A DNA stretch of 64,000 nucleotides, taken from assembly GCF_009858175.1 (NCBI RefSeq), contig NZ_CP047393.1:2728001-2792000 (forward strand), written 5' to 3'. This DNA comes from Pontibacillus sp. HMF3514 (GTDB lineage Bacteria > Bacillota > Bacilli > Bacillales > BH030062). The notes beneath the pieces were generated by a model. The model searched no databases. It worked only from the letters and a program-made list of their open reading frames with translations, and was not told the origin of the DNA. A program made the translations under genes and the position numbers. Shown piece after piece: positions 1 to 64,000 of this stretch. Within the stretch, counting starts at the first letter, position 1; each line of letters opens with the position of its first letter.

Positions 1-173
1 AAGAAGCGCTCTGCACGTTCTAAGTCGTTCATGTGTAAAAGTAAATTACCAAAATTCACGTACCCCAAAGGATCTTCTGGATTTTCTTCAATAGCTTGTG
101 TAAAAGATTGTGCCGCTTCTTCATATTTTTGTTCTTGCATGTATTGAATTCCTTGATTTAATGCGTCCATCAT
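1..173 (-). CDS. Tetratricopeptide repeat protein, N-terminal part (YrrB-like), cut by window edge
   Basis: Partial gene running off the left edge. The 57 visible residues begin MMDALNQGIQYMQ and carry a TPR-type helix pair (QKYEEAAQSFTQAIEENPEDP followed by a YVNFGNLL helix). A strong ribosome site, GAGGAGGA, lies 5 bases before the ATG at 173. TPR proteins are protein-interaction scaffolds; in B. subtilis the TPR protein YrrB lies just downstream of mnmA, as here. The specific partner is not known from the sequence. The family call is good, orthology to YrrB is by position. Confidence 0.75.
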   Translation of the reverse strand, partial: MMDALNQGIQYMQEQKYEEAAQSFTQAIEENPEDPLGYVNFGNLLLHMNDLERAERF

Positions 174-248
174 CGATTCCTCCTCGTAACTATTGTCCAC
201 GATTTATTGTAAATTGAAAGAATCCCCAACTCAATGGAGTTAGGGATC

Positions 249-2520
<2,272 letters not shown>

Positions 2521-2562
2521 GAGATCTCCCTCACTTTTTCATATTGAATTAAACTTTGCTTT

Positions 2563-2982
2563 CTAAATATAGAACATGTAAGCATCATGCTCATCATCTT
2601 CATGATGTTGAGCTAAATCATAAAGCGTTGTTGTATCTAAAACATCTTTCACTGCATCTCGGATTCTTATCCATAATGCTTGTTTAGCAGGCTCTTCGTC
2701 TTCTATTCCTTCAACAGGACTGATCGGACCCTCTAACACACGAATCACATCCCCTGAAGTGATCTGTGCAGGGTCACGTGTTAACATATAGCCACCATAC
2801 GCTCCTCGTACACTTTTTACAAGTCCAGCATTTCGAAGTGGAGCAATGAGCTGCTCTAAATAGTGCTCCGATAATTGGTTTTCTCGGGCAATAGATTTTA
2901 ATGAGATCGGACCATCACCGTACTTTTTCGCTAGAGCAATCATGATGGTCAGTCCGTATCGTCCCTTGGTTGATATTTTCAT
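2563..2982 (-). CDS. cymR: Rrf2-family regulator CymR (cysteine metabolism repressor)
   Basis: Rrf2 winged-helix regulator of 139 residues, opening MKISTKGRYGLTIM, with helix-turn-helix around residues 25-50 (SLKSIARENQLSEHYLEQL) and wing GAYGGYML. It has no cysteine, so the Fe-S ligands of IscR are missing; this fits CymR, which in B. subtilis senses cysteine status through CysK and represses cysteine uptake and synthesis genes. A good ribosome site, GAGGTG, precedes the ATG. The first 68 bases overlap the end of the upstream membrane-protein gene in another frame. It ends 42 bases before the desulfurase gene. Confidence 0.92.
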   Translation of the reverse strand: MKISTKGRYGLTIMIALAKKYGDGPISLKSIARENQLSEHYLEQLIAPLRNAGLVKSVRGAYGGYMLTRDPAQITSGDVIRVLEGPISPVEGIEDEEPAKQALWIRIRDAVKDVLDTTTLYDLAQHHEDDEHDAYMFYI

Positions 2983-3652
2983 TCAATTCACCTCGTTTAA
3001 TCATATAGTGTAGCAATTGTTGCATTTGGGGTAATGAATAGCCAACAACTGTTCCTAAAAAGAAAGCAATGAAAACTGTACCAATCCCAACTGGACCACC
3101 TAGCATCCAACCTAATAGAAAAACAATAACTTCTATTCCATTGCGTACCCAGCTTACTTTCCAACCTGTAACATCTCGAATCACAAGCATTAAGCTGTCA
3201 CGTGGACCAGCTCCTAGGTTAGGTGCTACGTAAATTCCAATCCCATAGGCAAGAACTGTAACACCTACAACAAATATAATAATATTTATTAAGATCCCTT
3301 CAGGTTCAGGGAGAATATATAAAAACACATCTATAAAAATACCAATTAATAGCATATTTAAAATCGTGCCAATTTGAGGCAATGATCGTTGATAAATGGA
3401 GGTTATCGTAACAATCGTAATACCAGCTATGATGGACCATGTACCAACCGTTAACCCAAATTGCTCGTATAATCCTACATGAAATACATCCCATGGGCCT
3501 ATACCTAACATATCAGCCTCAATCGTTAGTGAAATGCCTAGAGCTAAAATAATAAGACCGATAACAAAAAACGACCAACGAATGAATAACTCTCTATCCT
3601 TCATACGTTTGGCATCCTGTCCTATCATTTTCGATTGTTTGACCATAAACAT
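2915..3652 (-). CDS. YczE/YyaS/YitT-family membrane protein
   Basis: 245-residue integral membrane protein with about five hydrophobic segments and the family signature GIGPWDVFHVGL, plus GAGPRDSLML later. Members such as B. subtilis YczE are linked to production of lipopeptides, but the transported or sensed molecule is unknown. The C-terminal 30 residues are polar. The end of the gene overlaps the start of cymR by 68 bases, so the two are translationally close and probably share a transcript. The region upstream (3653-4061) holds a repeat. The family is clear, the function is not. Confidence 0.82.
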   Translation of the reverse strand: MFMVKQSKMIGQDAKRMKDRELFIRWSFFVIGLIILALGISLTIEADMLGIGPWDVFHVGLYEQFGLTVGTWSIIAGITIVTITSIYQRSLPQIGTILNMLLIGIFIDVFLYILPEPEGILINIIIFVVGVTVLAYGIGIYVAPNLGAGPRDSLMLVIRDVTGWKVSWVRNGIEVIVFLLGWMLGGPVGIGTVFIAFFLGTVVGYSLPQMQQLLHYMIKRGELNENINQGTIRTDHHDCSSEKVR

Positions 3653-3783
3653 TGTCCTTTCCTACTCTAGGTGTTAATAGTGCTTCCATTTCGTTCTTAA
3701 GCAAACATTACTATTATAGCACGAATGGCAAGTCTCTTGCATTTTAACACCTTGATCTTTATTGTAAAAAGAAGCAAAAGAAA

Positions 3784-4002
3784 AGCGCAAGCGCCCGTTT
3801 AGCAACGAGGGGACTGTACTGAGCCCGCAGTGAGATTAACTAAACTTGCTGATTGGCAAGCCAATAGGCGCAGACAGAAGCTTAGTTGCCGTGGTACTTT
3901 AACCTAGAAATTTTCACTACGTCGAAATACTCCTTCGCTAAAATTTCATGTAATCACGTCGTGTGGGCCCAAGTCCATTCGTTGCTGGGCGCTGGAGCTA
4001 GA
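3784..4002. repeat. MITE-like interspersed repeat with terminal inverted sequences
   Basis: Gene-free stretch between divergent genes. Its ends are imperfect inverted copies: GCGCCCGTTTAGCAACGA near 3791 against TCGTTGCTGGGCGC near 3979. Inside are smaller hairpins (CTTGCTGATTGGCAAG at 3845; AACTAAACTT against AAGCTTAGTT; GAAATTTT against AAAATTTC). It also contains CACGTCGTGTGGG at 3955, a motif seen again in the composite repeat near 31.2 and 31.8 kb. It has no open reading frame of note and is probably a non-autonomous element. The rest of 3653-4061 shows nothing but the likely rarA promoter region. Confidence 0.7.
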
Positions 4003-4061
4003 CATCTAAGAGAGCACTTGGTTATTATAATCATTTTGGTACACATAAAGGAGCGATCGAC

Positions 4062-5336
4062 ATGAGCCAACAACCACTTGCATTTCGAATGCGCCCAAAA
4101 CATATAGATGACATTATTGGTCAAGACCATCTTGTAGGTGAAGGAAAAATGATCCGAAGAATGGTTGAAGCAAACCGGTTAGCTTCTATGATTCTTTTTG
4201 GACCACCTGGAACAGGAAAGACTTCCATGGCCATGGCATTAGCCAAAAGCTTGCAATTACGGTTCAAAACATTAAACGCTGTTGTAGATAAAAAGAAAGA
4301 TATGGAGATTGTTGTTGAGGAAGCCAAAATGTCAGGTCAACTCGTCCTAATCCTAGACGAGGTCCACCGCCTTGATAAAGCGAAACAAGACTTTTTACTC
4401 CCTCATGTAGAATCCAACCTAATCACTTTAATTGGCTGTACCACAAGTAACCCATATCATTCCATTAATCCAGCTATACGAAGTCGTTGTCATTTGTTCG
4501 AAGTAGAACGTTTAGAACAAAAAGATGTAAAAACTGCGGTCTATCGTGCAATGGAAGACACGGAAAATGGACTTGGTCAGTACAATATTGAGGTAACAGA
4601 AGATGCCATGGAGCATTTTGCATTATCTTCAAATGGGGATTTACGTGCTGCTCTAAATGGATTGGAGCTAGCAGCTTTTTCTACACCTGAAAACAATGAG
4701 GGTGTCATTCTTATTGATTTAGATGCAGCGGAACAATGTATGCAAAAGAAAAGTTTCTCACATGATAAAGACGGTGACGCCCATTATGATGTCCTTTCTG
4801 CTTTTCAAAAATCCATTCGAGGTAGCGATGTAAATGCCGCTCTTCATTATTTGGGAAGACTTATAGAAGCAGGAGATTTAGATAGTATCGCAAGAAGAAT
4901 GATTGTGACTGCCTATGAAGATATTGGTCTTGCAAACCCTCAAGCTGGTCCAAGAGCTCTTCATGCAGTAGAAGCTGCTGAACGTTTAGGGTTTCCAGAA
5001 GCCAGAATCCCACTTGCCAATGCGATCGTTGAACTTTGTCTTTCCCCTAAATCAAATTCAGCTTATAAAGCATTAGATGAGGCACTCCATGACATTCGTC
5101 AGGGAAGAAGCGGAGATGTCCCAGCACATCTTAAAGACTCTCACTATAAAGGTGCAGAAAAACTCGGACGTGGGATTGACTATAAATATCCTCACAATTA
5201 TGAGAGTGCTTGGGTGGATCAGCAATACCTTCCAGATTCTATCAAAGATGCGATCTACTATTCACCTAAAAAGACTGGAAAATTCGAAAAAGGGTTAAGT
5301 CAAGTCTTTGAATCCATACAAAACAGAAAAAAATAA
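4062..5336 (+). CDS. rarA: Replication-associated recombination ATPase RarA (MgsA/YrvN)
   Basis: AAA+ ATPase of the clamp-loader-like RarA/WRNIP1 family, acting at stalled replication forks. Walker A GPPGTGKT is at residues 47-54 and Walker B LILDEVHR near 96-103. The C-terminal half carries the tetramerisation region (AYEDIGLANPQAGPRALHA) typical of MgsA. Length 424 fits B. subtilis YrvN. The start has the ribosome site AAGGAG 8 bases before it. It stands alone on the plus strand after a repeat. The call is firm. Confidence 0.96.
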   Translation: MSQQPLAFRMRPKHIDDIIGQDHLVGEGKMIRRMVEANRLASMILFGPPGTGKTSMAMALAKSLQLRFKTLNAVVDKKKDMEIVVEEAKMSGQLVLILDEVHRLDKAKQDFLLPHVESNLITLIGCTTSNPYHSINPAIRSRCHLFEVERLEQKDVKTAVYRAMEDTENGLGQYNIEVTEDAMEHFALSSNGDLRAALNGLELAAFSTPENNEGVILIDLDAAEQCMQKKSFSHDKDGDAHYDVLSAFQKSIRGSDVNAALHYLGRLIEAGDLDSIARRMIVTAYEDIGLANPQAGPRALHAVEAAERLGFPEARIPLANAIVELCLSPKSNSAYKALDEALHDIRQGRSGDVPAHLKDSHYKGAEKLGRGIDYKYPHNYESAWVDQQYLPDSIKDAIYYSPKKTGKFEKGLSQVFESIQNRKK

Positions 5337-5504
5337 TATGTTTCAGGTATAAAACTCTTCTTTTCGTCAACAATACAAATAAAATTACCAAACTAGTTCT
5401 AGTAGATGGGTGTTCAATCCTAAGCAACCGTTAAGATACGATGTTTTTTTGAACACTTTCTATTAAATGACATTTGGTTGACGAAAAAAGGAGTGGAGTT
5501 ATTT

Positions 5505-6254
5505 ATGGTAAAAGTAAGACAAGATGCATGGTCACACGAGGATGATCTATTATTAGCGGAAACGGTGCTTCGTCATATTCGCGAAGGAAGTACTCAATTA
5601 AAAGCGTTTGATGAAGTTGGGGATCAGTTAAATCGAACTTCAGCAGCTTGTGGGTTCAGATGGAATGCAGAAGTGCGTAATCGTTACATTCAAGCAATTG
5701 ATATTGCTAAGCGTCAGAGAAAAGAAAAGAAACGTGCTATGGCTGGTCAACAAAAGACAAAAGAAGTACCTGCAGCTTTGACTGCTAATGCTTCTACGGA
5801 ACAAGAATCTACTGAACTTCCCGTTTTCCAACAGCAACCTCAGCTACAGTGGGAGCCTCAAGATGAACAAGAGGTTATCCAGGAACAACCTACGGAAGAA
5901 AAGCAAGAGCAAGTCACATATCAAGAAGAAGAGCCTGTCTCTTTTGAGCAAGTTATCAAATATATGCGTCAACTCAAGCAACAATATAATGCTTCAAATC
6001 AATCAAAATCAAAACTTAGTCAACTAGAACAAGAAAATTATGTTCTACGACAAGAAAACGAAAAATTACAGAAGCAAGTTAAACAAATGGACCAAAAATA
6101 CAATATGGTACAAGAAGATTACCAGGTTCTGATGCAAATCATGGACCGAGCTCGTAAAATGATTGTATTTGATGATGAAGACCAATCAAATGCAGCTAAA
6201 GCGTTCCGTATGGAGAAAAACGGAAACTTAGAGCAAGTAGCGCGTCAGGCATAA
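5505..6254 (+). CDS. RsfA-family prespore-specific DNA-binding protein
   Basis: 249 residues. The N-terminal Myb/SANT-like domain (residues 1-65, MVKVRQDAWSHEDDLLLAET and later SAACGFRWNAEVRNRY) is the hallmark of RsfA/YlbO-type regulators. These are made in the forespore under sigma-F and tune sigma-F-dependent genes. A glutamine/glutamate-rich linker (70-150) is followed by a coiled coil (about 160-215). The ATG at 5505 was chosen over a TTG 27 bases upstream because AAAGGAG lies 10 bases before it. It shares a terminator with the convergent permease gene. Several paralogues exist in Bacilli, so no symbol is given. Confidence 0.88.
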   Translation: MVKVRQDAWSHEDDLLLAETVLRHIREGSTQLKAFDEVGDQLNRTSAACGFRWNAEVRNRYIQAIDIAKRQRKEKKRAMAGQQKTKEVPAALTANASTEQESTELPVFQQQPQLQWEPQDEQEVIQEQPTEEKQEQVTYQEEEPVSFEQVIKYMRQLKQQYNASNQSKSKLSQLEQENYVLRQENEKLQKQVKQMDQKYNMVQEDYQVLMQIMDRARKMIVFDDEDQSNAAKAFRMEKNGNLEQVARQA

Positions 6255-6260
6255 ATCCAA

Positions 6261-6301
6261 AAAGAAAGATCCTCTCACTACTCGTGATTGGATCTTTCTT
6301 T
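6261..6301. terminator. Bidirectional intrinsic terminator
   Basis: A 12-base stem, AAAGAAAGATCC against GGATCTTTCTTT, is followed on the plus strand by TGTTTTT. It serves the rsfA-like gene on the plus strand and overlaps the last codons of the convergent FUSC gene. Confidence 0.85.
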
Positions 6302-8479
6302 GTTTTTATCATCTTGGACGTCCGCTCCTAGTCCTTCAGCTAACACTACGATCGATTGATTGATTTTCCAAATGTAATATAAGTGATGAATGAGGTCTCG
6401 TTTCGCTGTCCATCTATTTGGAGCAACACGCTCAACCTTTTCTCGTTCATCAAATAACGTATAAACAATACCACTACGTTCTTCGCCTTGCATAAGTTTA
6501 CTTAGTGTAGCCGTATTGTTCTGTAACTTTTCTTCCATACTTATAAATACATCTTCCAATTCATCAACGGATTCAAAATTTTTCTGATAAGACGAAGCCA
6601 CTAAATGCTGAGCATAATAATGAATTGCAGTGAAAACCGTTATATAACGTGACAAGTTTGCATAACGAAGAAAAGAAGGTCTCTCAACCAGAGATTGTGC
6701 ATCTACCCTAATGGTTTGAAGCTGTTGATCCATAGAAAATGCTAGAGAGGAAAGGCCCTTAACATCTGTATCTTCTCGAAAACGCTTCACGTATTTCAAT
6801 AAATAACTTTGTAACTCTTCTAAGTATAATGAAAAGCCCTCTGACACTTTATCTTTCGTCTTGGTTGGTAAGATGAAGGCTGCTGCTCCAAGTGCGAGTG
6901 CTGATCCTACAATGGTATCAATCACACGAGCACCTAATAATTCGATAGAGATACCACCAAGTAAAATATCATACAAGAAAGCGATCAACATTGTAATAAA
7001 TAGACTAGTTGACGTGTATGACACGGTTAATAGGTAAAAGGCAAAAAATACAACAATAAATAATAACACAACCTCCAAAATGGCTCTACCAGATACCAGA
7101 TTAGCTAACATAAAACCGAAAACTGCACCAATTACCGTTCCTATCGAGCGTTCCATCCCTTTTATATACGTTCGCCCAACAGATTCTGTTCCTAGTAAAA
7201 CAATAAACGAAGTAAGCACGATCCAATATGGTTGAATAGGTGAAATCATATAACCTAATACAATTGACAATGAACATGCAACAAGAGCTTGAATAGCCTT
7301 TTTCGTCGCAGGGTTCATTCCATCTTTTTCAGATTCTTCCTCATCTTCGGTCTCTTCTGTAGTGTCAGTCTCTTCTGTTTCTCCATCCCATTTATGAAGT
7401 GAATCTTGAATTCGCGTAGCACCTTCGATTACATGGTTTGCAATTGACTCGATTCTACGAATTAAATAAAGCCATTTCTGTGGTTCTTCTCTATTATCCA
7501 GTAATTCATGAAGTGCTAACCGCAGAGCTTGTACAGCTTTTTCAGCTTCCTCTAAGTTTTGTGGGGCATAATCCGTAGCTAAAACCTCCACATCTCTAAG
7601 AGAACGAACAATCCACAAAAGTAATCTTCTTAATTCTTGGGTTTCTAGTGCATCTTGATTTTTCAGCTTATTGATTGAATCTGCTAACGTCTCAACTAGC
7701 ATCGCAGTATCAAACACATACAACCGTACCTGAGAAGCTTGAAGACCGGGCCAAATTTCTTTGACATCCTGTTGGTCTAAGTCTTCTGAAACATTACGAG
7801 CATAAGCGCGGAGAATCTTAATATTTTTCTCTAACCGATTCTTTCTTTTTTCGCTAATATTGGGTTGTTGGATAATGGTAATCATCATATTAAACGTTAA
7901 GTTCGCTTGTATATGAAAAGAATGCATACCACGTTTTAAAATCGTTGCTGAGTCTTTAAAAACAAGGAAGTTAAACAAATAAGCATACATAATTCCTAAA
8001 GCTATACCTAAGTAAAACCATGGCAAATCTGCAAAATTCAGCTTTAAAAATGAAGATATATAGACTGTAAAGAAGCCAATCATGCCAAACGAAAAATATC
8101 TTACCCTGAATTGAGAAAAGAAAAATGCACTAAAGATAACGATGACCATAAGGACACCTACATAATATGGATTCACAGATGCTAGTGAACCAAGTGTGAT
8201 CCCCAATGTTGCAAAGAATGACATAAGAAGTGTGGTTACTTTTTTCTCTTGAGTTGTCTCATCCATTACAACCATAATGCTGACCAAACCGACCATGCCA
8301 GCAACAATCGCAGGCGTTATTTGCCCGAAACGTACAAGGTGTAAAATTAAGAGCATAGTAAAAACAGAAAATATCAGACTAAGCGTTGCTTTCCCTGCTT
8401 TTTGTAGCCTCTTCCGCCCTGGGTCAGATGCTCTTACTCTTTCTAACCAATAATGTTTTTCATTATGGATGCTCTCCAC
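6278..8479 (-). CDS. FUSC/ArAE-family inner-membrane permease
   Basis: 733 residues in two membrane halves: residues 25-170 (about six helices) and 395-530 (GYMISPIQPYWIVLTSF and following helices), joined by a soluble helical region with an acidic stretch (TEETDTTEETEDEEESEKD). A second soluble domain ends the protein. This is the layout of fusaric-acid-resistance and aromatic-acid-exporter (AaeB/YccS) proteins, which are thought to export aromatic acids or similar compounds. The substrate cannot be read here. The GTG start follows GAGGGGGAT. It lies downstream of tcdA, separated by a terminator, so it is probably its own unit. Confidence 0.85.
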   Translation of the reverse strand: MESIHNEKHYWLERVRASDPGRKRLQKAGKATLSLIFSVFTMLLILHLVRFGQITPAIVAGMVGLVSIMVVMDETTQEKKVTTLLMSFFATLGITLGSLASVNPYYVGVLMVIVIFSAFFFSQFRVRYFSFGMIGFFTVYISSFLKLNFADLPWFYLGIALGIMYAYLFNFLVFKDSATILKRGMHSFHIQANLTFNMMITIIQQPNISEKRKNRLEKNIKILRAYARNVSEDLDQQDVKEIWPGLQASQVRLYVFDTAMLVETLADSINKLKNQDALETQELRRLLLWIVRSLRDVEVLATDYAPQNLEEAEKAVQALRLALHELLDNREEPQKWLYLIRRIESIANHVIEGATRIQDSLHKWDGETEETDTTEETEDEEESEKDGMNPATKKAIQALVACSLSIVLGYMISPIQPYWIVLTSFIVLLGTESVGRTYIKGMERSIGTVIGAVFGFMLANLVSGRAILEVVLLFIVVFFAFYLLTVSYTSTSLFITMLIAFLYDILLGGISIELLGARVIDTIVGSALALGAAAFILPTKTKDKVSEGFSLYLEELQSYLLKYVKRFREDTDVKGLSSLAFSMDQQLQTIRVDAQSLVERPSFLRYANLSRYITVFTAIHYYAQHLVASSYQKNFESVDELEDVFISMEEKLQNNTATLSKLMQGEERSGIVYTLFDEREKVERVAPNRWTAKRDLIHHLYYIWKINQSIVVLAEGLGADVQDDKNKERSNHE

Positions 8480-8510
8480 TTCTTATCCCCCTCTCTTATA
8501 GAATGATAAA

Positions 8511-8536
8511 ATCGCAAAGCAAAAATGCTTTGCGAT
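8511..8536 (-). terminator. Intrinsic terminator of tcdA
   Basis: Perfect 11-base stem ATCGCAAAGCA against TGCTTTGCGAT with a four-base loop, followed on the minus strand by TTTTAT. It ends the tcdA transcript just before the FUSC gene. Confidence 0.85.
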
Positions 8537-8540
8537 CTCA

Positions 8541-9296
8541 TTAGTAGCGTTCAATAGAAATCGGTTTTAAAATTTCTTGAACAACATGACTCGCCATTAT
8601 TAAGCCTGCCACAGATGGCACAAATGCATTCGAAGATGGCGGCATTTCTGCTTTACGAATTTCAGGGTTTTCAGGAGCTACTTCTTGTCTTACGTCCTCA
8701 CGAATACGGATTGGTTTTTCTTTGGAATAAACCACAGGAATCCCTTTTTTGTATCCTTCTTTACGAAGACGCGTGCGAATAACTCGTGCGATCGGGTCAT
8801 AACTTGTATCAAAAATATCAGCGATTTCGAATTGGGTTGGATCCATCTTATTAGCAGCACCCATGCTAGAAATAATCGGAATATCACGATGTAAACATTC
8901 TTTTATTAAATGTATTTTGTAAGAGATTGTGTCACTCGCATCAAGTACATAATCAGGTTGATATTGGAAAAGTTCTTCATAAGTTTCCTCAGTATAGAAC
9001 ATCTTTAATCGAACGACTTCACATTCAGGATTAATATCAAGTACACGGTCTGCCATTAGATCAACCTTAGATTGTCCTACTGTAGAAAGAAGAGAGTGAA
9101 TTTGTCGGTTGATATTCGTAATATCTACGTCATCTTTATCAATTAAAATGATCTTTCCAACTCCACTACGAGCAAGAGCCTCGACACTAAATGAACCAAC
9201 ACCACCAATACCTAAAACAGCAACTGTAGTGCCTTTCATTAAATCTAACCCTTGTTTTCCAATAGCTAATTCATTTCTTGAAAACTGATGAAGCAT
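8541..9296 (-). CDS. tcdA: tRNA threonylcarbamoyladenosine dehydratase TcdA (YrvM)
   Basis: E1-like (ThiF/MoeB fold) ATP-dependent enzyme that closes t6A37 of ANN-reading tRNAs to the cyclic ct6A form. The nucleotide-binding motif GIGGVGSF is at residues 30-37, and IDKDDVDITNINRQ follows. The C-terminal PSSNAFVPSVAGLIMA helix region is family-typical. Length 251 matches B. subtilis YrvM. Ribosome site AAGGGGTG. It lies downstream of aspS and a 6S RNA gene, as in B. subtilis. Confidence 0.94.
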   Translation of the reverse strand: MLHQFSRNELAIGKQGLDLMKGTTVAVLGIGGVGSFSVEALARSGVGKIILIDKDDVDITNINRQIHSLLSTVGQSKVDLMADRVLDINPECEVVRLKMFYTEETYEELFQYQPDYVLDASDTISYKIHLIKECLHRDIPIISSMGAANKMDPTQFEIADIFDTSYDPIARVIRTRLRKEGYKKGIPVVYSKEKPIRIREDVRQEVAPENPEIRKAEMPPSSNAFVPSVAGLIMASHVVQEILKPISIERY

Positions 9297-9391
9297 TTAT
9301 GTACACCCCTTGTATCATGTTTAGTTGATCTTTTTTTAGTATTCCTTTGCTTTTTTAAAGATAAACGGTTTCTGTAATTAAAGTATAAAAA

Positions 9392-9417
9392 AGACCTTAA
9401 GGCTCTCCTTAAGGTCT
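9392..9417 (-). terminator. Intrinsic terminator behind 6S RNA
   Basis: Perfect 11-base stem AGACCTTAAGG against CCTTAAGGTCT, followed on the minus strand by six T. It ends transcription of the 6S RNA gene before tcdA. Confidence 0.88.
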
Positions 9418-9430
9418 GCTCAGTTATGTA

Positions 9431-9632
9431 CATGAATCAATCCCAATCGTGCCGTCATTCACCCAATGTTTTGAACCCGCTCTCGGCAGGTGGGTGCCCT
9501 GCTTTATATTTTGCAAGTCCTCTGAAGCAAATGAGGCTTGTGCGCCATATAAAAACTCAAGCTCCCGTATTCAAAAATGTTCGGTCAAAACGATTTGTCG
9601 GCTGACGAACACATCAGGATTGATTTCTTTAA
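9431..9632 (-). ncRNA. ssrS: 6S RNA (SsrS, BsrA type)
   Basis: Structured RNA of about 200 bases that mimics an open promoter and binds sigma-A RNA polymerase. On the minus strand it starts about AAATCAATCCTGATGTG and ends GGCACGATTGGGATTGATT; these pair as the closing stem. The inner part, TACGGGAGCTTGAG with ATATGGCGCACAAGCC, is the conserved core seen in Bacillus 6S RNA. Its place between aspS and tcdA/yrvM is that of B. subtilis bsrA. A -10-like TATACA lies just upstream (about 9640-9650). Ends are estimated from the closing stem. Confidence 0.88.
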
Positions 9633-9696
9633 TGTTGTACTTGTATAGTAGCATACCTACTTTTTCTTATCAAGGAATAATAATCAGTAAATTTTT

Positions 9697-11487
9697 CTAC
9701 TTGTTTTTCTGATTTTCCTTAGCTTTTTCATTCAATTCCAGATGAAGTTCCTTCAATTGTTCCTCACTTACAGAATCCGGTGCTTGTGTTAACAAGTCTG
9801 AAGCTGACGCTGTTTTCGGGAATAAAATGGTGTCGCGTAAATTTGTACGACCTGCCAAAATCATTGTGAAACGGTCTAGACCTAGTGCGATTCCACCATG
9901 TGGAGGAGCACCATATTCTAAAGCTTCTAGTAGGAAACCGAATTGATCCTTTGCTTCTTCTTTGGAGAAACCAAGTACTTCAAACATTTTGTCTTGAAGG
10001 TCCTTTTCATAAATACGAAGGCTTCCGCCACCTAATTCGTACCCGTTCAATACAAGATCATATGCTTGAGCTTTTGTCTCCCCTGGTTGATCTGACATTT
10101 TATCAATGTCCTCACGCTCTGGCATAGTAAATGGATGGTGAGCAGCAAAATATCGATCTAAGTCTTCATCGTATTCAAATAATGGCCAGTCTGTTACCCA
10201 TAGGAAATTAAACTGACTCTCATCGATAAGCCCAAGCTCTCTTCCAAGCTTTTGACGAAGTGCACCAAGACTCTCATGAACAACAGATGTCTTATCAGCA
10301 ACGAATAGAATTAAGTCTCCGTCTTCGATTTCAAGTGCCTCACGTAAGCCTGCTGCTACTTCATCTTCAAGGAATTTCGCAATTGGTCCTTGAAGTTCAC
10401 CTTCATTTTCTTTCACCCATGCTAAACCTTTAGCATCATAAATTTTCACAAATTCAGTTAGCTTATCAATATCTTTACGAGAAAACTCGCTTGCTTTACC
10501 TTTTACGTTAATCGCACTGACGCTGCCACCTGATTCTACAGCACCTTTAAATACTTTAAATTCAGAAGCCTTCACAACATCGGAAACATTAACAAGTTCT
10601 AAACCGAAGCGTGTATCAGGTTTGTCAGAACCGTAACGTTCCATCGCCTCATCATATTTCATACGTGGAAATGGTGTTGGTAATTCAATATCTTTTACAT
10701 CTTTCATAACTTTCTTCATCATACGTTCAGTCATATCCATGATTTCGTCTTTAGACATGAAGGACGTTTCGATATCGACCTGTGTAAATTCAGGCTGACG
10801 GTCTGCACGAAGGTCTTCGTCACGGAAGCAACGCGCAATCTGGTAGTACTTCTCAAAACCAGACATCATGATCAACTGTTTAAAGATCTGTGGAGATTGT
10901 GGTAGTGCATAAAAATCTCCTTCGTGTACACGACTTGGGACAAGATAGTCACGCGCACCTTCTGGTGTACTCTTCGTTAGCATCGGGGTTTCCATCTCAA
11001 GAAAATCATCGTCGTTAAGGAAGTTACGAATAGACTGTGTAGCCTTATGACGCAACTTAAATGTTTCTTGCATTGGGTTACGTCGCAAATCTAAGTAACG
11101 ATACTTAAGACGTAGTTCTTCAGCGACATCTAAGTCATCTTGAGGCTGGAATGGCGGGTTTTTCGATTTATTTAAGATCGAAATGGAATCTGCCATTACC
11201 TCTACTCGACCTGTTGCAAGATTTTCGTTAACCGAACCTTCGTCACGTGCTACAACTTCCCCTGCAACTTCGATAACATATTCGCTACGTACTTTTTCTG
11301 CTGTCGCTAAAGCCTCAGATGATTTTTCTGGATTAAATACAACTTGAACAACTCCAGAACGGTCTCTTAAGTCAATAAAAATCAGACCACCTAGGTCTCG
11401 ACGCTTTTGTACCCAACCTTTTAAGTGTACTTTCTCTCCTACATGTGTTTCACGGATTTGACCGCTTAATTGACGATGCCCGCTCAT
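9697..11487 (-). CDS. aspS: Aspartate-tRNA ligase
   Basis: Class II aminoacyl-tRNA synthetase, 596 residues. It has an N-terminal OB-fold anticodon-binding domain (about 1-105), class II motif 2 ([18 protein letters not shown]) near 217-235, a bacterial GAD insertion domain (about 290-410) and motif 3 ([15 protein letters not shown] region, read here as [14 protein letters not shown]) near the C-terminus. It starts 3 bases after the hisS stop with the ribosome site AAGGGGGAG inside hisS, so both are translated from the T-box-controlled message. Confidence 0.98.
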
Positions 11488-11490
11488 GAT

Positions 11491-12768
11491 TTACTCCCCC
11501 TTAAATTCCTTCTTCATATATTCAACGACGTCAGCGATATCGATCGTTTCTTGTTCTCCTGTTGCCATACGCTTGACATTAATTTGCTTATTCGCAAGTT
11601 CATCTTCACCTAAAACAAGAACGTACTTCGCTTGCAAGCGATCTGCTGCTTTAAATTGGGCTTTAATCTTCTTTTGCCCATAATCCTTATCTACTTGAAT
11701 ACCAGCTTTACGTAACTGATACACAATACCAGCAGCTTCTTTTTTCGCTTCATCACCTAGTGCGATTAAATAACAATCTAATTGTTCCTCAGTAGGAAGC
11801 TCTACACCTTCAGCTTCTAGTGCCATAAGTAAACGTTCAATACTTAGAGCAAAACCTATACCAGGTGATTCTGGTCCTCCAATTTCCTCAACAAGTCCAT
11901 TGTAGCGACCTCCACCACTTAGTGTTGTGATAGCACCAAAACCTTCTGCTTCACTCATGATTTCGAATGCAGTGTGATTGTAATAATCCAAACCACGTAC
12001 AAGGTTGGAATCAATTTCATATGGAATACCTAACTGATCTAAATACGCTTTGACTTGTTCGAAATACTCACGAGAATAATCATTTAGATATTCTAAGATC
12101 GATGGTGCGTCCTTCATAGCAGGATGATCACGATCCTGTTTACAATCAAGCACTCGCATTGGATTTTGTTCTAAGCGAGATTGACAATCGTTACAAAGCT
12201 CTTCTTTATGTGGTTTGAAGTGCTCAATTAGTGCCTGACGGTGATTTTGTCGACTTTCCTTATCACCTAGGCTGTTTAAAACTAGCTTTAATGAACGTAA
12301 ACCTAGTTCTTGATAGGAGTTCATTGCAAGTGCAATTACTTCAGCATCAATACCAGGGTCTTCGCTTCCTAAAGCTTCAATTCCAAATTGAACGAACTGT
12401 CTTGTGCGACCTTGTTGCGGACGCTCATAACGAAACATCGGTCCAAAATAGAATAATTTTGTTGGCTGATTTGGAAGCCCATAAAGTTTATGTTGTACAA
12501 AAGAACGTACAACGGAAGCTGTACCTTCTGGACGAAGGGTTAGACTACGACCTCCACGATCTTCAAATGTGTACATTTCTTTTTGAACAATATCTGTCGA
12601 GTCCCCTACACCTCTTTGAAACAATTCTGTATGTTCAAAGATCGGTGTACGGATCTCTTTATAATGATAACGACGGCATAAATCCGATAAGACTGATTCA
12701 ACATATTGCCACTTCTCAACTTCACCAGGCAAAATATCCTGGGTACCACGAGGTAATTTAAAACTCAT
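11491..12768 (-). CDS. hisS: Histidine-tRNA ligase
   Basis: Class II synthetase of 425 residues. Motif 2 ([18 protein letters not shown]) is near 110-128, the HisA signature [15 protein letters not shown] near 256-270, and a C-terminal anticodon-binding domain from about 325. The ATG at 12768 is preferred to the ATG six bases upstream, because that one directly abuts the ribosome site TAGGAGG. First gene of the hisS-aspS operon, under a T-box leader. Confidence 0.97.
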
Positions 12769-12822
12769 GTTCATCCTCCTAAAAGAGTTATTTTATCTAA
12801 AAATTGTTTGAATAATATAAAA

Positions 12823-13109
12823 ACTCCCGTCCCATATTCGATCATTGACCGAATAGGGACGGGAGTTGAATTCCCGCGTTGCCACCCTAGTTGAAGCAAA
12901 GGCTTCCGCTTAAACAGTTAACGCCTGCTACGTCCTACACCTACTAAGCTAAACTGTTCGATTAGGAACCTAAGGAATGTCTTTCATAAAGATACGCTGC
13001 AGAAATGCTTCCAGCCTGTGGCATTCCCTCTCTGGCCAAGTGATTCTTTATTACTCTTTCCCTCTTTGGTTCATATATGGATTTTCGATTCAAGATAGTT
13101 TATGAGTTG
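12823..13109 (-). promoter_or_regulatory. T-box riboswitch leader of hisS-aspS
   Basis: On the minus strand the T-box sequence AGGGTGGCAACGCGGG lies at 12873-12888. It is followed by a terminator, ACTCCCGTCCC against GGGACGGGAGT (12823-12866), and a run of T. Stem I is upstream: GAACC pairs with GGTTC, the AGUA-like motif AAGAGTA is on the 5' side, and AAGACATT is on the 3' side. The specifier reads GAC (Asp, 12979-12981). Uncharged tRNA would pair with the specifier and with the T-box bulge, blocking the terminator and switching on hisS and aspS. Confidence 0.93.
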
Positions 13110-13115
13110 ATTACT

Positions 13116-13144
13116 ATCATAATCCCGTATATATGGAATGTCAA
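13116..13144 (-). promoter_or_regulatory. Sigma-A promoter of the hisS-aspS leader
   Basis: Perfect -35 TTGACA (13139-13144), 17-base spacer, -10 TATGAT (13116-13121), read on the minus strand. The predicted start is near 13109, directly ahead of T-box stem I. The -35 overlaps the last codons of the small upstream gene. Confidence 0.85.
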
Positions 13145-13320
13145 GCACGATTCAGACTTTCTTTTATTTTTTTAATATCTTTCAATGAGACCCCAAATTC
13201 TTGTGCCATTTCCATACGTGATAAGTGCTGATCTTTCTCAATAAAGTCATGAAAGTTCACTCCGAAAATATCTTTACTGGTTTGATTAGAGGATTGTTGC
13301 TTATGACCTTCTCTCACCAT
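13141..13320 (-). CDS. Small conserved protein (YrzK-like), possible HTH
   Basis: 59-residue protein, charged, ending SRMEMAQEFGVSLKDIKKIKESLNRA, which resembles a helix-turn-helix of the sigma-70 region 4 kind. The ATG at 13320 has the ribosome site AAGGGAG eight bases before it; a TTG one codon earlier is less likely. B. subtilis has a small gene, yrzK, at this same place between yrvJ and hisS, so it is probably the counterpart. No function is known. It diverges from the amidase gene. Confidence 0.65.
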   Translation of the reverse strand: MVREGHKQQSSNQTSKDIFGVNFHDFIEKDQHLSRMEMAQEFGVSLKDIKKIKESLNRA

Positions 13321-13508
13321 CAAAACTCCCTTCAGTCTTTCTACTCATTTTTCCCGAAACTTTGATTTTTTTACGTAAAAAAAGAGGATAATTAGACTTT
13401 TTGTCGAAAGTGGAAAATTACTCAATGAGTATGTTAGAAATGTAAGGGCGACTTTCATAACCACAGAACAATAACTTTATTAAATTAAAAATTAGGAGGA
13501 ATACGACA

Positions 13509-15218
13509 TTGACACTAAAAAAACGCACCACGCTCCTCTTTTTTCTTATCATAGGTTCTTTTTTTATATTGAGCAGTGATATTTCAGCAGAGAGTACAGC
13601 GGTCATTAAGGTGGAGCCTCTAAATGTTCGAGGAGGACCTGGCTTATCTCATGAACAGGTTACTCAAGTTCATAAAGGAGAGTCTTATCCTGTCATTCAA
13701 CAAAAAGGGAACTGGGTACAAATTCAAATGGATTCTAGAAAAGGCTGGGTAGCAAAATGGCTAGTTGACCTAAAGGGGACTCCGACAGTTGGTAAAGTAA
13801 CTTCTGATGTAGATCGCCTACGAATTCGCTCAGGACCTGGCACAGCTCATGACATTTTGGGACATATGAACAAAGGAACTTCTTATTCAAAATCTGGTGA
13901 ACAGGGTGAATGGATCCGTATTGATTATGATGGGAAACAAGGCTGGGTACATCAAAACTATGTAAATGTTACTACAGCAGCCTCTTCTTCATCCGACCAG
14001 CAACAAGCTGAAGAAAAAATGGTTCAAGTAAACAACTTAAATGTGCGTAAAAGACCATCTTTATCATCTGAAGTCATTGACCAACTAGACAAAGGTACTA
14101 AAGTTACAGTGACCTCTGAAAGAGAAAATTGGTCAAACGTTACATATAATAACAATCAAGGATGGGTAGCCTCTCAATTTATTGAGAAGTCGACACCAGC
14201 TTCAACACAAGAAGACGATACCAATCCGTCTACTGAACAATCCAAAGGTACCGTGACTGTTCAAACGCCTATTCTAAATGTACGTAGTGAAGGTAACTTG
14301 GGCAGTCAGGTGATTGCTCAAGTAAAAAAGGGAGATAAACTTCCTTTCCTTCAAGAAAAAGAAGCTTGGTATCAAATCAAACTTGATAACGGACAGACTG
14401 GTTGGGTAGCTAACTGGCTTGTAGAGAGAGATTCGGTTTCTACATCAAATAGCAAGGAATGGATCACCCTACTCTACAATGCAACAAACATCCGCAAAGG
14501 CCCAGGAACGGATACAGCTATTGTAGGACGAGCTTCTATGGGAGATCAGTTCGTAGTCAAAAGTCATAAAAACAAGTGGTATGAAATTGAATACAATAAT
14601 AAAACCGCTTATGTTGCGGACTGGATCGTAGCAAACAGTCAGACAGATATCAAACAAATGTCTCAGAAAAACCAAACGTTAAAAAATAAAACAATCGTTA
14701 TCGATGCTGGTCATGGTGGGAGAGATGTTGGAACCATTGGTCATGACGGATTTTATGAGAAAAAATTAACGATTAAAACGGCAAATCGTTTAGCTGAACG
14801 TCTTCGATTAGCAGGTGCAAATGTAATTCTAACTCGTACGGATGATACGTATATATCCTTAAGCTCTCGAGCTACAATGTCTAATGTGAAAGGCGCAGAT
14901 GCATTTTTAAGCCTTCACTATAACAGCTTCCCTCAGTCACCGAGCGTATCAGGGATTGGGACGTACTATTATCATGACCGTGACCGCGCCTTTGCTCAAA
15001 CGGTACAAAGAGCTATGATTCAATCAACCGCTTTACACAATCGCGAAGCACGATTCGGTGATTACCATGTTATTCGTGAAAATAGACAACCTGCATTATT
15101 GTTAGAACTAGGGTTTTTATCTAATCCTCAAGAAGGCAAAACGGTTCAAACGAAAAGTTTTCAGGAGAAAATCACTAAGGGCATCGCTAAAGGTGTCATT
15201 GAGTATCTAAATAAGTAG
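13509..15218 (+). CDS. Secreted N-acetylmuramoyl-L-alanine amidase with five SH3b domains (YrvJ-like)
   Basis: 569 residues. A signal peptide (about 1-27, hydrophobic TLLFFLIIGSFFIL, cut near ISAE) is followed by five bacterial SH3 repeats (roughly 29-85, 95-150, 170-225, 245-300, 320-375). Each has an LNVR or IRxGPG turn and ends in GWVA/GWVHQN. The C-terminus is an Amidase_3 zinc domain from about 395: DAGHGG, a glutamate in FYEKKLT, LSLHYNS and LLLELGFLSN supply the zinc and catalytic residues. It cleaves the bond between muramic acid and L-alanine in peptidoglycan. A TTG start was chosen because AGGAGGA lies nine bases before it. Confidence 0.93.
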   Translation: MTLKKRTTLLFFLIIGSFFILSSDISAESTAVIKVEPLNVRGGPGLSHEQVTQVHKGESYPVIQQKGNWVQIQMDSRKGWVAKWLVDLKGTPTVGKVTSDVDRLRIRSGPGTAHDILGHMNKGTSYSKSGEQGEWIRIDYDGKQGWVHQNYVNVTTAASSSSDQQQAEEKMVQVNNLNVRKRPSLSSEVIDQLDKGTKVTVTSERENWSNVTYNNNQGWVASQFIEKSTPASTQEDDTNPSTEQSKGTVTVQTPILNVRSEGNLGSQVIAQVKKGDKLPFLQEKEAWYQIKLDNGQTGWVANWLVERDSVSTSNSKEWITLLYNATNIRKGPGTDTAIVGRASMGDQFVVKSHKNKWYEIEYNNKTAYVADWIVANSQTDIKQMSQKNQTLKNKTIVIDAGHGGRDVGTIGHDGFYEKKLTIKTANRLAERLRLAGANVILTRTDDTYISLSSRATMSNVKGADAFLSLHYNSFPQSPSVSGIGTYYYHDRDRAFAQTVQRAMIQSTALHNREARFGDYHVIRENRQPALLLELGFLSNPQEGKTVQTKSFQEKITKGIAKGVIEYLNK

Positions 15219-15226
15219 AATCACAC

Positions 15227-15262
15227 AAACAAGCTCAGAGTTAATCTGAGCTTGTTTTTTAT
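15227..15262 (+). terminator. Intrinsic terminator of the amidase gene
   Basis: Perfect 13-base stem AAACAAGCTCAGA against TCTGAGCTTGTTT, followed by a T run, directly after the amidase stop. Confidence 0.9.
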
Positions 15263-15282
15263 TAGTTCGTTGTTCCACAATT

Positions 15283-15866
15283 GCCCCCTTATGTGGAAGA
15301 CTTGGTTTCGAGATAAGATGAGTATGGTTCCGTTGCTTTTATGGAGTGCGGCGGGCTGGGAAACGGGCTGCTTTCCCCGGACGAACGATCGAGCCTCCTC
15401 ATACGCTACGCTTCTTGCGGGGTCTCGCTCGCCCGTTTTTCCGGAGGAGTCAGCCCGTTTCCCAGCCCACCTTAGCCGTATGGAGATTAACGGAACCGCT
15501 GCGTAATAAGTGTTTCTGATTCCAGTGTTAAGCTTTACTATAATGACACAGAAAATGACTCAAACACCTGATATAAAGCTTGTTAACGTTATCTCTGAAA
15601 TTCATCGAACACTTTTATGGCAATAAGGAAATTCAGCTAATTAGAGCTGGGTCCGTTAACCTTCACTTCAATAGGGGGGAAGGAAACGGTGAGACTCCAG
15701 TGGTATTACGATCGGGCGAGACCCCGCAGAGAGTGAAACGAACGAGGAGGCTCGACCGTGAGTCCACAGGACGCGAACCGTTTCACTGACCCCTTCCTCT
15801 TTTTAACGAAACGGACCCTCCTACTCACTAAGATGCTTATTCAAGATAACTGCCATATAATCGAAT
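15283..15866. repeat. Composite hairpin repeat, copy 1 (order R-A-B-L)
   Basis: Fills the gap between the convergent amidase and dtd genes. End R (15283-15316) contains GGAAGACTTGG. Module A (15326-15497) is bordered by GGTTCCGTT and AACGGAACC, and its arms GGCGGGCTGGGAAACGGGCT and AGCCCGTTTCCCAGCCCACC form a long hairpin. Module B (15650-15817) is bordered by GGTCCGTT and AACGGACC, with the core GCGAGACCCCGCAG and GAGGAGGCTCG. End L (15837-15866) contains GATAACTGCCATATAA. The spacer between A and B (15498-15649) is AT-rich with nothing recognised. Frames crossing this element are not credible genes. Confidence 0.85.
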
Positions 15867-15871
15867 AAAAA

Positions 15872-15898
15872 AAGCGACTGATGCTATATCAGTCGCTT
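15872..15898 (-). terminator. Intrinsic terminator of dtd
   Basis: 11-base stem AAGCGACTGAT against ATCAGTCGCTT, followed on the minus strand by TTTTTTATTC. It ends the relA-dtd transcript. Confidence 0.88.
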
Positions 15899-15910
15899 CA
15901 TACATATGCT

Positions 15911-16357
15911 CTATCGATCTTTACTTTCTAATATGAGCGTTACAGGGCCTACGTTGGTAAGTTGTACGTCCATCATTTCTCCAAATGCGCCAGTTTCAAC
16001 CGGTACGCCCTGGTCACGGACGTATCCATTGAAAATCTCGTAGAGCTCATTCGCCGGCTCTGGTCTTGCTGCGTTTTGAAAGCTAGGTCGACGCCCTTTT
16101 CGGCAATCCCCATACAAAGTGAATTGGGAAATTGAGAGCATCTGACCTTCTTGATCTTTTAGAGAAAGATTCATCTTACCCTGGTCATCCTCAAATATGC
16201 GAAGGTTTGTAATTTTATCTGCTAAATATTTTGCGTCTTCCTCTGTATCATCATGTGTAACACCTAGTAAAACCACTAATCCCTCATCGATCGAACCAGT
16301 CGTTTCCCCTTTGACTGTCACACTAGCGTTTCTACCTCGTTGGATGACTGCTTTCAT
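15911..16357 (-). CDS. dtd: D-aminoacyl-tRNA deacylase
   Basis: 148 residues; hydrolyses D-amino acids wrongly attached to tRNA. Family motifs [17 protein letters not shown] (about 77-93) and, near the C-terminus, [21 protein letters not shown] are complete, including the cross-subunit proline loop NVGPVT. The ATG at 16357 has AGGGAG upstream at good distance; a TTG one codon earlier is less likely. It lies 11 bases after relA, the usual relA-dtd pair. Confidence 0.96.
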
Positions 16358-16368
16358 CAAATCGCTCC

Positions 16369-18570
16369 CTACTGTAACATTCTGCGAACAGTGTACACAT
16401 CAGGAATTTGTTTAATACGGTCTACTACTTTTCGCAGATGACTCACATTGTGAATCATAATGGTCATATTGATTGTAGCCATTTTATTTTTGTCAGACTT
16501 ACCAGTAACGGCTGTGATATTTGTCTTTGTCTCATTTACAGCGTGAAGAACTTCATTTAATAATCCTCTTCGGTCATATCCTGAAATCTCAATATCTAAG
16601 CTGTATTGTTTACTGTCTTCTGTAGACCCTTCCCATTCAACAGGTAATAAACGTTGTTTCACGTCCTCTGTTTGAACATTTGGACAGTCCGCACGGTGAA
16701 CAGATACTCCACGACCTTTCGTGATGTAACCCACAATGTCATCACCAGGTACAGGATTACAGCATCGGGATAAACGAACTAATAAGTTGTCTACGCCTTT
16801 CACTTTTACGCCTGAATCTTTTTTCTTATTCGGCTTGTTCTTGATTTCAGTTTGAACACCTTCGAGCGTTTCTTCTAAATCTTGTTCTTTCTGCTGTTTA
16901 CGTCGAATCTTTTCCGTTAGTCTTGTTGCAATTTGAGCTGCTGTAATTCCTTGATAGCCAACAGCAGCAAACATGTCCTCTTCACTCGTGAAATTAAACT
17001 TCTCTGCAACCATTTTTAGGTTTTCTACTGTAAATACGTCTTTTGGTTCAATTTCCATAGAGCGAATTTCTTTTTCAACAAGTTCTTTACCTTTAGAGAT
17101 ATTTTCATCTCGCTTTTGTTTCTTAAAGAATTGTTTAATTTTAGTTTTCGCTTGAGAGGTTTGGGTAACTTTAATCCAATCCTTTGAAGGACCATAGGAA
17201 TGTTTGGAAGTCATCACTTCGACAATATCCCCAGTCTGCAGCTTATAGTCTAACGGCTCCATTTTGCCGTTTACTTTTGCACCAATGGTTTGGTTACCTA
17301 CCTCGGTATGAATGCGAAAGGCGAAATCAATTGGTACAGAACCTGAAGGTAGTTCAATTACATCCCCTTTTGGTGTAAAGACATACACCATATCGGAAAA
17401 TAGATCGACTTTTAATGATTCCATGAACTCTTCAGCATCATGTGTTTCATTTTGCCATTCTAAAATTTCACGGAACCAGCTTAAGCGTTCATCGAAGGAC
17501 TGGGAATTATGATCTACATTTTTTCCTTCTTTATAAGCCCAGTGAGCTGCGATACCATATTCAGCAATCTCGTGCATCTCATGCGTACGAATCTGTACCT
17601 CTAATGGTTCACCTTTAGGACCGATCACAGTCGTATGAAGTGATTGATAAAGGTTCGGCTTCGGCATAGCTATATAGTCCTTGAAACGACCTGGCATAGG
17701 TTTCCAACAAGTATGAATGATCCCTAATACGGCATAACAGTCTTTAATACTATTCACGAGTACGCGGACAGCTAATAAGTCATAGATTTCATTAAATTGC
17801 TTGTTTTCTAATGCCATTTTTCTATAAATACTGTATAAGTGCTTCGGTCTTCCAGATATCTCAGCGTTAATATTCACATCGTCTAATTGATTATGAATTT
17901 CATCCATAACTTCTCCAATATAATACTCACGTTCGTTGCGCTTTTGTTTCATAAGGTGAACAATACGGTAGTATTGTTGTGGGTTCATATAGCGAAGTGC
18001 AGTATCTTCAAGTTCCCACTTAATTGTGGATATACCAAGACGATGCGCTAGAGGTGAAAATATCTCTAACGTTTCATTTGAAATGCGACGCTGCTTTTCA
18101 GGTGGAAGGTGCTTCAACGTACGCATGTTGTGTAAGCGGTCAGCTAGCTTAATTAAAATGACACGAATGTCTTTCGCCATAGCCACAAACATTTTTCGAT
18201 GGTTTTCCGCTTGTTGAGCTTCCTTCGATTTATATTTAATTTTTCCAAGCTTAGACACGCCGTCTACAAGCATGGCGACTTCTTCATTAAATTCATCTTG
18301 TAACTCGTCCACTGTCACATTCGTATCTTCTACAACATCGTGTAAGAAGCCACCAGCAATTGTGACCGGATCCATCTCTAGCTCGACGAGTATACCAGCT
18401 ACTTGGACAGGATGAATGATGTAAGGCTCTCCAGACTTTCGATACTGCTCTTTATGTGCTTCTTGCGCAAACTCGTATGCACTGCGAATAAAGGTAGTAT
18501 CTTCATCGGATAAATATTGACCCGCCTTCTCGATCACTTCATCTGCTGTCAAAATTTTATCTTTCGACAT
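16369..18570 (-). CDS. relA: Bifunctional (p)ppGpp synthetase/hydrolase (Rel/RSH)
   Basis: Stringent-response enzyme of 733 residues. The N-terminal HD hydrolase domain has HDVVEDT near 78-84 and [12 protein letters not shown] near 140-151. The synthetase domain follows (YSIYRKM, then [16 protein letters not shown]). Then come a TGS domain ([17 protein letters not shown]), a zinc-finger-like region with RCCNPVPGD and HRADC, and a C-terminal ACT domain. Both catalytic sites look intact, so it should make and degrade (p)ppGpp. The start has TAAGGTG upstream. Confidence 0.97.
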
Positions 18571-18760
18571 CGTATCACCTTAATCGTTAAAGTTCGTCAT
18601 CATTCGACGATTGTATGCATTCATTATCAAAAATTATGAGAACAATGTAAAGTCATAAGGTTGGGGGATTTAACCCAAGTATTCCTATAATAGACTTTCT
18701 TAAAACCTAAAAATCACCAGTTATTGTATTCATAACTAATTTATTTTATAAAGTGTAAAC

Positions 18761-18789
18761 AAAGAGTACTCCTAAAAGGAGCACTCTTT
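18761..18789 (-). terminator. Intrinsic terminator of recJ-apt
   Basis: 13-base stem AAAGAGTACTCCT against AGGAGCACTCTTT with one mismatch, placed just after the apt stop. Most of the remaining gap to relA (18571-18760) is AT-rich and probably holds the relA promoter. Confidence 0.75.
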
Positions 18790-18796
18790 TTTGATA

Positions 18797-19309
18797 TTAG
18801 TATTCCATTAGTGTTAAAACATCGTAACCTTCAAGCTTTTCACGTCCATGTAAGTACGTAAGCTCTACTAAGAAAGCGCAGCCTACTACAATTCCACCAA
18901 GTTGTTCAACAAGGTTTATTGTAGCTTCAATCGTTCCGCCTGTCGCTAATAAGTCATCTGTAATTAAAACACGTTGGCCTGGTTTAATCGCATCTTTATG
19001 AATCGTTAGAACATCTGAACCGTACTCTAGACCATAATCTACTTTGATGGTTTCACGTGGAAGCTTTCCTTCTTTTCTTACTGGAGCGAATCCAACTTCC
19101 ATTGCGTAGGAAACCGGGCAACCAATAATGAAGCCACGAGCTTCAGGGCCTACTACAAGGTCAATTTCTCTTTCCTTAGCATATTCTACGATTTCATCTA
19201 CAGCAGACTTGAAAGCAGTCCCGTTATCCATAAGTGTTGTAATATCTTTAAACTTAATTCCTTCTTTAGGCCAGTCCTCTACAACTGTAATATATTGCTT
19301 ATAATCCAT
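18797..19309 (-). CDS. apt: Adenine phosphoribosyltransferase
   Basis: 170 residues. Salvages adenine with PRPP to AMP. The PRPP-binding loop [16 protein letters not shown] (near 119-134) and [10 protein letters not shown] (near 57-66) are family signatures. It overlaps the end of recJ by 11 bases and has GAGGAAG before the ATG, so it is translated from the recJ message. The apt-relA neighbourhood is conserved in Bacilli and ties purine salvage to the stringent-response region. Confidence 0.97.
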
Positions 19310-21656
19310 TTGCTACTTCCTCCTTAGCATATGCAGCACGATCCAATTGCTCATCGAACCAAGTTTTTAATTGCTGGTAAGATGAGAAATATAAGGTTTG
19401 TTCAACATTTAATTGTTCGTATTTATTTTGATAAAGCGTTGATTCAGTCAAATCTTTCTTAGAAGGATTCGGATTCAACGTTAAAAGTCCATTATCTATT
19501 TTAACAAATTCTAATTCAAAAAACACCTGTGATATAAATTCAATTGAATCCATAGACCAGCCTTTATGTTGGGCAAGCTTAGGACCTTCATTTTCTAAAT
19601 GGAATTGTTTCCTCTTCAAAAGCATGCCATAGAACCATTTGAAATGGTCGCGATTAGGAAGAGCTTTCAAAAAGGCCGTATCATCTGTTCGATAACAGGC
19701 GTGGATATTATTTGGTTTCATTTTACGAACGACTTCCCCTAAATGGGATAAATCCTTCGGCATATCCATAATTAACAAATGATCTACATGATCTTCTGGC
19801 ATATCTTCAAACATCTCTTCATCTAATAACTCAATAAAATCAAAGTGCTCGGTTACCCACTCATTTTGTTCAGTAATAGGCTCAAAAAAGACGGCTAAAG
19901 CATCTTGGCTTTGTACACTTTCTAAAGATTGTTGAAGCTTACGATTGCCTCTACGATCAAATAATTGCCAATCATCAACTCGGATGTCTTTCATCATTAC
20001 CTGTGGTTTACTTCGTCCGTTCCATTCATTAATCGATAGTTCTCCTACTACAGAGAGTTGAGATTGAGGTGACATTTTCTCATAAAGATCACCTAAACCA
20101 AATCCAATGGCATCGATATCCGTACTTCCATCCCGGAATTTCAATTTCAAATGGTTCAGTTGACTACCGATCTGTCGCATTTCAACTGGCGCCTGTTTAT
20201 CAATCATAAACAATGGTTTAGGGTTCCCCATACCAAATGGCGATAACTGATTTACTTCTTCAATCGTGTCTAACGTAATATCCTCAATTTTAATAGTTGA
20301 GTCGATTGTATAAACTTGCCTGAAATCTTCCGGCTCTAACTGTTCATCGGCTTTTTGACATAGAGCTTGGCGAATAGAGGCTACATTTTCTTGAGGTAAT
20401 GTCATTCCTGCTGCTTGGGCATGTCCACCAAAATGAGTGAACAAGTCTCGAATTTCCATACAATTTGTAAATAAATCAAACGCATCAATGCTACGAGCTG
20501 ACCCTTTTGCCGTCTGCTTCTCTGGGTCAATCGTTAACACAATCGTGGGACGGTCATATCGATTGACTAAGCGAGAAGCTACAATACCAAGTACACCTTG
20601 GTTCCACCCTTCCTTAGCTACAACAATAACTGAAGGTAAACCATCTTCCTGAGCATCCAGGATCGCTTCAGCTTCTTTAGCAATGTCTGAAACAACTTTT
20701 TGACGTTCTTTGTTCAGGTTTTGAATGTATTCAGCTAATTGATTTGCTTCATCATCTGAATCTGTTAAAAGCAACTCAACAGCTGGATATGCATCTTGTA
20801 AACGCCCTACTGCATTGAGACGAGGACCAATCGCAAAGCCAATATCCTCTTCAGTCATTTGGTCATTCAAACTACATACTTGCTTTAGAGCTTGAATACC
20901 TGGACGAATGCTTCTAGAAAGAGCTTTTAAACCATAAGAAGCTAAAATGCGGTTTTCTCCTTTAAGGGGGACAAGGTCTGCAATTGTTCCTATTACGACT
21001 AGATCTAACAAGTGTTTAGGGAAATCACCTAATAAGGCTTGGGAAAGCTTAAATGCAACCCCAACACCCGCAAGCTCTTGGAAAGGATAATCTGTAGAAC
21101 ACTTTGGATGAACTATAGCCAAAGCATCTGGCATTTTCTCTTGAACCTCATGGTGATCCGTAATAATAAGGTCCATACCTAATTCTTTAGCTACATCTGC
21201 TTCATGATTCGCAGCAATACCGGTATCGACTGTTATGATTACAGATACACCTTCTGCATGCGCATTTTGAAAAGCTTCCTCATTCGGACCATAGCCTTCT
21301 GTGAAGCGATTCGGAATATAATAGTCGACCGTTGCTCCCATTTCACGTAACGTTTCCATCATGACAGCGGTTGCACTAACCCCGTCGGCATCATAATCAC
21401 CAAAAACAAGAATGCGCTCTTGTTTTTCAACAGCTTCTCTTATTCTTTCAACAGCTTTATTCATATCATGCATAAGCATGGGGTCATGTAAATCGTTTAA
21501 ATCGGGATGTAAAAAGGTTTGAACATCCTGCTGAGTCACAATCCCTCGTTGTTGTAACAATTGTCTGGTTAATGGTGTCAGAGAAATCGATTCATCCATA
21601 GTGGTAGAAGGATTCTCTGTTTGTACCATATTCCATTTTGCTTTACTACGTAACAT
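19299..21656 (-). CDS. recJ: Single-stranded-DNA-specific 5'-3' exonuclease RecJ
   Basis: 785 residues. DHH phosphoesterase domain with DYDAD at residues 87-91 and IITDHHEVQ near 160-168. The DHHA1 domain carries [13 protein letters not shown], and an OB-fold and a C-terminal Bacillus-type extension follow. It degrades single-stranded DNA in recombination and repair. The ATG at 21656 (MLRSKAKW) was chosen because AGGGGTG lies just before it; a longer frame of 10 extra residues has no good site. Downstream apt overlaps it. Confidence 0.96.
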
Positions 21657-21721
21657 AAATTCACCCCTGACGAACTCATTATACAAGAGGTCATCAGGGG
21701 TAGCAAACGCAATTTTATAAT

Positions 21722-22057
21722 CTAATTTTCTTTATTTTCTTCCTTAGCTGCCTCGTTTTCATAGCTATGATCACGATCTGTTTCATGTACTGGTGTGTTC
21801 GTCGTATTTGATTCTAGCTCTTGGATTTTACGCTGTAAATTTCGATTGGTTCTTTTTATTTTATAATTTTGGATCGTCCCAAAAACACCTACAATAAGGC
21901 CTCCCATAAGAACAGAGCCCAAAATAATTAAAATTAATGGAGCTTGCCCTGTTCCAAATAGATAGTTGACTTCAACAGAATCTACATTGATGACAGCAAA
22001 AATGGCTACGATAAGTGCAAATATTAAAGCTAAAATAAACCCTGATTGACCTTTCAC
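21722..22057 (-). CDS. LapA-domain (DUF1049) membrane protein
   Basis: 111 residues with two transmembrane helices (about 5-27 and 41-64) and a short coiled tail (NLQRKIQELE) rich in charged residues. This is the layout of LapA/YciS proteins, which in E. coli act with LapB in envelope control; in Bacilli the role is unknown. GTG start with GAGGTG upstream. It lies 65 bases before recJ and is probably co-transcribed with it. Confidence 0.8.
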   Translation of the reverse strand: MKGQSGFILALIFALIVAIFAVINVDSVEVNYLFGTGQAPLILIILGSVLMGGLIVGVFGTIQNYKIKRTNRNLQRKIQELESNTTNTPVHETDRDHSYENEAAKEENKEN

Positions 22058-22128
22058 ATGATCACCTCATTTTTTTATGTTTTTATTAGTCTATTCCCTA
22101 ATTTCTGTTTGGACACACTTATGTAATA

Positions 22129-22165
22129 AAGAAACCTGCCTCTAACCGATAGAAGCAGGTTTCTT
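22129..22165 (-). terminator. Intrinsic terminator of secDF
   Basis: 11-base stem AAGAAACCTGC against GCAGGTTTCTT, read on the minus strand after the secDF stop and followed by TATT. Confidence 0.75.
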
Positions 22166-22178
22166 GATGTTAACTCTT

Positions 22179-24533
22179 TTATACTTGTGGGCCACCTGTA
22201 TTCTTTTTCTCTACATATTGGATTGGTTTACGCTTCAGCATACTTCCTCTCCACACTAACCATAGCTGAGCTGCTAGGAAGATGGAAGAGTACGTACCTG
22301 CAATAAGTCCAACCACTAATGCGAATGAGAAGTTCGTGATTGAAGTAGCACCAAAGATCAGAAGCATTAGTGCTGCAAATACAACCGTTAATACTGTGTT
22401 TATACTACGAGCTAGTGTTTGCATCAAGCTCTTATTTACGATTTCCGCTAACTCACTAAACGTTTTGACACGTTTCTTCAGTTTTAAGTTCTCACGTATG
22501 CGGTCGAAGGTTACGATCGTATCGTTAACCGAGTACCCTACTATGGTGAGAATCGCTGCGATAATCGTAATGTCGAACTCTAATCCAGTAATCGCGAATA
22601 ACGCCACAATAAAGAAGGAGTCGTGTAGTAACGCAATAATCGATGTAATTGCAAAATAAATCTCAAATCGGATCGTTACATAAATAATGATACCGATTGA
22701 AGCAATTGCTACTGCATAGATTGCGTTTTTCACAAGCTCTTGTCCTACTATCGGAGAAACTGTGCTTGCATTTGGCTCACTACCATATTCTTCTTTAAAG
22801 TAATTTTTGATCTTAGCGATAGTATCTTTCTCTAATACATTATCAAAACGGACAACACCAATATCTTTGTTGTCACCAGATATCACAACTTTCTTCGTTT
22901 CAATACCTAGTTCATCAAAGTGTTCATTAATATCTTCAGTTGTAATCGATTGATCTGCTAAGATTTGAACACGTGAACCACTTGTAAAGTCAATGCCAAG
23001 GTTTAGTCCTTTGAAAGCGATAAAGGAACCGCCTAAAATGACTAAAGCAATGGAAAGCGCAAAGAATTTCTTACGGTGCTTAACAAAGTCGAATTCACGA
23101 CCAAATACTTTGGCTTCAACAACTTCGCCTTTTTCTATATCCTTAATATCTTCCTTTTTCACACCAAAGAATCCTGGACGTTTGTTAAGGAAACGACTTT
23201 TCACCCATATTCCAAGAAGTAAACGAGATCCGTACACAGCTGTAATAAAGCTGACAAGAATCGAAACAATTAACATGGTCGCGAAACCTTTTACAGAACT
23301 TGTCCCAAATGAGAACAATACAATGGCTGCAAGTAATGTCGTAATGTTCGCATCTAGAATCGTAGCTAAAGAACGACTGTTACCTGCTTTGAAGGCAGAC
23401 ATGGTTGACTTTCCGGATTTGATTTCTTCTTTAATTCGTTCATAGGTAATGATATTTGCGTCTACCGCCATACCAACACCTAGAACCAATGCCGCAATAC
23501 CAGGTAGTGTTAGAACGCCATTCATAAGCTCAAACACAACAAGGATTAAGAAGATATAAAGACTTAACGTGATTGATGCGATAAAACCAGGGAAACGGTA
23601 ATACATCATCATGTATAGGAAAATTAACGCAATCCCAATTGCACCAGCAAAAATGGTTTTGTTCATCGCTTGTTCACCGAATTGTGCACCAACAGAGGTT
23701 GAGTAAAGCTCTTCCATGTTTACTGGAAGTGAACCAGCGTTAAGGATGTCAGCTAACTCTTTTGCTTCCTGAATGGTGAAGTCACCCGTGATTTGAACCG
23801 TTTGTGTCATAAGACGCTCATTTACACTTGGAGCAGAAACAAAGTCTTGCTCTGTAGGTTCCATTCTCACTTGCTCAACATATTTGTCACCTTCTGTGTA
23901 ATCCAGCCAGATGACCATAGCGTTTTTACGAAGACCTTCAGAAGTGGTCCCTTTTCCTAAAGCTGCAACTTTTTCGGTAACATTAGCAAAATCAGAAGCA
24001 TCCTTAACTTTTAATGTAACTAGTGGCTGATTCGTTTCACTGAACGCTTGCTTCGCACTACCTTCTACAAGGTTTGTAGCATTAAAGATCTCGCCCTCTT
24101 CAGTATCAGGCTCATTACTTTCATCATCAAAGTCTAGCTTTAAAGGTTGATCATTAATTCTGATTTCTTCATCATCAATTGTTCTGAACGATAAACGTGC
24201 AGAAGTAGATAATAGCTCTCTAGCCTTTTGCTGATCATCGATACCGGCTAACTGAACACGAATACGACTCGGTTCCTCAATCGTTACATTCGTTTCACTT
24301 ATACCAAGTGAATCCACACGGCGATAAATCGTCTCTACCGTGGCTTCTAACACTTCTCGGTTAATAACCTGATCTTCATCTACCGGTTCAACATTATATA
24401 AAATTTCAAATCCGCCCTGTAGATCTAACCCAAGACGTATGTCTTTTGTAACTCCTTGTATCGTCGTTCCTATTGTTCCTATAAATAATAGCAGCAATAG
24501 AAAAAAGGCAACGATACGACCTCTTTTAACCAT
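22179..24533 (-). CDS. secDF: Fused protein-export membrane protein SecDF
   Basis: 784 residues joining SecD and SecF. It has 12 predicted membrane helices with two large extracytoplasmic domains (about 30-270 and 510-570). The SecD motif DLQGGFEILY is near 36-45, VLGVGMAVDANIITYERIKEE near 345-365 and the SecF part has GIDFTSGSR and VGYSVNDTIVTFDRIREN. It uses the proton gradient to help preproteins leave the SecYEG channel. The fusion is normal in Bacilli. AAGGAGG lies before the start; a 14-base palindrome sits about 62-75 bases upstream. Confidence 0.97.
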   Translation of the reverse strand: MVKRGRIVAFFLLLLLFIGTIGTTIQGVTKDIRLGLDLQGGFEILYNVEPVDEDQVINREVLEATVETIYRRVDSLGISETNVTIEEPSRIRVQLAGIDDQQKARELLSTSARLSFRTIDDEEIRINDQPLKLDFDDESNEPDTEEGEIFNATNLVEGSAKQAFSETNQPLVTLKVKDASDFANVTEKVAALGKGTTSEGLRKNAMVIWLDYTEGDKYVEQVRMEPTEQDFVSAPSVNERLMTQTVQITGDFTIQEAKELADILNAGSLPVNMEELYSTSVGAQFGEQAMNKTIFAGAIGIALIFLYMMMYYRFPGFIASITLSLYIFLILVVFELMNGVLTLPGIAALVLGVGMAVDANIITYERIKEEIKSGKSTMSAFKAGNSRSLATILDANITTLLAAIVLFSFGTSSVKGFATMLIVSILVSFITAVYGSRLLLGIWVKSRFLNKRPGFFGVKKEDIKDIEKGEVVEAKVFGREFDFVKHRKKFFALSIALVILGGSFIAFKGLNLGIDFTSGSRVQILADQSITTEDINEHFDELGIETKKVVISGDNKDIGVVRFDNVLEKDTIAKIKNYFKEEYGSEPNASTVSPIVGQELVKNAIYAVAIASIGIIIYVTIRFEIYFAITSIIALLHDSFFIVALFAITGLEFDITIIAAILTIVGYSVNDTIVTFDRIRENLKLKKRVKTFSELAEIVNKSLMQTLARSINTVLTVVFAALMLLIFGATSITNFSFALVVGLIAGTYSSIFLAAQLWLVWRGSMLKRKPIQYVEKKNTGGPQV

Positions 24534-24594
24534 GAGTATGTGTGCCTCCTTCTTTCTCCAACAAACCTTGTAAGTAATTAAGTAATTTTCTTGC

Positions 24595-24608
24595 TGTTCA
24601 ATTGAACA
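24595..24608. promoter_or_regulatory. Palindrome in the secDF leader, possible operator
   Basis: The perfect 14-base palindrome TGTTCAATTGAACA lies in the 265-base gap between comN and secDF. It could be bound by a dimeric regulator, or be chance. The rest of the gap is AT-rich, with a comN terminator at 24712-24740 and probably the secDF promoter. Confidence 0.35.
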
Positions 24609-24711
24609 AAAGCGACATGACCGCTTATTTGATTTTAGAACATCAAATTTTCAGCTTCATTAAGTATAATATCATTACTAAAAATTATAAGATCTAAATG
24701 AATAAATATAT

Positions 24712-24740
24712 AGGCTGACTCAAGCATTTAGAGTCAGCCT
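24712..24740 (-). terminator. Intrinsic terminator of comN
   Basis: 10-base perfect stem AGGCTGACTC against GAGTCAGCCT, followed on the minus strand by the U-rich TATATATTTATT. It lies after the comN stop. Confidence 0.65.
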
Positions 24741-24798
24741 ACCTAAATATTATAGAAATGTTTGACAACTCATGTCAATAACACTTTTCTTAAGTAGT

Positions 24799-25101
24799 TT
24801 AGACTTCTTCTGGTAAATGATTGCGTAAAGCTTCAACCTGAGCTAATAAATCATCTTCCTGATAAGCTTGGACAGTTAGATAACTCATATATGTACCGGA
24901 ATCTAAATGAAGAACATCCTGAACGATCTCATGTAAGCGTTTATCAGGTTGTTTCCCTTTCCACACCTTCTTCTCTAGGCATTTCCAAATGTCTTCTTCA
25001 TGTGCCCTCGAATATCCTAGCATGTGAAACTCATCTACTTTACTTGTTAGAACCGGATAGATCCATTTTTTCCAATGAGCGACAGGCTTTCCTTCTTCCA
25101 T
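24799..25101 (-). CDS. comN: Post-transcriptional regulator ComN
   Basis: 100-residue small cytosolic protein of the Post_transc_reg family. The pattern HWKKWIYPVLTSKVDEFHMLGY at the N-terminus and LTVQAYQ near 75 fit B. subtilis ComN (YrzD), which controls comE mRNA and localises to division sites and poles through DivIVA. Its location beside secDF is the same as in B. subtilis. Ribosome site AAGGAGG. It starts 12 bases after the upstream membrane-protein gene, so the two form a unit. Confidence 0.85.
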   Translation of the reverse strand: MEEGKPVAHWKKWIYPVLTSKVDEFHMLGYSRAHEEDIWKCLEKKVWKGKQPDKRLHEIVQDVLHLDSGTYMSYLTVQAYQEDDLLAQVEALRNHLPEEV

Positions 25102-25112
25102 GCTTTTCCTCC

Positions 25113-25607
25113 TTATACATTAAGAACTGAAAATGATAAAGCACCGATGACGATACCGGCAATCAGTACGCCAACGACTATAGATAAAAACGCATACCAG
25201 AAACGAATGGCAAAAAATGCAGCAGCTAAGCAAGCACTATATGCCCCTGTTGTTGGTAAGGGTACTGCTGTAAATAAAATCAATCCAATTGCACCAAACT
25301 TTTCTACGTTCGAACTCTTTTTCATTGTTCGTTCATAAAGCCATGTGTACATCCGTTCGTACCATCGGAATCGCATGAGCCAGTTGCTGATTGGTAGAAA
25401 TAACAACAGTAATGGAATAATAGGCAACACATTCCCGAATACACTTAATAGATATGACTTCACAAATGAAAAGTCATAAACTCCATACGCAACGGGTAAA
25501 CCACCTCGTAACTCTAAAATGGGCATGGCTGAAATAATCATGACCACAAGTTCAGGTGGTAAAAAATCTAATGTGGTTATAAAAAAATCAATGAGCTTCT
25601 CCTTCAA
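25113..25607 (-). CDS. Small multidrug export family membrane protein (COG2426)
   Basis: 164 residues with four or five hydrophobic helices and the family motif AMPILELRGGLPVAYG near 26-41, then TAVPLPTTGAYSACLAA near 115-131. These small proteins are named as putative drug exporters, but direct evidence is scarce and they also resemble DedA-like proteins in repeat layout. TTG start with AGGAGG nine bases upstream. It is transcribed with comN and divergently from spoVB. Confidence 0.8.
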   Translation of the reverse strand: MKEKLIDFFITTLDFLPPELVVMIISAMPILELRGGLPVAYGVYDFSFVKSYLLSVFGNVLPIIPLLLLFLPISNWLMRFRWYERMYTWLYERTMKKSSNVEKFGAIGLILFTAVPLPTTGAYSACLAAAFFAIRFWYAFLSIVVGVLIAGIVIGALSFSVLNV

Positions 25608-25738
25608 GAACCTAATCCTCCTGCATTTTTTAAATTAAATTCCATTATACTAGATTGCTTGTCATGCTTGACCACCTTTTTTGCATATACATTCATTGTA
25701 TATGAATTTCAATTTTTTGAGAAGGTAGGTCGTTATGA

Positions 25739-27286
25739 ATGACCAAGCAAACCTTTTTGCAGGGGACGCTTATTTTAATCGCAGCAGGTATGATTACAAG
25801 ATTTCTAGGTTTTGTAAACCGAATCGTAGTGGCAAGAATAATGGGAGAAGAAGGTGTCGGCCTTTACATGATGGCCATTCCAACGCTAATCCTTGTCATT
25901 ACACTTACACAATTTGGACTACCTGTCGCGATCTCCAAGCGTGTAGCTGAAGCTGAAGCACACGGGGATCTAAACCGAATCAAAAAGATTTTAGTCATCT
26001 CACTTGTTGTGACGGGTGTATTAAGTGTTGTATTTACAACTGGCATGATTTTGCTCGCTCCCTTATTATCCCAAACACTTCTTACAGATGAAAGAACCTT
26101 ATATCCATTATTAGCAATTAGTCCAATTGTCCCGATTGTGGCGATTTCTTCTGTATTACGTGGATACTTTCAAGGGCTTCAAAATATGAAACCACAAGCG
26201 TATTCACAAGTCATTGAACAAGTAGTACGTATTACGTTTGTTGCTTTGTTCACCAAAGCACTTGCTCCATATGGCGTGGAGTATGCGGCTGCTGGTGCTA
26301 TGATTTCGGTTGTATTAGGAGAGTTTTGCTCACTTCTCTATATGATACGTATGTTTAAAATGAAAAAGCGCATTAAAATCCGAAGAAAGTTCTCAAAGTA
26401 CTTACAACAAAGCAAAGATACATTGAACGAGCTTATGTCTATTGCACTTCCAACAACAGGGAGTAGACTTGTTGGATCTTTTTCATTCTTCCTTGAACCC
26501 ATACTTGTTTCACAAAGTCTTGCGATTGCTGGAGTGCAAACAGCAATGGCCACGAAACAGTACGGGGAGCTAACTGGATACGCTCTTCCATTACTAATGT
26601 TACCTACATTCATAACCCATTCACTATCTGTAGCATTAGTTCCGAACATTAGTGAAGCTGGCGCAAAAGCTAATCAATCATTGATCCATTATCGAATTCA
26701 CCAAGCTATTCGGCTATCCTTTGCATCTGGTGCTTTAGCTACTGTTGTATTAACCATTTTTGCTGTACCGATTCTTACATTTATGTATGGGCATGGAAAC
26801 GCAGCTCGTTTCTTAACAGTCATGGCTCCATTCTTTTTATTACTATATTTCCAAGCTCCTTTACAAGCTGCCTTGCAAGCTTTGGACCTGGCAAAAGCAG
26901 CTATGTGGAACAGTTTAATTGGTGCTTTTGTGAAATTCGCAGTCCTCGTTGCACTTGCAACGCAACCTCAATTCGGAATCATGGGAGTTGCTTTAGCCAT
27001 TGTTGTAGGTGTTGTGTTGGTTACCTTATTACATCTCTTCACATTAATGAAGACGATTAACTTTAAAATACCAGCTTTAGATGTCGTTAAAATGATTGGG
27101 CTTATTGCTCTAACTTGGGTAGCCGGGAAACAACTTAGTTCAATCTTTCCGGAGTCTTTGTCCCAGGTCATACCGTTTTTAATCATTCTCGTTATTTTCA
27201 CAGGAATGTATGTGGCCTTACTGTTCCTTTTCCGTTTTGTAACAAAGGAGGAGTTAAAACAATTACCTATTTTCCAAAAGAAGTAA
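25739..27286 (+). CDS. spoVB: Stage V sporulation protein B (MOP-superfamily lipid flippase)
   Basis: 515 residues with about 14 membrane helices, of the polysaccharide-transport/MATE-like (MOP) superfamily. The N-terminus GMITRFLGFVNRIVVARIMGEEGVGLYMMAIPT is split into the helices usual for SpoVB. SpoVB is required for spore cortex peptidoglycan synthesis and probably flips lipid-linked precursors. The ATG at 25739 keeps the whole first helix; an ATG four bases earlier opens a wrong frame. Its position next to comN and the DUF421 gene matches B. subtilis. In several Bacilli there are paralogues, so the sporulation role is inferred from position. Confidence 0.9.
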   Translation: MTKQTFLQGTLILIAAGMITRFLGFVNRIVVARIMGEEGVGLYMMAIPTLILVITLTQFGLPVAISKRVAEAEAHGDLNRIKKILVISLVVTGVLSVVFTTGMILLAPLLSQTLLTDERTLYPLLAISPIVPIVAISSVLRGYFQGLQNMKPQAYSQVIEQVVRITFVALFTKALAPYGVEYAAAGAMISVVLGEFCSLLYMIRMFKMKKRIKIRRKFSKYLQQSKDTLNELMSIALPTTGSRLVGSFSFFLEPILVSQSLAIAGVQTAMATKQYGELTGYALPLLMLPTFITHSLSVALVPNISEAGAKANQSLIHYRIHQAIRLSFASGALATVVLTIFAVPILTFMYGHGNAARFLTVMAPFFLLLYFQAPLQAALQALDLAKAAMWNSLIGAFVKFAVLVALATQPQFGIMGVALAIVVGVVLVTLLHLFTLMKTINFKIPALDVVKMIGLIALTWVAGKQLSSIFPESLSQVIPFLIILVIFTGMYVALLFLFRFVTKEELKQLPIFQKK

Positions 27287-27441
27287 CCAATTATTATATT
27301 AATATAATAGATAAATTAGACAAAACTAGTATTCATTGTTATACTTAATATATCTTATTAATAAATTGAGGGACTTACAGTAAAACTCCGGATAAGAGTG
27401 GTCCTTTTAAAAATTTACAAATAAGAGACTGAGGTAATTCT

Positions 27442-27627
27442 GTGTTATACAGAGTTATAGGTGTTTACTTGTCCGGAATTAAGATTACTTTTGGCGATGA
27501 TAATAAAGAGAGAACATTTGAGACTCGCGAAGCTGCTGAACGCTATCTCGAAACGATTAAACAAGAAAATGTTTTACCAAACACATATGAACTAGTTGTT
27601 GAACAAATAGAATCCGATTCTGCATAA
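27442..27627 (+). CDS. Small conserved protein, unknown function
   Basis: 61 residues, soluble, with an alpha/beta pattern: LYRVIGVYLSGIKITFG, then an acidic helix (ETREAAERYLETIKQ) and a strand (TYELVVEQI). GTG start with GAGG upstream at a normal distance and a clean terminator after it, so it is probably a real gene. I do not recognise the family. Upstream (27287-27441) is AT-rich and contains a weak hairpin, GGGAC against GTCC followed by TTTT, which could end spoVB. Confidence 0.6.
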   Translation: MLYRVIGVYLSGIKITFGDDNKERTFETREAAERYLETIKQENVLPNTYELVVEQIESDSA

Positions 27628-27630
27628 ATA

Positions 27631-27660
27631 AAGGAGTCCTCCTGTAAAAGAGGACTCCTT
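27631..27660. terminator. Bidirectional terminator between convergent genes
   Basis: 11-base perfect stem AAGGAGTCCTC against GAGGACTCCTT, with TTTTTATTTT on the plus side and TTATTTATG on the minus side. It serves the small gene on the plus strand and the methyltransferase gene on the minus strand. Confidence 0.85.
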
Positions 27661-27661
27661 T

Positions 27662-28339
27662 TTATTTTCTTAGCATAAACACCCACATAAACGTTAGTGC
27701 TTGCTTTAATGGAGTTGGTAATTGTTCTACTGGAAAGTCTTTTGCTTCTTCCTTATAAACACCATGCCCATCAACGACTTGCCAGCCCATTTCTCTTGAA
27801 AGGTTTTCAAACTCCCATGGCATCATTGTGTTACAGATTACTTCTTCCCCATACAAACGACGATAACTATTTTGTCTAGGACCTGCAGTAGGGCCAAGTA
27901 AACCTAAACATAACTTCCCACCTGGCTTAATGACACGCATAATCTCCTGTAACGCTTGTTTCGGATCTTCTGTCCATTCAATGGAATTAATAGCTACAAC
28001 ACCATCAAGACTCTCATCCTCAAAAGGAAGTTGTGCTAAATCACCTACTGTGAAGCTCAATCCATCACATTGAACTTCTTTTGCTTTATCAATCATTTTA
28101 GGTGAAATATCCACACCAACAACATGATACCCAGATTGATTTAGTTTATAGGAACCGTAACCGTCCCCACATCCAATATCCGCTATTTTCCCCTTTGCTT
28201 CCAGATGTTTCTCCACAAAAGGAACAATTGTTGATCTACTGCCCTTTTCCCACATACTACGACTCTTCTCATTCCAAAATGAAACGTTAGAATTCCATCT
28301 TTCCTCAACTGCTCTATGCCAATTAAATGACTTCCCCAT
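27662..28339 (-). CDS. Class I SAM-dependent methyltransferase
   Basis: 225 residues. The Rossmann-like SAM-binding motif I is IADIGCGDGYGSYKL near 56-70, followed by VVGVDISPKMI and the post-motif GDLAQLPFEDESLDGVVAINSIEW. This is the UbiE/Methyltransf_11 type; the substrate cannot be deduced. The ATG at 28339 (MGKSFNWH) has GAGGGGG before it and was preferred to an upstream frame of 21 more residues. It stands between convergent genes and the DUF421 unit. Confidence 0.85.
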   Translation of the reverse strand: MGKSFNWHRAVEERWNSNVSFWNEKSRSMWEKGSRSTIVPFVEKHLEAKGKIADIGCGDGYGSYKLNQSGYHVVGVDISPKMIDKAKEVQCDGLSFTVGDLAQLPFEDESLDGVVAINSIEWTEDPKQALQEIMRVIKPGGKLCLGLLGPTAGPRQNSYRRLYGEEVICNTMMPWEFENLSREMGWQVVDGHGVYKEEAKDFPVEQLPTPLKQALTFMWVFMLRK

Positions 28340-28414
28340 GTTTTTCCCCCTCAATTCATACAGAAAGATGGCCCGTAACGTGCACGACCATCTTTTACTC
28401 ATCTGTATATCATA

Positions 28415-29074
28415 TTACCTTTTTTCATCATATTCGTCGATATACCACTTATTCTGATTGTCTACAGTAAGAAAGGATATTTGCTTCGGGTTCTCATATC
28501 CCCGCTTTTGTAACTCTTTAATGAGCCACTCTTCATCTCTATTATTTTGCTTTAAATTTTCATATTGTACCTTTCCATCTGCAATAAGAGGTGTAATAAA
28601 GCCTTTTTCCCCACCATTCCCCTGTTTTTCAAATACAGACAGCTTTCCTGAAGGTTCAAGTACTGCAAAGTCCACATCACTAATTTTTTCTGTACCATTT
28701 TCGCGAAGTTGCTGCATTAAATCATCAAAATTATATCGCTGTTTTCTCATTTCCCGCTCATCAATCTTCCCTTCCCGAATGATCATTGAGGGTTTTCCAT
28801 CGACCATTTCTCGGAAGGGTTGACTCTTAAGTGATATAAAGGCACTTCCTCGCTGAATAATTAATAGAACAATCATGGGGACAAACGCATGCATAAATGA
28901 TTCAGTAGGCTCTTCAACAGAAAACACCGCAATTTCTGCAAGCATTATAAATACGACAAGGTCTAAAATACTTAATTCACCAATCTCCCGTTTACCCATT
29001 AAACGGAAAATAAATAGGATAATGATATAAACCAAAACGGTCCGAAATACAATCGTCCAAAGCTGGATGTCCAA
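28415..29074 (-). CDS. DUF421 (YetF family) membrane protein, YrbG-like
   Basis: 219 residues. Three N-terminal helices include the family signature FRLMGKREIGELSILDLVVFI (residues about 21-41, split by the membrane turn). Two soluble DUF421 domains follow, with GKPSMIIREGKID and KQRYNFDDLMQQLRENG. YetF proteins help spores respond to germinants or keep membranes stable in Bacilli; the exact role here is unknown. A TTG start at 29074 (MDIQLWTIV) has GAAGG upstream at good distance, unlike the GTG 54 bases earlier. B. subtilis yrbG sits in the same neighbourhood. Confidence 0.82.
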   Translation of the reverse strand: MDIQLWTIVFRTVLVYIIILFIFRLMGKREIGELSILDLVVFIMLAEIAVFSVEEPTESFMHAFVPMIVLLIIQRGSAFISLKSQPFREMVDGKPSMIIREGKIDEREMRKQRYNFDDLMQQLRENGTEKISDVDFAVLEPSGKLSVFEKQGNGGEKGFITPLIADGKVQYENLKQNNRDEEWLIKELQKRGYENPKQISFLTVDNQNKWYIDEYDEKR

Positions 29075-29135
29075 GTTTACGCCTTCTTTCTGCACAATTT
29101 CACTCTTAGTTTGAACGATTTTCTCCACCTTATGC

Positions 29136-30437
29136 TTAAAGGGACGATTGTAAAAAAGGCACTAAATATCGAAAGTACACATAAACAGTTGAAACAAGTA
29201 AAGAGAAAAGCACAATAGGCATGCCATACAGCATGAATTTAACAAAGGAAATTGGATGCTTAGCACTTGCTGCAAGTCCTGCTACTACAACATTGGCAGA
29301 AGCTCCTATAAGTGTTCCATTGCCTCCGAGACACGCCCCCAATGCAAGCGACCACCATAATGGATCAAGGTTAACCATTCCATAGGAGCGAAACTCTTCA
29401 ATGACAGGGATCATAGCTGCTACAAACGGAATATTATCAACGATTCCCGAAAAGAGACCCGACACCCATAAGATTACGAGTGAGGTTTTAGGTAAATCCC
29501 CTTCTGTCAGCCAAATCATCCCTCGAGCTAATTCATCAATAATACCAACCTTTTCAAGCCCACCCACTAGCATGAACAAGCCCATAAAGAAGAACAGTGT
29601 AATCCATTCCACTTCCTGAAACACCTTCTCAGCATCCACCTCATTATCCGTTAAAAGCAATAACAATAAAGCTCCGCACACTGCTACTGTTGTTAAATCC
29701 ACATGAACAAAAGCATGTAACAAAAACCCTAAAATTGTCATGGTTAACACTGCTATAGATTGATACAACATCGGTGTCTTTTTTAAATATTGTGAAGGAT
29801 CCATATCCATGAGTTCATGTACATACTCGGGCTGTTGTATGAGTGATTTACGAAACAAAAATATGAGGGCAATGAGGGTTGTACTAAAAATCAACAAAAC
29901 AATAGGCCCTAAATTCGTTATAAACGAAACAAAGGTTAAGTGTTCAACAGCTTGCCCTATCATAATATTAGGAGGATCTCCAATAAGCGTTGCGGTCCCT
30001 CCAATATTGGCACAAAATATCACGGTAAGAAGATAAGGAAACACCGGCAACCTCAAAAGAGATGTTAGTGTTAAAAGAATCGGGACAAATAATAAAACAG
30101 TCGTCACATTATCCAACAAAGCCGAACCTATAGCCGTCAATATTCCTACGACAACTAACAATGGGATTGGTGCGCCTCTTACCTTTTGCGCCATTAATAT
30201 CGCAATATATTCAAATACTCCTGTTTTTTTTGTAATGGAAACCAATACCATCATCGAAAATAGGAGTGTAATCGTTCCCCAATCAATGAATTCTGTAAAA
30301 GCATCCTCCCATTGATAGATCCCACTAAGCAACATTAGAAATCCCCCAGTGAGGGCCACCAAAGCTCGATTCATTTTTTCAGCCATGATAAAGCCATAAC
30401 TGACGACAAACACAATTATTGCAAGCGTGGTTTCCAT
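29136..30437 (-). CDS. ArsB/NhaD-family ion transporter
   Basis: 433 residues, about 11 membrane helices. The family motif IGDPPNIMIGQA (about 152-163) and a second inverted-repeat signature GNGTLIGASANVVVAGLA near 375-392 mark the ion transporter superfamily that contains NhaD Na+/H+ antiporters, ArsB and P-protein. An Na+/H+ exchange role would suit a salt-tolerant organism, but arsenite or organic-anion transport is equally possible. GAGG precedes the ATG. The DUF421 gene follows 61 bases later, probably in the same transcript. Confidence 0.85.
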   Translation of the reverse strand: METTLAIIVFVVSYGFIMAEKMNRALVALTGGFLMLLSGIYQWEDAFTEFIDWGTITLLFSMMVLVSITKKTGVFEYIAILMAQKVRGAPIPLLVVVGILTAIGSALLDNVTTVLLFVPILLTLTSLLRLPVFPYLLTVIFCANIGGTATLIGDPPNIMIGQAVEHLTFVSFITNLGPIVLLIFSTTLIALIFLFRKSLIQQPEYVHELMDMDPSQYLKKTPMLYQSIAVLTMTILGFLLHAFVHVDLTTVAVCGALLLLLLTDNEVDAEKVFQEVEWITLFFFMGLFMLVGGLEKVGIIDELARGMIWLTEGDLPKTSLVILWVSGLFSGIVDNIPFVAAMIPVIEEFRSYGMVNLDPLWWSLALGACLGGNGTLIGASANVVVAGLAASAKHPISFVKFMLYGMPIVLFSLLVSTVYVYFRYLVPFLQSSL

Positions 30438-30568
30438 CTATGTACCTCATTTCTTGTCCATTATTATTACTAATGTATTCAGTAGGGAGGGCAAAATATT
30501 TTATTCTATTTTAATTTTTTCATGAATACAGTAATAGAAAATGAGGACAAACATGGGGAGGAATTTGT

Positions 30569-30949
30569 ATGTTCCAAGAACGAATGAAAGCTTTGGGATA
30601 TGGATGGGCTACAATTTTGGTAATGATGCTTGTGAGCAGCCTTGTCCTAGCCCTTTTTCTAAGATTCACAGATATGACATCAGGTACACTTCAATGGGTT
30701 ACACTAGTACTTGGATTGCTCACATTATTTATCGGAGGATTTGTTTCAGGAGCAAAAGGAAAAGAACGAGGTTGGATGCTAGGCTTATTTACTGGATTAG
30801 GCTTTGTCTTAATCGTTTTGTTATTTCAATATCTTGGTTATCAAAAAGGAATGTCTACTACTCAGATGATGTATCAAGGAGGTTACACCCTAGCAGCTAT
30901 GCTTGGTGGTGTAATAGGAGTTAATATGGGTGGAGATAAGCAGTCATAA
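30569..30949 (+). CDS. yrzE: TIGR04086-family membrane protein (YrzE)
   Basis: 126 residues with four membrane helices (about 12-34, 42-62, 74-95, 104-122) and the motif FIGGFVSGAKGKERGWMLGL, typical of YrzE proteins of Bacilli. Function unknown. GGGGAGG precedes the ATG. B. subtilis yrzE lies beside yajC in the same arrangement. It diverges from the ion-transporter gene. Confidence 0.83.
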   Translation: MFQERMKALGYGWATILVMMLVSSLVLALFLRFTDMTSGTLQWVTLVLGLLTLFIGGFVSGAKGKERGWMLGLFTGLGFVLIVLLFQYLGYQKGMSTTQMMYQGGYTLAAMLGGVIGVNMGGDKQS

Positions 30950-31013
30950 TATTTTTGTAGAAGGGCTTTTTGGTATCCCACTTTAGAAGATACCATAATT
31001 CAGTACATCTAAT

Positions 31014-31054
31014 AAAAACGTATGTAATTCCAAAGAGGAATCACATGCGTTTTT
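31014..31054 (+). terminator. Intrinsic terminator of yrzE
   Basis: Stem of about 17 bases (AAAACGTATGTAATTCC against GGAATCACATGCGTTTTT, with mismatches), followed by ATTTTC. It lies between yrzE and the composite repeat. Confidence 0.75.
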
Positions 31055-31189
31055 ATTTTCGTTCCCTGTTTAATATGATTATGTTACTCAGCGTTATTGC
31101 ATTAAATGGCTGTAATATGGAATAAGCTGGTGCAGAGTGGTTCCTTTACGTTTATGCAGTTCGACGAGCTGTGGAACGGGTTGCTTTCC

Positions 31190-31268
31190 CCCGTCCACAC
31201 GACGTGGTGGCGTTCGATGTTGCTACAGGATGTAACGCTCTTAGTCGAACATCCTTGTTTATTTTACA
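31190..31268 (-). repeat. 75-bp insert in hairpin A of composite repeat 2
   Basis: Extra sequence in the loop side of module A compared with the A modules at 15.4, 42.7 and 49.8 kb. Its reverse complement matches the insert at 31704-31781 over almost its full length (shared blocks TCGACTAA, ACATC.TGT.GCAAC.TCGA, CCACGTCGTGTGG). Function unknown. Confidence 0.75.
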
Positions 31269-31394
31269 GCTTCCTCGTCACTTCGCTACTGCGGGATCTC
31301 GCTCGCCCTTTCTACCGGAGGAGTCAACCCGTTCCACAGCCCACCTGAACCGAATGGTGAATAACGGAACCACAGCAATGTTTAGAGGTCGATG

Positions 31395-31581
31395 CTTACG
31401 GACATCTGTTCCTTTATTTTGAACTTTTAAGGCATTTCGAGAGTCGTTGCGGACATATGATACCTTATTTGTGACAAATTGGGCTTTTTCAAGGTGATTT
31501 GAAGCAAATAACGGAATGAATGTCCGTAAGCTCTTCAATGAAGTTAGATTAAGATAAAATAACGGAACAGATATCCGTAAG
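31395..31581 (+). repeat. Spacer element S in composite repeat 2
   Basis: About 187 bases bordered by near-perfect inverted repeats, TTACGGACATCTGTTCC and GGAACAGATATCCGTAA. It matches 49899-50094 of copy 4 in inverted orientation, while both flanks match in the same orientation. It has two further internal copies of the ACGGAATGAATGTCCGT palindrome type. Confidence 0.8.
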
Positions 31582-31703
31582 GTTAAGAAATCACACAACC
31601 AGAGTCCGTTAATCTCCATAAACGCAAAGGGGTGAGGTAAACGGCAAACTCCCGCGGTAGAAAGGGCGGCCGAGACCCCGCAGGAACGAAGTGACGAGGA
31701 GGC

Positions 31704-31781
31704 TGAAAGTAAATAATGAAGATCGACTAAAACCGCCACATCGTGTGGCAACGTCGACCTACCCCACGTCGTGTGGGGCAG
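31704..31781 (+). repeat. 75-bp insert in hairpin B of composite repeat 2
   Basis: Inserted between the GAGGAGGCTG core and the 3' arm of module B; absent from the B modules at 15.7, 42.4 and 50.2 kb. It is an inverted relative of 31190-31268 and holds two small hairpins, CCACATCGTGTGG and CCCCACGTCGTGTGGGG. Confidence 0.75.
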
Positions 31782-31927
31782 CAGGAGTATTGCCGTTTCA
31801 CTGAACCCCTACCCCTCATAAAAGCAACGGACCTCCACTGCACATTATCTCGAAACCAAGTCTTCCAGATAAGGGAGCTTTAATGAAAATTACACATATA
31901 TTCCCTCTCTCAATCCTACAAAAATAA

Positions 31928-31968
31928 AAGCCCGAACAACAGACAACAAATGTCTATCATTCGAGCTT
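31928..31968 (-). terminator. Probable intrinsic terminator of yajC
   Basis: On the minus strand AAGCTCGAA pairs with TTCGGGCTT, with an inner GACATTTGTTGTC stem, and is followed by TTATTTT. It lies just after the yajC stop. Confidence 0.65.
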
Positions 31969-31982
31969 CTATCCTTAAATGT

Positions 31983-32243
31983 TTAGTCTTGATTTAATAC
32001 TTCACGAACAGCGGATCGATCATATGTAAGCTTCGTGCCGTCTTCGACTTGAATAACTAGTGTACCCTCGTCAACAGCATGAACTGTACCATGTAAGCCA
32101 CCAATCGTAATAATCTTGTCGCCCTTTTCAAGCTTAGATTGCATTTCCTGCACTTTCTTTTGCTTTTTCTGTTGTGGACGGATTAGTAAGAAATAAAAGA
32201 TCACAAACATTAAAATTAAAGGAACTATTTGAGCCCAGGCCAT
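31983..32243 (-). CDS. yajC: Preprotein translocase subunit YajC
   Basis: 86 residues: one membrane helix (about 4-22, IVPLILMFVIFYFLLIRPQQ) and a soluble domain with KVQEMQSKLEKGDKIITIGGLHGTV. It associates with SecDF in the membrane. It follows tgt by 26 bases, the classic queA-tgt-yajC order. Ribosome site GGAGGCG. Confidence 0.96.
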   Translation of the reverse strand: MAWAQIVPLILMFVIFYFLLIRPQQKKQKKVQEMQSKLEKGDKIITIGGLHGTVHAVDEGTLVIQVEDGTKLTYDRSAVREVLNQD

Positions 32244-32269
32244 TTTTTTCGCCTCCTTTCCATTATCTA

Positions 32270-33406
<1,137 letters not shown>

Positions 33407-33443
33407 CTACAATACCCTTTCTATTCTCTCTTTTTCTAAAGTC

Positions 33444-34472
33444 TTACAAAATCAACATAGCATCACCAAAGCTAAAGAATCGATACTCTTCTTGAACCGC
33501 TTCTTTATAGGCTCTCATAATAAATTCTTTCCCAGCTAAGGCACTTACAAGCATGATAAGTGTTGATTTAGGTAAGTGGAAATTCGTGATAAGCCCATCA
33601 ATTGCTTTAAATTGATAAGGAGGATAGATAAAGATATCTGTCCAACCACTAGCCTCAGTGAACGCTCCATCATGATCTCTGGCAATTGTCTCAAGAGTTC
33701 TAGTTGACGTAGTTCCCACTGGTATAATACGCCCGCCTGCTTCTTTTACATTCGTTAACAGATCCGCAGTTTCCTGACTCATGTGGTAAAACTCTGCATG
33801 CATGTCATGTTCCTCAACCGTATCAACAGAAACAGGTCTAAAGGTCCCTAAACCAACATGAAGGGTCACATAAGCTATGTGAACGCCCATATCCTGCACT
33901 TCCTGCAGAAGCTCATTGGTAAAATGTAATCCAGCTGTTGGTGCCGCAGCAGAACCTTCTTCTTTAGAGTACACCGTTTGATAACGTTCACGGTCAGGCA
34001 ATTGCTCTTTTATATAAGGTGGCAAAGGCATTTCTCCTAATGATTCAAGAACCTCTAAAAAGATCCCTTCATAGGAAAATTGCATAACTCTTCCACCATG
34101 CTCTTTTAACCCAGTGCATTCAGCTACCAACTTGCCATCACCAAATGAAATCCGTGTTCCCTCTTTAACCTTTTTAGCTGGCTTTACAAGCACTTCCCAC
34201 TCATCAGCTTCTTGTTGGTGTAATAGAAGGACTTCAACCTTAGCTCCAGTATCCTCTTTCACTCCAAAAAGGCGAGCTGGCAATACCCTTGTATTATTCA
34301 AAACAAGGCAATCACCTGGTTTTAAGTATGACGTTAAATCATAAAAATGTTTATGCTCAATCTTTTCGTCTTCCCGATCCATAACAAGCATACGAGAAGA
34401 TGTTCGATCCTTTAATGGTGTCTGAGCAATCAACCGTTCTGGTAAGTCAAAATCGAAATCTTTTATTTCCAT
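33444..34472 (-). CDS. queA: S-adenosylmethionine:tRNA ribosyltransferase-isomerase
   Basis: 342 residues. Transfers and isomerises the ribosyl part of SAM to preQ1 in tRNA to give epoxyqueuosine. Family motifs [15 protein letters not shown] at the N-terminus, [10 protein letters not shown] near 57-66, PTAGLHFT near 172-179 and [10 protein letters not shown] near 302-311 are present. Start is preceded by GAACG. Between tgt and the DUF2905 gene in the usual order. Confidence 0.98.
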
Positions 34473-34488
34473 AACGTTCTTTGTTCTC

Positions 34489-34689
34489 CTATCTAAACTT
34501 TCCTATTATATAAAATATCACCGAAAGCACGATGCTTACTACGATAGACGTGACGATTGGAAAATAAAATTGGACATTTCCTCTTTTAAATGAAATGTCT
34601 CCCGGTAACTTTCCAACAAATGTCCAAAGCAATCCTATCAAAATAAACACGATTCCTATAACAATCAATAACTTAGGGAACTCGGTCAC
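34489..34689 (-). CDS. DUF2905 membrane protein
   Basis: 66 residues with two membrane helices around the motif [20 protein letters not shown], typical of DUF2905. Function unknown. GTG start overlaps the ruvB stop by four bases, with GGAGGTG upstream inside ruvB, so it is translationally coupled. Confidence 0.88.
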
Positions 34690-35687
34690 GAACCAGGCAC
34701 CTCCCGATTAAAATGAGCGTACGCTTTGGTTGTTACCAGTCTTCCCCTAGGTGTTCGTTGTATAAACCCTATCTGTAAAAGAAAAGGTTCATATACATCT
34801 TCTATGGTTTGAGATTCCTCACCAATTGTCGCGGCAATGGTATCCAACCCTACAGGTCCACCCTGGAAATGATCCATAATTCCGAGTAAAAGTTTATGGT
34901 CGACATGATCCAAACCTTCTTCATCCACTTGTAGCATGGAAAGGGCTTGCTGTGTGGTTTCTTTAGACACCGTCTCTTCCCCTTTTACTTGGGCAATATC
35001 ACGGACACGTTTTAATAAACGATTCGAAATACGTGGTGTTCCTCTTGAACGTCTCGCTACCTCAACAGCAGCATCTTTGCTAATATCTACATCAAAAATT
35101 TCAGATGTCCGTTCTACAATAGCACATAAATCTTCGGTTGTGTAATAGTCTAGGCGACTAAGCACACCAAATCGATCTCTCAATGGTGCAGACAAAAGAC
35201 CTGCTCTGGTCGTAGCACCGACTAATGTAAAAGGAGGAAGGTCTAAACGAATTGACCTTGCTTCAGAGCCTGATCCAATGACAATGTCTAAGAAAAAGTC
35301 TTCCATAGCAGGGTATAGAACTTCTTCAACAGCTCTAGGCAATCGATGAATTTCATCGATAAACAAAACATCTCCAGCTTCAAGTGAAGATAAAATTGCA
35401 GCTAAGTCACCAGCACGCTCAATAGCAGGTCCGGAAGTACTACGGAACTGCCCTCCCATTTCGTTTGAAATAATGGATGCCAATGTGGTTTTACCTAATC
35501 CCGGCGGGCCGTAGAGCAAAACATGGTCTAGCGGCTCATTACGCATTTTCGCCGCTTCAATAAATATACTTAAGTTTTCTTTTGTTTTGGATTGCCCAAT
35601 ATATTGAGCCAGAGTCTGAGGACGTAAACTGTATTCTATGGATTCGTCATCTGATTGAACGTCTCCACTAACCATTCTCTCCTCCAT
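34686..35687 (-). CDS. ruvB: Holliday junction branch-migration ATPase RuvB
   Basis: 333 residues. AAA+ motor: Walker [10 protein letters not shown] near 60-68, Walker B LFIDEIHR near 111-118, sensor ATTRAG near 160, arginine finger in SAPLRDRFG, and a winged-helix C-terminus ([12 protein letters not shown]). It drives branch migration with RuvA. AGGAGGTG precedes the start. RuvA lies 17 bases upstream in the same operon. Confidence 0.98.
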
Positions 35688-35704
35688 GTTGCACCTCCTC
35701 TATG

Positions 35705-36325
35705 TTACGATTTTTGCATCATTAGGGCTAAGCCTTTTCTTACGTACTCATCCACTGAATCGACTTGTTCTTTCTCTAATTTCGGTCGCACAGATTTCAG
35801 TTCTTTCTCTGAGTAACCAAGAGCTTTCATTGCTTCTAATGCTTCATCAACCATCTTTGTTTGTTCAGAGTGCGTTTGCTCTCCTTCGTAGAAGATACTT
35901 GATTCATCCTGTTCCACTGGTAGCCATTCTGTTAATTTTCCTTTTAGGTCAAGGATCATTTGGCGTGCTGTTTTCTTCCCTACACCCTGAAAACGAGTTA
36001 AGTATTTATCATCTTCACGTTCAATAGCAGATACGACCTCTCCAACTGACGTTGATGCCAAGATCGCAAGCGCCCCCTTTGGTCCAATCCCAGACACATT
36101 AAGCAATTTTGCAAATAACGATTTCTCTTCTGGAATTTTGAAGCCAAACAACATCTGAGCATCTTCTCTTACGTAATGATACGTATGTATAATCACTTCT
36201 TTATTCATAGACGATTGAAAGGAATATGGATTGGCACAGCTGATTTCATAGCCTACCCCATTCGTTTCTACAACGACGTTTTCTCCGTCGATCATCGTTA
36301 GCGTTCCTTTTATATAGGCAATCAT
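35705..36325 (-). CDS. ruvA: Holliday junction DNA-binding subunit RuvA
   Basis: 206 residues. An OB-fold domain (about 1-62), two helix-hairpin-helix motifs (LLNVSGIGPKGALAIL near 72-87 and FQGVGKKTARQMILDLKGKL near 109-128) and a C-terminal RuvB-binding domain (about 155-206). It is the first gene of ruvA-ruvB-DUF2905-queA-tgt-yajC. GAGGGAG precedes the start. Confidence 0.98.
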   Translation of the reverse strand: MIAYIKGTLTMIDGENVVVETNGVGYEISCANPYSFQSSMNKEVIIHTYHYVREDAQMLFGFKIPEEKSLFAKLLNVSGIGPKGALAILASTSVGEVVSAIEREDDKYLTRFQGVGKKTARQMILDLKGKLTEWLPVEQDESSIFYEGEQTHSEQTKMVDEALEAMKALGYSEKELKSVRPKLEKEQVDSVDEYVRKGLALMMQKS

Positions 36326-36535
36326 AAAATCGATTCTCCCTCACATTATTCGAGCTCATCTTATTTTAACACATTGGGCAAGGGAACTTGAATGGAAAAC
36401 GGACATATGTTCGTAAGAAAAAATTTAATCTTTCAAATTTAAAATTTTCAAGATATTATGAATCAAATAGCTAAATTGTTCATATAACTCTTTCGTATTG
36501 AATGTTTTCTTTTTATGACAAAACGGTTTTTCATA

Positions 36536-36564
36536 TTGACGGAACGGGAATATGATTGTAAGAT
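36536..36564 (+). promoter_or_regulatory. Probable sigma-A promoter of the 30-residue gene
   Basis: -35 TTGACG (36536-36541), 17-base spacer, -10 TAAGAT (36559-36564). Divergent from ruvA. A start near 36571 would give a leader of about 23 bases. Confidence 0.5.
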
Positions 36565-36593
36565 CAACTTAATCCGTAAATCGAGGTGTAGCC

Positions 36594-36686
36594 ATGAAAC
36601 CAATCGATCGTGTTGTCGAGTACTTAAAAAGCCTTGGCGTCCAAGCAGAGAAAGTTTACAAACCACCTAAAGAAAAGACGGAATAA
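36594..36686 (+). CDS. Small protein of 30 residues, unknown function
   Basis: Short frame reading MKPIDRVVEYLKSLG and ending in the basic/acidic tail KVYKPPKEKTE. It has the ribosome site CGAGGTG six bases before the ATG, a plausible promoter, and a strong hairpin terminator after it. It is amphipathic in the first 15 residues. It lies in the gap between ruvA and bofC. No family recognised; the regular gene signals make it likely to be translated. Confidence 0.6.
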   Translation: MKPIDRVVEYLKSLGVQAEKVYKPPKEKTE

Positions 36687-36761
36687 ACACACCTGTCATG
36701 TCGATCATTACAGGTTGAGGCACCTAAGCCGACTACTTAAACAATAAAATAATAGCTTAAA

Positions 36762-36806
36762 AAGGGCTGCCCCAAAAGAATTTAACCTTCTTTTGGGGCA
36801 GCCCTT
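36762..36806. terminator. Strong bidirectional terminator of bofC
   Basis: Perfect 19-base stem AAGGGCTGCCCCAAAAGAA against TTCTTTTGGGGCAGCCCTT with a seven-base loop. It lies just after the bofC stop on the minus strand, and after the 30-residue gene on the plus strand. Confidence 0.88.
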
Positions 36807-36816
36807 GATTTTTAAC

Positions 36817-37398
36817 TTATGGTTTTTTTACGGATAGCTTTTCAAATTGCTTAAGTATTTGAAAGTATTGGTCTGCAGATTTAATTTTGATGCCCTCTTC
36901 TAAATCTAGACTATCCATCACTTCTAATTCATCTAAATCAATTTGATAAAAGGTTTGTATCACTTTTTGTTCAGATGGCTTACCTTCAAATATACTTAAC
37001 TTTCCATGTTCATCTAGTCCAATATAACCCTTTGCCTTTATCAATGGAGAAAGTTCTTTTACTTTCTTATGAAAGACGATTTGACCTTCTTGTTGGTTCA
37101 CTACTTTCCAACCGTCATAAGCAGCCCAAAAATCTTCTAAGGACCAGACGGTTTCATTTCGTCGTTCTTCACTCATTTGACCATCTATGTAAATCTTTTG
37201 AAGAACAACTTCGAGTTCTAGTGGTGGTTTCGTCCACGCTTTTTCTAGTGACTTTTTAGCGATATCTTCTTTTCTTTGATCATGCTCTTGGTTCGAAGGG
37301 GTATCTTTGTTTTCTTCAGCTTGCCCTGAGAATACTTGCCAACCACCTACAAACATCACAGTTAAAAGAGTTACAATAAGAATACGATAATTTCTCAC
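36817..37398 (-). CDS. bofC: BofC, forespore regulator of sigma-K checkpoint
   Basis: 193 residues. N-terminal signal or anchor segment (ILIVTLLTVMFVGGWQVF), then the BofC domains: LEVVLQKIYIDGQMSEE, SLEDFWAAYDGWKVV, YIGLDEHGKLSIFEG and FYQIDLDEL all match the family. In B. subtilis BofC is made in the forespore, is exported to the intermembrane space and blocks the SpoIVB protease that starts pro-sigma-K processing. The GTG at 37398 is six bases after GAGGTG; ATG at 37404 is an alternative. Its target pathway member spoIVFB is at 47.9 kb. Confidence 0.92.
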   Translation of the reverse strand: MRNYRILIVTLLTVMFVGGWQVFSGQAEENKDTPSNQEHDQRKEDIAKKSLEKAWTKPPLELEVVLQKIYIDGQMSEERRNETVWSLEDFWAAYDGWKVVNQQEGQIVFHKKVKELSPLIKAKGYIGLDEHGKLSIFEGKPSEQKVIQTFYQIDLDELEVMDSLDLEEGIKIKSADQYFQILKQFEKLSVKKP

Positions 37399-37516
37399 AC
37401 ACATCACCTCATGTATAGAATCAAAACTCTATTACATCCTTTTACCTAATTCGACATAGATAAAACAAGTATATAAGAAGTATGATTTAGGGGAGAAATG
37501 GTCACTCCAACATAAA

Positions 37517-37555
37517 AAAACTTCTAATTTTAGTGTGACCAAAATTAGAAGTTTT
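37517..37555 (-). terminator. Intrinsic terminator of yebC
   Basis: 15-base perfect stem AAAACTTCTAATTTT against AAAATTAGAAGTTTT, with a T-rich tail on the minus strand (TTTTTTTATG). It lies between yebC and bofC. Confidence 0.85.
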
Positions 37556-37572
37556 AACCTCTTACTTTTATA

Positions 37573-38301
37573 CTATTGTTCATCTAAATTGTGATAAACC
37601 TCTTGGACATCCTCTAATTCTTCAAGCATATCGATCAGTTTTTCCATTTGCTCAGCTTCTTCGCCTTCAAGTTTTGATTTTGTTTGAGGGAAATACGTTA
37701 CTTCAGCATTATCAAGTGTGTAACCTGAATCTTCTAGTGCTTTACGAACGTCCTGAAAGTTTTCTGGATCTGTATAAATTTCAAAAGCTTCTTCATACGT
37801 CTCCATTTCATCAGCACCTGCTTCAATCGCCTCAAGCATAAGTTCTTCTTCCTCGATATTTTCTTCTGTACGATTAATCACGATATAACCTTTTCTGTCG
37901 AACATAAAGGATACACAACCGTTCTCACCCAAGTTTCCGCCATTTTTATTAAATGCATGACGTACTTCAGAGGCAGTGCGGTTTTTATTGTCTGTTAAAA
38001 CTTCTGCCATAACAGCTACACCACCAGGGCCGTAACCTTCATAAGTCAATTCTTCATAGTTAGCACCGTCTAGATTTCCAGTTGCTTTATTTATTGCTCT
38101 TTCAATGTTTTCGTTAGGTACATTGTTCGCTTTAGCTTTATCGATCGTAAGGCGAAGTTGTGGGTTCGTTTCAGGGTCGCCGCCCCCTTCTTTTGCTGCC
38201 ACGTATAAGTCTTTAGCAAGTTTCATAAAGATCTTACCGCGTTTTTTATCTTGCGCACCCTTACGATGCTTTATATTTGACCATTTAGAATGACCAGCCA
38301 T
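37573..38301 (-). CDS. YebC/PmpR-family protein (TACO1 type)
   Basis: 242 residues, three-domain YebC fold opening [18 protein letters not shown]. Family members are called transcription regulators, and more recent work links YebC-type proteins to relief of ribosome stalling at proline runs; which applies here is open. Motifs [18 protein letters not shown]-like (here [16 protein letters not shown] near 110-125) and TEDNKNRT-like (here [13 protein letters not shown]) are intact. The ATG at 38301 follows GAGGAG; a longer frame of seven residues is unlikely. Neighbour of bofC, as in related Bacilli. Confidence 0.93.
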
Positions 38302-38457
38302 AGGACATTCTCCTCTCTCCAATTCATAATCCTTATTTAATATAACATATTGGACGAGTAGTCGTCAGGTGTGAAAGGGTGCTGGGTAGCTCACGTATTC
38401 ATGGAAAAAGGTAGAGTGATCTTGTCTAAAGTAAACGATTCTTTAAACATAAAAAAA

Positions 38458-38488
38458 GCATGTAATTTCATTTACTGAAATCACATGC
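38458..38488 (-). terminator. Intrinsic terminator of coxA-like gene
   Basis: 13-base stem GCATGTAATTTCA against TGAAATCACATGC with one mismatch, followed on the minus strand by seven T. It lies after the YhcN/YlaJ lipoprotein gene. Confidence 0.8.
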
Positions 38489-38498
38489 ATATATAGGT

Positions 38499-39122
38499 TT
38501 ACCTGCTGTAATCATCACTGAATTGATCCCATTCCTCAGGCATTTCTTCTCTTTGATTTAAACGACTACGAAGATCCTTCATACGATCCCAATACATCTC
38601 ATCAGTGTAAATAACAATTTCTTTCCCTTTTGCCTCAGGCATATCCTTAACTAACTTACGTACTTTTTCAGATACATTAACTCTAGTGTACGTCGCACGA
38701 TTTGGCTCTTCAACAGCCACAATGACACTTTTGTCTGTAATGACAACTTGGGCAGTTTTAACAAATCGAGTTTGACTTAGGCGCTTCCCGATTTCTCGTG
38801 ATTGTCGATCGTATTCAACATTATTATACGTGTTAGCATTTTCATCACTCATTGGTGTGCCTTTTTTAGGCCCTTCTCGAAGTGCACGATCTTTATCTTG
38901 AGGTCGTGCTCGTTCTAATTCATATTGATCATAGTTGTTATCAATATTGGTTGAATACTCTGGCTGGTTGGCACCGGGATTCCCGTATTTCTGATTATTT
39001 TTTTCTGCAATATTATTTAAATCATTGGTTAACGTCTCAGGTTGCGATTGATCCTGACCATTATTACATCCCATCAAAAGACTGAAAGAAAGTAGAGAAC
39101 ATGCTACAAGTTGTTTTTTCAT
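38499..39122 (-). CDS. coxA: YhcN/YlaJ-family sporulation lipoprotein (CoxA-like)
   Basis: 207 residues. Lipoprotein signal: MKKQLVACSLLSFSLLMGC, cysteine at 19 as lipidation site. A low-complexity stretch rich in N, Q, Y and charged residues (20-95) precedes a YhcN/YlaJ domain (about 95-190: VKTAQVVITDKSVIVAVEE). Such lipoproteins are spore-associated; B. subtilis CoxA is a cortex protein encoded between yebC (yrbC) and safA, which matches this place. The ATG at 39122 follows GGGAGG. Symbol by position, so moderate. Confidence 0.75.
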   Translation of the reverse strand: MKKQLVACSLLSFSLLMGCNNGQDQSQPETLTNDLNNIAEKNNQKYGNPGANQPEYSTNIDNNYDQYELERARPQDKDRALREGPKKGTPMSDENANTYNNVEYDRQSREIGKRLSQTRFVKTAQVVITDKSVIVAVEEPNRATYTRVNVSEKVRKLVKDMPEAKGKEIVIYTDEMYWDRMKDLRSRLNQREEMPEEWDQFSDDYSR

Positions 39123-39195
39123 AAAGAAACCTCCCTTCACCTTTAGGTTGGTTCAGGGAGGCTTGGTTTAGCCAAGTTACTTTTAGGAAAAAAAC

Positions 39196-39936
39196 TTAAA
39201 ATTCAGGTGGTGCTGTCGCTAAACTACGTTTGTGCTCGGTTTTCTTATGCATATCTTCAATAAGCTTGCGATCTTTTTCTGGGATCTCTTCACCTTTTAA
39301 GTGCTTATCAATCATGTCATAGGAAGTACCCATTTCATTTTCATCTGTTTGACCTTCCCACAACCCAGCACTTGGAGCTTTTTCTACAATTTTAGAAGGT
39401 ACGCCAAGTTCTCGTGCCATATCTCTCACTTCACCTTTTGTGAGGTGCACTAACGGAACAAGGTCTACTCCTCCATCTCCATATTTTGTAAAGTATCCTG
39501 TGTACCATTCTGCAGCATTGTCAGTACCAACAACTAAGTATTTATAGTTTGTTCCAATTGTATATAACGTACTCATACGAAGACGTGCCCGTAAGTTTGC
39601 ATCGGCTAAGCGTTCTTGATCTTCGTTGTAATCCCCTTTTTCTTGCAATTGAGCTTTAACTTTAGAGAACATCACTTCATGTGTCTCTGTTAAATCAACT
39701 GTAATTGAATCAATCCCACAACTATCAATAACACTTTGAGCGGACTCTTGGTCATTCGGATTACTTTTACAAGGCATCACAACACCTAAAGAATTGTCAG
39801 GGAAAGCGCGTTGGATTAAGTGAGCTACAACTGCTGAATCAATTCCCCCACTAATTCCTACAAGAAGCCCGTCAACTCCAGCATCTTGTACTTGTTGTTG
39901 TAACCATTCAACGGTTTTTTCAATCTTATTTTGCAT
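39196..39936 (-). CDS. nadE: NH3-dependent NAD+ synthetase
   Basis: 246 residues. Amidates deamido-NAD to NAD. ATP-PPi motif LVGISGGIDSA (near 25-35), RLRMSTLYTIG-type helix, VVGTDNAAEWYTGYFTKYGDGGVDLVPL near 133-160 and SAGLWEGQTDENEMG near 189-203 match the ammonia-dependent subtype that differs from the 272-residue B. subtilis NadE. The ATG at 39936 follows GGGAGC. It sits between coxA and safA genes, where B. subtilis instead has nadABC after safA. Confidence 0.93.
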   Translation of the reverse strand: MQNKIEKTVEWLQQQVQDAGVDGLLVGISGGIDSAVVAHLIQRAFPDNSLGVVMPCKSNPNDQESAQSVIDSCGIDSITVDLTETHEVMFSKVKAQLQEKGDYNEDQERLADANLRARLRMSTLYTIGTNYKYLVVGTDNAAEWYTGYFTKYGDGGVDLVPLVHLTKGEVRDMARELGVPSKIVEKAPSAGLWEGQTDENEMGTSYDMIDKHLKGEEIPEKDRKLIEDMHKKTEHKRSLATAPPEF

Positions 39937-39987
39937 CGTGTATGTTGCTCCCTTCACTACAAAAGTGATGTTAGGTTTCTTTTCATT

Positions 39988-40944
39988 TTATGTTAGCATA
40001 GTATTTAACTGTTCGACAAATGATTCCCTACGAGTCCATTCCCCCGCCATCTTTGTTAAAAAATAATAAATCTCCTCCTGCGAAGGCTGAGTTCTCATAA
40101 ACGAAATCCATTCTCGCATGACGTCCGATGGATATTGAACACCATAAAGCCACAGGGGATCCAAACTACATTGTTGGAATCCCTTAAACCGAAGAAGCTG
40201 CTCAGCCTCAACATGCTCCATCCACCGTTGAGCTAATTGAATCCAATCATAAACGGGAGGGGATTGTCCTAAAAGGTCAAAATCAATCAATCTTACCTGT
40301 GCTCCATCCCGAATAAAATTATGCGATGCTACATCACCATGGATCCACGAGCCTTTTTGTACAGCATCTTCTTCAATCATTCTCCAGTCTAATTGCTCGA
40401 CCTCACTTAGTATAGCATAACTTTTTTGCGTGATGGCATCGAACAATTCCCTCTGACCAAATGCTTCAAAGATACCAAGAAAAGCTGAAAACGTATGAAG
40501 TCGTTTTTTCCATTTCATATAAATTGGTAGTTTGGGGATCATGGAATCCAACTTAATCCCAAGAGATGACTGTTGAAATTGACTGAGGAGATCATGTGAT
40601 GCTATTCGGTCTTTCTCTTTATTATAAGACAATGGCCAACCGTTCATGCAAGGTGCAAGCGTATAGACATCACCTTGATCGCCACAAATAAATCGCTCAC
40701 CATTCGGAAAAGGAACAAATCTTACTATATCAGGGTTTTCGGTCTGTTCAAAAAAGTCCCATTGTTGCTGAACAACAAGCTTAGAAGAGTACTGTTTGAG
40801 AATGTAAGTTTGATCATTTCCTCTTACTTTATAAACATGAGGCTTAATTTGATAAGTTTGTTCGATATGCAAATCACCTTTTAATTGAACAAAAGAAAAG
40901 GGAAAGCCGCTTCGGCCTTCCCCTTTTTGCTGTATCGATCGCAT
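39988..40944 (-). CDS. Aminoglycoside-phosphotransferase-fold protein, spore-associated kinase-like
   Basis: 318 residues with an APH/choline-kinase-like fold. The catalytic loop is SWIHGDVASHNFIRDG (about 202-217, HGD with N) and the metal-binding aspartate is in LIDFDLLG. Such proteins in Bacilli include spore-coat-associated CotS/YsxE and YtaA types. The ATG overlaps the safA stop (TAATG), so it is translated from the same message as the spore-coat protein, which favours a coat or inter-coat role. The substrate is unknown. Confidence 0.75.
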   Translation of the reverse strand: MRSIQQKGEGRSGFPFSFVQLKGDLHIEQTYQIKPHVYKVRGNDQTYILKQYSSKLVVQQQWDFFEQTENPDIVRFVPFPNGERFICGDQGDVYTLAPCMNGWPLSYNKEKDRIASHDLLSQFQQSSLGIKLDSMIPKLPIYMKWKKRLHTFSAFLGIFEAFGQRELFDAITQKSYAILSEVEQLDWRMIEEDAVQKGSWIHGDVASHNFIRDGAQVRLIDFDLLGQSPPVYDWIQLAQRWMEHVEAEQLLRFKGFQQCSLDPLWLYGVQYPSDVMREWISFMRTQPSQEEIYYFLTKMAGEWTRRESFVEQLNTMLT

Positions 40945-42089
40945 TACTCTTCCTCATCAAAACGCGGCATTTGGAATGGTGATTGCATACCGCCTTGCCC
41001 CATACCTTGAGGCATTTGCGGCATCTGACCTCCACCTTGTTGCATGCCTGGGAACTGCGGCATTTGACCACCTTGCTGCGGCATTCCATATTGAGGCATC
41101 TGTCCAACCTGTTGACCGCCTTGTTGTGGCATTTGCCCTCCTTGTTGCGGCATTCCTTGGCCTTGTTGCGGCATACCTTGACCCTGTTGCGGCATTCCAT
41201 AACCCTGTTGCGGCATCTGCCAACCTTGTTGTGGCATTCCATAACCTTGTTGCGGCATTTGCTGCCAACCTTGCTGTGGCATTTGAGGCATATGCATGGA
41301 TGAAGATGACTCCCATGATGAAGATTCCATATCATCATATCCAGTTGCTGGACTAACTGCCTGTTGCTGATCTGGCGTCATCCCATCCCAACAATATGGA
41401 TCTGTACTACCTAGGTATTGTGGCATTGGTGGGTGACAAGGATGCGGCGGACAAGGGATGCACGGCATTGGTTGAACATACATTGGCATCATTGGTTGTT
41501 GCATTTGCGGCTGCTGCATCGGCTGCTGCATCGGTTGTTGCATCTGCGGTTGTACTTGCGGCTGCTTCTTAGGCTGCTTCATTGGTTTTTTCTCCTCCAC
41601 AGCTGGTTTTACTGGTTCTTTTTTCGGTTTAGGTTTTGGCGGCTGATATTGCGGCATTTGTGGGATGTTTACAGTCGTATAGTAGTTTTGCATCTCTTGT
41701 TCCATTGTAGGGAACTGAAATTGCATTGGCATAATAGGTTGTTTAGGCATTTGCGGCTGTTGAGCTGGCATCATTGGCTTTTCTTCTACGGCTGGTTTAA
41801 CTTGTTCTTCTTTTTTTGGCTTTGGCATCTCTTTTTTAGGCATTTCCTTCGGCTTCTCTTTCCCTACTGGCATAGGCTTTGGCGACGTATCTTTGTACGG
41901 TTGAGTAGCTTTTGGCTGCTCTTTTTTGACTGGCTTTGAATCAGATGGAACTTTGATCTTCATACCAGGCATAATCATATCTGGATTGCTCAATTGCGAG
42001 TTCATCGCTTTAAGCTCTTCAAAATTTACTCCATATTTCTTCGCAATCTTCCATAACGTATCACCTTTTTGAACAACATGAATTTTCAC
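40944..42089 (-). CDS. safA: SafA, spore coat morphogenetic LysM protein
   Basis: 381 residues. N-terminal LysM domain (1-49, IHVVQKGDTLWKIAKKYG and NPDMIMPGMKIKVP) binds cortex peptidoglycan; a Lys/Pro-rich stretch with PKPKKEP; a cysteine cluster near 215-230 (MPCIPCPPHPC); and a C-terminal run of about ten MPQQG-type repeats (DNA about 41040-41290). In B. subtilis SafA is recruited by SpoVID and builds the inner coat. The GTG at 42089 was chosen since GGGAGC lies nine bases upstream; an upstream frame extension of 51 residues lacks the LysM start. Antisense open frames across the repeats are not genes. Confidence 0.92.
   Translation of the reverse strand: MKIHVVQKGDTLWKIAKKYGVNFEELKAMNSQLSNPDMIMPGMKIKVPSDSKPVKKEQPKATQPYKDTSPKPMPVGKEKPKEMPKKEMPKPKKEEQVKPAVEEKPMMPAQQPQMPKQPIMPMQFQFPTMEQEMQNYYTTVNIPQMPQYQPPKPKPKKEPVKPAVEEKKPMKQPKKQPQVQPQMQQPMQQPMQQPQMQQPMMPMYVQPMPCIPCPPHPCHPPMPQYLGSTDPYCWDGMTPDQQQAVSPATGYDDMESSSWESSSSMHMPQMPQQGWQQMPQQGYGMPQQGWQMPQQGYGMPQQGQGMPQQGQGMPQQGGQMPQQGGQQVGQMPQYGMPQQGGQMPQFPGMQQGGGQMPQMPQGMGQGGMQSPFQMPRFDEEE
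41040..41290 (-). repeat. Tandem MPQQG-coding repeats in safA
   Basis: Imperfect short direct repeats, CCGCAACAAGG/CCACAACAAGG on the coding strand, encode about ten MPQQG-like units. They may vary in number by slippage. They are coding, not a CRISPR array. Confidence 0.75.
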
Positions 42090-42277
42090 TGATGTGGCTC
42101 CCTTCCTTCTGTTATCGTTTAAACCATGATATAAATAACAGATTAACTCTTTTACAACATATGCACGAACCCAGAAAAGGTTGATGAAAATGCCTAAATT
42201 TTTTTGGGATATATTTGGGAGGGTTGTTTTGAAGGGATTCATTTCATGTTTAATATTAGACGCTTCTCATTCCATTT

Positions 42278-42839
42278 AAGCCCCCTATTGTTGAAGACTT
42301 GGAATCGAGATAACTGTGCGGTGGAGGTCCGTTGCTTTTATGAGAGATAGGGGTTCAGTGAAACGGCAATACTCCTGCGGAAGACCGTCCAAGCCTCCTC
42401 GTCACTCCGTTCCTGCGGGGTCTCGGCCGCCCTTTCTACCGCGGGAGTTTGCCGTTTCCCTCACCCCTTTGCTGTTATGGAAGTTAACGGACCCATGTCT
42501 GAGATCACTTTATTTCTTGCTTAAGGAAACTGTAAATTAGCTTTACATATAAAGCTTTAGATCACTTTGAAGCATATAAAATTTAACTACACATTCTAAA
42601 TCAGAATACCTAACGATCGCTGCGGTTCCGTTAGTCACCATTCGGCTAAGGTGGGCTGTGGAACGGGTTGACTCCTCCGGTAGAAAGGGCGAGCGAGATC
42701 CCGCAGGAACGTAGTGACGAGGAAGCTCGATCGGTCTTCCGGGGAAAGCAACCCGTTCCACAGCCCGCCGCTCTGCATAAACATAACGGAACCAACCCGC
42801 ACCAGCTTATTCAAGATAACTGCCATATAACTGAATAAC
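42278..42839. repeat. Composite hairpin repeat, copy 3 (order R-B-A-L)
   Basis: Lies between the safA start and the pheB stop. R (42278-42311) holds GAAGACTTGG. B (42326-42493) is bordered by GGTCCGTT and AACGGACC, with arms GTGAAACGGCAA and TTGCCGTTTCCC. A (42624-42793) is bordered by GGTTCCGTT and AACGGAACC, with arms GGGCTGTGGAACGGGTTG and CAACCCGTTCCACAGCCC (perfect 18). L (42804-42839) holds GATAACTGCCATATAA. Reversed, it reads L-A-B-R like copies 2 and 4. The spacer 42494-42623 is AT-rich. Confidence 0.85.
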
Positions 42840-42908
42840 TACTATGTTTTATAAAAATAGACCTACAATGAACAAAAAGAACTCCAACATATTCGTTGGA
42901 GTTCTTCA

Positions 42909-43358
42909 TCACGCACCGCTACTAACAATTTCTACTCGATCAATAAAGTCTAGTTTGTTGAAGTTTTGGAGCATTTGTTCAATTGACATCGTCATACTAC
43001 TTGTATTTATAGATAGTGTGACATTGGCTTTTCCTTGTAAAGGGATGGTTTGATTAATGGTCAAAATATTACACCCAGATTGAGCAACCATCGCTAACAA
43101 TTCAGATAACGTACCCGATCGATCCTCTAAGTGAAAAAACAAAGTGATGATTTTTTCTTTCACCATAGCTTGGAACGGATACACAGCATCCCGATACTTA
43201 TAAAATGCACTACGGCTTAAGTCCACTTGCTGAACCGCTTCATGAACAGATTCCACTTTCCCACGTTCAAGCAATGCTTTTGCTTCTAACGTTTTTTGCA
43301 TCGATTCTGGTAAAACATCGCTTCGTACAAGGTAAAATTGATCATCATTTTGGGCCAT
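42909..43358 (-). CDS. pheB: ACT-domain protein PheB
   Basis: 149 residues. N-terminal helical region with [18 protein letters not shown] (DNA-binding-like), then an ACT domain (about 68-145: [24 protein letters not shown]). It is encoded with obg and in B. subtilis with pheA. Its exact role is unclear, possibly as a phenylalanine-linked regulator. Located 23 bases after obg, so co-transcribed. Confidence 0.9.
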
Positions 43359-43381
43359 GTGTCTTAACCCCTTTACACGGT

Positions 43382-45198
<1,817 letters not shown>

Positions 45199-45331
45199 CC
45201 AAAATCCGCCCCTTTTTTCTCTCTAATATGAAAAGTATAGCAAATTATGGACATATTCGAAATAAATACTGTTTCACAAAGTCTTTCAGAGGATTTTTAT
45301 CGATATTTCCGTATATCTAGCGGCCATTAAA

Positions 45332-45360
45332 AAAGCTCTAACCCAGTGGGCTAGAGCTTT
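45332..45360 (-). terminator. Intrinsic terminator of the ribosomal-protein operon
   Basis: 13-base stem AAAGCTCTAACCC against GGGCTAGAGCTTT (one wobble), followed on the minus strand by TTTTAATGG. It lies just after the rpmA stop. Confidence 0.8.
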
Positions 45361-45373
45361 AAAGCTAGTGCGC

Positions 45374-45658
45374 TTATGCTTCTTGTGGATAAACGCTAAC
45401 TTTTTTACGGTTACGTCCGTAACGTTCGAACTTAACAACACCATCTACTTTAGAGAATAGTGTGTCGTCACCACCGATGCCTACGTTAGCACCTGGGTAA
45501 ACTTTTGTTCCACGTTGACGGTAAAGGATCGCGCCTGCTTTAGCCTGTTGACCATCAGCACGCTTCGCTCCAAGACGCTTGGAAATGGAATCACGACCGT
45601 TTTTCGTACTACCTACACCCTTCTTCTGGGCGAAAAACTGTAGATTTAGACGTAGCAT
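45374..45658 (-). CDS. rpmA: 50S ribosomal protein bL27 with N-terminal cleavage motif
   Basis: 94 residues. Opens [17 protein letters not shown]: the first nine residues are the N-terminal extension of Firmicutes L27, which the protease Prp removes after LQFFA. The mature protein starts AQKKG or QKKG and its tail reaches the peptidyl-transferase centre. Start at 45658 follows TAAGGAGGTG. The prp gene directly precedes it and ends overlapping the start region. Confidence 0.98.
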
Positions 45659-45675
45659 TGGGCTGCACCTCCTTA

Positions 45676-46002
45676 TCAATTGATCGTCATATATTCACCA
45701 TAATCTCGCTCTATGGTTTCGAGTGATACCATCATTCCCTCTAACAACAATGTGGCCTTTTCATAAGTATCGGATGACAATTGTTCAGGTAATTCAACCC
45801 TTAAATAGCCACCTTCGCCACCTTGTTCGATATGAGGTTCGAATTCACATAGTTTCATAACAGCATTCACCGCACCAAAGGAGACAGCGGAAACAGCAGC
45901 ACATACAATATCATGACCATATGGGCCACTTTCAGCATGACCACTTATTTCAAAAGCTGATACTTGACCATGTTCATCTCTAGTTACAAGTACTTGTATC
46001 AT
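45676..46002 (-). CDS. prp: Ribosomal-processing cysteine protease Prp
   Basis: 108 residues. Cysteine protease with catalytic His in [17 protein letters not shown] (near residue 22) and Cys in [10 protein letters not shown] (near 34). It trims the N-terminal peptide of bL27. It sits between rplU and rpmA, the usual arrangement, and rpmA here has the matching cleavage motif, so enzyme and substrate are co-expressed. Confidence 0.95.
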
Positions 46003-46011
46003 GATCGAACC

Positions 46012-46320
46012 TTACGCTTTGATGCTCTCTACTGTAAGCTTTGTGTAAGGTTGACGATGACCTTGTTTACGCTTGTAGTTCTTTTTTGGCTTGTACTTGA
46101 ACACGTTGATTTTCTTCTGACGACCTTGTTTTTCAACTTTAGCCGTTACAGAAGCACCGTCTACGTATGGAGCGCCTACTTTTGTTTCGCCGCCACCTAC
46201 TACAAGTACTTTGTCGAAAGTTACGTTTTCACCATCAGCAGCATCAACTTTTTCAACGAAGATGGATTGACCTTCTTCTACTTTGATTTGCTTGCCGCCT
46301 GTTTCAATAATTGCGTACAT
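46012..46320 (-). CDS. rplU: 50S ribosomal protein bL21
   Basis: 102 residues; opens [18 protein letters not shown] and contains [22 protein letters not shown], the rRNA-binding signature. It starts the rplU-prp-rpmA operon, with AAGGAGGTG before the ATG. Confidence 0.98.
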
Positions 46321-46421
46321 ACTTGCACCTCCTTATAATACTCAGACTCGCCATGCAGGTGCCTCTCGGGCTTTTAGAACCTGTTTTGAGCGGTTGTAGC
46401 AACAGGTGCTACGATCGTTAA
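46321..46421 (-). promoter_or_regulatory. L21 (rplU) leader RNA, autoregulatory type
   Basis: About 100 bases of untranslated leader on the minus strand, with hairpin GTAGCACCTGTTGCTAC and a conserved block AAGCCCGAGAGGCACCTGCATGGCGAGTC. This resembles the L21 leader family known in Firmicutes, thought to bind L21 for feedback control. Identity was judged by eye. Confidence 0.65.
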
Positions 46422-46428
46422 CGTACAA

Positions 46429-46458
46429 ATGTTACCACGTTTCAAAACAACCTGTCAA
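46429..46458 (-). promoter_or_regulatory. Sigma-A promoter of rplU operon, inside end of rng
   Basis: -35 TTGACA (46453-46458), 18-base spacer, -10 TAACAT (46429-46434). The -35 overlaps the last codons of the RNase G gene, so the ribosomal operon has its own start, about 46421. Confidence 0.65.
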
Positions 46459-47902
46459 GAACATTCTCCTTATAAAAGGATCGTTCTTCCAGGGTAGCCA
46501 CATTTCCGACATGTATAATGCGGAAAGGCACATGACTCTCCCTATTATTCAGGACATAGACATCTTTGTAAAGGATTGATTTCAACTTTTTCATATCTAT
46601 TCTTTGCTTGAACGCCTCGATTACATCAGGATGAGCTTCAATCGCAATGATATCCTGATCGTTTGATTGATAGGACAATAACATTCTCTCTAATTGATAG
46701 GCCTCAGAAGCACGTGACATCATGACACTCTGAGTGTGCCCTTTTCCCAGAACACTAGACAAGGATGGTGCTTCACGTTTTCGAGTCATCTCCAAAATTC
46801 CTAGACGCGTAAACCCGAAAAGCTGTGTTCGAACATAGTCCTGTCTCAACTGTTTTTTGAAATAACTCACTACTCGTTCTTGATCCTTCTCATCTTTCAT
46901 ATCAATAAAATCAATCAGAATCATACCAGATAAATTTCGCAAACGAATCTGTTTAGCAGCTTCTTTTGCAGCTTCCTGATTAGTTTTTAAGACAGAAGTT
47001 TTCTTATTGCTTGTAGCTGTATGCTTAGCTGTATTGACGTCTATCACTACCATTGCCTCGGTTTGGTCGATGACGAGTTGAGCCCCACTATCAAGCGTGA
47101 TTGTTCGTGTTAATAATTGCTCGCTAATGTATTCAGCTGAGAAAGGCATTTGATTTTGGATGTCAGCAACCCATTTTGTTTTCCCCCCTAATTCAGGTAT
47201 TCGCTGTTGAATTCGCTGTTTCATATCCAGGTTATCAACGAAGATGCTTTCAATATCTCCCTCTGGAAAACGGCGAAGCAAACGATCTGGAATATCAAAG
47301 TCTTCTAAAATCGTTTGAGGTGGTTTTTCATACTGATACTGTCTAAAGAGACTTGTCCAACTTTCACGCAGCGATACTAATTCCCTTTCCAAATCCTCCA
47401 AAGAAACTTCGGCTGAATGTGTACGAAAAATCAAACCTTCTTCTCCCTGACAAGCCCCACCTGCCCATGTTTTTAAATGGCTGCGTTGCTCATCAGTCAT
47501 TTTTCTTGAAACGGCAAAATAATTACCTAATGGAAGATATACTAAATTACGACCTGGTAGCGTTACGTTAGCGGTTAGCTGAGCTCCTTTTTGATCATAA
47601 GCGTCCTTCATCACCTGCACCCACACATGTTGACCCTCATGAACAACATGCTCAATGGATTGACTTGTATCTTTTCTTGCTTCTGGAATCTCTTGCTTCT
47701 TTAAAAAACCAAGTTTAGGCTGCCCAAAATCAACAAAGGCAGCCTGTAAACTTGATTCTATATTCACTATTCTTCCCTTATATATATTCCCAATGAGGCT
47801 TTTTTCCTCAGGCCTTTCAATCAAGACCTGTTCTAATGTATCGTTTTGATAGACCATCGCCCATTTTTCAGTAGGGATAGTCTGTAAATAAACTGTCTTC
47901 AT
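46442..47902 (-). CDS. rng: Ribonuclease G/E family endoribonuclease
   Basis: 486 residues. S1 RNA-binding domain (about 38-120: GNIYKGRIVNIESSLQAAFVDFG), RNase H-like domain and a DNase-I-like catalytic part with IDQTEAMVVIDVNTAKHT (metal-binding aspartates) and LIDFIDMKDEKDQERV. It cuts single-stranded A/U-rich RNA, for example in 16S rRNA 5' maturation. B. subtilis lacks this gene at this place; other Bacillaceae have it between rplU and spoIVFB. The ATG at 47902 was preferred to a longer frame overlapping spoIVFB. AAGGATGAG is the ribosome site. Confidence 0.95.
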   Translation of the reverse strand: MKTVYLQTIPTEKWAMVYQNDTLEQVLIERPEEKSLIGNIYKGRIVNIESSLQAAFVDFGQPKLGFLKKQEIPEARKDTSQSIEHVVHEGQHVWVQVMKDAYDQKGAQLTANVTLPGRNLVYLPLGNYFAVSRKMTDEQRSHLKTWAGGACQGEEGLIFRTHSAEVSLEDLERELVSLRESWTSLFRQYQYEKPPQTILEDFDIPDRLLRRFPEGDIESIFVDNLDMKQRIQQRIPELGGKTKWVADIQNQMPFSAEYISEQLLTRTITLDSGAQLVIDQTEAMVVIDVNTAKHTATSNKKTSVLKTNQEAAKEAAKQIRLRNLSGMILIDFIDMKDEKDQERVVSYFKKQLRQDYVRTQLFGFTRLGILEMTRKREAPSLSSVLGKGHTQSVMMSRASEAYQLERMLLSYQSNDQDIIAIEAHPDVIEAFKQRIDMKKLKSILYKDVYVLNNRESHVPFRIIHVGNVATLEERSFYKENVLDRLF

Positions 47903-47915
47903 TGTTATCTCATCC

Positions 47916-48785
47916 TTACGTTGCAAACCACTCCACCATCTCTTTAGCCTTGGCACGCGTTTGCTTCAAGGTAAAGAAGTAATACAAACATTCCCCTTCA
48001 TCAATGAGCGCACGCTTTTGATTATGTAATGTTACACAGATCTGATGGTGTGTACCGCGTTTAAATTGTCGAAAAACATCCATAATTGGCATGTCCTCAC
48101 CAATATGGATCGTGCGAATCTTGTTCACATGCTCCTGACTATCTTGCTGCCTTTTCATCAAGTAACGAAGAAACGCATATCTTTTCTGTTTCCATTCTAT
48201 CCGATTTTCCCACAATAAAAAACAAGCAAGTAAAATCGTGCTCATGGAAAACGGAAAATACATTAGCGCGGCACTGAATGCAACGAATAAACTAATGATG
48301 GAAAGTGTTAAAAACATCGCTTGAGCTTTTACAAAAGGAAGATACACAGAAAGAAATAAGAATAGTAGCTTCCCTCCATCAAGCGGCCAGATCGGTAAGA
48401 TATTAAAGCAAAAAATCAACACGTTATATAGAGATAACAATTCAATCACACCTGTTGATAGCAACTGGGTGGATTCGGCAAACAAAATAAACAACCAAAT
48501 CCAGAGATGCTGAAAGGGTCCTGCTAAAATAACAAGTACCTCTTCTTTTATGGGACGAGTGTGGTACTCATCTGTTTCTAAAACACCCCCAAAAGGCCAA
48601 ATCATTACGGACCGTATGCGCCACTTAAAATAGTGAGCCATCCCGTAATGACCAAGCTCATGGAAAAGCACGATTGAGAAAATAATTAGCAATTGAATAA
48701 GGGACCCTGTTAGTAAACCAACACCGATGAGAAACCAAAACATAGGGTGTATATGAAAATGGCGAATGGCATTAAGGCTGATCAT
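47916..48785 (-). CDS. spoIVFB: SpoIVFB, sigma-K processing S2P metalloprotease
   Basis: 289 residues, about six membrane helices. Zinc motif HELGH at 42-46 and the second motif NILPIWPLDGGKL (aspartate as third ligand) near 130-145. A C-terminal CBS-like region (residues about 220-285) senses ATP in B. subtilis. It cuts pro-sigma-K in the mother cell, held inactive by SpoIVFA and BofA. The start overlaps the spoIVFA end. Confidence 0.97.
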   Translation of the reverse strand: MISLNAIRHFHIHPMFWFLIGVGLLTGSLIQLLIIFSIVLFHELGHYGMAHYFKWRIRSVMIWPFGGVLETDEYHTRPIKEEVLVILAGPFQHLWIWLFILFAESTQLLSTGVIELLSLYNVLIFCFNILPIWPLDGGKLLFLFLSVYLPFVKAQAMFLTLSIISLFVAFSAALMYFPFSMSTILLACFLLWENRIEWKQKRYAFLRYLMKRQQDSQEHVNKIRTIHIGEDMPIMDVFRQFKRGTHHQICVTLHNQKRALIDEGECLYYFFTLKQTRAKAKEMVEWFAT

Positions 48786-49542
48786 TGACCTGAATCACCT
48801 GGATAGGATCGATATACTCATCCCCTTTTTGAATAGCAAAATAAAGATGCTGGTCCCCATTCGATGAAGGTGTAGTTGTACCGATGATTTTTCCGCTGTT
48901 CACATGCTCGTACACATTTACATCAATTTTGTTTAAGAATCCATAGTATGTTTTACTACCGTCAGCGTGCTGAATAACTACTGTTTTCCCTGTGTCCTTT
49001 TTGTTCCCTGCTTCAATCACAGTTCCACCTTTTGAAGCTTTTACTTGTTCTTCTTCTGACGTTTCAATCACGATTCCTTGTCCATTCTTTTGAAAAGATT
49101 CACTAATCGTCCCATTAACAGGTAAAGCATGCTGACCTGTAACAGGTTGTACATCATTAGAAGATGGAGTTTGTGGAAGAAAAGCTAATGGCTCGCCAAA
49201 CTTCTCCTGATACCATTGGTTAACCGCCGCAAATTGAAATTCTTCCGTTACAGCATCTGTCACCCAGCTCTTAGGCTTTTGTAAAAAGTTCGCATCCATC
49301 CGATAGAGGATGGCGACTGAGAAGAATAAAACAGCTGCGAGAATGGCTTTAAATACAAAAGCTGATAGCAACTGCGCATTTGCACTTTGCCTTTCTTCTC
49401 CTTGTGTAAAAGGCAGGTAGCCGTATTTCTCCTCCTCCTGTACATATGAAACTGGCGTTGAAACAGATCTTTTCCCCTTTAATTCTCTTTCTTTTTTACG
49501 TTGAGCGATACTTTTTCGAATATCACGCACATCTCGTTTCAT
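48772..49542 (-). CDS. spoIVFA: SpoIVFA, regulator of the SpoIVFB protease
   Basis: 256 residues. Short cytoplasmic N-terminus (MKRDVRDIRKSIAQRKKERE), one membrane helix (ILAAVLFFSVAILY), then a degenerate M23 peptidase-like domain (about 170-250): the HLYFAI and GSKTYYGFLNKID patterns remain, but the histidines needed for zinc are not, so it is a binding domain, not an enzyme. It anchors and inhibits SpoIVFB. The ATG at 49542 follows GAGGAG; a longer frame adds 32 poor residues. Confidence 0.94.
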   Translation of the reverse strand: MKRDVRDIRKSIAQRKKERELKGKRSVSTPVSYVQEEEKYGYLPFTQGEERQSANAQLLSAFVFKAILAAVLFFSVAILYRMDANFLQKPKSWVTDAVTEEFQFAAVNQWYQEKFGEPLAFLPQTPSSNDVQPVTGQHALPVNGTISESFQKNGQGIVIETSEEEQVKASKGGTVIEAGNKKDTGKTVVIQHADGSKTYYGFLNKIDVNVYEHVNSGKIIGTTTPSSNGDQHLYFAIQKGDEYIDPIQVIQVNDQP

Positions 49543-49655
49543 AAGCGTCTCCTCATTCCTTATCAATTCTTTGTACAAGTCTATGAGGGGAAGTATTGAT
49601 ATATGAAAAAGAATAAATAGATTTGTATAGATGATCATTCCTTACTTTAAATGTT

Positions 49656-50330
49656 ATTCAGCAATCTGGCAGTAATATGGAATAACTGTTTTAGTGAGAG
49701 AGGCGGTTCCGTTGCTATTGTTGAGTGCGGTGGGCTTGGGAACGGGTTGCTTTCCCCGGACGAACGATCGAGCCTCCTCATCCGCTACGCTTCTTGCGGG
49801 GTCTCGCTCGCCCGTTTTTCCGGAGGAGTCAACCCGTTCCCAAGCCCACCTTAGCCGAATGGTGATTAACGGAACCGCAGCGATAATGTGAGGAAATGCT
49901 TGCGGACATTTGTTCCGCTATTTCACCTTAAAATGGTTTTTCTTAAGAGTTTACGGACATTCATTCCGCTAATTGCTGCAAATCACCTTAATAAAGAGCA
50001 ATAAGAGCAATCTGTCACAAATAAGGTACCATATGTCCGTAACGACTCTCGAAATGCCTTAAAAGTTCAAAATAACGGAACAGATGTCCGTAAGGTTTAG
50101 AACCCACACACTAGGGTCCGGTATTCTCCATAAACGCAAAGGGGGGAAGGAAACGGCAAACTCCAGTGGTAGAAAGGGCAGATGAGACCCCACAGAGAAC
50201 GGAGTGAACGAGGAGGCTCAGCTGGTCTTCCACAGGAGTATTGCCGTTTCACTGACCCCCTTACTCTCATACAAGCAACGGACTCCTACGAACCTATATC
50301 TCGAATCCAAGTCTTCCAGATAAGGGGGCT
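49656..50330. repeat. Composite hairpin repeat, copy 4 (order L-A-B-R)
   Basis: Lies between the spoIVFA start and the minD stop. L (49656-49687) holds TCTGGCAGTAATATGG. A (49705-49876) has arms GGTGGGCTTGGGAACGGGTT and AACCCGTTCCCAAGCCCACC (perfect 20 or more). B (50115-50283) has AAACGGCAA against TTGCCGTTT. R (50296-50330) holds CCAAGTCTTCC. Spacer element S (49899-50094) lies between modules. No credible gene crosses it. The rest of 49543-50446 shows the minD terminator and AT-rich DNA. Confidence 0.85.
49899..50094 (-). repeat. Spacer element S in composite repeat 4 (inverted relative to copy 2)
   Basis: Bordered by TTGCGGACATTTGTTCCG and CGGAACAGATGTCCGTAA. It matches 31395-31581 in reverse orientation (for example the block CGACTCTCGAAATGCC here against GGCATTTCGAGAGTCG there), while flanking sequences match in direct orientation. 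Confidence 0.8.
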
Positions 50331-50378
50331 TTCATGAAATTAGAGTATACAGTACCTTTTTACCTCAACTCACGAAAA

Positions 50379-50412
50379 AAGGCATTGAATTGTTTTACAA
50401 TTCAATGCCTTA
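50379..50412 (-). terminator. Intrinsic terminator of the mre-min operon
   Basis: 15-base perfect stem AAGGCATTGAATTGT against ACAATTCAATGCCTT, followed on the minus strand by TTTTCGTG. It lies after the minD stop. Confidence 0.88.
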
Positions 50413-50446
50413 GCTTCTGTGCACAGTCCAATTAGGTTTGTTCTAA

Positions 50447-51244
50447 TTACGATCGTATGCCGAAGAATCTTTTTACTTTTGTAAATACCCCTTTGTCATC
50501 CTCTAATGACATAAGCGGTACAGATTCGCCTAAGATACGGCGTGCGATATTACGATAGGAGATCGATGCTCTCGTGTTTGGTTGGAAAGCAATAGGCTCC
50601 CCACTATTTGAAGCCTTAATTACATCATCATCATCTGCAACGATGCCTAATAAATCGATCGATAGAACCGTAACGATTTCATCCACGTCAAACATATCAC
50701 CTTTTTGAACCATATGTCTGCGGATTCGGTTAACGATCAAACGTGGCGGTTCGATGTCTTCTTGTTCGAGAAGGCCAATAATACGGTCTGCATCACGAAC
50801 GGATGATTTTTCAGGTGTTGTTACAACAATGGCTTTATCAGCACCTGCTACGGCATTTTTGTAGCCTTGTTCAATACCTGCTGGGCAATCAATCAATATG
50901 TAGTCATAATCTTGCTTTAACTCATTGATGATTTTGACCATGCCTTCAGGATTTAAATCTGATTTATCGCTTGTTTGAGCAGCAGGAAGCAGGGAAAGGT
51001 CATCGAAACGCTTGTCCTTTATTAACGCTTGGTTCAAACGACAACGTTCTTGAATTACGTCCACGATATCAAAGATAATGCGGTTTTCAAGCCCCATCAC
51101 AACATCAAGGTTACGCAGTCCAATATCTGTATCAATTAAACATACCTTTTTCCCCATTAATGCTAAAGCAGTTCCAAGGTTGGCTGTGGTTGTTGTTTTT
51201 CCCACGCCACCTTTTCCTGATGTAATAACGATGGATTCACCCAT
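50447..51244 (-). CDS. minD: Septum-site-determining ATPase MinD
   Basis: 265 residues. Deviant Walker A GKGGVGKTTTTANLG (near 10-24), and a C-terminal amphipathic membrane-targeting helix (FTKVKRFFGI). It recruits MinC to the membrane to block division at poles. It overlaps minC by eight bases, so the two are coupled. End of the mreBCD-minCD operon. Confidence 0.98.
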   Translation of the reverse strand: MGESIVITSGKGGVGKTTTTANLGTALALMGKKVCLIDTDIGLRNLDVVMGLENRIIFDIVDVIQERCRLNQALIKDKRFDDLSLLPAAQTSDKSDLNPEGMVKIINELKQDYDYILIDCPAGIEQGYKNAVAGADKAIVVTTPEKSSVRDADRIIGLLEQEDIEPPRLIVNRIRRHMVQKGDMFDVDEIVTVLSIDLLGIVADDDDVIKASNSGEPIAFQPNTRASISYRNIARRILGESVPLMSLEDDKGVFTKVKRFFGIRS

Positions 51245-51923
51245 TTAGCATTCTCCTTTCTACCCCATTCATTTCAGGTCTTTTCTGTGCAAGAAGTTGC
51301 AAACGATCGATCATGATCTTCTCTTGACCTTCATCCACATAACCACATTCCATATAGACACCTTCTGTATCGTAATCTGGAGATCGGCTAATGTAATCTG
51401 CAATACGTAGTTGGTTCGGCTTCATGTAAGATGCAGCAATGACGGCTTGGTTGTTTCCATTCACCCCTGCATGAGCAATTCCTGGAAGATTACCCATCAC
51501 AAAGATATTACCTGATGCGATAACTTTTCCTCCAGGATTCACATCCCCTACTAAAAGAAGATCCCCTCTCACTTCTAACACTTGCCCACTACGTACAACT
51601 TTAAAAATGGGCGTAATTTCCTTATCTTTTTTCCATTCTAATGCTTCGTTTTTCGTGATGACATTCGAGTTTACGGACTGAATGACAAGTTTATTGTGAT
51701 TGCGTACAAGCTCTTTTAGCTGTTCCTCTTGTTGTTCATCCAAATAGCGGTTACCAAGCTGAATATTGACGGTAACCATAGGCTGATCCTCATCAATATA
51801 TTTCTGTGAAATCTTTTGATCGAGCTCATATAAAACATCTTCAAAAGAGCACGTATCATCAATATGCAGTGTTAGTCCATCTTTTGTGCCTTTTATCGTT
51901 ACGATTGGCTTCTTGTTACTCAC
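51237..51923 (-). CDS. minC: Septum-site-determining protein MinC
   Basis: 228 residues. N-terminal MinC domain (about 1-95) and C-terminal beta-helix (GQVLEVRGDLLLVGDVNPGGKVIASGNIFVMG, split over residues 113-143). It inhibits FtsZ ring formation. GTG start preceded by GAGGTG. It follows mreD by 50 bases. Confidence 0.97.
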   Translation of the reverse strand: MSNKKPIVTIKGTKDGLTLHIDDTCSFEDVLYELDQKISQKYIDEDQPMVTVNIQLGNRYLDEQQEEQLKELVRNHNKLVIQSVNSNVITKNEALEWKKDKEITPIFKVVRSGQVLEVRGDLLLVGDVNPGGKVIASGNIFVMGNLPGIAHAGVNGNNQAVIAASYMKPNQLRIADYISRSPDYDTEGVYMECGYVDEGQEKIMIDRLQLLAQKRPEMNGVERRMLNG

Positions 51924-51973
51924 GGAAGCTTCACCTCAAACATAATATTCGACTCTAATGATCAAAATTCCTT

Positions 51974-52513
51974 TCACACGGATTTGGGTCTTTCTAATTG
52001 GGTTTCCGACCATTGTTGTAACATACCTGGAAACAAGGGATACAACAAGAGTGCAAAAACGAGATTCGCCATAATTGTAGGAATTAAACGAATTTGCCAA
52101 TAAGGCCCCCATCCCATGTTTGTTACATCAACAAGCGTATAGAGGACAAAAAGGACAGTGTCTGCAAGGGCGACACTGACAATGGCTAGAATAATGGTGA
52201 CATACAAATTCGCATGAAGAAGCTTCTTCAATCCGTGAGCGATATATGTAATCATCCCATATGCAAACATGTAAACCCCAAGCATATCTGTATAAAGTAA
52301 ATCCACTAAGAATCCAAAGATGATCCCATATAACACACAGTAGTACGTACGATCATAGTCGTAAAATATTGCGATATACACAAGAATAATCAAGACCCAA
52401 TGAGGGATAATGTGATAATCCGAAATCACCCAATCATTGGGTAAAAAATCAATCGCTGTACTTTCCAATACAAGAATAACTAAGAGAATAAGAGGGAGAT
52501 ATAAGCGTTTCAT
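51974..52513 (-). CDS. mreD: Rod shape-determining protein MreD
   Basis: 179 residues, five or six membrane helices, with FGFLVDLLYTDMLGVYMFAYG near 66-86. Part of the elongasome with MreB and MreC. It overlaps mreC by four bases (ATGA). Confidence 0.96.
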   Translation of the reverse strand: MKRLYLPLILLVILVLESTAIDFLPNDWVISDYHIIPHWVLIILVYIAIFYDYDRTYYCVLYGIIFGFLVDLLYTDMLGVYMFAYGMITYIAHGLKKLLHANLYVTIILAIVSVALADTVLFVLYTLVDVTNMGWGPYWQIRLIPTIMANLVFALLLYPLFPGMLQQWSETQLERPKSV

Positions 52514-53406
52514 TCACTTGAATCCCCCTTGTCTTCCTCCTTCACTTCTGGCTCTTCATCCAATGGAGGAGAGTAGATTTCCCGATCAACAACAGATACG
52601 TGGTTGATATCATATAAATTGGCCGCTGGATTTATGTAAGCGGTCTGGGTCAATCCATATTCATCAATGATGACCTCTTCAATTTTACCAATTAATAGAT
52701 TACGAGGGAATACGCCACCCATACCTGAACTTACGACCATCTGACCTTTTTCAATCTCTGCATCGTAAGGAATATGTTTAAGCATAAGTCTCTCATCGTC
52801 TTCCTGATCTCCTTCAATTAAACCATACACATTGTTATCTGGTACCATGGCATGAATTCTTGTAGAACGATCAAAGCCAGTAAGCAAGCGAACAGTCGAC
52901 GTAATAGCTGATGTCGTCTGCACTTTACCTATTAAACCTTCTCCGGTAATTACAGCCATGTCAGGCTTAACACCATGCTTTTGACCTTTGTTAATAGTCA
53001 GCTGCTCAAACCAATGAGGTTCTGGGCTACGAGCAATGACAGACGCTTGGATAGGCTCATAATCTAGAATACTCTCTTTTTTGTCTAACAAACTCCGAAG
53101 CTCTTTGTTTTCTTTTCGTAGTGCCTGAACTTCATACAATAACCCCTTAAAGTCAGACAGGCGTGATTTTAATAACTCATTTTGCTTATACGTTTCCTGG
53201 ATATCCTCTATGTTATCAAAAATTCCAGTTACAAACTGCACCGGAGTATGAAAAGCAGTTTGTACCCAGCCGGTTGTATCCTTTAGAAATTCTTCTGGAA
53301 AAGTCAAATTGTCTCGATCTCTCATCGAAAATCCAATCAATGCCACCAAAAGGATAAAGCTGAAAAGAATTAAAATGAGACGTTTATTACGAAAAAACGA
53401 TGGCAT
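52510..53406 (-). CDS. mreC: Rod shape-determining protein MreC
   Basis: 298 residues. One N-terminal membrane helix (LILILFSFILLVALIGF), a coiled coil (about 65-110) and the two beta-barrel MreC domain with VITGEGLIGKVQ and VVSSGMGGVFPRNLLIGKIEEV. The tail is acidic (EEPEVKEEDKGDSSE). It links MreB to cell-wall synthases outside the membrane. Follows mreB by 15 bases. Confidence 0.97.
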   Translation of the reverse strand: MPSFFRNKRLILILFSFILLVALIGFSMRDRDNLTFPEEFLKDTTGWVQTAFHTPVQFVTGIFDNIEDIQETYKQNELLKSRLSDFKGLLYEVQALRKENKELRSLLDKKESILDYEPIQASVIARSPEPHWFEQLTINKGQKHGVKPDMAVITGEGLIGKVQTTSAITSTVRLLTGFDRSTRIHAMVPDNNVYGLIEGDQEDDERLMLKHIPYDAEIEKGQMVVSSGMGGVFPRNLLIGKIEEVIIDEYGLTQTAYINPAANLYDINHVSVVDREIYSPPLDEEPEVKEEDKGDSSE

Positions 53407-53421
53407 ATGTTACACCTCTAC

Positions 53422-54462
53422 TTAATCCATGCTAGTTCTGGAGGCTACATTAGGCTGTGATCGAAAATGGTGTATATACTCTAGTGATTTCCCTGTTCCA
53501 ATCGCAACACAATCTAGTGGATCTTCTGCGACGAATACAGGCATTTTTGTTTCATCACTAATGACCTGGTCAATATTTTTCAACAACGCTCCTCCACCTG
53601 TTAAGACAATGCCACGATCCATAATATCCGCTGACAACTCTGGAGGTGTTTTTTCAAGCGTTACCTTTACAGCGTCAATAATTTGATCAACTGTATCTTT
53701 TAAAGATCCCGCAATCTCACTTGCAGAAATCGTGATTGTCTTAGGAAGTCCTGTTACCAGATCTCGACCTCTTATATCCAATTCTTCATCTTCAAGCGGT
53801 TTTCCTGCTGAACCGATCTCCATTTTTAACGTTTCTGCAGAACGCTCGCCAATCATAAGGTTATATTCTTTTCGAATGTGTTGAATAATTGAATCATCCA
53901 TCTCGTCACCAGCTACACGAATCGATTTGCTTGTAACGATTCCACCTAGAGAAATAATCGCAACCTCAGTGGTTCCTCCACCGATATCTACTACCATACT
54001 ACCAGTCGGCTCCCAAACAGGCAATCCTGCACCGATTGCAGCAGCAAATGGCTCAGCAATTGGAAATGCGTCTTTCGCCCCCGCTTGTTTTGTAGCATCC
54101 ACAACAGCACGCTCTTCAACCATTGTGATTCCAGATGGTACACATACCATTACATTTGGTTTTCGAGCGAAAGCTGAACGGGTTTTTTGCGCCTTTTTAA
54201 TGTAATACTTCATCATAGCTGCAGTCGTATCGTAATCCGCAATCACACCATCCTTCATAGGACGAATGACGGAAATGTTGGCTGGTGTACGCCCAACCAT
54301 ATGCTTAGCAGAGCTACCAACAGCTTCAATTTCACCTGTATTTAAATTTTTAGCAACAACGGATGGTTCACGAACCACTACTCCCTTACCTTTTAAAAAC
54401 ACCAATGTATTTGCTGTACCTAAGTCGATACCTAAATCCTGTGAAAATCCAAAACCTGCCAC
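53422..54462 (-). CDS. mreB: Actin-like cell-shape protein MreB
   Basis: 346 residues. Actin-fold ATPase with [19 protein letters not shown] at the N-terminus, [14 protein letters not shown] near 155-168 and [15 protein letters not shown] near 285-300. It organises lateral wall synthesis. The GTG at 54462 (MAGFGFSQ) was chosen because AAAGGAAG lies eight bases before it; the ATG six bases upstream is too close to that site. Heads the mreBCD-minCD operon. Confidence 0.97.
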
Positions 54463-54625
54463 GTTCATCTTCCTTTCTGTATATAAACCAAGTCTTACTA
54501 TATGGTTATTCATAAATACCAAACACTATTTTAATCAATTCCCGAAAAAGGGGAAGGAAAACACAAATTTAACCAATAATTAAATCAAATCGACTCACGA
54601 GTTTTTATGTAGCAAAGCACACAAG

Positions 54626-54658
54626 AAGCGCCATTGCTTATATCAGCAAATGGCGCTT
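54626..54658. terminator. Hairpin between radC and mreB, weak terminator
   Basis: AAGCGCCATT pairs with AATGGCGCTT, with an added inner GCT/AGC. No long T run follows on either strand, so its role as a terminator of radC is uncertain. Confidence 0.45.
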
Positions 54659-54710
54659 AAGAATCGATTGTCTATATAATTATACGAAAAAAAGGAAGAA
54701 ATAGATAGTG

Positions 54711-55400
54711 TTACAAGTACCCTTTTTCTTTGAGTGAGACAAAATTTCGATCTCCAATGACTAAATGATCTAAAAGTTCTATACCAAGCATCTTTCCACA
54801 CTCTGTTAAGCGTCTTGTTACATGGATATCTTCTTGTGAGGGCGTAGGATCTCCAGAGGGGTGGTTATGAGCACAAATCACAGAAGCCGCCGATCTTTTC
54901 ACAGCTTCCTTGAAGACTTCACGAGGATGTACAATAGAGGCGTTCAAACTACCTATAAATATGGTCTGTCGGTGAATAACTTGGTTTTTCGTATTTAAAA
55001 ACATGGCAATAAAATGTTCCTGCTTCAAATCTCTCATTTCCTCCATCACATAATCAGCGCCATCCTCCGGGCTCTTTATAATATAACGTTCATGAGGTTT
55101 ATGTGAGTGGATTCGCTTCCCAACCTCTAGTGCTGCCAGGACCGTTACTGCCTTAGCATCCCCAATTCCTTTTATCGCTGTTAACTCTTCAATTGTGGCA
55201 TCCTTCAATAAAGATAACCCTTCAAAATGAATTAATACACGTTGAGAAAGAGATAAGACCGATTCCTGCTTTGAACCACTACTAATAAGTATAGCTAGTA
55301 ATTCCTGATTAGAAAGATGTTTTGCCCCAAGGTGGACCAACCTTTCTCGTGGCCGTTCCTCCTCAGGGACTTGTTTCATTAACATGGGGACATCTGTCAA
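54711..55400 (-). CDS. radC: RadC/JAB-domain protein
   Basis: 229 residues. A helix-hairpin-helix part (TAIKGIGDAKAVTVLAALEV, near 68-87) and a JAB/MPN metalloprotease-like domain with HNHPSGDPTPSQED near 177-190. It was first named a DNA-repair protein, but direct repair activity is doubtful; the biochemical role is open. TTG start with GGAGG upstream. It follows maf by 36 bases. Confidence 0.94.
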   Translation of the reverse strand: MTDVPMLMKQVPEEERPRERLVHLGAKHLSNQELLAILISSGSKQESVLSLSQRVLIHFEGLSLLKDATIEELTAIKGIGDAKAVTVLAALEVGKRIHSHKPHERYIIKSPEDGADYVMEEMRDLKQEHFIAMFLNTKNQVIHRQTIFIGSLNASIVHPREVFKEAVKRSAASVICAHNHPSGDPTPSQEDIHVTRRLTECGKMLGIELLDHLVIGDRNFVSLKEKGYL

Positions 55401-55436
55401 AACATCGCCTCCTATATTTCGTTTCCCCTGAGGCTC

Positions 55437-56024
55437 TTACTTCAGTTCTGGAATGCTAGGATAAATTCCAAATGTTCGAAGCGAGCGTACAACACGCGAT
55501 AAAGGTAATCCTACGACATTATTGTAGTCACCTGAGATTTGTTTAACAAGCATAGCACCCTCCGTTTGAATGCCATACCCTCCTGCTTTATCAAAAGAGT
55601 CACCTGTATCTAAATACAGCTCAATATCTTCTTTCGATAGTGGCCAAAATTCTACGGACGTTTGATCCACGATAAACATTTCTTGCTCAGGTGAACGTAG
55701 CATAACGCCTGTATAAACTTGATGTGTTTGGCCGCTTAAACTGCGTAGCATTTGAAATGCTTCTTCACGTGTCTTCGGTTTTTCTAGAACCTCTCCTTCA
55801 TGAGATACAATCGTATCTGCACTTAAGATAACCTCTTGATCGGATTCAAAGCCTATAGAGCGACCTTTACGCTCAGCCAAAGTTTGTACGTATGTGCGAG
55901 GGTTATAGAAAGGCACGTTTGACTCATCCACATCTTGTTTTTTTACCTTGTGCTGTATATTGACTTGGTTTAGTAATTCTCTACGTCTTGGAGAAGACGA
56001 TGCTAAAATTAGTTGGTTGTTCAC
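55437..56024 (-). CDS. maf: Maf nucleotide pyrophosphatase
   Basis: 195 residues. Cleaves non-canonical or modified nucleoside triphosphates (dTTP, UTP or m5UTP type) to monophosphates; linked to septum formation. Motif LILASSSPRRRELL at the N-terminus, VILSADTIVSHEGEVLEKPKT near 65-85 and FDKAGGYGIQ near 146. The GTG at 56024 stands nine bases after AAAAGG; ATG 9 bases upstream abuts that site. Confidence 0.95.
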   Translation of the reverse strand: MNNQLILASSSPRRRELLNQVNIQHKVKKQDVDESNVPFYNPRTYVQTLAERKGRSIGFESDQEVILSADTIVSHEGEVLEKPKTREEAFQMLRSLSGQTHQVYTGVMLRSPEQEMFIVDQTSVEFWPLSKEDIELYLDTGDSFDKAGGYGIQTEGAMLVKQISGDYNNVVGLPLSRVVRSLRTFGIYPSIPELK

Positions 56025-56207
56025 GTTGATCATCCTTTTCTAGTTGTTCTAAAGAGTTCAGGGTCTATCTATCATACCTTCACCTTAATCGAAGGATCAA
56101 AACATGAAAATAGTAAATCTGCACTTTTACTCTATCTTAAAATAACCTTTTCAAATGGTTAATATTTGTTTTTATATTAAAAACTGTTTTAGAAATTTAA
56201 TTTTACT

Positions 56208-57290
56208 CTATTGAACATATTGCTCATAACCATACCAGACTCTTAATAAAGAGACCTGAATGGCCCATAAATTCGCATTTGTTTGATTCGTTTGATAGGA
56301 CTGAATCGCGCTTAAATACTGATTATAGCTTTGTTGTAGTGGAGCAGCTTGTTCAGTTATATTTTCTGGGATGGTAGATTTCAAAGAGCTAATTGGTTTT
56401 ACCAGGGTTCCAGCATCTCCGGATCCAGAAGTGATTAGAGAAGCTGCAGGATTCAGCAATGTTTGCCACTCGTTAGCTCCTGTTTGCACCCATTCCCCTT
56501 CAGGTTGAGCAACATTTTTCTCAGTACCAGACACACTCCAATCTTTAACATACACTTCTACTTGTTGGGCTTTTAGTAAAGTAGCTATCTGCTCGGCTTC
56601 AGCTTTAGATCCTGCTACACCTGCAAACAAATAAAATTGTCCATCACGAGGCCATACATAGGACTTAAACCCTTTCGTCGCTATCGCACTTTGCATAATT
56701 TCAGCTTTTTCTTTCGTGGAAAAAATTCCAGCTTGAACAACAAAAGCACTTACTGTTGGAAATGTCATAGTGGATTTAGAGGCAGCTACAGCTTGTCCCC
56801 CATTCCCCTTATCTGCAGTCGTTTCACCTTGGGTAGACGAATCTTCATTTGTCGTCTTCTTACCAGAAGCCGCTTCCTGTTGAGTGACATCGTCTTGATA
56901 AGCGGTTGATGATGAAGCTTCAGGTGCTTCCATACCTGCAAAAAGACGGAGCATCATATATCCTAGATCCACCCCAATTAAGACGGCTGAAGCCCCAGCC
57001 ATAACCATTCGCTTGATCGTTTTGGGAACGCCGAATCGATTATTCTTAATGGGATAGGTTCGCTCCAGAACTGAGATGTCGTTCGATTTAGAATTAGAAT
57101 TCGAATGAACATCATGATCATTCGATGCCTTCTTCTTCTGTTTCTCTTGTTCTTCCATCCAATCCTCAATCGCTGAGGCTTGTTCATCTTGAGCCATTTG
57201 GACTTCTTTTTGAGCTTCCGAATCTTCCTTACGATCGAGGTACGTATCTTCGCCATTGATGCGTACAGAAATTTTGTTACCCTTGTCCAC
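56208..57290 (-). CDS. spoIIB: SpoIIB-like SPOR-domain membrane protein
   Basis: 360 residues. A charged cytoplasmic N-terminus (1-90, VRINGEDTYLDRKEDSEAQ), one membrane helix (about 95-118), a Ser/Thr-rich linker, a SPOR domain (about 180-250: FVVQAGIFSTKEKAEIMQSA) and a C-terminal helical region. In B. subtilis SpoIIB lies between maf and comC, is degenerate in sequence and helps septal wall thinning and engulfment by binding denuded glycan. Position and layout fit here. GTG start with GAGGGG upstream. Confidence 0.85.
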   Translation of the reverse strand: MDKGNKISVRINGEDTYLDRKEDSEAQKEVQMAQDEQASAIEDWMEEQEKQKKKASNDHDVHSNSNSKSNDISVLERTYPIKNNRFGVPKTIKRMVMAGASAVLIGVDLGYMMLRLFAGMEAPEASSSTAYQDDVTQQEAASGKKTTNEDSSTQGETTADKGNGGQAVAASKSTMTFPTVSAFVVQAGIFSTKEKAEIMQSAIATKGFKSYVWPRDGQFYLFAGVAGSKAEAEQIATLLKAQQVEVYVKDWSVSGTEKNVAQPEGEWVQTGANEWQTLLNPAASLITSGSGDAGTLVKPISSLKSTIPENITEQAAPLQQSYNQYLSAIQSYQTNQTNANLWAIQVSLLRVWYGYEQYVQ

Positions 57291-57451
57291 GTTAACCCCT
57301 CTTTTCTAACTATGTTTGTTTTACCCTATCATAGTAGAAAAGAAAAAGGAGACGACTTTTGTCGGTAGACCCCCATGTCTTTTCGTCATCTTTCTTCATA
57401 ATGTTGCAAAAAGGAACTAAAGTGGAAGCGCCTGGGTTATGGACCAATAAA

Positions 57452-57483
57452 AAACCTACCCTTTATGATATAAGGATAGGTTT
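57452..57483 (-). terminator. Intrinsic terminator of the type IV pilus operon
   Basis: Stem AAACCTACCCTTTAT against ATAAGGATAGGTTT with mismatches, followed on the minus strand by TTTTTTATTGG. It overlaps the last codon of the PilO-like gene. Between it and spoIIB (57291-57451) lie AT-rich bases, probably with the spoIIB promoter. Confidence 0.75.
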
Positions 57484-58675
57484 AGCGTGCTGGAAGCAAT
57501 ACAGCTTCCCCAGCATATACAGTTTCAGAGGATAGTCCATTCAAAGATTTCACGCGGTCAGCCAAGTCTTTACTGTATGTTCCGTAAAACTCTTTAATAA
57601 TACGGAAAAGTGTTTCATCCTCTTGGACCACATGCTTATGCAACTTTTTGTTACCCTCAACAGCAATGTTCTTCTCTGAAGGATCAATACCCTGCAGTAT
57701 TGGAAGCTTGATTTGACTTCCCTTGTTTACTTGATCTGTATTCATTCCATTAACCTGTTTTACCTGTTCAGCCATTGAGCGGTTATACGTACCATAGAAG
57801 GACTTAATGATACTGAAGAGAGTATCATCAGACTGAACTACATGTGTTTGAGTGATTTGAGAGACTTCCTCTTCCTCATCATCAGAAGTTTCTTCCTGTG
57901 ATTCAACCTCTTGTTCATCTTCTGTTTCTTGCTCTAACCCTGACTCATCATTCTCAGGTTCTTGATCTGTAACCACTGAGTCCTCTCGATCAAGTGGGTT
58001 ATCTTTATTTGAAGGAGACTCATAATGATACTGTGGCAATTCATCTTGTAAGTTTTCTAAAGTTGGATAATAATAAGCTGAAAATGTAACAAGGTGAGTT
58101 AAGCGCTCTCCTTCGTCTTGGTCTTCAAAGGTAATCGCATCGATACTGATCAGCCGTGATAAACGATTTAACTCTTGTAAAAAGGATAGCAAGTCAGGGA
58201 ATTCAGGTGAGATCACTTCTAGGTTAAAGGTTAATGCTCTCACTCCTGAAACCTTGGTTGTTTTTCCATCAGGTTGACCAGACTGTTCTTCCGTACCCTC
58301 ATTTGAAAGGTCTTCATTCTCTGTTAGTTCAGAATTCACACTTTCCTGTTGTTCCATCATGATGCTTTGAATAAAGCTATTTGAAAGGCTTTCTGCTTTG
58401 TCTAAAGAGATTAATACTTGGTCTTGTACAGGAAGAACCGGTAACTTTCGTTGCATTTCTCGTGATGATTGAAAAGAAATCTTTGTTTGATTTTCTTCTT
58501 TTGTACGAAGGGTTTGTAAAATCTTCTCTTCATTCTCTAAGCTCGATTCAAGTCTATCTAGCTCTTGATTAGCGGGTGATAAAAAGATGTCCTGTGCAAT
58601 TACAAATACACCAATACCTGCTACGATAACGAGTGTTAAAAGAATGTAGTGGAGGCGAGACCATTCAGCTTTCAT
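57482..58675 (-). CDS. PilO-like type IV pilus protein with two C-terminal LysM-type domains
   Basis: 397 residues. One membrane helix (about 9-31), coiled coil (34-62), then a PilO-like periplasmic-type domain (about 65-215: FNLEVISPEFPDLLSFLQELNRLSRL). A long acidic linker (about 225-285) leads to two LysM-like repeats, each THVVQSDDTLFSIIKSFYG / KHVVQEDETLFRIIKEFYG followed by LNG and a LP end. PilO works with PilN and PilM to align the pilus machine. LysM domains bind peptidoglycan, so this version could hold the complex to the thick wall. The gene overlaps pilN by 11 bases. The LysM fusion is an inference from sequence patterns and deserves checking. Confidence 0.82.
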   Translation of the reverse strand: MKAEWSRLHYILLTLVIVAGIGVFVIAQDIFLSPANQELDRLESSLENEEKILQTLRTKEENQTKISFQSSREMQRKLPVLPVQDQVLISLDKAESLSNSFIQSIMMEQQESVNSELTENEDLSNEGTEEQSGQPDGKTTKVSGVRALTFNLEVISPEFPDLLSFLQELNRLSRLISIDAITFEDQDEGERLTHLVTFSAYYYPTLENLQDELPQYHYESPSNKDNPLDREDSVVTDQEPENDESGLEQETEDEQEVESQEETSDDEEEEVSQITQTHVVQSDDTLFSIIKSFYGTYNRSMAEQVKQVNGMNTDQVNKGSQIKLPILQGIDPSEKNIAVEGNKKLHKHVVQEDETLFRIIKEFYGTYSKDLADRVKSLNGLSSETVYAGEAVLLPAR

Positions 58676-59255
58676 CCTGATCTACCTCCTCTTTCCATTG
58701 TGCTTCATCAATATCAACCTCGTAATTGGCTATATAGCGAGGTCGATATTCCAATGGATCATACTGTTCACTTATTTGTTCTGTAGTGATATTACTCAAT
58801 TCGACGTTACTTATCGCTTCTTCTTGCAACAACGTATTCGTATAAGCTGCAACCTCTTGCAAACTATCAAAACGAACAATAAGCTGTAAGTTATTATCTT
58901 TTGTATATATGTAGCGTTCAAAATACCCACGCTCAGGTAACAGTGAGATCATCCGTTCTAATAATGAAACGGAAGGAAAGATGGACTCTTCCACTTGATC
59001 TACTGCTTGTTGAAGCTGTCTTCGATCCGCTTGTGTTTCATCTCGTAGAATATTTTTATATCCCTCTTGCTCTTTTTGAATACTTTGGATTTCCCGTTGA
59101 AAATCTTCCTGTTTTGCCTCAATTGCTTGTTTTTGCAGTCCGATCGCAATCATTGTCGCCAAAAGTAAAAATATGCCAACAAAAGCGATCATAAAGGGGA
59201 CGATGTTTCGTTTCTCTTTTTCTTCAAGTAGATTAATTTCTACAATCATCGTCAT
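58665..59255 (-). CDS. pilN: Type IV pilus assembly protein PilN
   Basis: 196 residues. Short cytoplasmic N-terminus with EINLLEEKEKRN (the INLL motif that binds PilM), one membrane helix (about 19-39), a coiled coil (45-90) and a ferredoxin-like domain with RYIYTKDNNLQLIVRF. AAAGGGGTG precedes the ATG. Between pilM and the PilO-like gene, with close spacing. Confidence 0.88.
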   Translation of the reverse strand: MTMIVEINLLEEKEKRNIVPFMIAFVGIFLLLATMIAIGLQKQAIEAKQEDFQREIQSIQKEQEGYKNILRDETQADRRQLQQAVDQVEESIFPSVSLLERMISLLPERGYFERYIYTKDNNLQLIVRFDSLQEVAAYTNTLLQEEAISNVELSNITTEQISEQYDPLEYRPRYIANYEVDIDEAQWKEEVDQDES

Positions 59256-59275
59256 GTTGCACCCCTTTGTCGTCT

Positions 59276-60253
59276 CTATGCTTTAATAGAAAGTCCATAT
59301 ACATCTGCAAATCGTGGTGGTAAAGAAGCCAGCTCTTGTCCGTGTGTAGGTTGTAGATCAAGCCACTCTACAGGGATATCAAACCTCTCTTTGCAGTGCT
59401 CATATAACTCTTCCATATTGGGCCAGTCACCAGATAATAATATATTGGTCACATTTGCTTCACCTTTTGTAACAGAAAAACGATAAAAGCTCATTATGCG
59501 TTCTACTTCACGTAACTGATCCTTTTCATAGCCTTCTAATGTGCTTTTCTCATCCGTCCAGACTAGACCCGCATCTCCTTCTTCATCCTCTTGCCAAAAC
59601 TCACCGTCCAAACTTGTTCTCATATAGCGAATAAATTGCGGACGACACTCATGAAATACCGTCAATACAATCGAGTCGACATTCCATTGAAGTGAAAGCA
59701 AATGATCCTTCTGTTTTGCCTTATCAAGAGAATAATAGAGTCGATACAACGATAAAGCTGATAAATCTGCTACCATTGGCTTTAAATCCGAATCCTTAAA
59801 AACCTCTTCAAACGTCCGAATTCGGTCTTCTGGATAGGCAAACATGAGAATCTCCTGTTGCCCTTCCTTTTCACCTAACAATTTATAATCAAAAACAGGT
59901 CGTTCGAATGGGAGATGGATTTGATCACCAAGTTGCATATATAAATACCCTTTAATCTCTTCTTCTGCTAAATCTAGTGAAACGAGTTGAGGACGAATAA
60001 CAACAGAGGCATCAGGTACACAAAAATAGAGTTTCTTCCCCTTCCAACGTCTAACACGCACAAGCTCATCTAAAATAAGCTCGAGCGTAGTTGGGTCCTT
60101 CACTTTCCCCTCTTCAATCACGCCTAAAGGAAGATACTTTTCCCCAAAGTTCGTAACGCCTTGTAAGCCGGCTGAATCACTTTCCATATAACGAATCACA
60201 TGGTCTTTTAATACGATATTCACGCGTTTCTTTGATTTATGTAATCCAAACAA
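59276..60253 (-). CDS. pilM: Type IV pilus assembly protein PilM
   Basis: 325 residues, actin/FtsA-like. Opens MFGLHKSKKRVNIVLKD, with FCVPDASVVIRPQLVSL (near 90-106) and YLYMQLGDQIHLPFERPVFDY. It is the cytoplasmic ATP-binding partner of PilN. The C-terminus is more divergent than usual, so the ATP site is not fully visible. TTG start with AAGGTAGGG upstream. Confidence 0.85.
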   Translation of the reverse strand: MFGLHKSKKRVNIVLKDHVIRYMESDSAGLQGVTNFGEKYLPLGVIEEGKVKDPTTLELILDELVRVRRWKGKKLYFCVPDASVVIRPQLVSLDLAEEEIKGYLYMQLGDQIHLPFERPVFDYKLLGEKEGQQEILMFAYPEDRIRTFEEVFKDSDLKPMVADLSALSLYRLYYSLDKAKQKDHLLSLQWNVDSIVLTVFHECRPQFIRYMRTSLDGEFWQEDEEGDAGLVWTDEKSTLEGYEKDQLREVERIMSFYRFSVTKGEANVTNILLSGDWPNMEELYEHCKERFDIPVEWLDLQPTHGQELASLPPRFADVYGLSIKA

Positions 60254-60267
60254 GTAGGATCCCTACC

Positions 60268-61011
60268 TTACCATAACGTGTCGACATACCACTTTACTAT
60301 AGAATCGGCAAAAAAATACGCCGTTAAAGCCCCAAGTATAATATAAGGACCAAATGGAATCGGCTGCTTTCGATCAATCTTCTTCAACAAAAGCAATCCT
60401 CCACTTATGACCGTACCATAGAGTGTTGCAAAAAAGAAAGCGAGATATGTGTCCTGAAGTCCTAAAACAATGCCAATAACCCCCATTAACTTCATATCTC
60501 CGGCCCCCATACCACCTCGACTGAGGATGATGATAAGAGCTAATGTGAATAACCCAGCCAAACCGCCTATATAAGAATCCCACCAAGGTTCTAGTGGGTG
60601 AATGATTCTTAAAATAACGAAAATCGGTAAGAAGAAAAAAAGCAGCTTATCGGGTATGAGCATATAGGTGATGTCTGTGACAAACACGATCATGAGCATG
60701 GAAATAAAAATGATAGAGATGAACAGTTCAATATGTAATCCAAAAACAAGGTAACTGTGAGCAAATAAAACTCCTGTAGTTAATTCTACGATCGGATAAA
60801 TCGGTGATATTTTGGTCCTACACCTTCGACATTTTCCGCGTAAAAAAAGGTAAGAAAAAACGGGAACTAAATCCCGCCAAGTTAATGTATATTCGCATGT
60901 TGGACATTGTGAACGTGAATGGACGAACGATTGCTTGAGTGGCAATCTAAGTCCGACTACGTTGAAGAAGGAGCCGAATGTTAGGCCTATTAATGTTAAT
61001 GAAAATATCAT
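60268..61011 (-). CDS. pilD: Prepilin peptidase (PilD/ComC type)
   Basis: 247 residues, about seven membrane helices. Zinc-ribbon loop CPTC and CRRC (near 38-73) and catalytic aspartates in VTDITYMLIPDK (near 113-124) and GMGAGDMKLMG (near 166-176) are all present. It cuts the leader of PilA and may methylate it. In B. subtilis the single comC gene sits beside maf/spoIIB, as here; this enzyme may also serve competence pseudopilins (ComGC). Confidence 0.93.
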   Translation of the reverse strand: MIFSLTLIGLTFGSFFNVVGLRLPLKQSFVHSRSQCPTCEYTLTWRDLVPVFSYLFLRGKCRRCRTKISPIYPIVELTTGVLFAHSYLVFGLHIELFISIIFISMLMIVFVTDITYMLIPDKLLFFFLPIFVILRIIHPLEPWWDSYIGGLAGLFTLALIIILSRGGMGAGDMKLMGVIGIVLGLQDTYLAFFFATLYGTVISGGLLLLKKIDRKQPIPFGPYIILGALTAYFFADSIVKWYVDTLW

Positions 61012-61046
61012 AATATACCTCTTATTATCTTAAAAATATTTATTGA

Positions 61047-61469
61047 CTATTGTTGAAGATCATTTACTGTTTTATCTGTAAATATGTCACTACCATCATT
61101 TAATGTTACTTCAAATGAATCTGGACCACTTGCTTGAACAGTAATTTCAACTTTACTGTTAGATTCACTATAACTGCCACCGTCAGGGTGAGAAGGTACA
61201 CTCTCTAAAAAACCATTATTTACAAGCTCTCCTAATGTATATTCATCTGCAGTTGCTCCTTCATATCCACTTGCAAGAGCAAGCCTAGAAGCTTCAATCA
61301 TCGCAATGCCATTAGCCTCATGAGCATCTTGCTTAGTATTGTCAATAATCCCTGCAATACTAGGCACAGCAATCGCCGCAATTATACCCAAAATCACAAT
61401 AACCGCCAATAATTCTACTAATGTAAAACCTTTCTCGTTCTTAAATATCTTTCTTAGTTTGTTAACCAT
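61047..61469 (-). CDS. pilA: Type IV major pilin (PilA-like prepilin)
   Basis: 140 residues. Prepilin leader ends KNEKG, followed by FTLVELLAVIVILGIIAA: cleavage after G14, with the glutamate five residues later needed for assembly. The rest is a small globular domain without cysteines. It is preceded by GGGGAG and by a candidate cyclic-di-GMP-II riboswitch. Gene order upstream (pilC) and downstream (pilD) supports a pilus-building role, not competence (which would be comGC). Confidence 0.9.
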   Translation of the reverse strand: MVNKLRKIFKNEKGFTLVELLAVIVILGIIAAIAVPSIAGIIDNTKQDAHEANGIAMIEASRLALASGYEGATADEYTLGELVNNGFLESVPSHPDGGSYSESNSKVEITVQASGPDSFEVTLNDGSDIFTDKTVNDLQQ

Positions 61470-61507
61470 ATGTGTCTCCCCTTTTTTGATAAAAAAAGTT
61501 TTTAAAA

Positions 61508-61620
61508 AACCGACCTAACCATAAAAGTACATACTTTGATGATTGGCCGGTTGCACTAATCGCTCCTGGTCCTCTAAGTGCCCACATACAGACGACCGTT
61601 CAACGCTTCCTTCGACATAA
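61508..61620 (-). promoter_or_regulatory. Candidate cyclic-di-GMP-II riboswitch with overlapping terminator
   Basis: On the minus strand the leader of pilA contains GTCGAAGGAAGCG, then GTGGGCACTTAGAGG, a variable hairpin, and TTAGTGCAACCGGCC. The blocks GGGCACUU and AGUGCAACCG are the conserved joining regions of the cyclic-di-GMP-II aptamer. The last block is also the 5' arm of a terminator: AACCGGCCAATCAT against ATGGTTAGGTCGGTT (61508-61552), followed by TTTTTT. Ligand binding would hold AACCGG in the aptamer and stop terminator formation. The family match is by eye. Confidence 0.8.
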
Positions 61621-61644
61621 ATCTGAATCTATTTTTCTACTACC

Positions 61645-61650
61645 ATTATA
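61645..61650 (-). promoter_or_regulatory. -10 element of pilA promoter
   Basis: TATAAT read on the minus strand, about 25 bases ahead of the riboswitch aptamer. No good -35 is seen at 17 bases, so it may need an activator or another sigma factor. Confidence 0.4.
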
Positions 61651-61700
61651 TTAGATACCTTCCAATTTTACCACATCAAACCTTACATTTTTATGAATTG

Positions 61701-62909
61701 TTACTGGATTTGCTCAAAAATAGAAAACATCGGAATTGCTATAGACGCAACAATCCCCCCAACCACTAAGGCTAAAAACCCAATCATCAGCGGCTCAATT
61801 AAGGTCTTGATTCGATCCGTTGCATGATCTAATTCTGTTTCATAAAAATCTGCAACTTTACCAAGCATTTGGTCTAATGCTCCCGATTGTTCACCTACTG
61901 AGATCATCTGGGTTACAAGCGGAGGGAATATCCAGTGTTTTTCCATCGGTCCAGCCATAGATTCCCCTTTTTCAAGTGAGTTTCTAGCATGTCGAAGGAC
62001 ACCTTCAATGATTTTGTTATCTACCACTCGCTCTGTTATTTGAACGGCTTGCAGTACAGGTACTGAGCTATTGAACAATGAGCTTAACGTTCGTGTCATT
62101 CTGGATAGTGCAGCCTTTTGCATAAGTGATCCGAATAAAGGAATCTTCAGTTTTATTAAATCTGTATAATAGGCAAAAGAGTCACTCTGTTTTCTCGCAT
62201 ATACCATACCTGCATAAATTAGAATTGGTAGCAAAATAAACAACCACCAAAATACAGAAAAAAAGTCACCCATACTTAAAACAAACTGGGTTAGAGGAGG
62301 TACTTCTCCTCCAAAAGACACAAACATATTCGCAAAGCGTGGAACGACAAAGCTTAAGAGGAAAATCACAATTCCTATGGCAATAATCCCAACTACGATC
62401 GGATAGGTTAAAGCTGAAATCACTTTTTGACGCGTATTGTATTGCTTCTCGTAATAATTAGCCATGCGATTCAAAATTTCATCGAGATTACCGCCCGCTT
62501 CTCCTGCTCGAATCATATTGACGAACAGATTCGGGAAAACTTTACGATGTGTTTCTGCTGCATCTGAGAAGGATTGTCCACCTTCTAGATCCTCTGCAAT
62601 CGATTGGAGTGCCTTTTGTAATGGCTTACTCCTCGTTTGTTCCCCTAAAATATATGTAGCTTGTACGAGTGGGATTCCTGCTTCAATTAACGTGGCAAAC
62701 TGCCGCAAATAAATCACAAAATCTTTAATTTTAATTTTTTGTCCGAGGTGTATCTCTTTATATAAAACACTATTAAGCTCTTGGATGGATATGACGGATA
62801 CACCATCTGTACGAAGTTTCACAACCGCTTCTCGTCTTGAATCCGCTTTTAAACGGCCCTGCTTTAACTTCCCTTTAACATCACGGCCTTTGTACTTATA
62901 GTACGCCAT
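61701..62909 (-). CDS. pilC: Type IV pilus inner-membrane platform protein PilC
   Basis: 402 residues with two T2SSF repeats (about 65-190 and 270-390), each with a membrane helix pair; opens MAYYKYKGRDVKGKLKQGRL. Motifs AGEAGGNLDEILNRMANYYE and VGEQSGALDQMLGKVADFYE are the duplicated family signature. It links the cytoplasmic ATPases to pilus assembly. Its ATG touches the pilT stop (TAAATG). Confidence 0.95.
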   Translation of the reverse strand: MAYYKYKGRDVKGKLKQGRLKADSRREAVVKLRTDGVSVISIQELNSVLYKEIHLGQKIKIKDFVIYLRQFATLIEAGIPLVQATYILGEQTRSKPLQKALQSIAEDLEGGQSFSDAAETHRKVFPNLFVNMIRAGEAGGNLDEILNRMANYYEKQYNTRQKVISALTYPIVVGIIAIGIVIFLLSFVVPRFANMFVSFGGEVPPLTQFVLSMGDFFSVFWWLFILLPILIYAGMVYARKQSDSFAYYTDLIKLKIPLFGSLMQKAALSRMTRTLSSLFNSSVPVLQAVQITERVVDNKIIEGVLRHARNSLEKGESMAGPMEKHWIFPPLVTQMISVGEQSGALDQMLGKVADFYETELDHATDRIKTLIEPLMIGFLALVVGGIVASIAIPMFSIFEQIQ

Positions 62910-63950
62910 TTACGTCTCCCTCTCTGTTAAATAAGGAGTAGCTACTTCTGAGGAGATAACGCCTTCCTCCAAAAGTGACTTGATTGACATTTCTAATGTG
63001 TGCATTCCTTGAGCTTTAGATGTTTGCATTACGTTAGGAATTTGATGAATTTTTTCATTACGGATTAAGTTTTTCACCGCTGAAGTGTTCATCAAGATTT
63101 CTGTTGCCGCCCGTCTTCCTTTTCGATCTTTTGTCTGGAACAAACGTTGAGACACAATCGCTTGTAAGACATTAGCAAGCTGAATCCGAATTTGATCCTG
63201 CTGACTAGGCGGGAACACATCAATAATACGGTCAATGGTTGAAGCTGCATTTGTTGTATGTAAAGTACCTAACACCAAGTGACCCGTTTCAGCAGCTGTA
63301 ATAGCTGTTGATATGGTTTCTAAATCTCTCATCTCGCCTACAAGAATGACATCAGGATCCTGTCGTAAGCAGGCACGTAAGCCATTGCTGAAGTTTTGTG
63401 TATCAAACCCTACTTCACGTTGATCGATGATGCAATATCGGTGTGAATGTAAATACTCAATTGGGTCTTCGAGTGTAATAATATGTCTTCTCATTGATTG
63501 ATTCATATAATCAATCATGGATGCTAGCGATGTCGATTTACCGCTTCCTGTTGGACCTGTTACGAGTACTAACCCCTGAGGCTTTTCAGCAATCTCTCTT
63601 AGAGCACCTGGCATTTTTAACGTGTCCAAGGAAGGTATTTCTGTTGGTACTACACGCACTGCCATCGATATACAGTTCCGTTGATGATAAGCATTAATAC
63701 GAAAACGAGAGAGTCCAGGGATACCATATGAAAAGTCGATTTCCCCTTTTTCCTCGAATTGTTTCCATAGAGATTCTGATAAAATGGCTTTTGCCATCTC
63801 TTTTGTTTCATCTGGTTTCAATGTGTCTTTCCCGTACTGCTTCAAATCACCATGCAAGCGAAAAATAGGTGGTACTCCGACTGTTAAATGGATATCTGAT
63901 GCTTCTAATTCAAAAGCTGCTTTTAATAACGTATCGAACCGTTCTTTCAT
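62910..63950 (-). CDS. pilT: Pilus retraction ATPase PilT
   Basis: 346 residues. Walker A TGPTGSGKST near 131-140, Asp box ITLEDPIEYLH, Walker B ILVGEMRDLET, and His box TGHLVLGTLHTTNAAS. The N-terminal PAS-like domain carries ASDIHLTVGVPP. It disassembles pili and powers twitching. The ATG at 63950 has GGGGGATCGAGG upstream; a longer frame overlaps the pilB end. Retraction is unusual for simple competence systems, so this is a true type IV pilus set. Confidence 0.96.
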   Translation of the reverse strand: MKERFDTLLKAAFELEASDIHLTVGVPPIFRLHGDLKQYGKDTLKPDETKEMAKAILSESLWKQFEEKGEIDFSYGIPGLSRFRINAYHQRNCISMAVRVVPTEIPSLDTLKMPGALREIAEKPQGLVLVTGPTGSGKSTSLASMIDYMNQSMRRHIITLEDPIEYLHSHRYCIIDQREVGFDTQNFSNGLRACLRQDPDVILVGEMRDLETISTAITAAETGHLVLGTLHTTNAASTIDRIIDVFPPSQQDQIRIQLANVLQAIVSQRLFQTKDRKGRRAATEILMNTSAVKNLIRNEKIHQIPNVMQTSKAQGMHTLEMSIKSLLEEGVISSEVATPYLTERET

Positions 63951-63963
63951 GCCTCGATCCCCC

Positions 63964-64000
63964 TTATTCATCCATTGCCACACGTAGGACTTCTTCTGTT
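63964..64000 (-). CDS. pilB: C-terminal end of pilus extension ATPase PilB, cut by window edge
   Basis: Only the last eleven codons are inside the window: TEEVLRVAMDE then stop. TxEEVLRV is the conserved end of the GspE/PilB ATPase family. It directly precedes pilT by 13 bases in the same direction, so it is the expected first part of the pilB-pilT-pilC operon. Confidence 0.8.
   Translation of the reverse strand, partial: TEEVLRVAMDE

Follow-up and report, generated by a model that had tools for sequence, protein, structure and literature searches.

The question raised by this locus is whether the leader between the platform-protein gene pilC and the pilin gene pilA of Pontibacillus sp. HMF3514 carries a riboswitch of the cyclic-di-GMP-II class and, if it does, in which direction and over which genes the switch would act. 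The window, that is, the whole 64,000-nucleotide stretch of DNA analysed here, had been read in a first-pass annotation as coming from a member of the Bacillaceae, with such a switch in the leader of pilA. The host is indeed a Pontibacillus, and the PilC of the window shares 98% identity with the P. marinus protein and 73% with those of P. salipaludis and P. chungwhensis. Relatives of PilC are also found in Marinilactibacillus piezotolerans (L199, 50% identity) and Enterococcus aquimarinus (L204, 49%). The founding paper on the class II riboswitches is said to be that of Lee and colleagues from 2010.

The comparison of the window with all Rfam models (cmscan) gives a full-length match to RF01786, the cyclic-di-GMP-II family, at 61618–61536 on the minus strand (61.3 bits, E 3.2e-11, model positions 1–84 of 84), the curated gathering score being 53.5 bits. 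The check with the covariance model that had been proposed for the region was thus run on the whole window, and the full-length match bears out the assignment to this class. RF01786 appears once among the matches listed for the window; elsewhere in the whole genome there is one further match, which at 49.0 bits lies below the cut-off, and no RF01786 match was obtained in 14 control genomes. The core blocks of the family, GGGCAC(U)U and GUGCAACCG, are both found in the aptamer. The two blocks that the first-pass annotation had quoted exist on the minus strand, where they were located in the sequence and characterized by a pairing count over relatives: GGGCACUU at 61583–61576 is the 5′ strand of the pseudoknot, while AGUGCAACC at 61557–61549 comprises its 3′ strand and the conserved core. 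The Rfam matches of the window also include a 6S RNA (9436–9623), a T-box leader (12852–13075), and an L21 leader (46334–46405), all on the minus strand, as well as two Bacillaceae-1 RNA matches at 31194–31260 (minus) and 31711–31777 (plus), about 450 nt apart, each of which adjoins a longer sequence that is apparently repeated in inverted orientation.

Folding places an intrinsic terminator hairpin with a U-run at 61552–61504 on the minus strand, the 5′ arm of which begins at AACCGGCC of the aptamer. In this hairpin, AACCGGCC pairs with GGUCGGUU, an inner stem is formed in addition, and six U follow. The hairpin alone has an energy of −19.8 kcal/mol. The stability of the 155-nt leader, on the other hand, is not unusual compared to shuffles (z −1.40, matched by 16 of the 200), the energy being non-discriminating, and a simple pattern scan for terminators does not have the 61552–61504 hairpin among its sites. 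Because the 5′ arm of the terminator is the aptamer's own 3′ core, the folded aptamer and the terminator are mutually exclusive. An aptamer held by its ligand should block termination, and an ON switch is therefore predicted.

The proposed sequence of events is as follows. The RNA polymerase would start between pilC and the aptamer, or read through from pilC, and the aptamer would be made first. With c-di-GMP bound, as predicted for this aptamer, AACCGGCC would be tied up in the folded core and in P1, leaving the 5′ arm of the terminator unavailable, and the polymerase would proceed into pilA, pilD, pilM, pilN, and pilO. In the ligand-free state, the pairing of AACCGGCC with GGUCGGUU would form the terminator, and transcription would halt before pilA. 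We have also considered the opposite direction, in which the ligand promotes termination, as in most class I switches of Clostridioides difficile. The class alone does not fix the direction, the class I switch Bc2 of Bacillus thuringiensis being an ON switch according to PMC6366702. However, an OFF switch is very improbable here, since the aptamer core and the 5′ arm of the terminator are one and the same segment, so that the two structures exclude each other, and no separate antiterminator is seen. It is, by contrast, very likely that the element is a cyclic-di-GMP-II riboswitch acting as a transcriptional ON switch before pilA.

The recurrence of the element was followed in a survey sample of 299 genomes from the window's order, with the families numbered. 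RF01786 gives 147 matches in 111 of these genomes, 103 of which have one above the cut-off, under stricter filters, by which weak matches may have been lost. The DNA around 146 of the 147 copies was analysed, G238 being left out. The neighbouring genes were recognized with phmmer, using the Pil proteins of the window as queries at E 1e-3, a search in which distant pilins may be missed. With this procedure, 49 of the 146 copies lie between pilC and pilA, spread over 48 of the 299 genomes and 17 families. The other copies precede a pilin gene with no pilC found upstream (4), precede pilD (3, two of them with pilC upstream), or are located elsewhere (90). Tandem c-di-GMP-II aptamers occur before other genes in L075, L104, L124, L126, and L132 (G137, G078, G013, G206, and G042, respectively); four of these five precede proteins with secretion-signal-like starts, and several of the aptamers have a GGACAC...GUGUAACC variant of the pseudoknot.

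PilT, recognized by TIGR01420, is present in 204 of the 299 genomes, and 47 of these 204 have the switch at the pilC–pilA position. In G019, the 48th genome with the switch there, PilT gives no match at 1e-60. The pilC–pilA switch is widespread yet, as the 47 of 204 show, patchy in its distribution. PF11104 (PilM) was tried as the marker of the pilus cluster and rejected in favour of TIGR01420, as it matched 295 of the 299 genomes, apparently including other proteins with the ATPase fold. Replacement of class II by class I was looked for in 20 of the 157 genomes that have PilT and lack a class II switch between pilC and pilA, and the approximately 3 kb after pilT contained no Rfam match at the gathering score in these 20 genomes. 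The scanned stretches have a pilC match in all 20 cases and a pilin match in 19 (all except L168).

At the four positions of the pseudoknot, 558 of 564 cells are paired across 141 of the 146 aptamers, in a count where the strands were chosen by sequence pattern, which favours well-formed copies, and where five rows were dropped. Four main pair sets are found, namely GCAC/GUGC (81), GCGC/GCGC (36), ACAC/GUGU (14), and GCAU/AUGC (4). Judged from these pair sets, the pseudoknot is maintained through compensatory changes. The copy of the window is somewhat degenerate in the Rfam alignment: the GG/CC of P1 beside the core pairs, several non-pairs are marked in the remainder of this helix, and further ones are found elsewhere. 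In addition, AUU is present near the core blocks, where 115 of the 146 copies have AGU and 8 have ATTA, and the score is lower than those of many relatives, which reach up to 84.5 bits.

These features could be taken to indicate an aptamer that has weakened or decayed while remaining recognizable, followed by a terminator that is nearly always active and merely insulates pilC from pilA. The weak P1 and the mismatched stem, the AUU in place of AGU, and the modest score all fit such a reading. We nevertheless consider it unlikely, because the core and its overlap with the terminator are common to the window and two aptamers of the genus-level group (the P. marinus contig and G003), neither the pseudoknot blocks nor CAACCG vary among the six genomes of the same family that have the switch, and the reading frames of PilA, PilD, and PilM are intact. 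Compared to the other pilC–pilA copies (49 copies, 48 genomes), the window shares the place and the gene order, and the overlapping terminator is mostly shared as well; it differs in its AUU variant and in scoring lower than many of them.

The overlap seen in the window recurs in the homologous leaders. A stem that begins in the 3′ core of the aptamer and ends before a T-run is found in 36 of the 49 pilC–pilA leaders, where 2.1 are expected, and in 46 of the 97 other c-di-GMP-II copies, where 3.6 are expected, the expectation being the mean of 10 dinucleotide shuffles of the 200 nt after the aptamer. A separate folding search finds a terminator in 42 of the 49 leaders, with the 5′ arm starting from the CAACC core in 34 of the 49. 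The variable position of the core can be read in 29 of the 36 stems, where it is A–U in 6, G–C in 14, and G–U in 9 (aptamer base first); the other 7 stems do not span it. The claim of the first-pass annotation that the 3′ part of the aptamer is shared with the terminator, from which it had predicted an ON switch, is thus supported both by the fold of the window and by the 36 similar leaders.

A strong overlapping terminator is absent from 13 of the 49 pilC–pilA leaders, and the mechanism is therefore not uniform. Some relatives have a ribosome-binding site near the aptamer and no overlapping terminator. One of them is G042, whose switch, with the ribosome site close behind the aptamer, may act at the level of translation. 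A switch of this kind, which would sequester the ribosome-binding site instead of controlling termination, is hardly to be expected in the window. Here, the Shine–Dalgarno-like AAGGGGAG before pilA, read from the sequence at 61483–61476 on the minus strand, lies outside the terminator hairpin, which itself is followed by U6.

The next issue is where the transcript controlled by the switch would begin. The open reading frames confirm the place given in the first-pass annotation, with the switch between pilC (62909–61701) and pilA (61469–61047). Upstream of the aptamer, a candidate promoter, TGGTAA-17-TATAAT, can be read at 61673–61645 on the minus strand. Its −35 element is weak, with 3 of 6 matches, and the site is not listed by a consensus promoter scan. 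The TATAAT element recurs in the relatives: 33 of the 49 pilC–pilA copies have an exact TATAAT in the 60 nt before the aptamer, compared to 6.1 expected from mononucleotide shuffles, and promoter-like pairs scoring at least 10 are found in 19 of the 49 copies, compared to 3.0 expected. The conservation of this promoter-like element, immediately before the aptamer, points to a transcription unit that begins with the switch; transcripts reading through from pilC would also meet the terminator. The switch thus probably has a promoter of its own, at which the pilA–pilO unit would start. In this respect, our reading differs from the first-pass annotation, which had the switch inside the operon.

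On the minus strand, the order of the genes is pilB, pilT, pilC, the switch, pilA, pilD, pilM, probable pilN, and probable pilO. The gene for PilB, which has an MshEN domain, lies beyond the window (L026 8965–10590, minus strand). The upstream half within the window consists of pilT (62910–63983), encoding a retraction ATPase of 357 aa (PF00437, 1.8e-50; TIGR01420, 2.2e-145), and pilC, encoding a platform protein of 402 aa (PF00482, 6.5e-66), which is the upstream neighbour of the switch. Downstream of the switch, pilA encodes a type IV pilin of 140 aa (PF07963 N_methyl, 3.3e-9), pilD (60268–61011) a prepilin peptidase of 247 aa (PF06750, 6.4e-33; PF01478, 5.2e-18), and pilM (59276–60253) a protein of 325 aa (PF11104, 6.8e-11). 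The probable pilN (58665–59255, 196 aa) has no Pfam match and is named from its position after pilM, and the probable pilO-like gene (57482–58675, 397 aa), with a LysM domain (PF01476, 1.3e-8), is likewise named from its position. All of these genes were identified as open reading frames on the minus strand.

The first-pass annotation had expected the switch to raise pilin alone, which does not agree with this arrangement, as pilD to pilO follow closely on the same strand. The gaps amount to 35 nt between pilA and pilD, 14 nt between pilD and pilM, and 20 nt between pilM and pilN, while pilN and pilO overlap, and the pattern scan lists no terminator-like site between pilA and pilD. From the short gaps and the lack of a listed site, it follows that pilA and the later genes should rise together, and the switch is expected to act on pilA-pilD-pilM-pilN-pilO as a whole. 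In the cluster of L068 (G049), pilA and pilD are each preceded by a c-di-GMP-II switch, suggesting that pilD and the later genes are also under c-di-GMP control there.

The class II switches are described as transcriptional ON switches, and the control of C. difficile pilA1 is established, in PMC11477304, PMC6200980, and PMC6366702. The parallel with pilA1 drawn in the first-pass annotation is in agreement with the latter two. According to these three sources, the C. difficile switch Cdi-2-4 resembles that of the window in its class, its location directly before the major pilin gene, and its ON logic with a terminator. Cdi-2-4, as described in PMC6366702, stands at the start of the pilA1 transcript, and some transcription continues from there into the pilB operon downstream. 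In the window, by contrast, pilB, pilT, and pilC are upstream, and the switch is located inside the cluster, where it would govern pilA-pilD-pilM-pilN-pilO from its probable own promoter. The B. thuringiensis switches Bc1 and Bc2 are similar as c-di-GMP switches of Bacillaceae acting on surface or motility genes (PMC11218506 and PMC4933901), but they belong to class I, have a different fold, and do not precede a pilin gene. In Paenibacillus thiaminolyticus, PMC9765702 points to MshEN in PilB and expects c-di-GMP control, and the word riboswitch occurs in that text once only, in the reference list. A literature search, conducted mostly at the level of titles and with subscription papers outside it, yielded no publication on a c-di-GMP-II switch at the pilC–pilA position in Bacillales. 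The assignment of the switch is well supported, and its conserved pilC–pilA arrangement is apparently undescribed, the class itself and its control of pilA being already known from C. difficile.

The genome contains further elements of a c-di-GMP circuit. With nine GGDEF matches above the cut-off, c-di-GMP can be made in this genome. The second c-di-GMP-II match, that of 49.0 bits, lies outside the window, at L027 5786–5866 on the plus strand (genome C1:3783785–3783865), and its 3′ core also forms an arm of a terminator, ACCACAUUGA with UCAAUGUGGU, plus a U-run. The gene next after it encodes an EAL protein (PF00563, 3.3e-45), relatives of which follow class II copies in 20 genomes, strongly in 16, among the 146 copies. 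Class II switches are present in six of the nine genomes of the family, always as a pair that precedes pilA and the EAL gene, respectively. The location before the EAL gene suggests negative feedback on c-di-GMP, with the EAL protein presumed to be an active phosphodiesterase. There are also five class I switches above the cut-off in the genome. One of them, at L014 1501–1584 (genome C1:1010602–1010685, plus strand), is located 90 nt before a GGDEF gene; here too, a switch precedes the gene of a c-di-GMP enzyme.

The PilB protein may respond to the same signal. Its MshEN domain is recognized by Pfam (1.2e-21, residues 58–144) and matches the MshE structure 5htl (1.2e-21). The two c-di-GMP motifs, at residues 6–29 and 34–57 and separated by a spacer of 4, show 4 and 2 departures, respectively, from the consensus given in PMC5013675. 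The MshEN domain of PilB is a possible second layer of c-di-GMP control on the pilus. A diguanylate cyclase gene was also considered as a conserved neighbour of the cluster, given the GGDEF gene nearby in the window's genome (L026 15738–16979), and was rejected: none is found in the 18-kb stretches of five relatives, which have a shorter reach than that of the window's genome.

On this basis, we propose a self-limiting c-di-GMP wiring for Pontibacillus and its family, with class II ON switches before the pilin half of the cluster and before the EAL gene, and with the MshEN domain of PilB maybe sensing the ligand. The proposal is a tentative one, and we consider it somewhat more likely to fail than to hold. 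If it is true, a high level of c-di-GMP would lead to piliation in a pulse or at a set level, but not to a lasting state. Judging by sequence, the control of pilin by class II c-di-GMP switches is no speciality of Clostridioides and, in this order, occupies a constant position between pilC and pilA. The c-di-GMP control of pili thereby becomes testable in harmless halophilic Bacillaceae.
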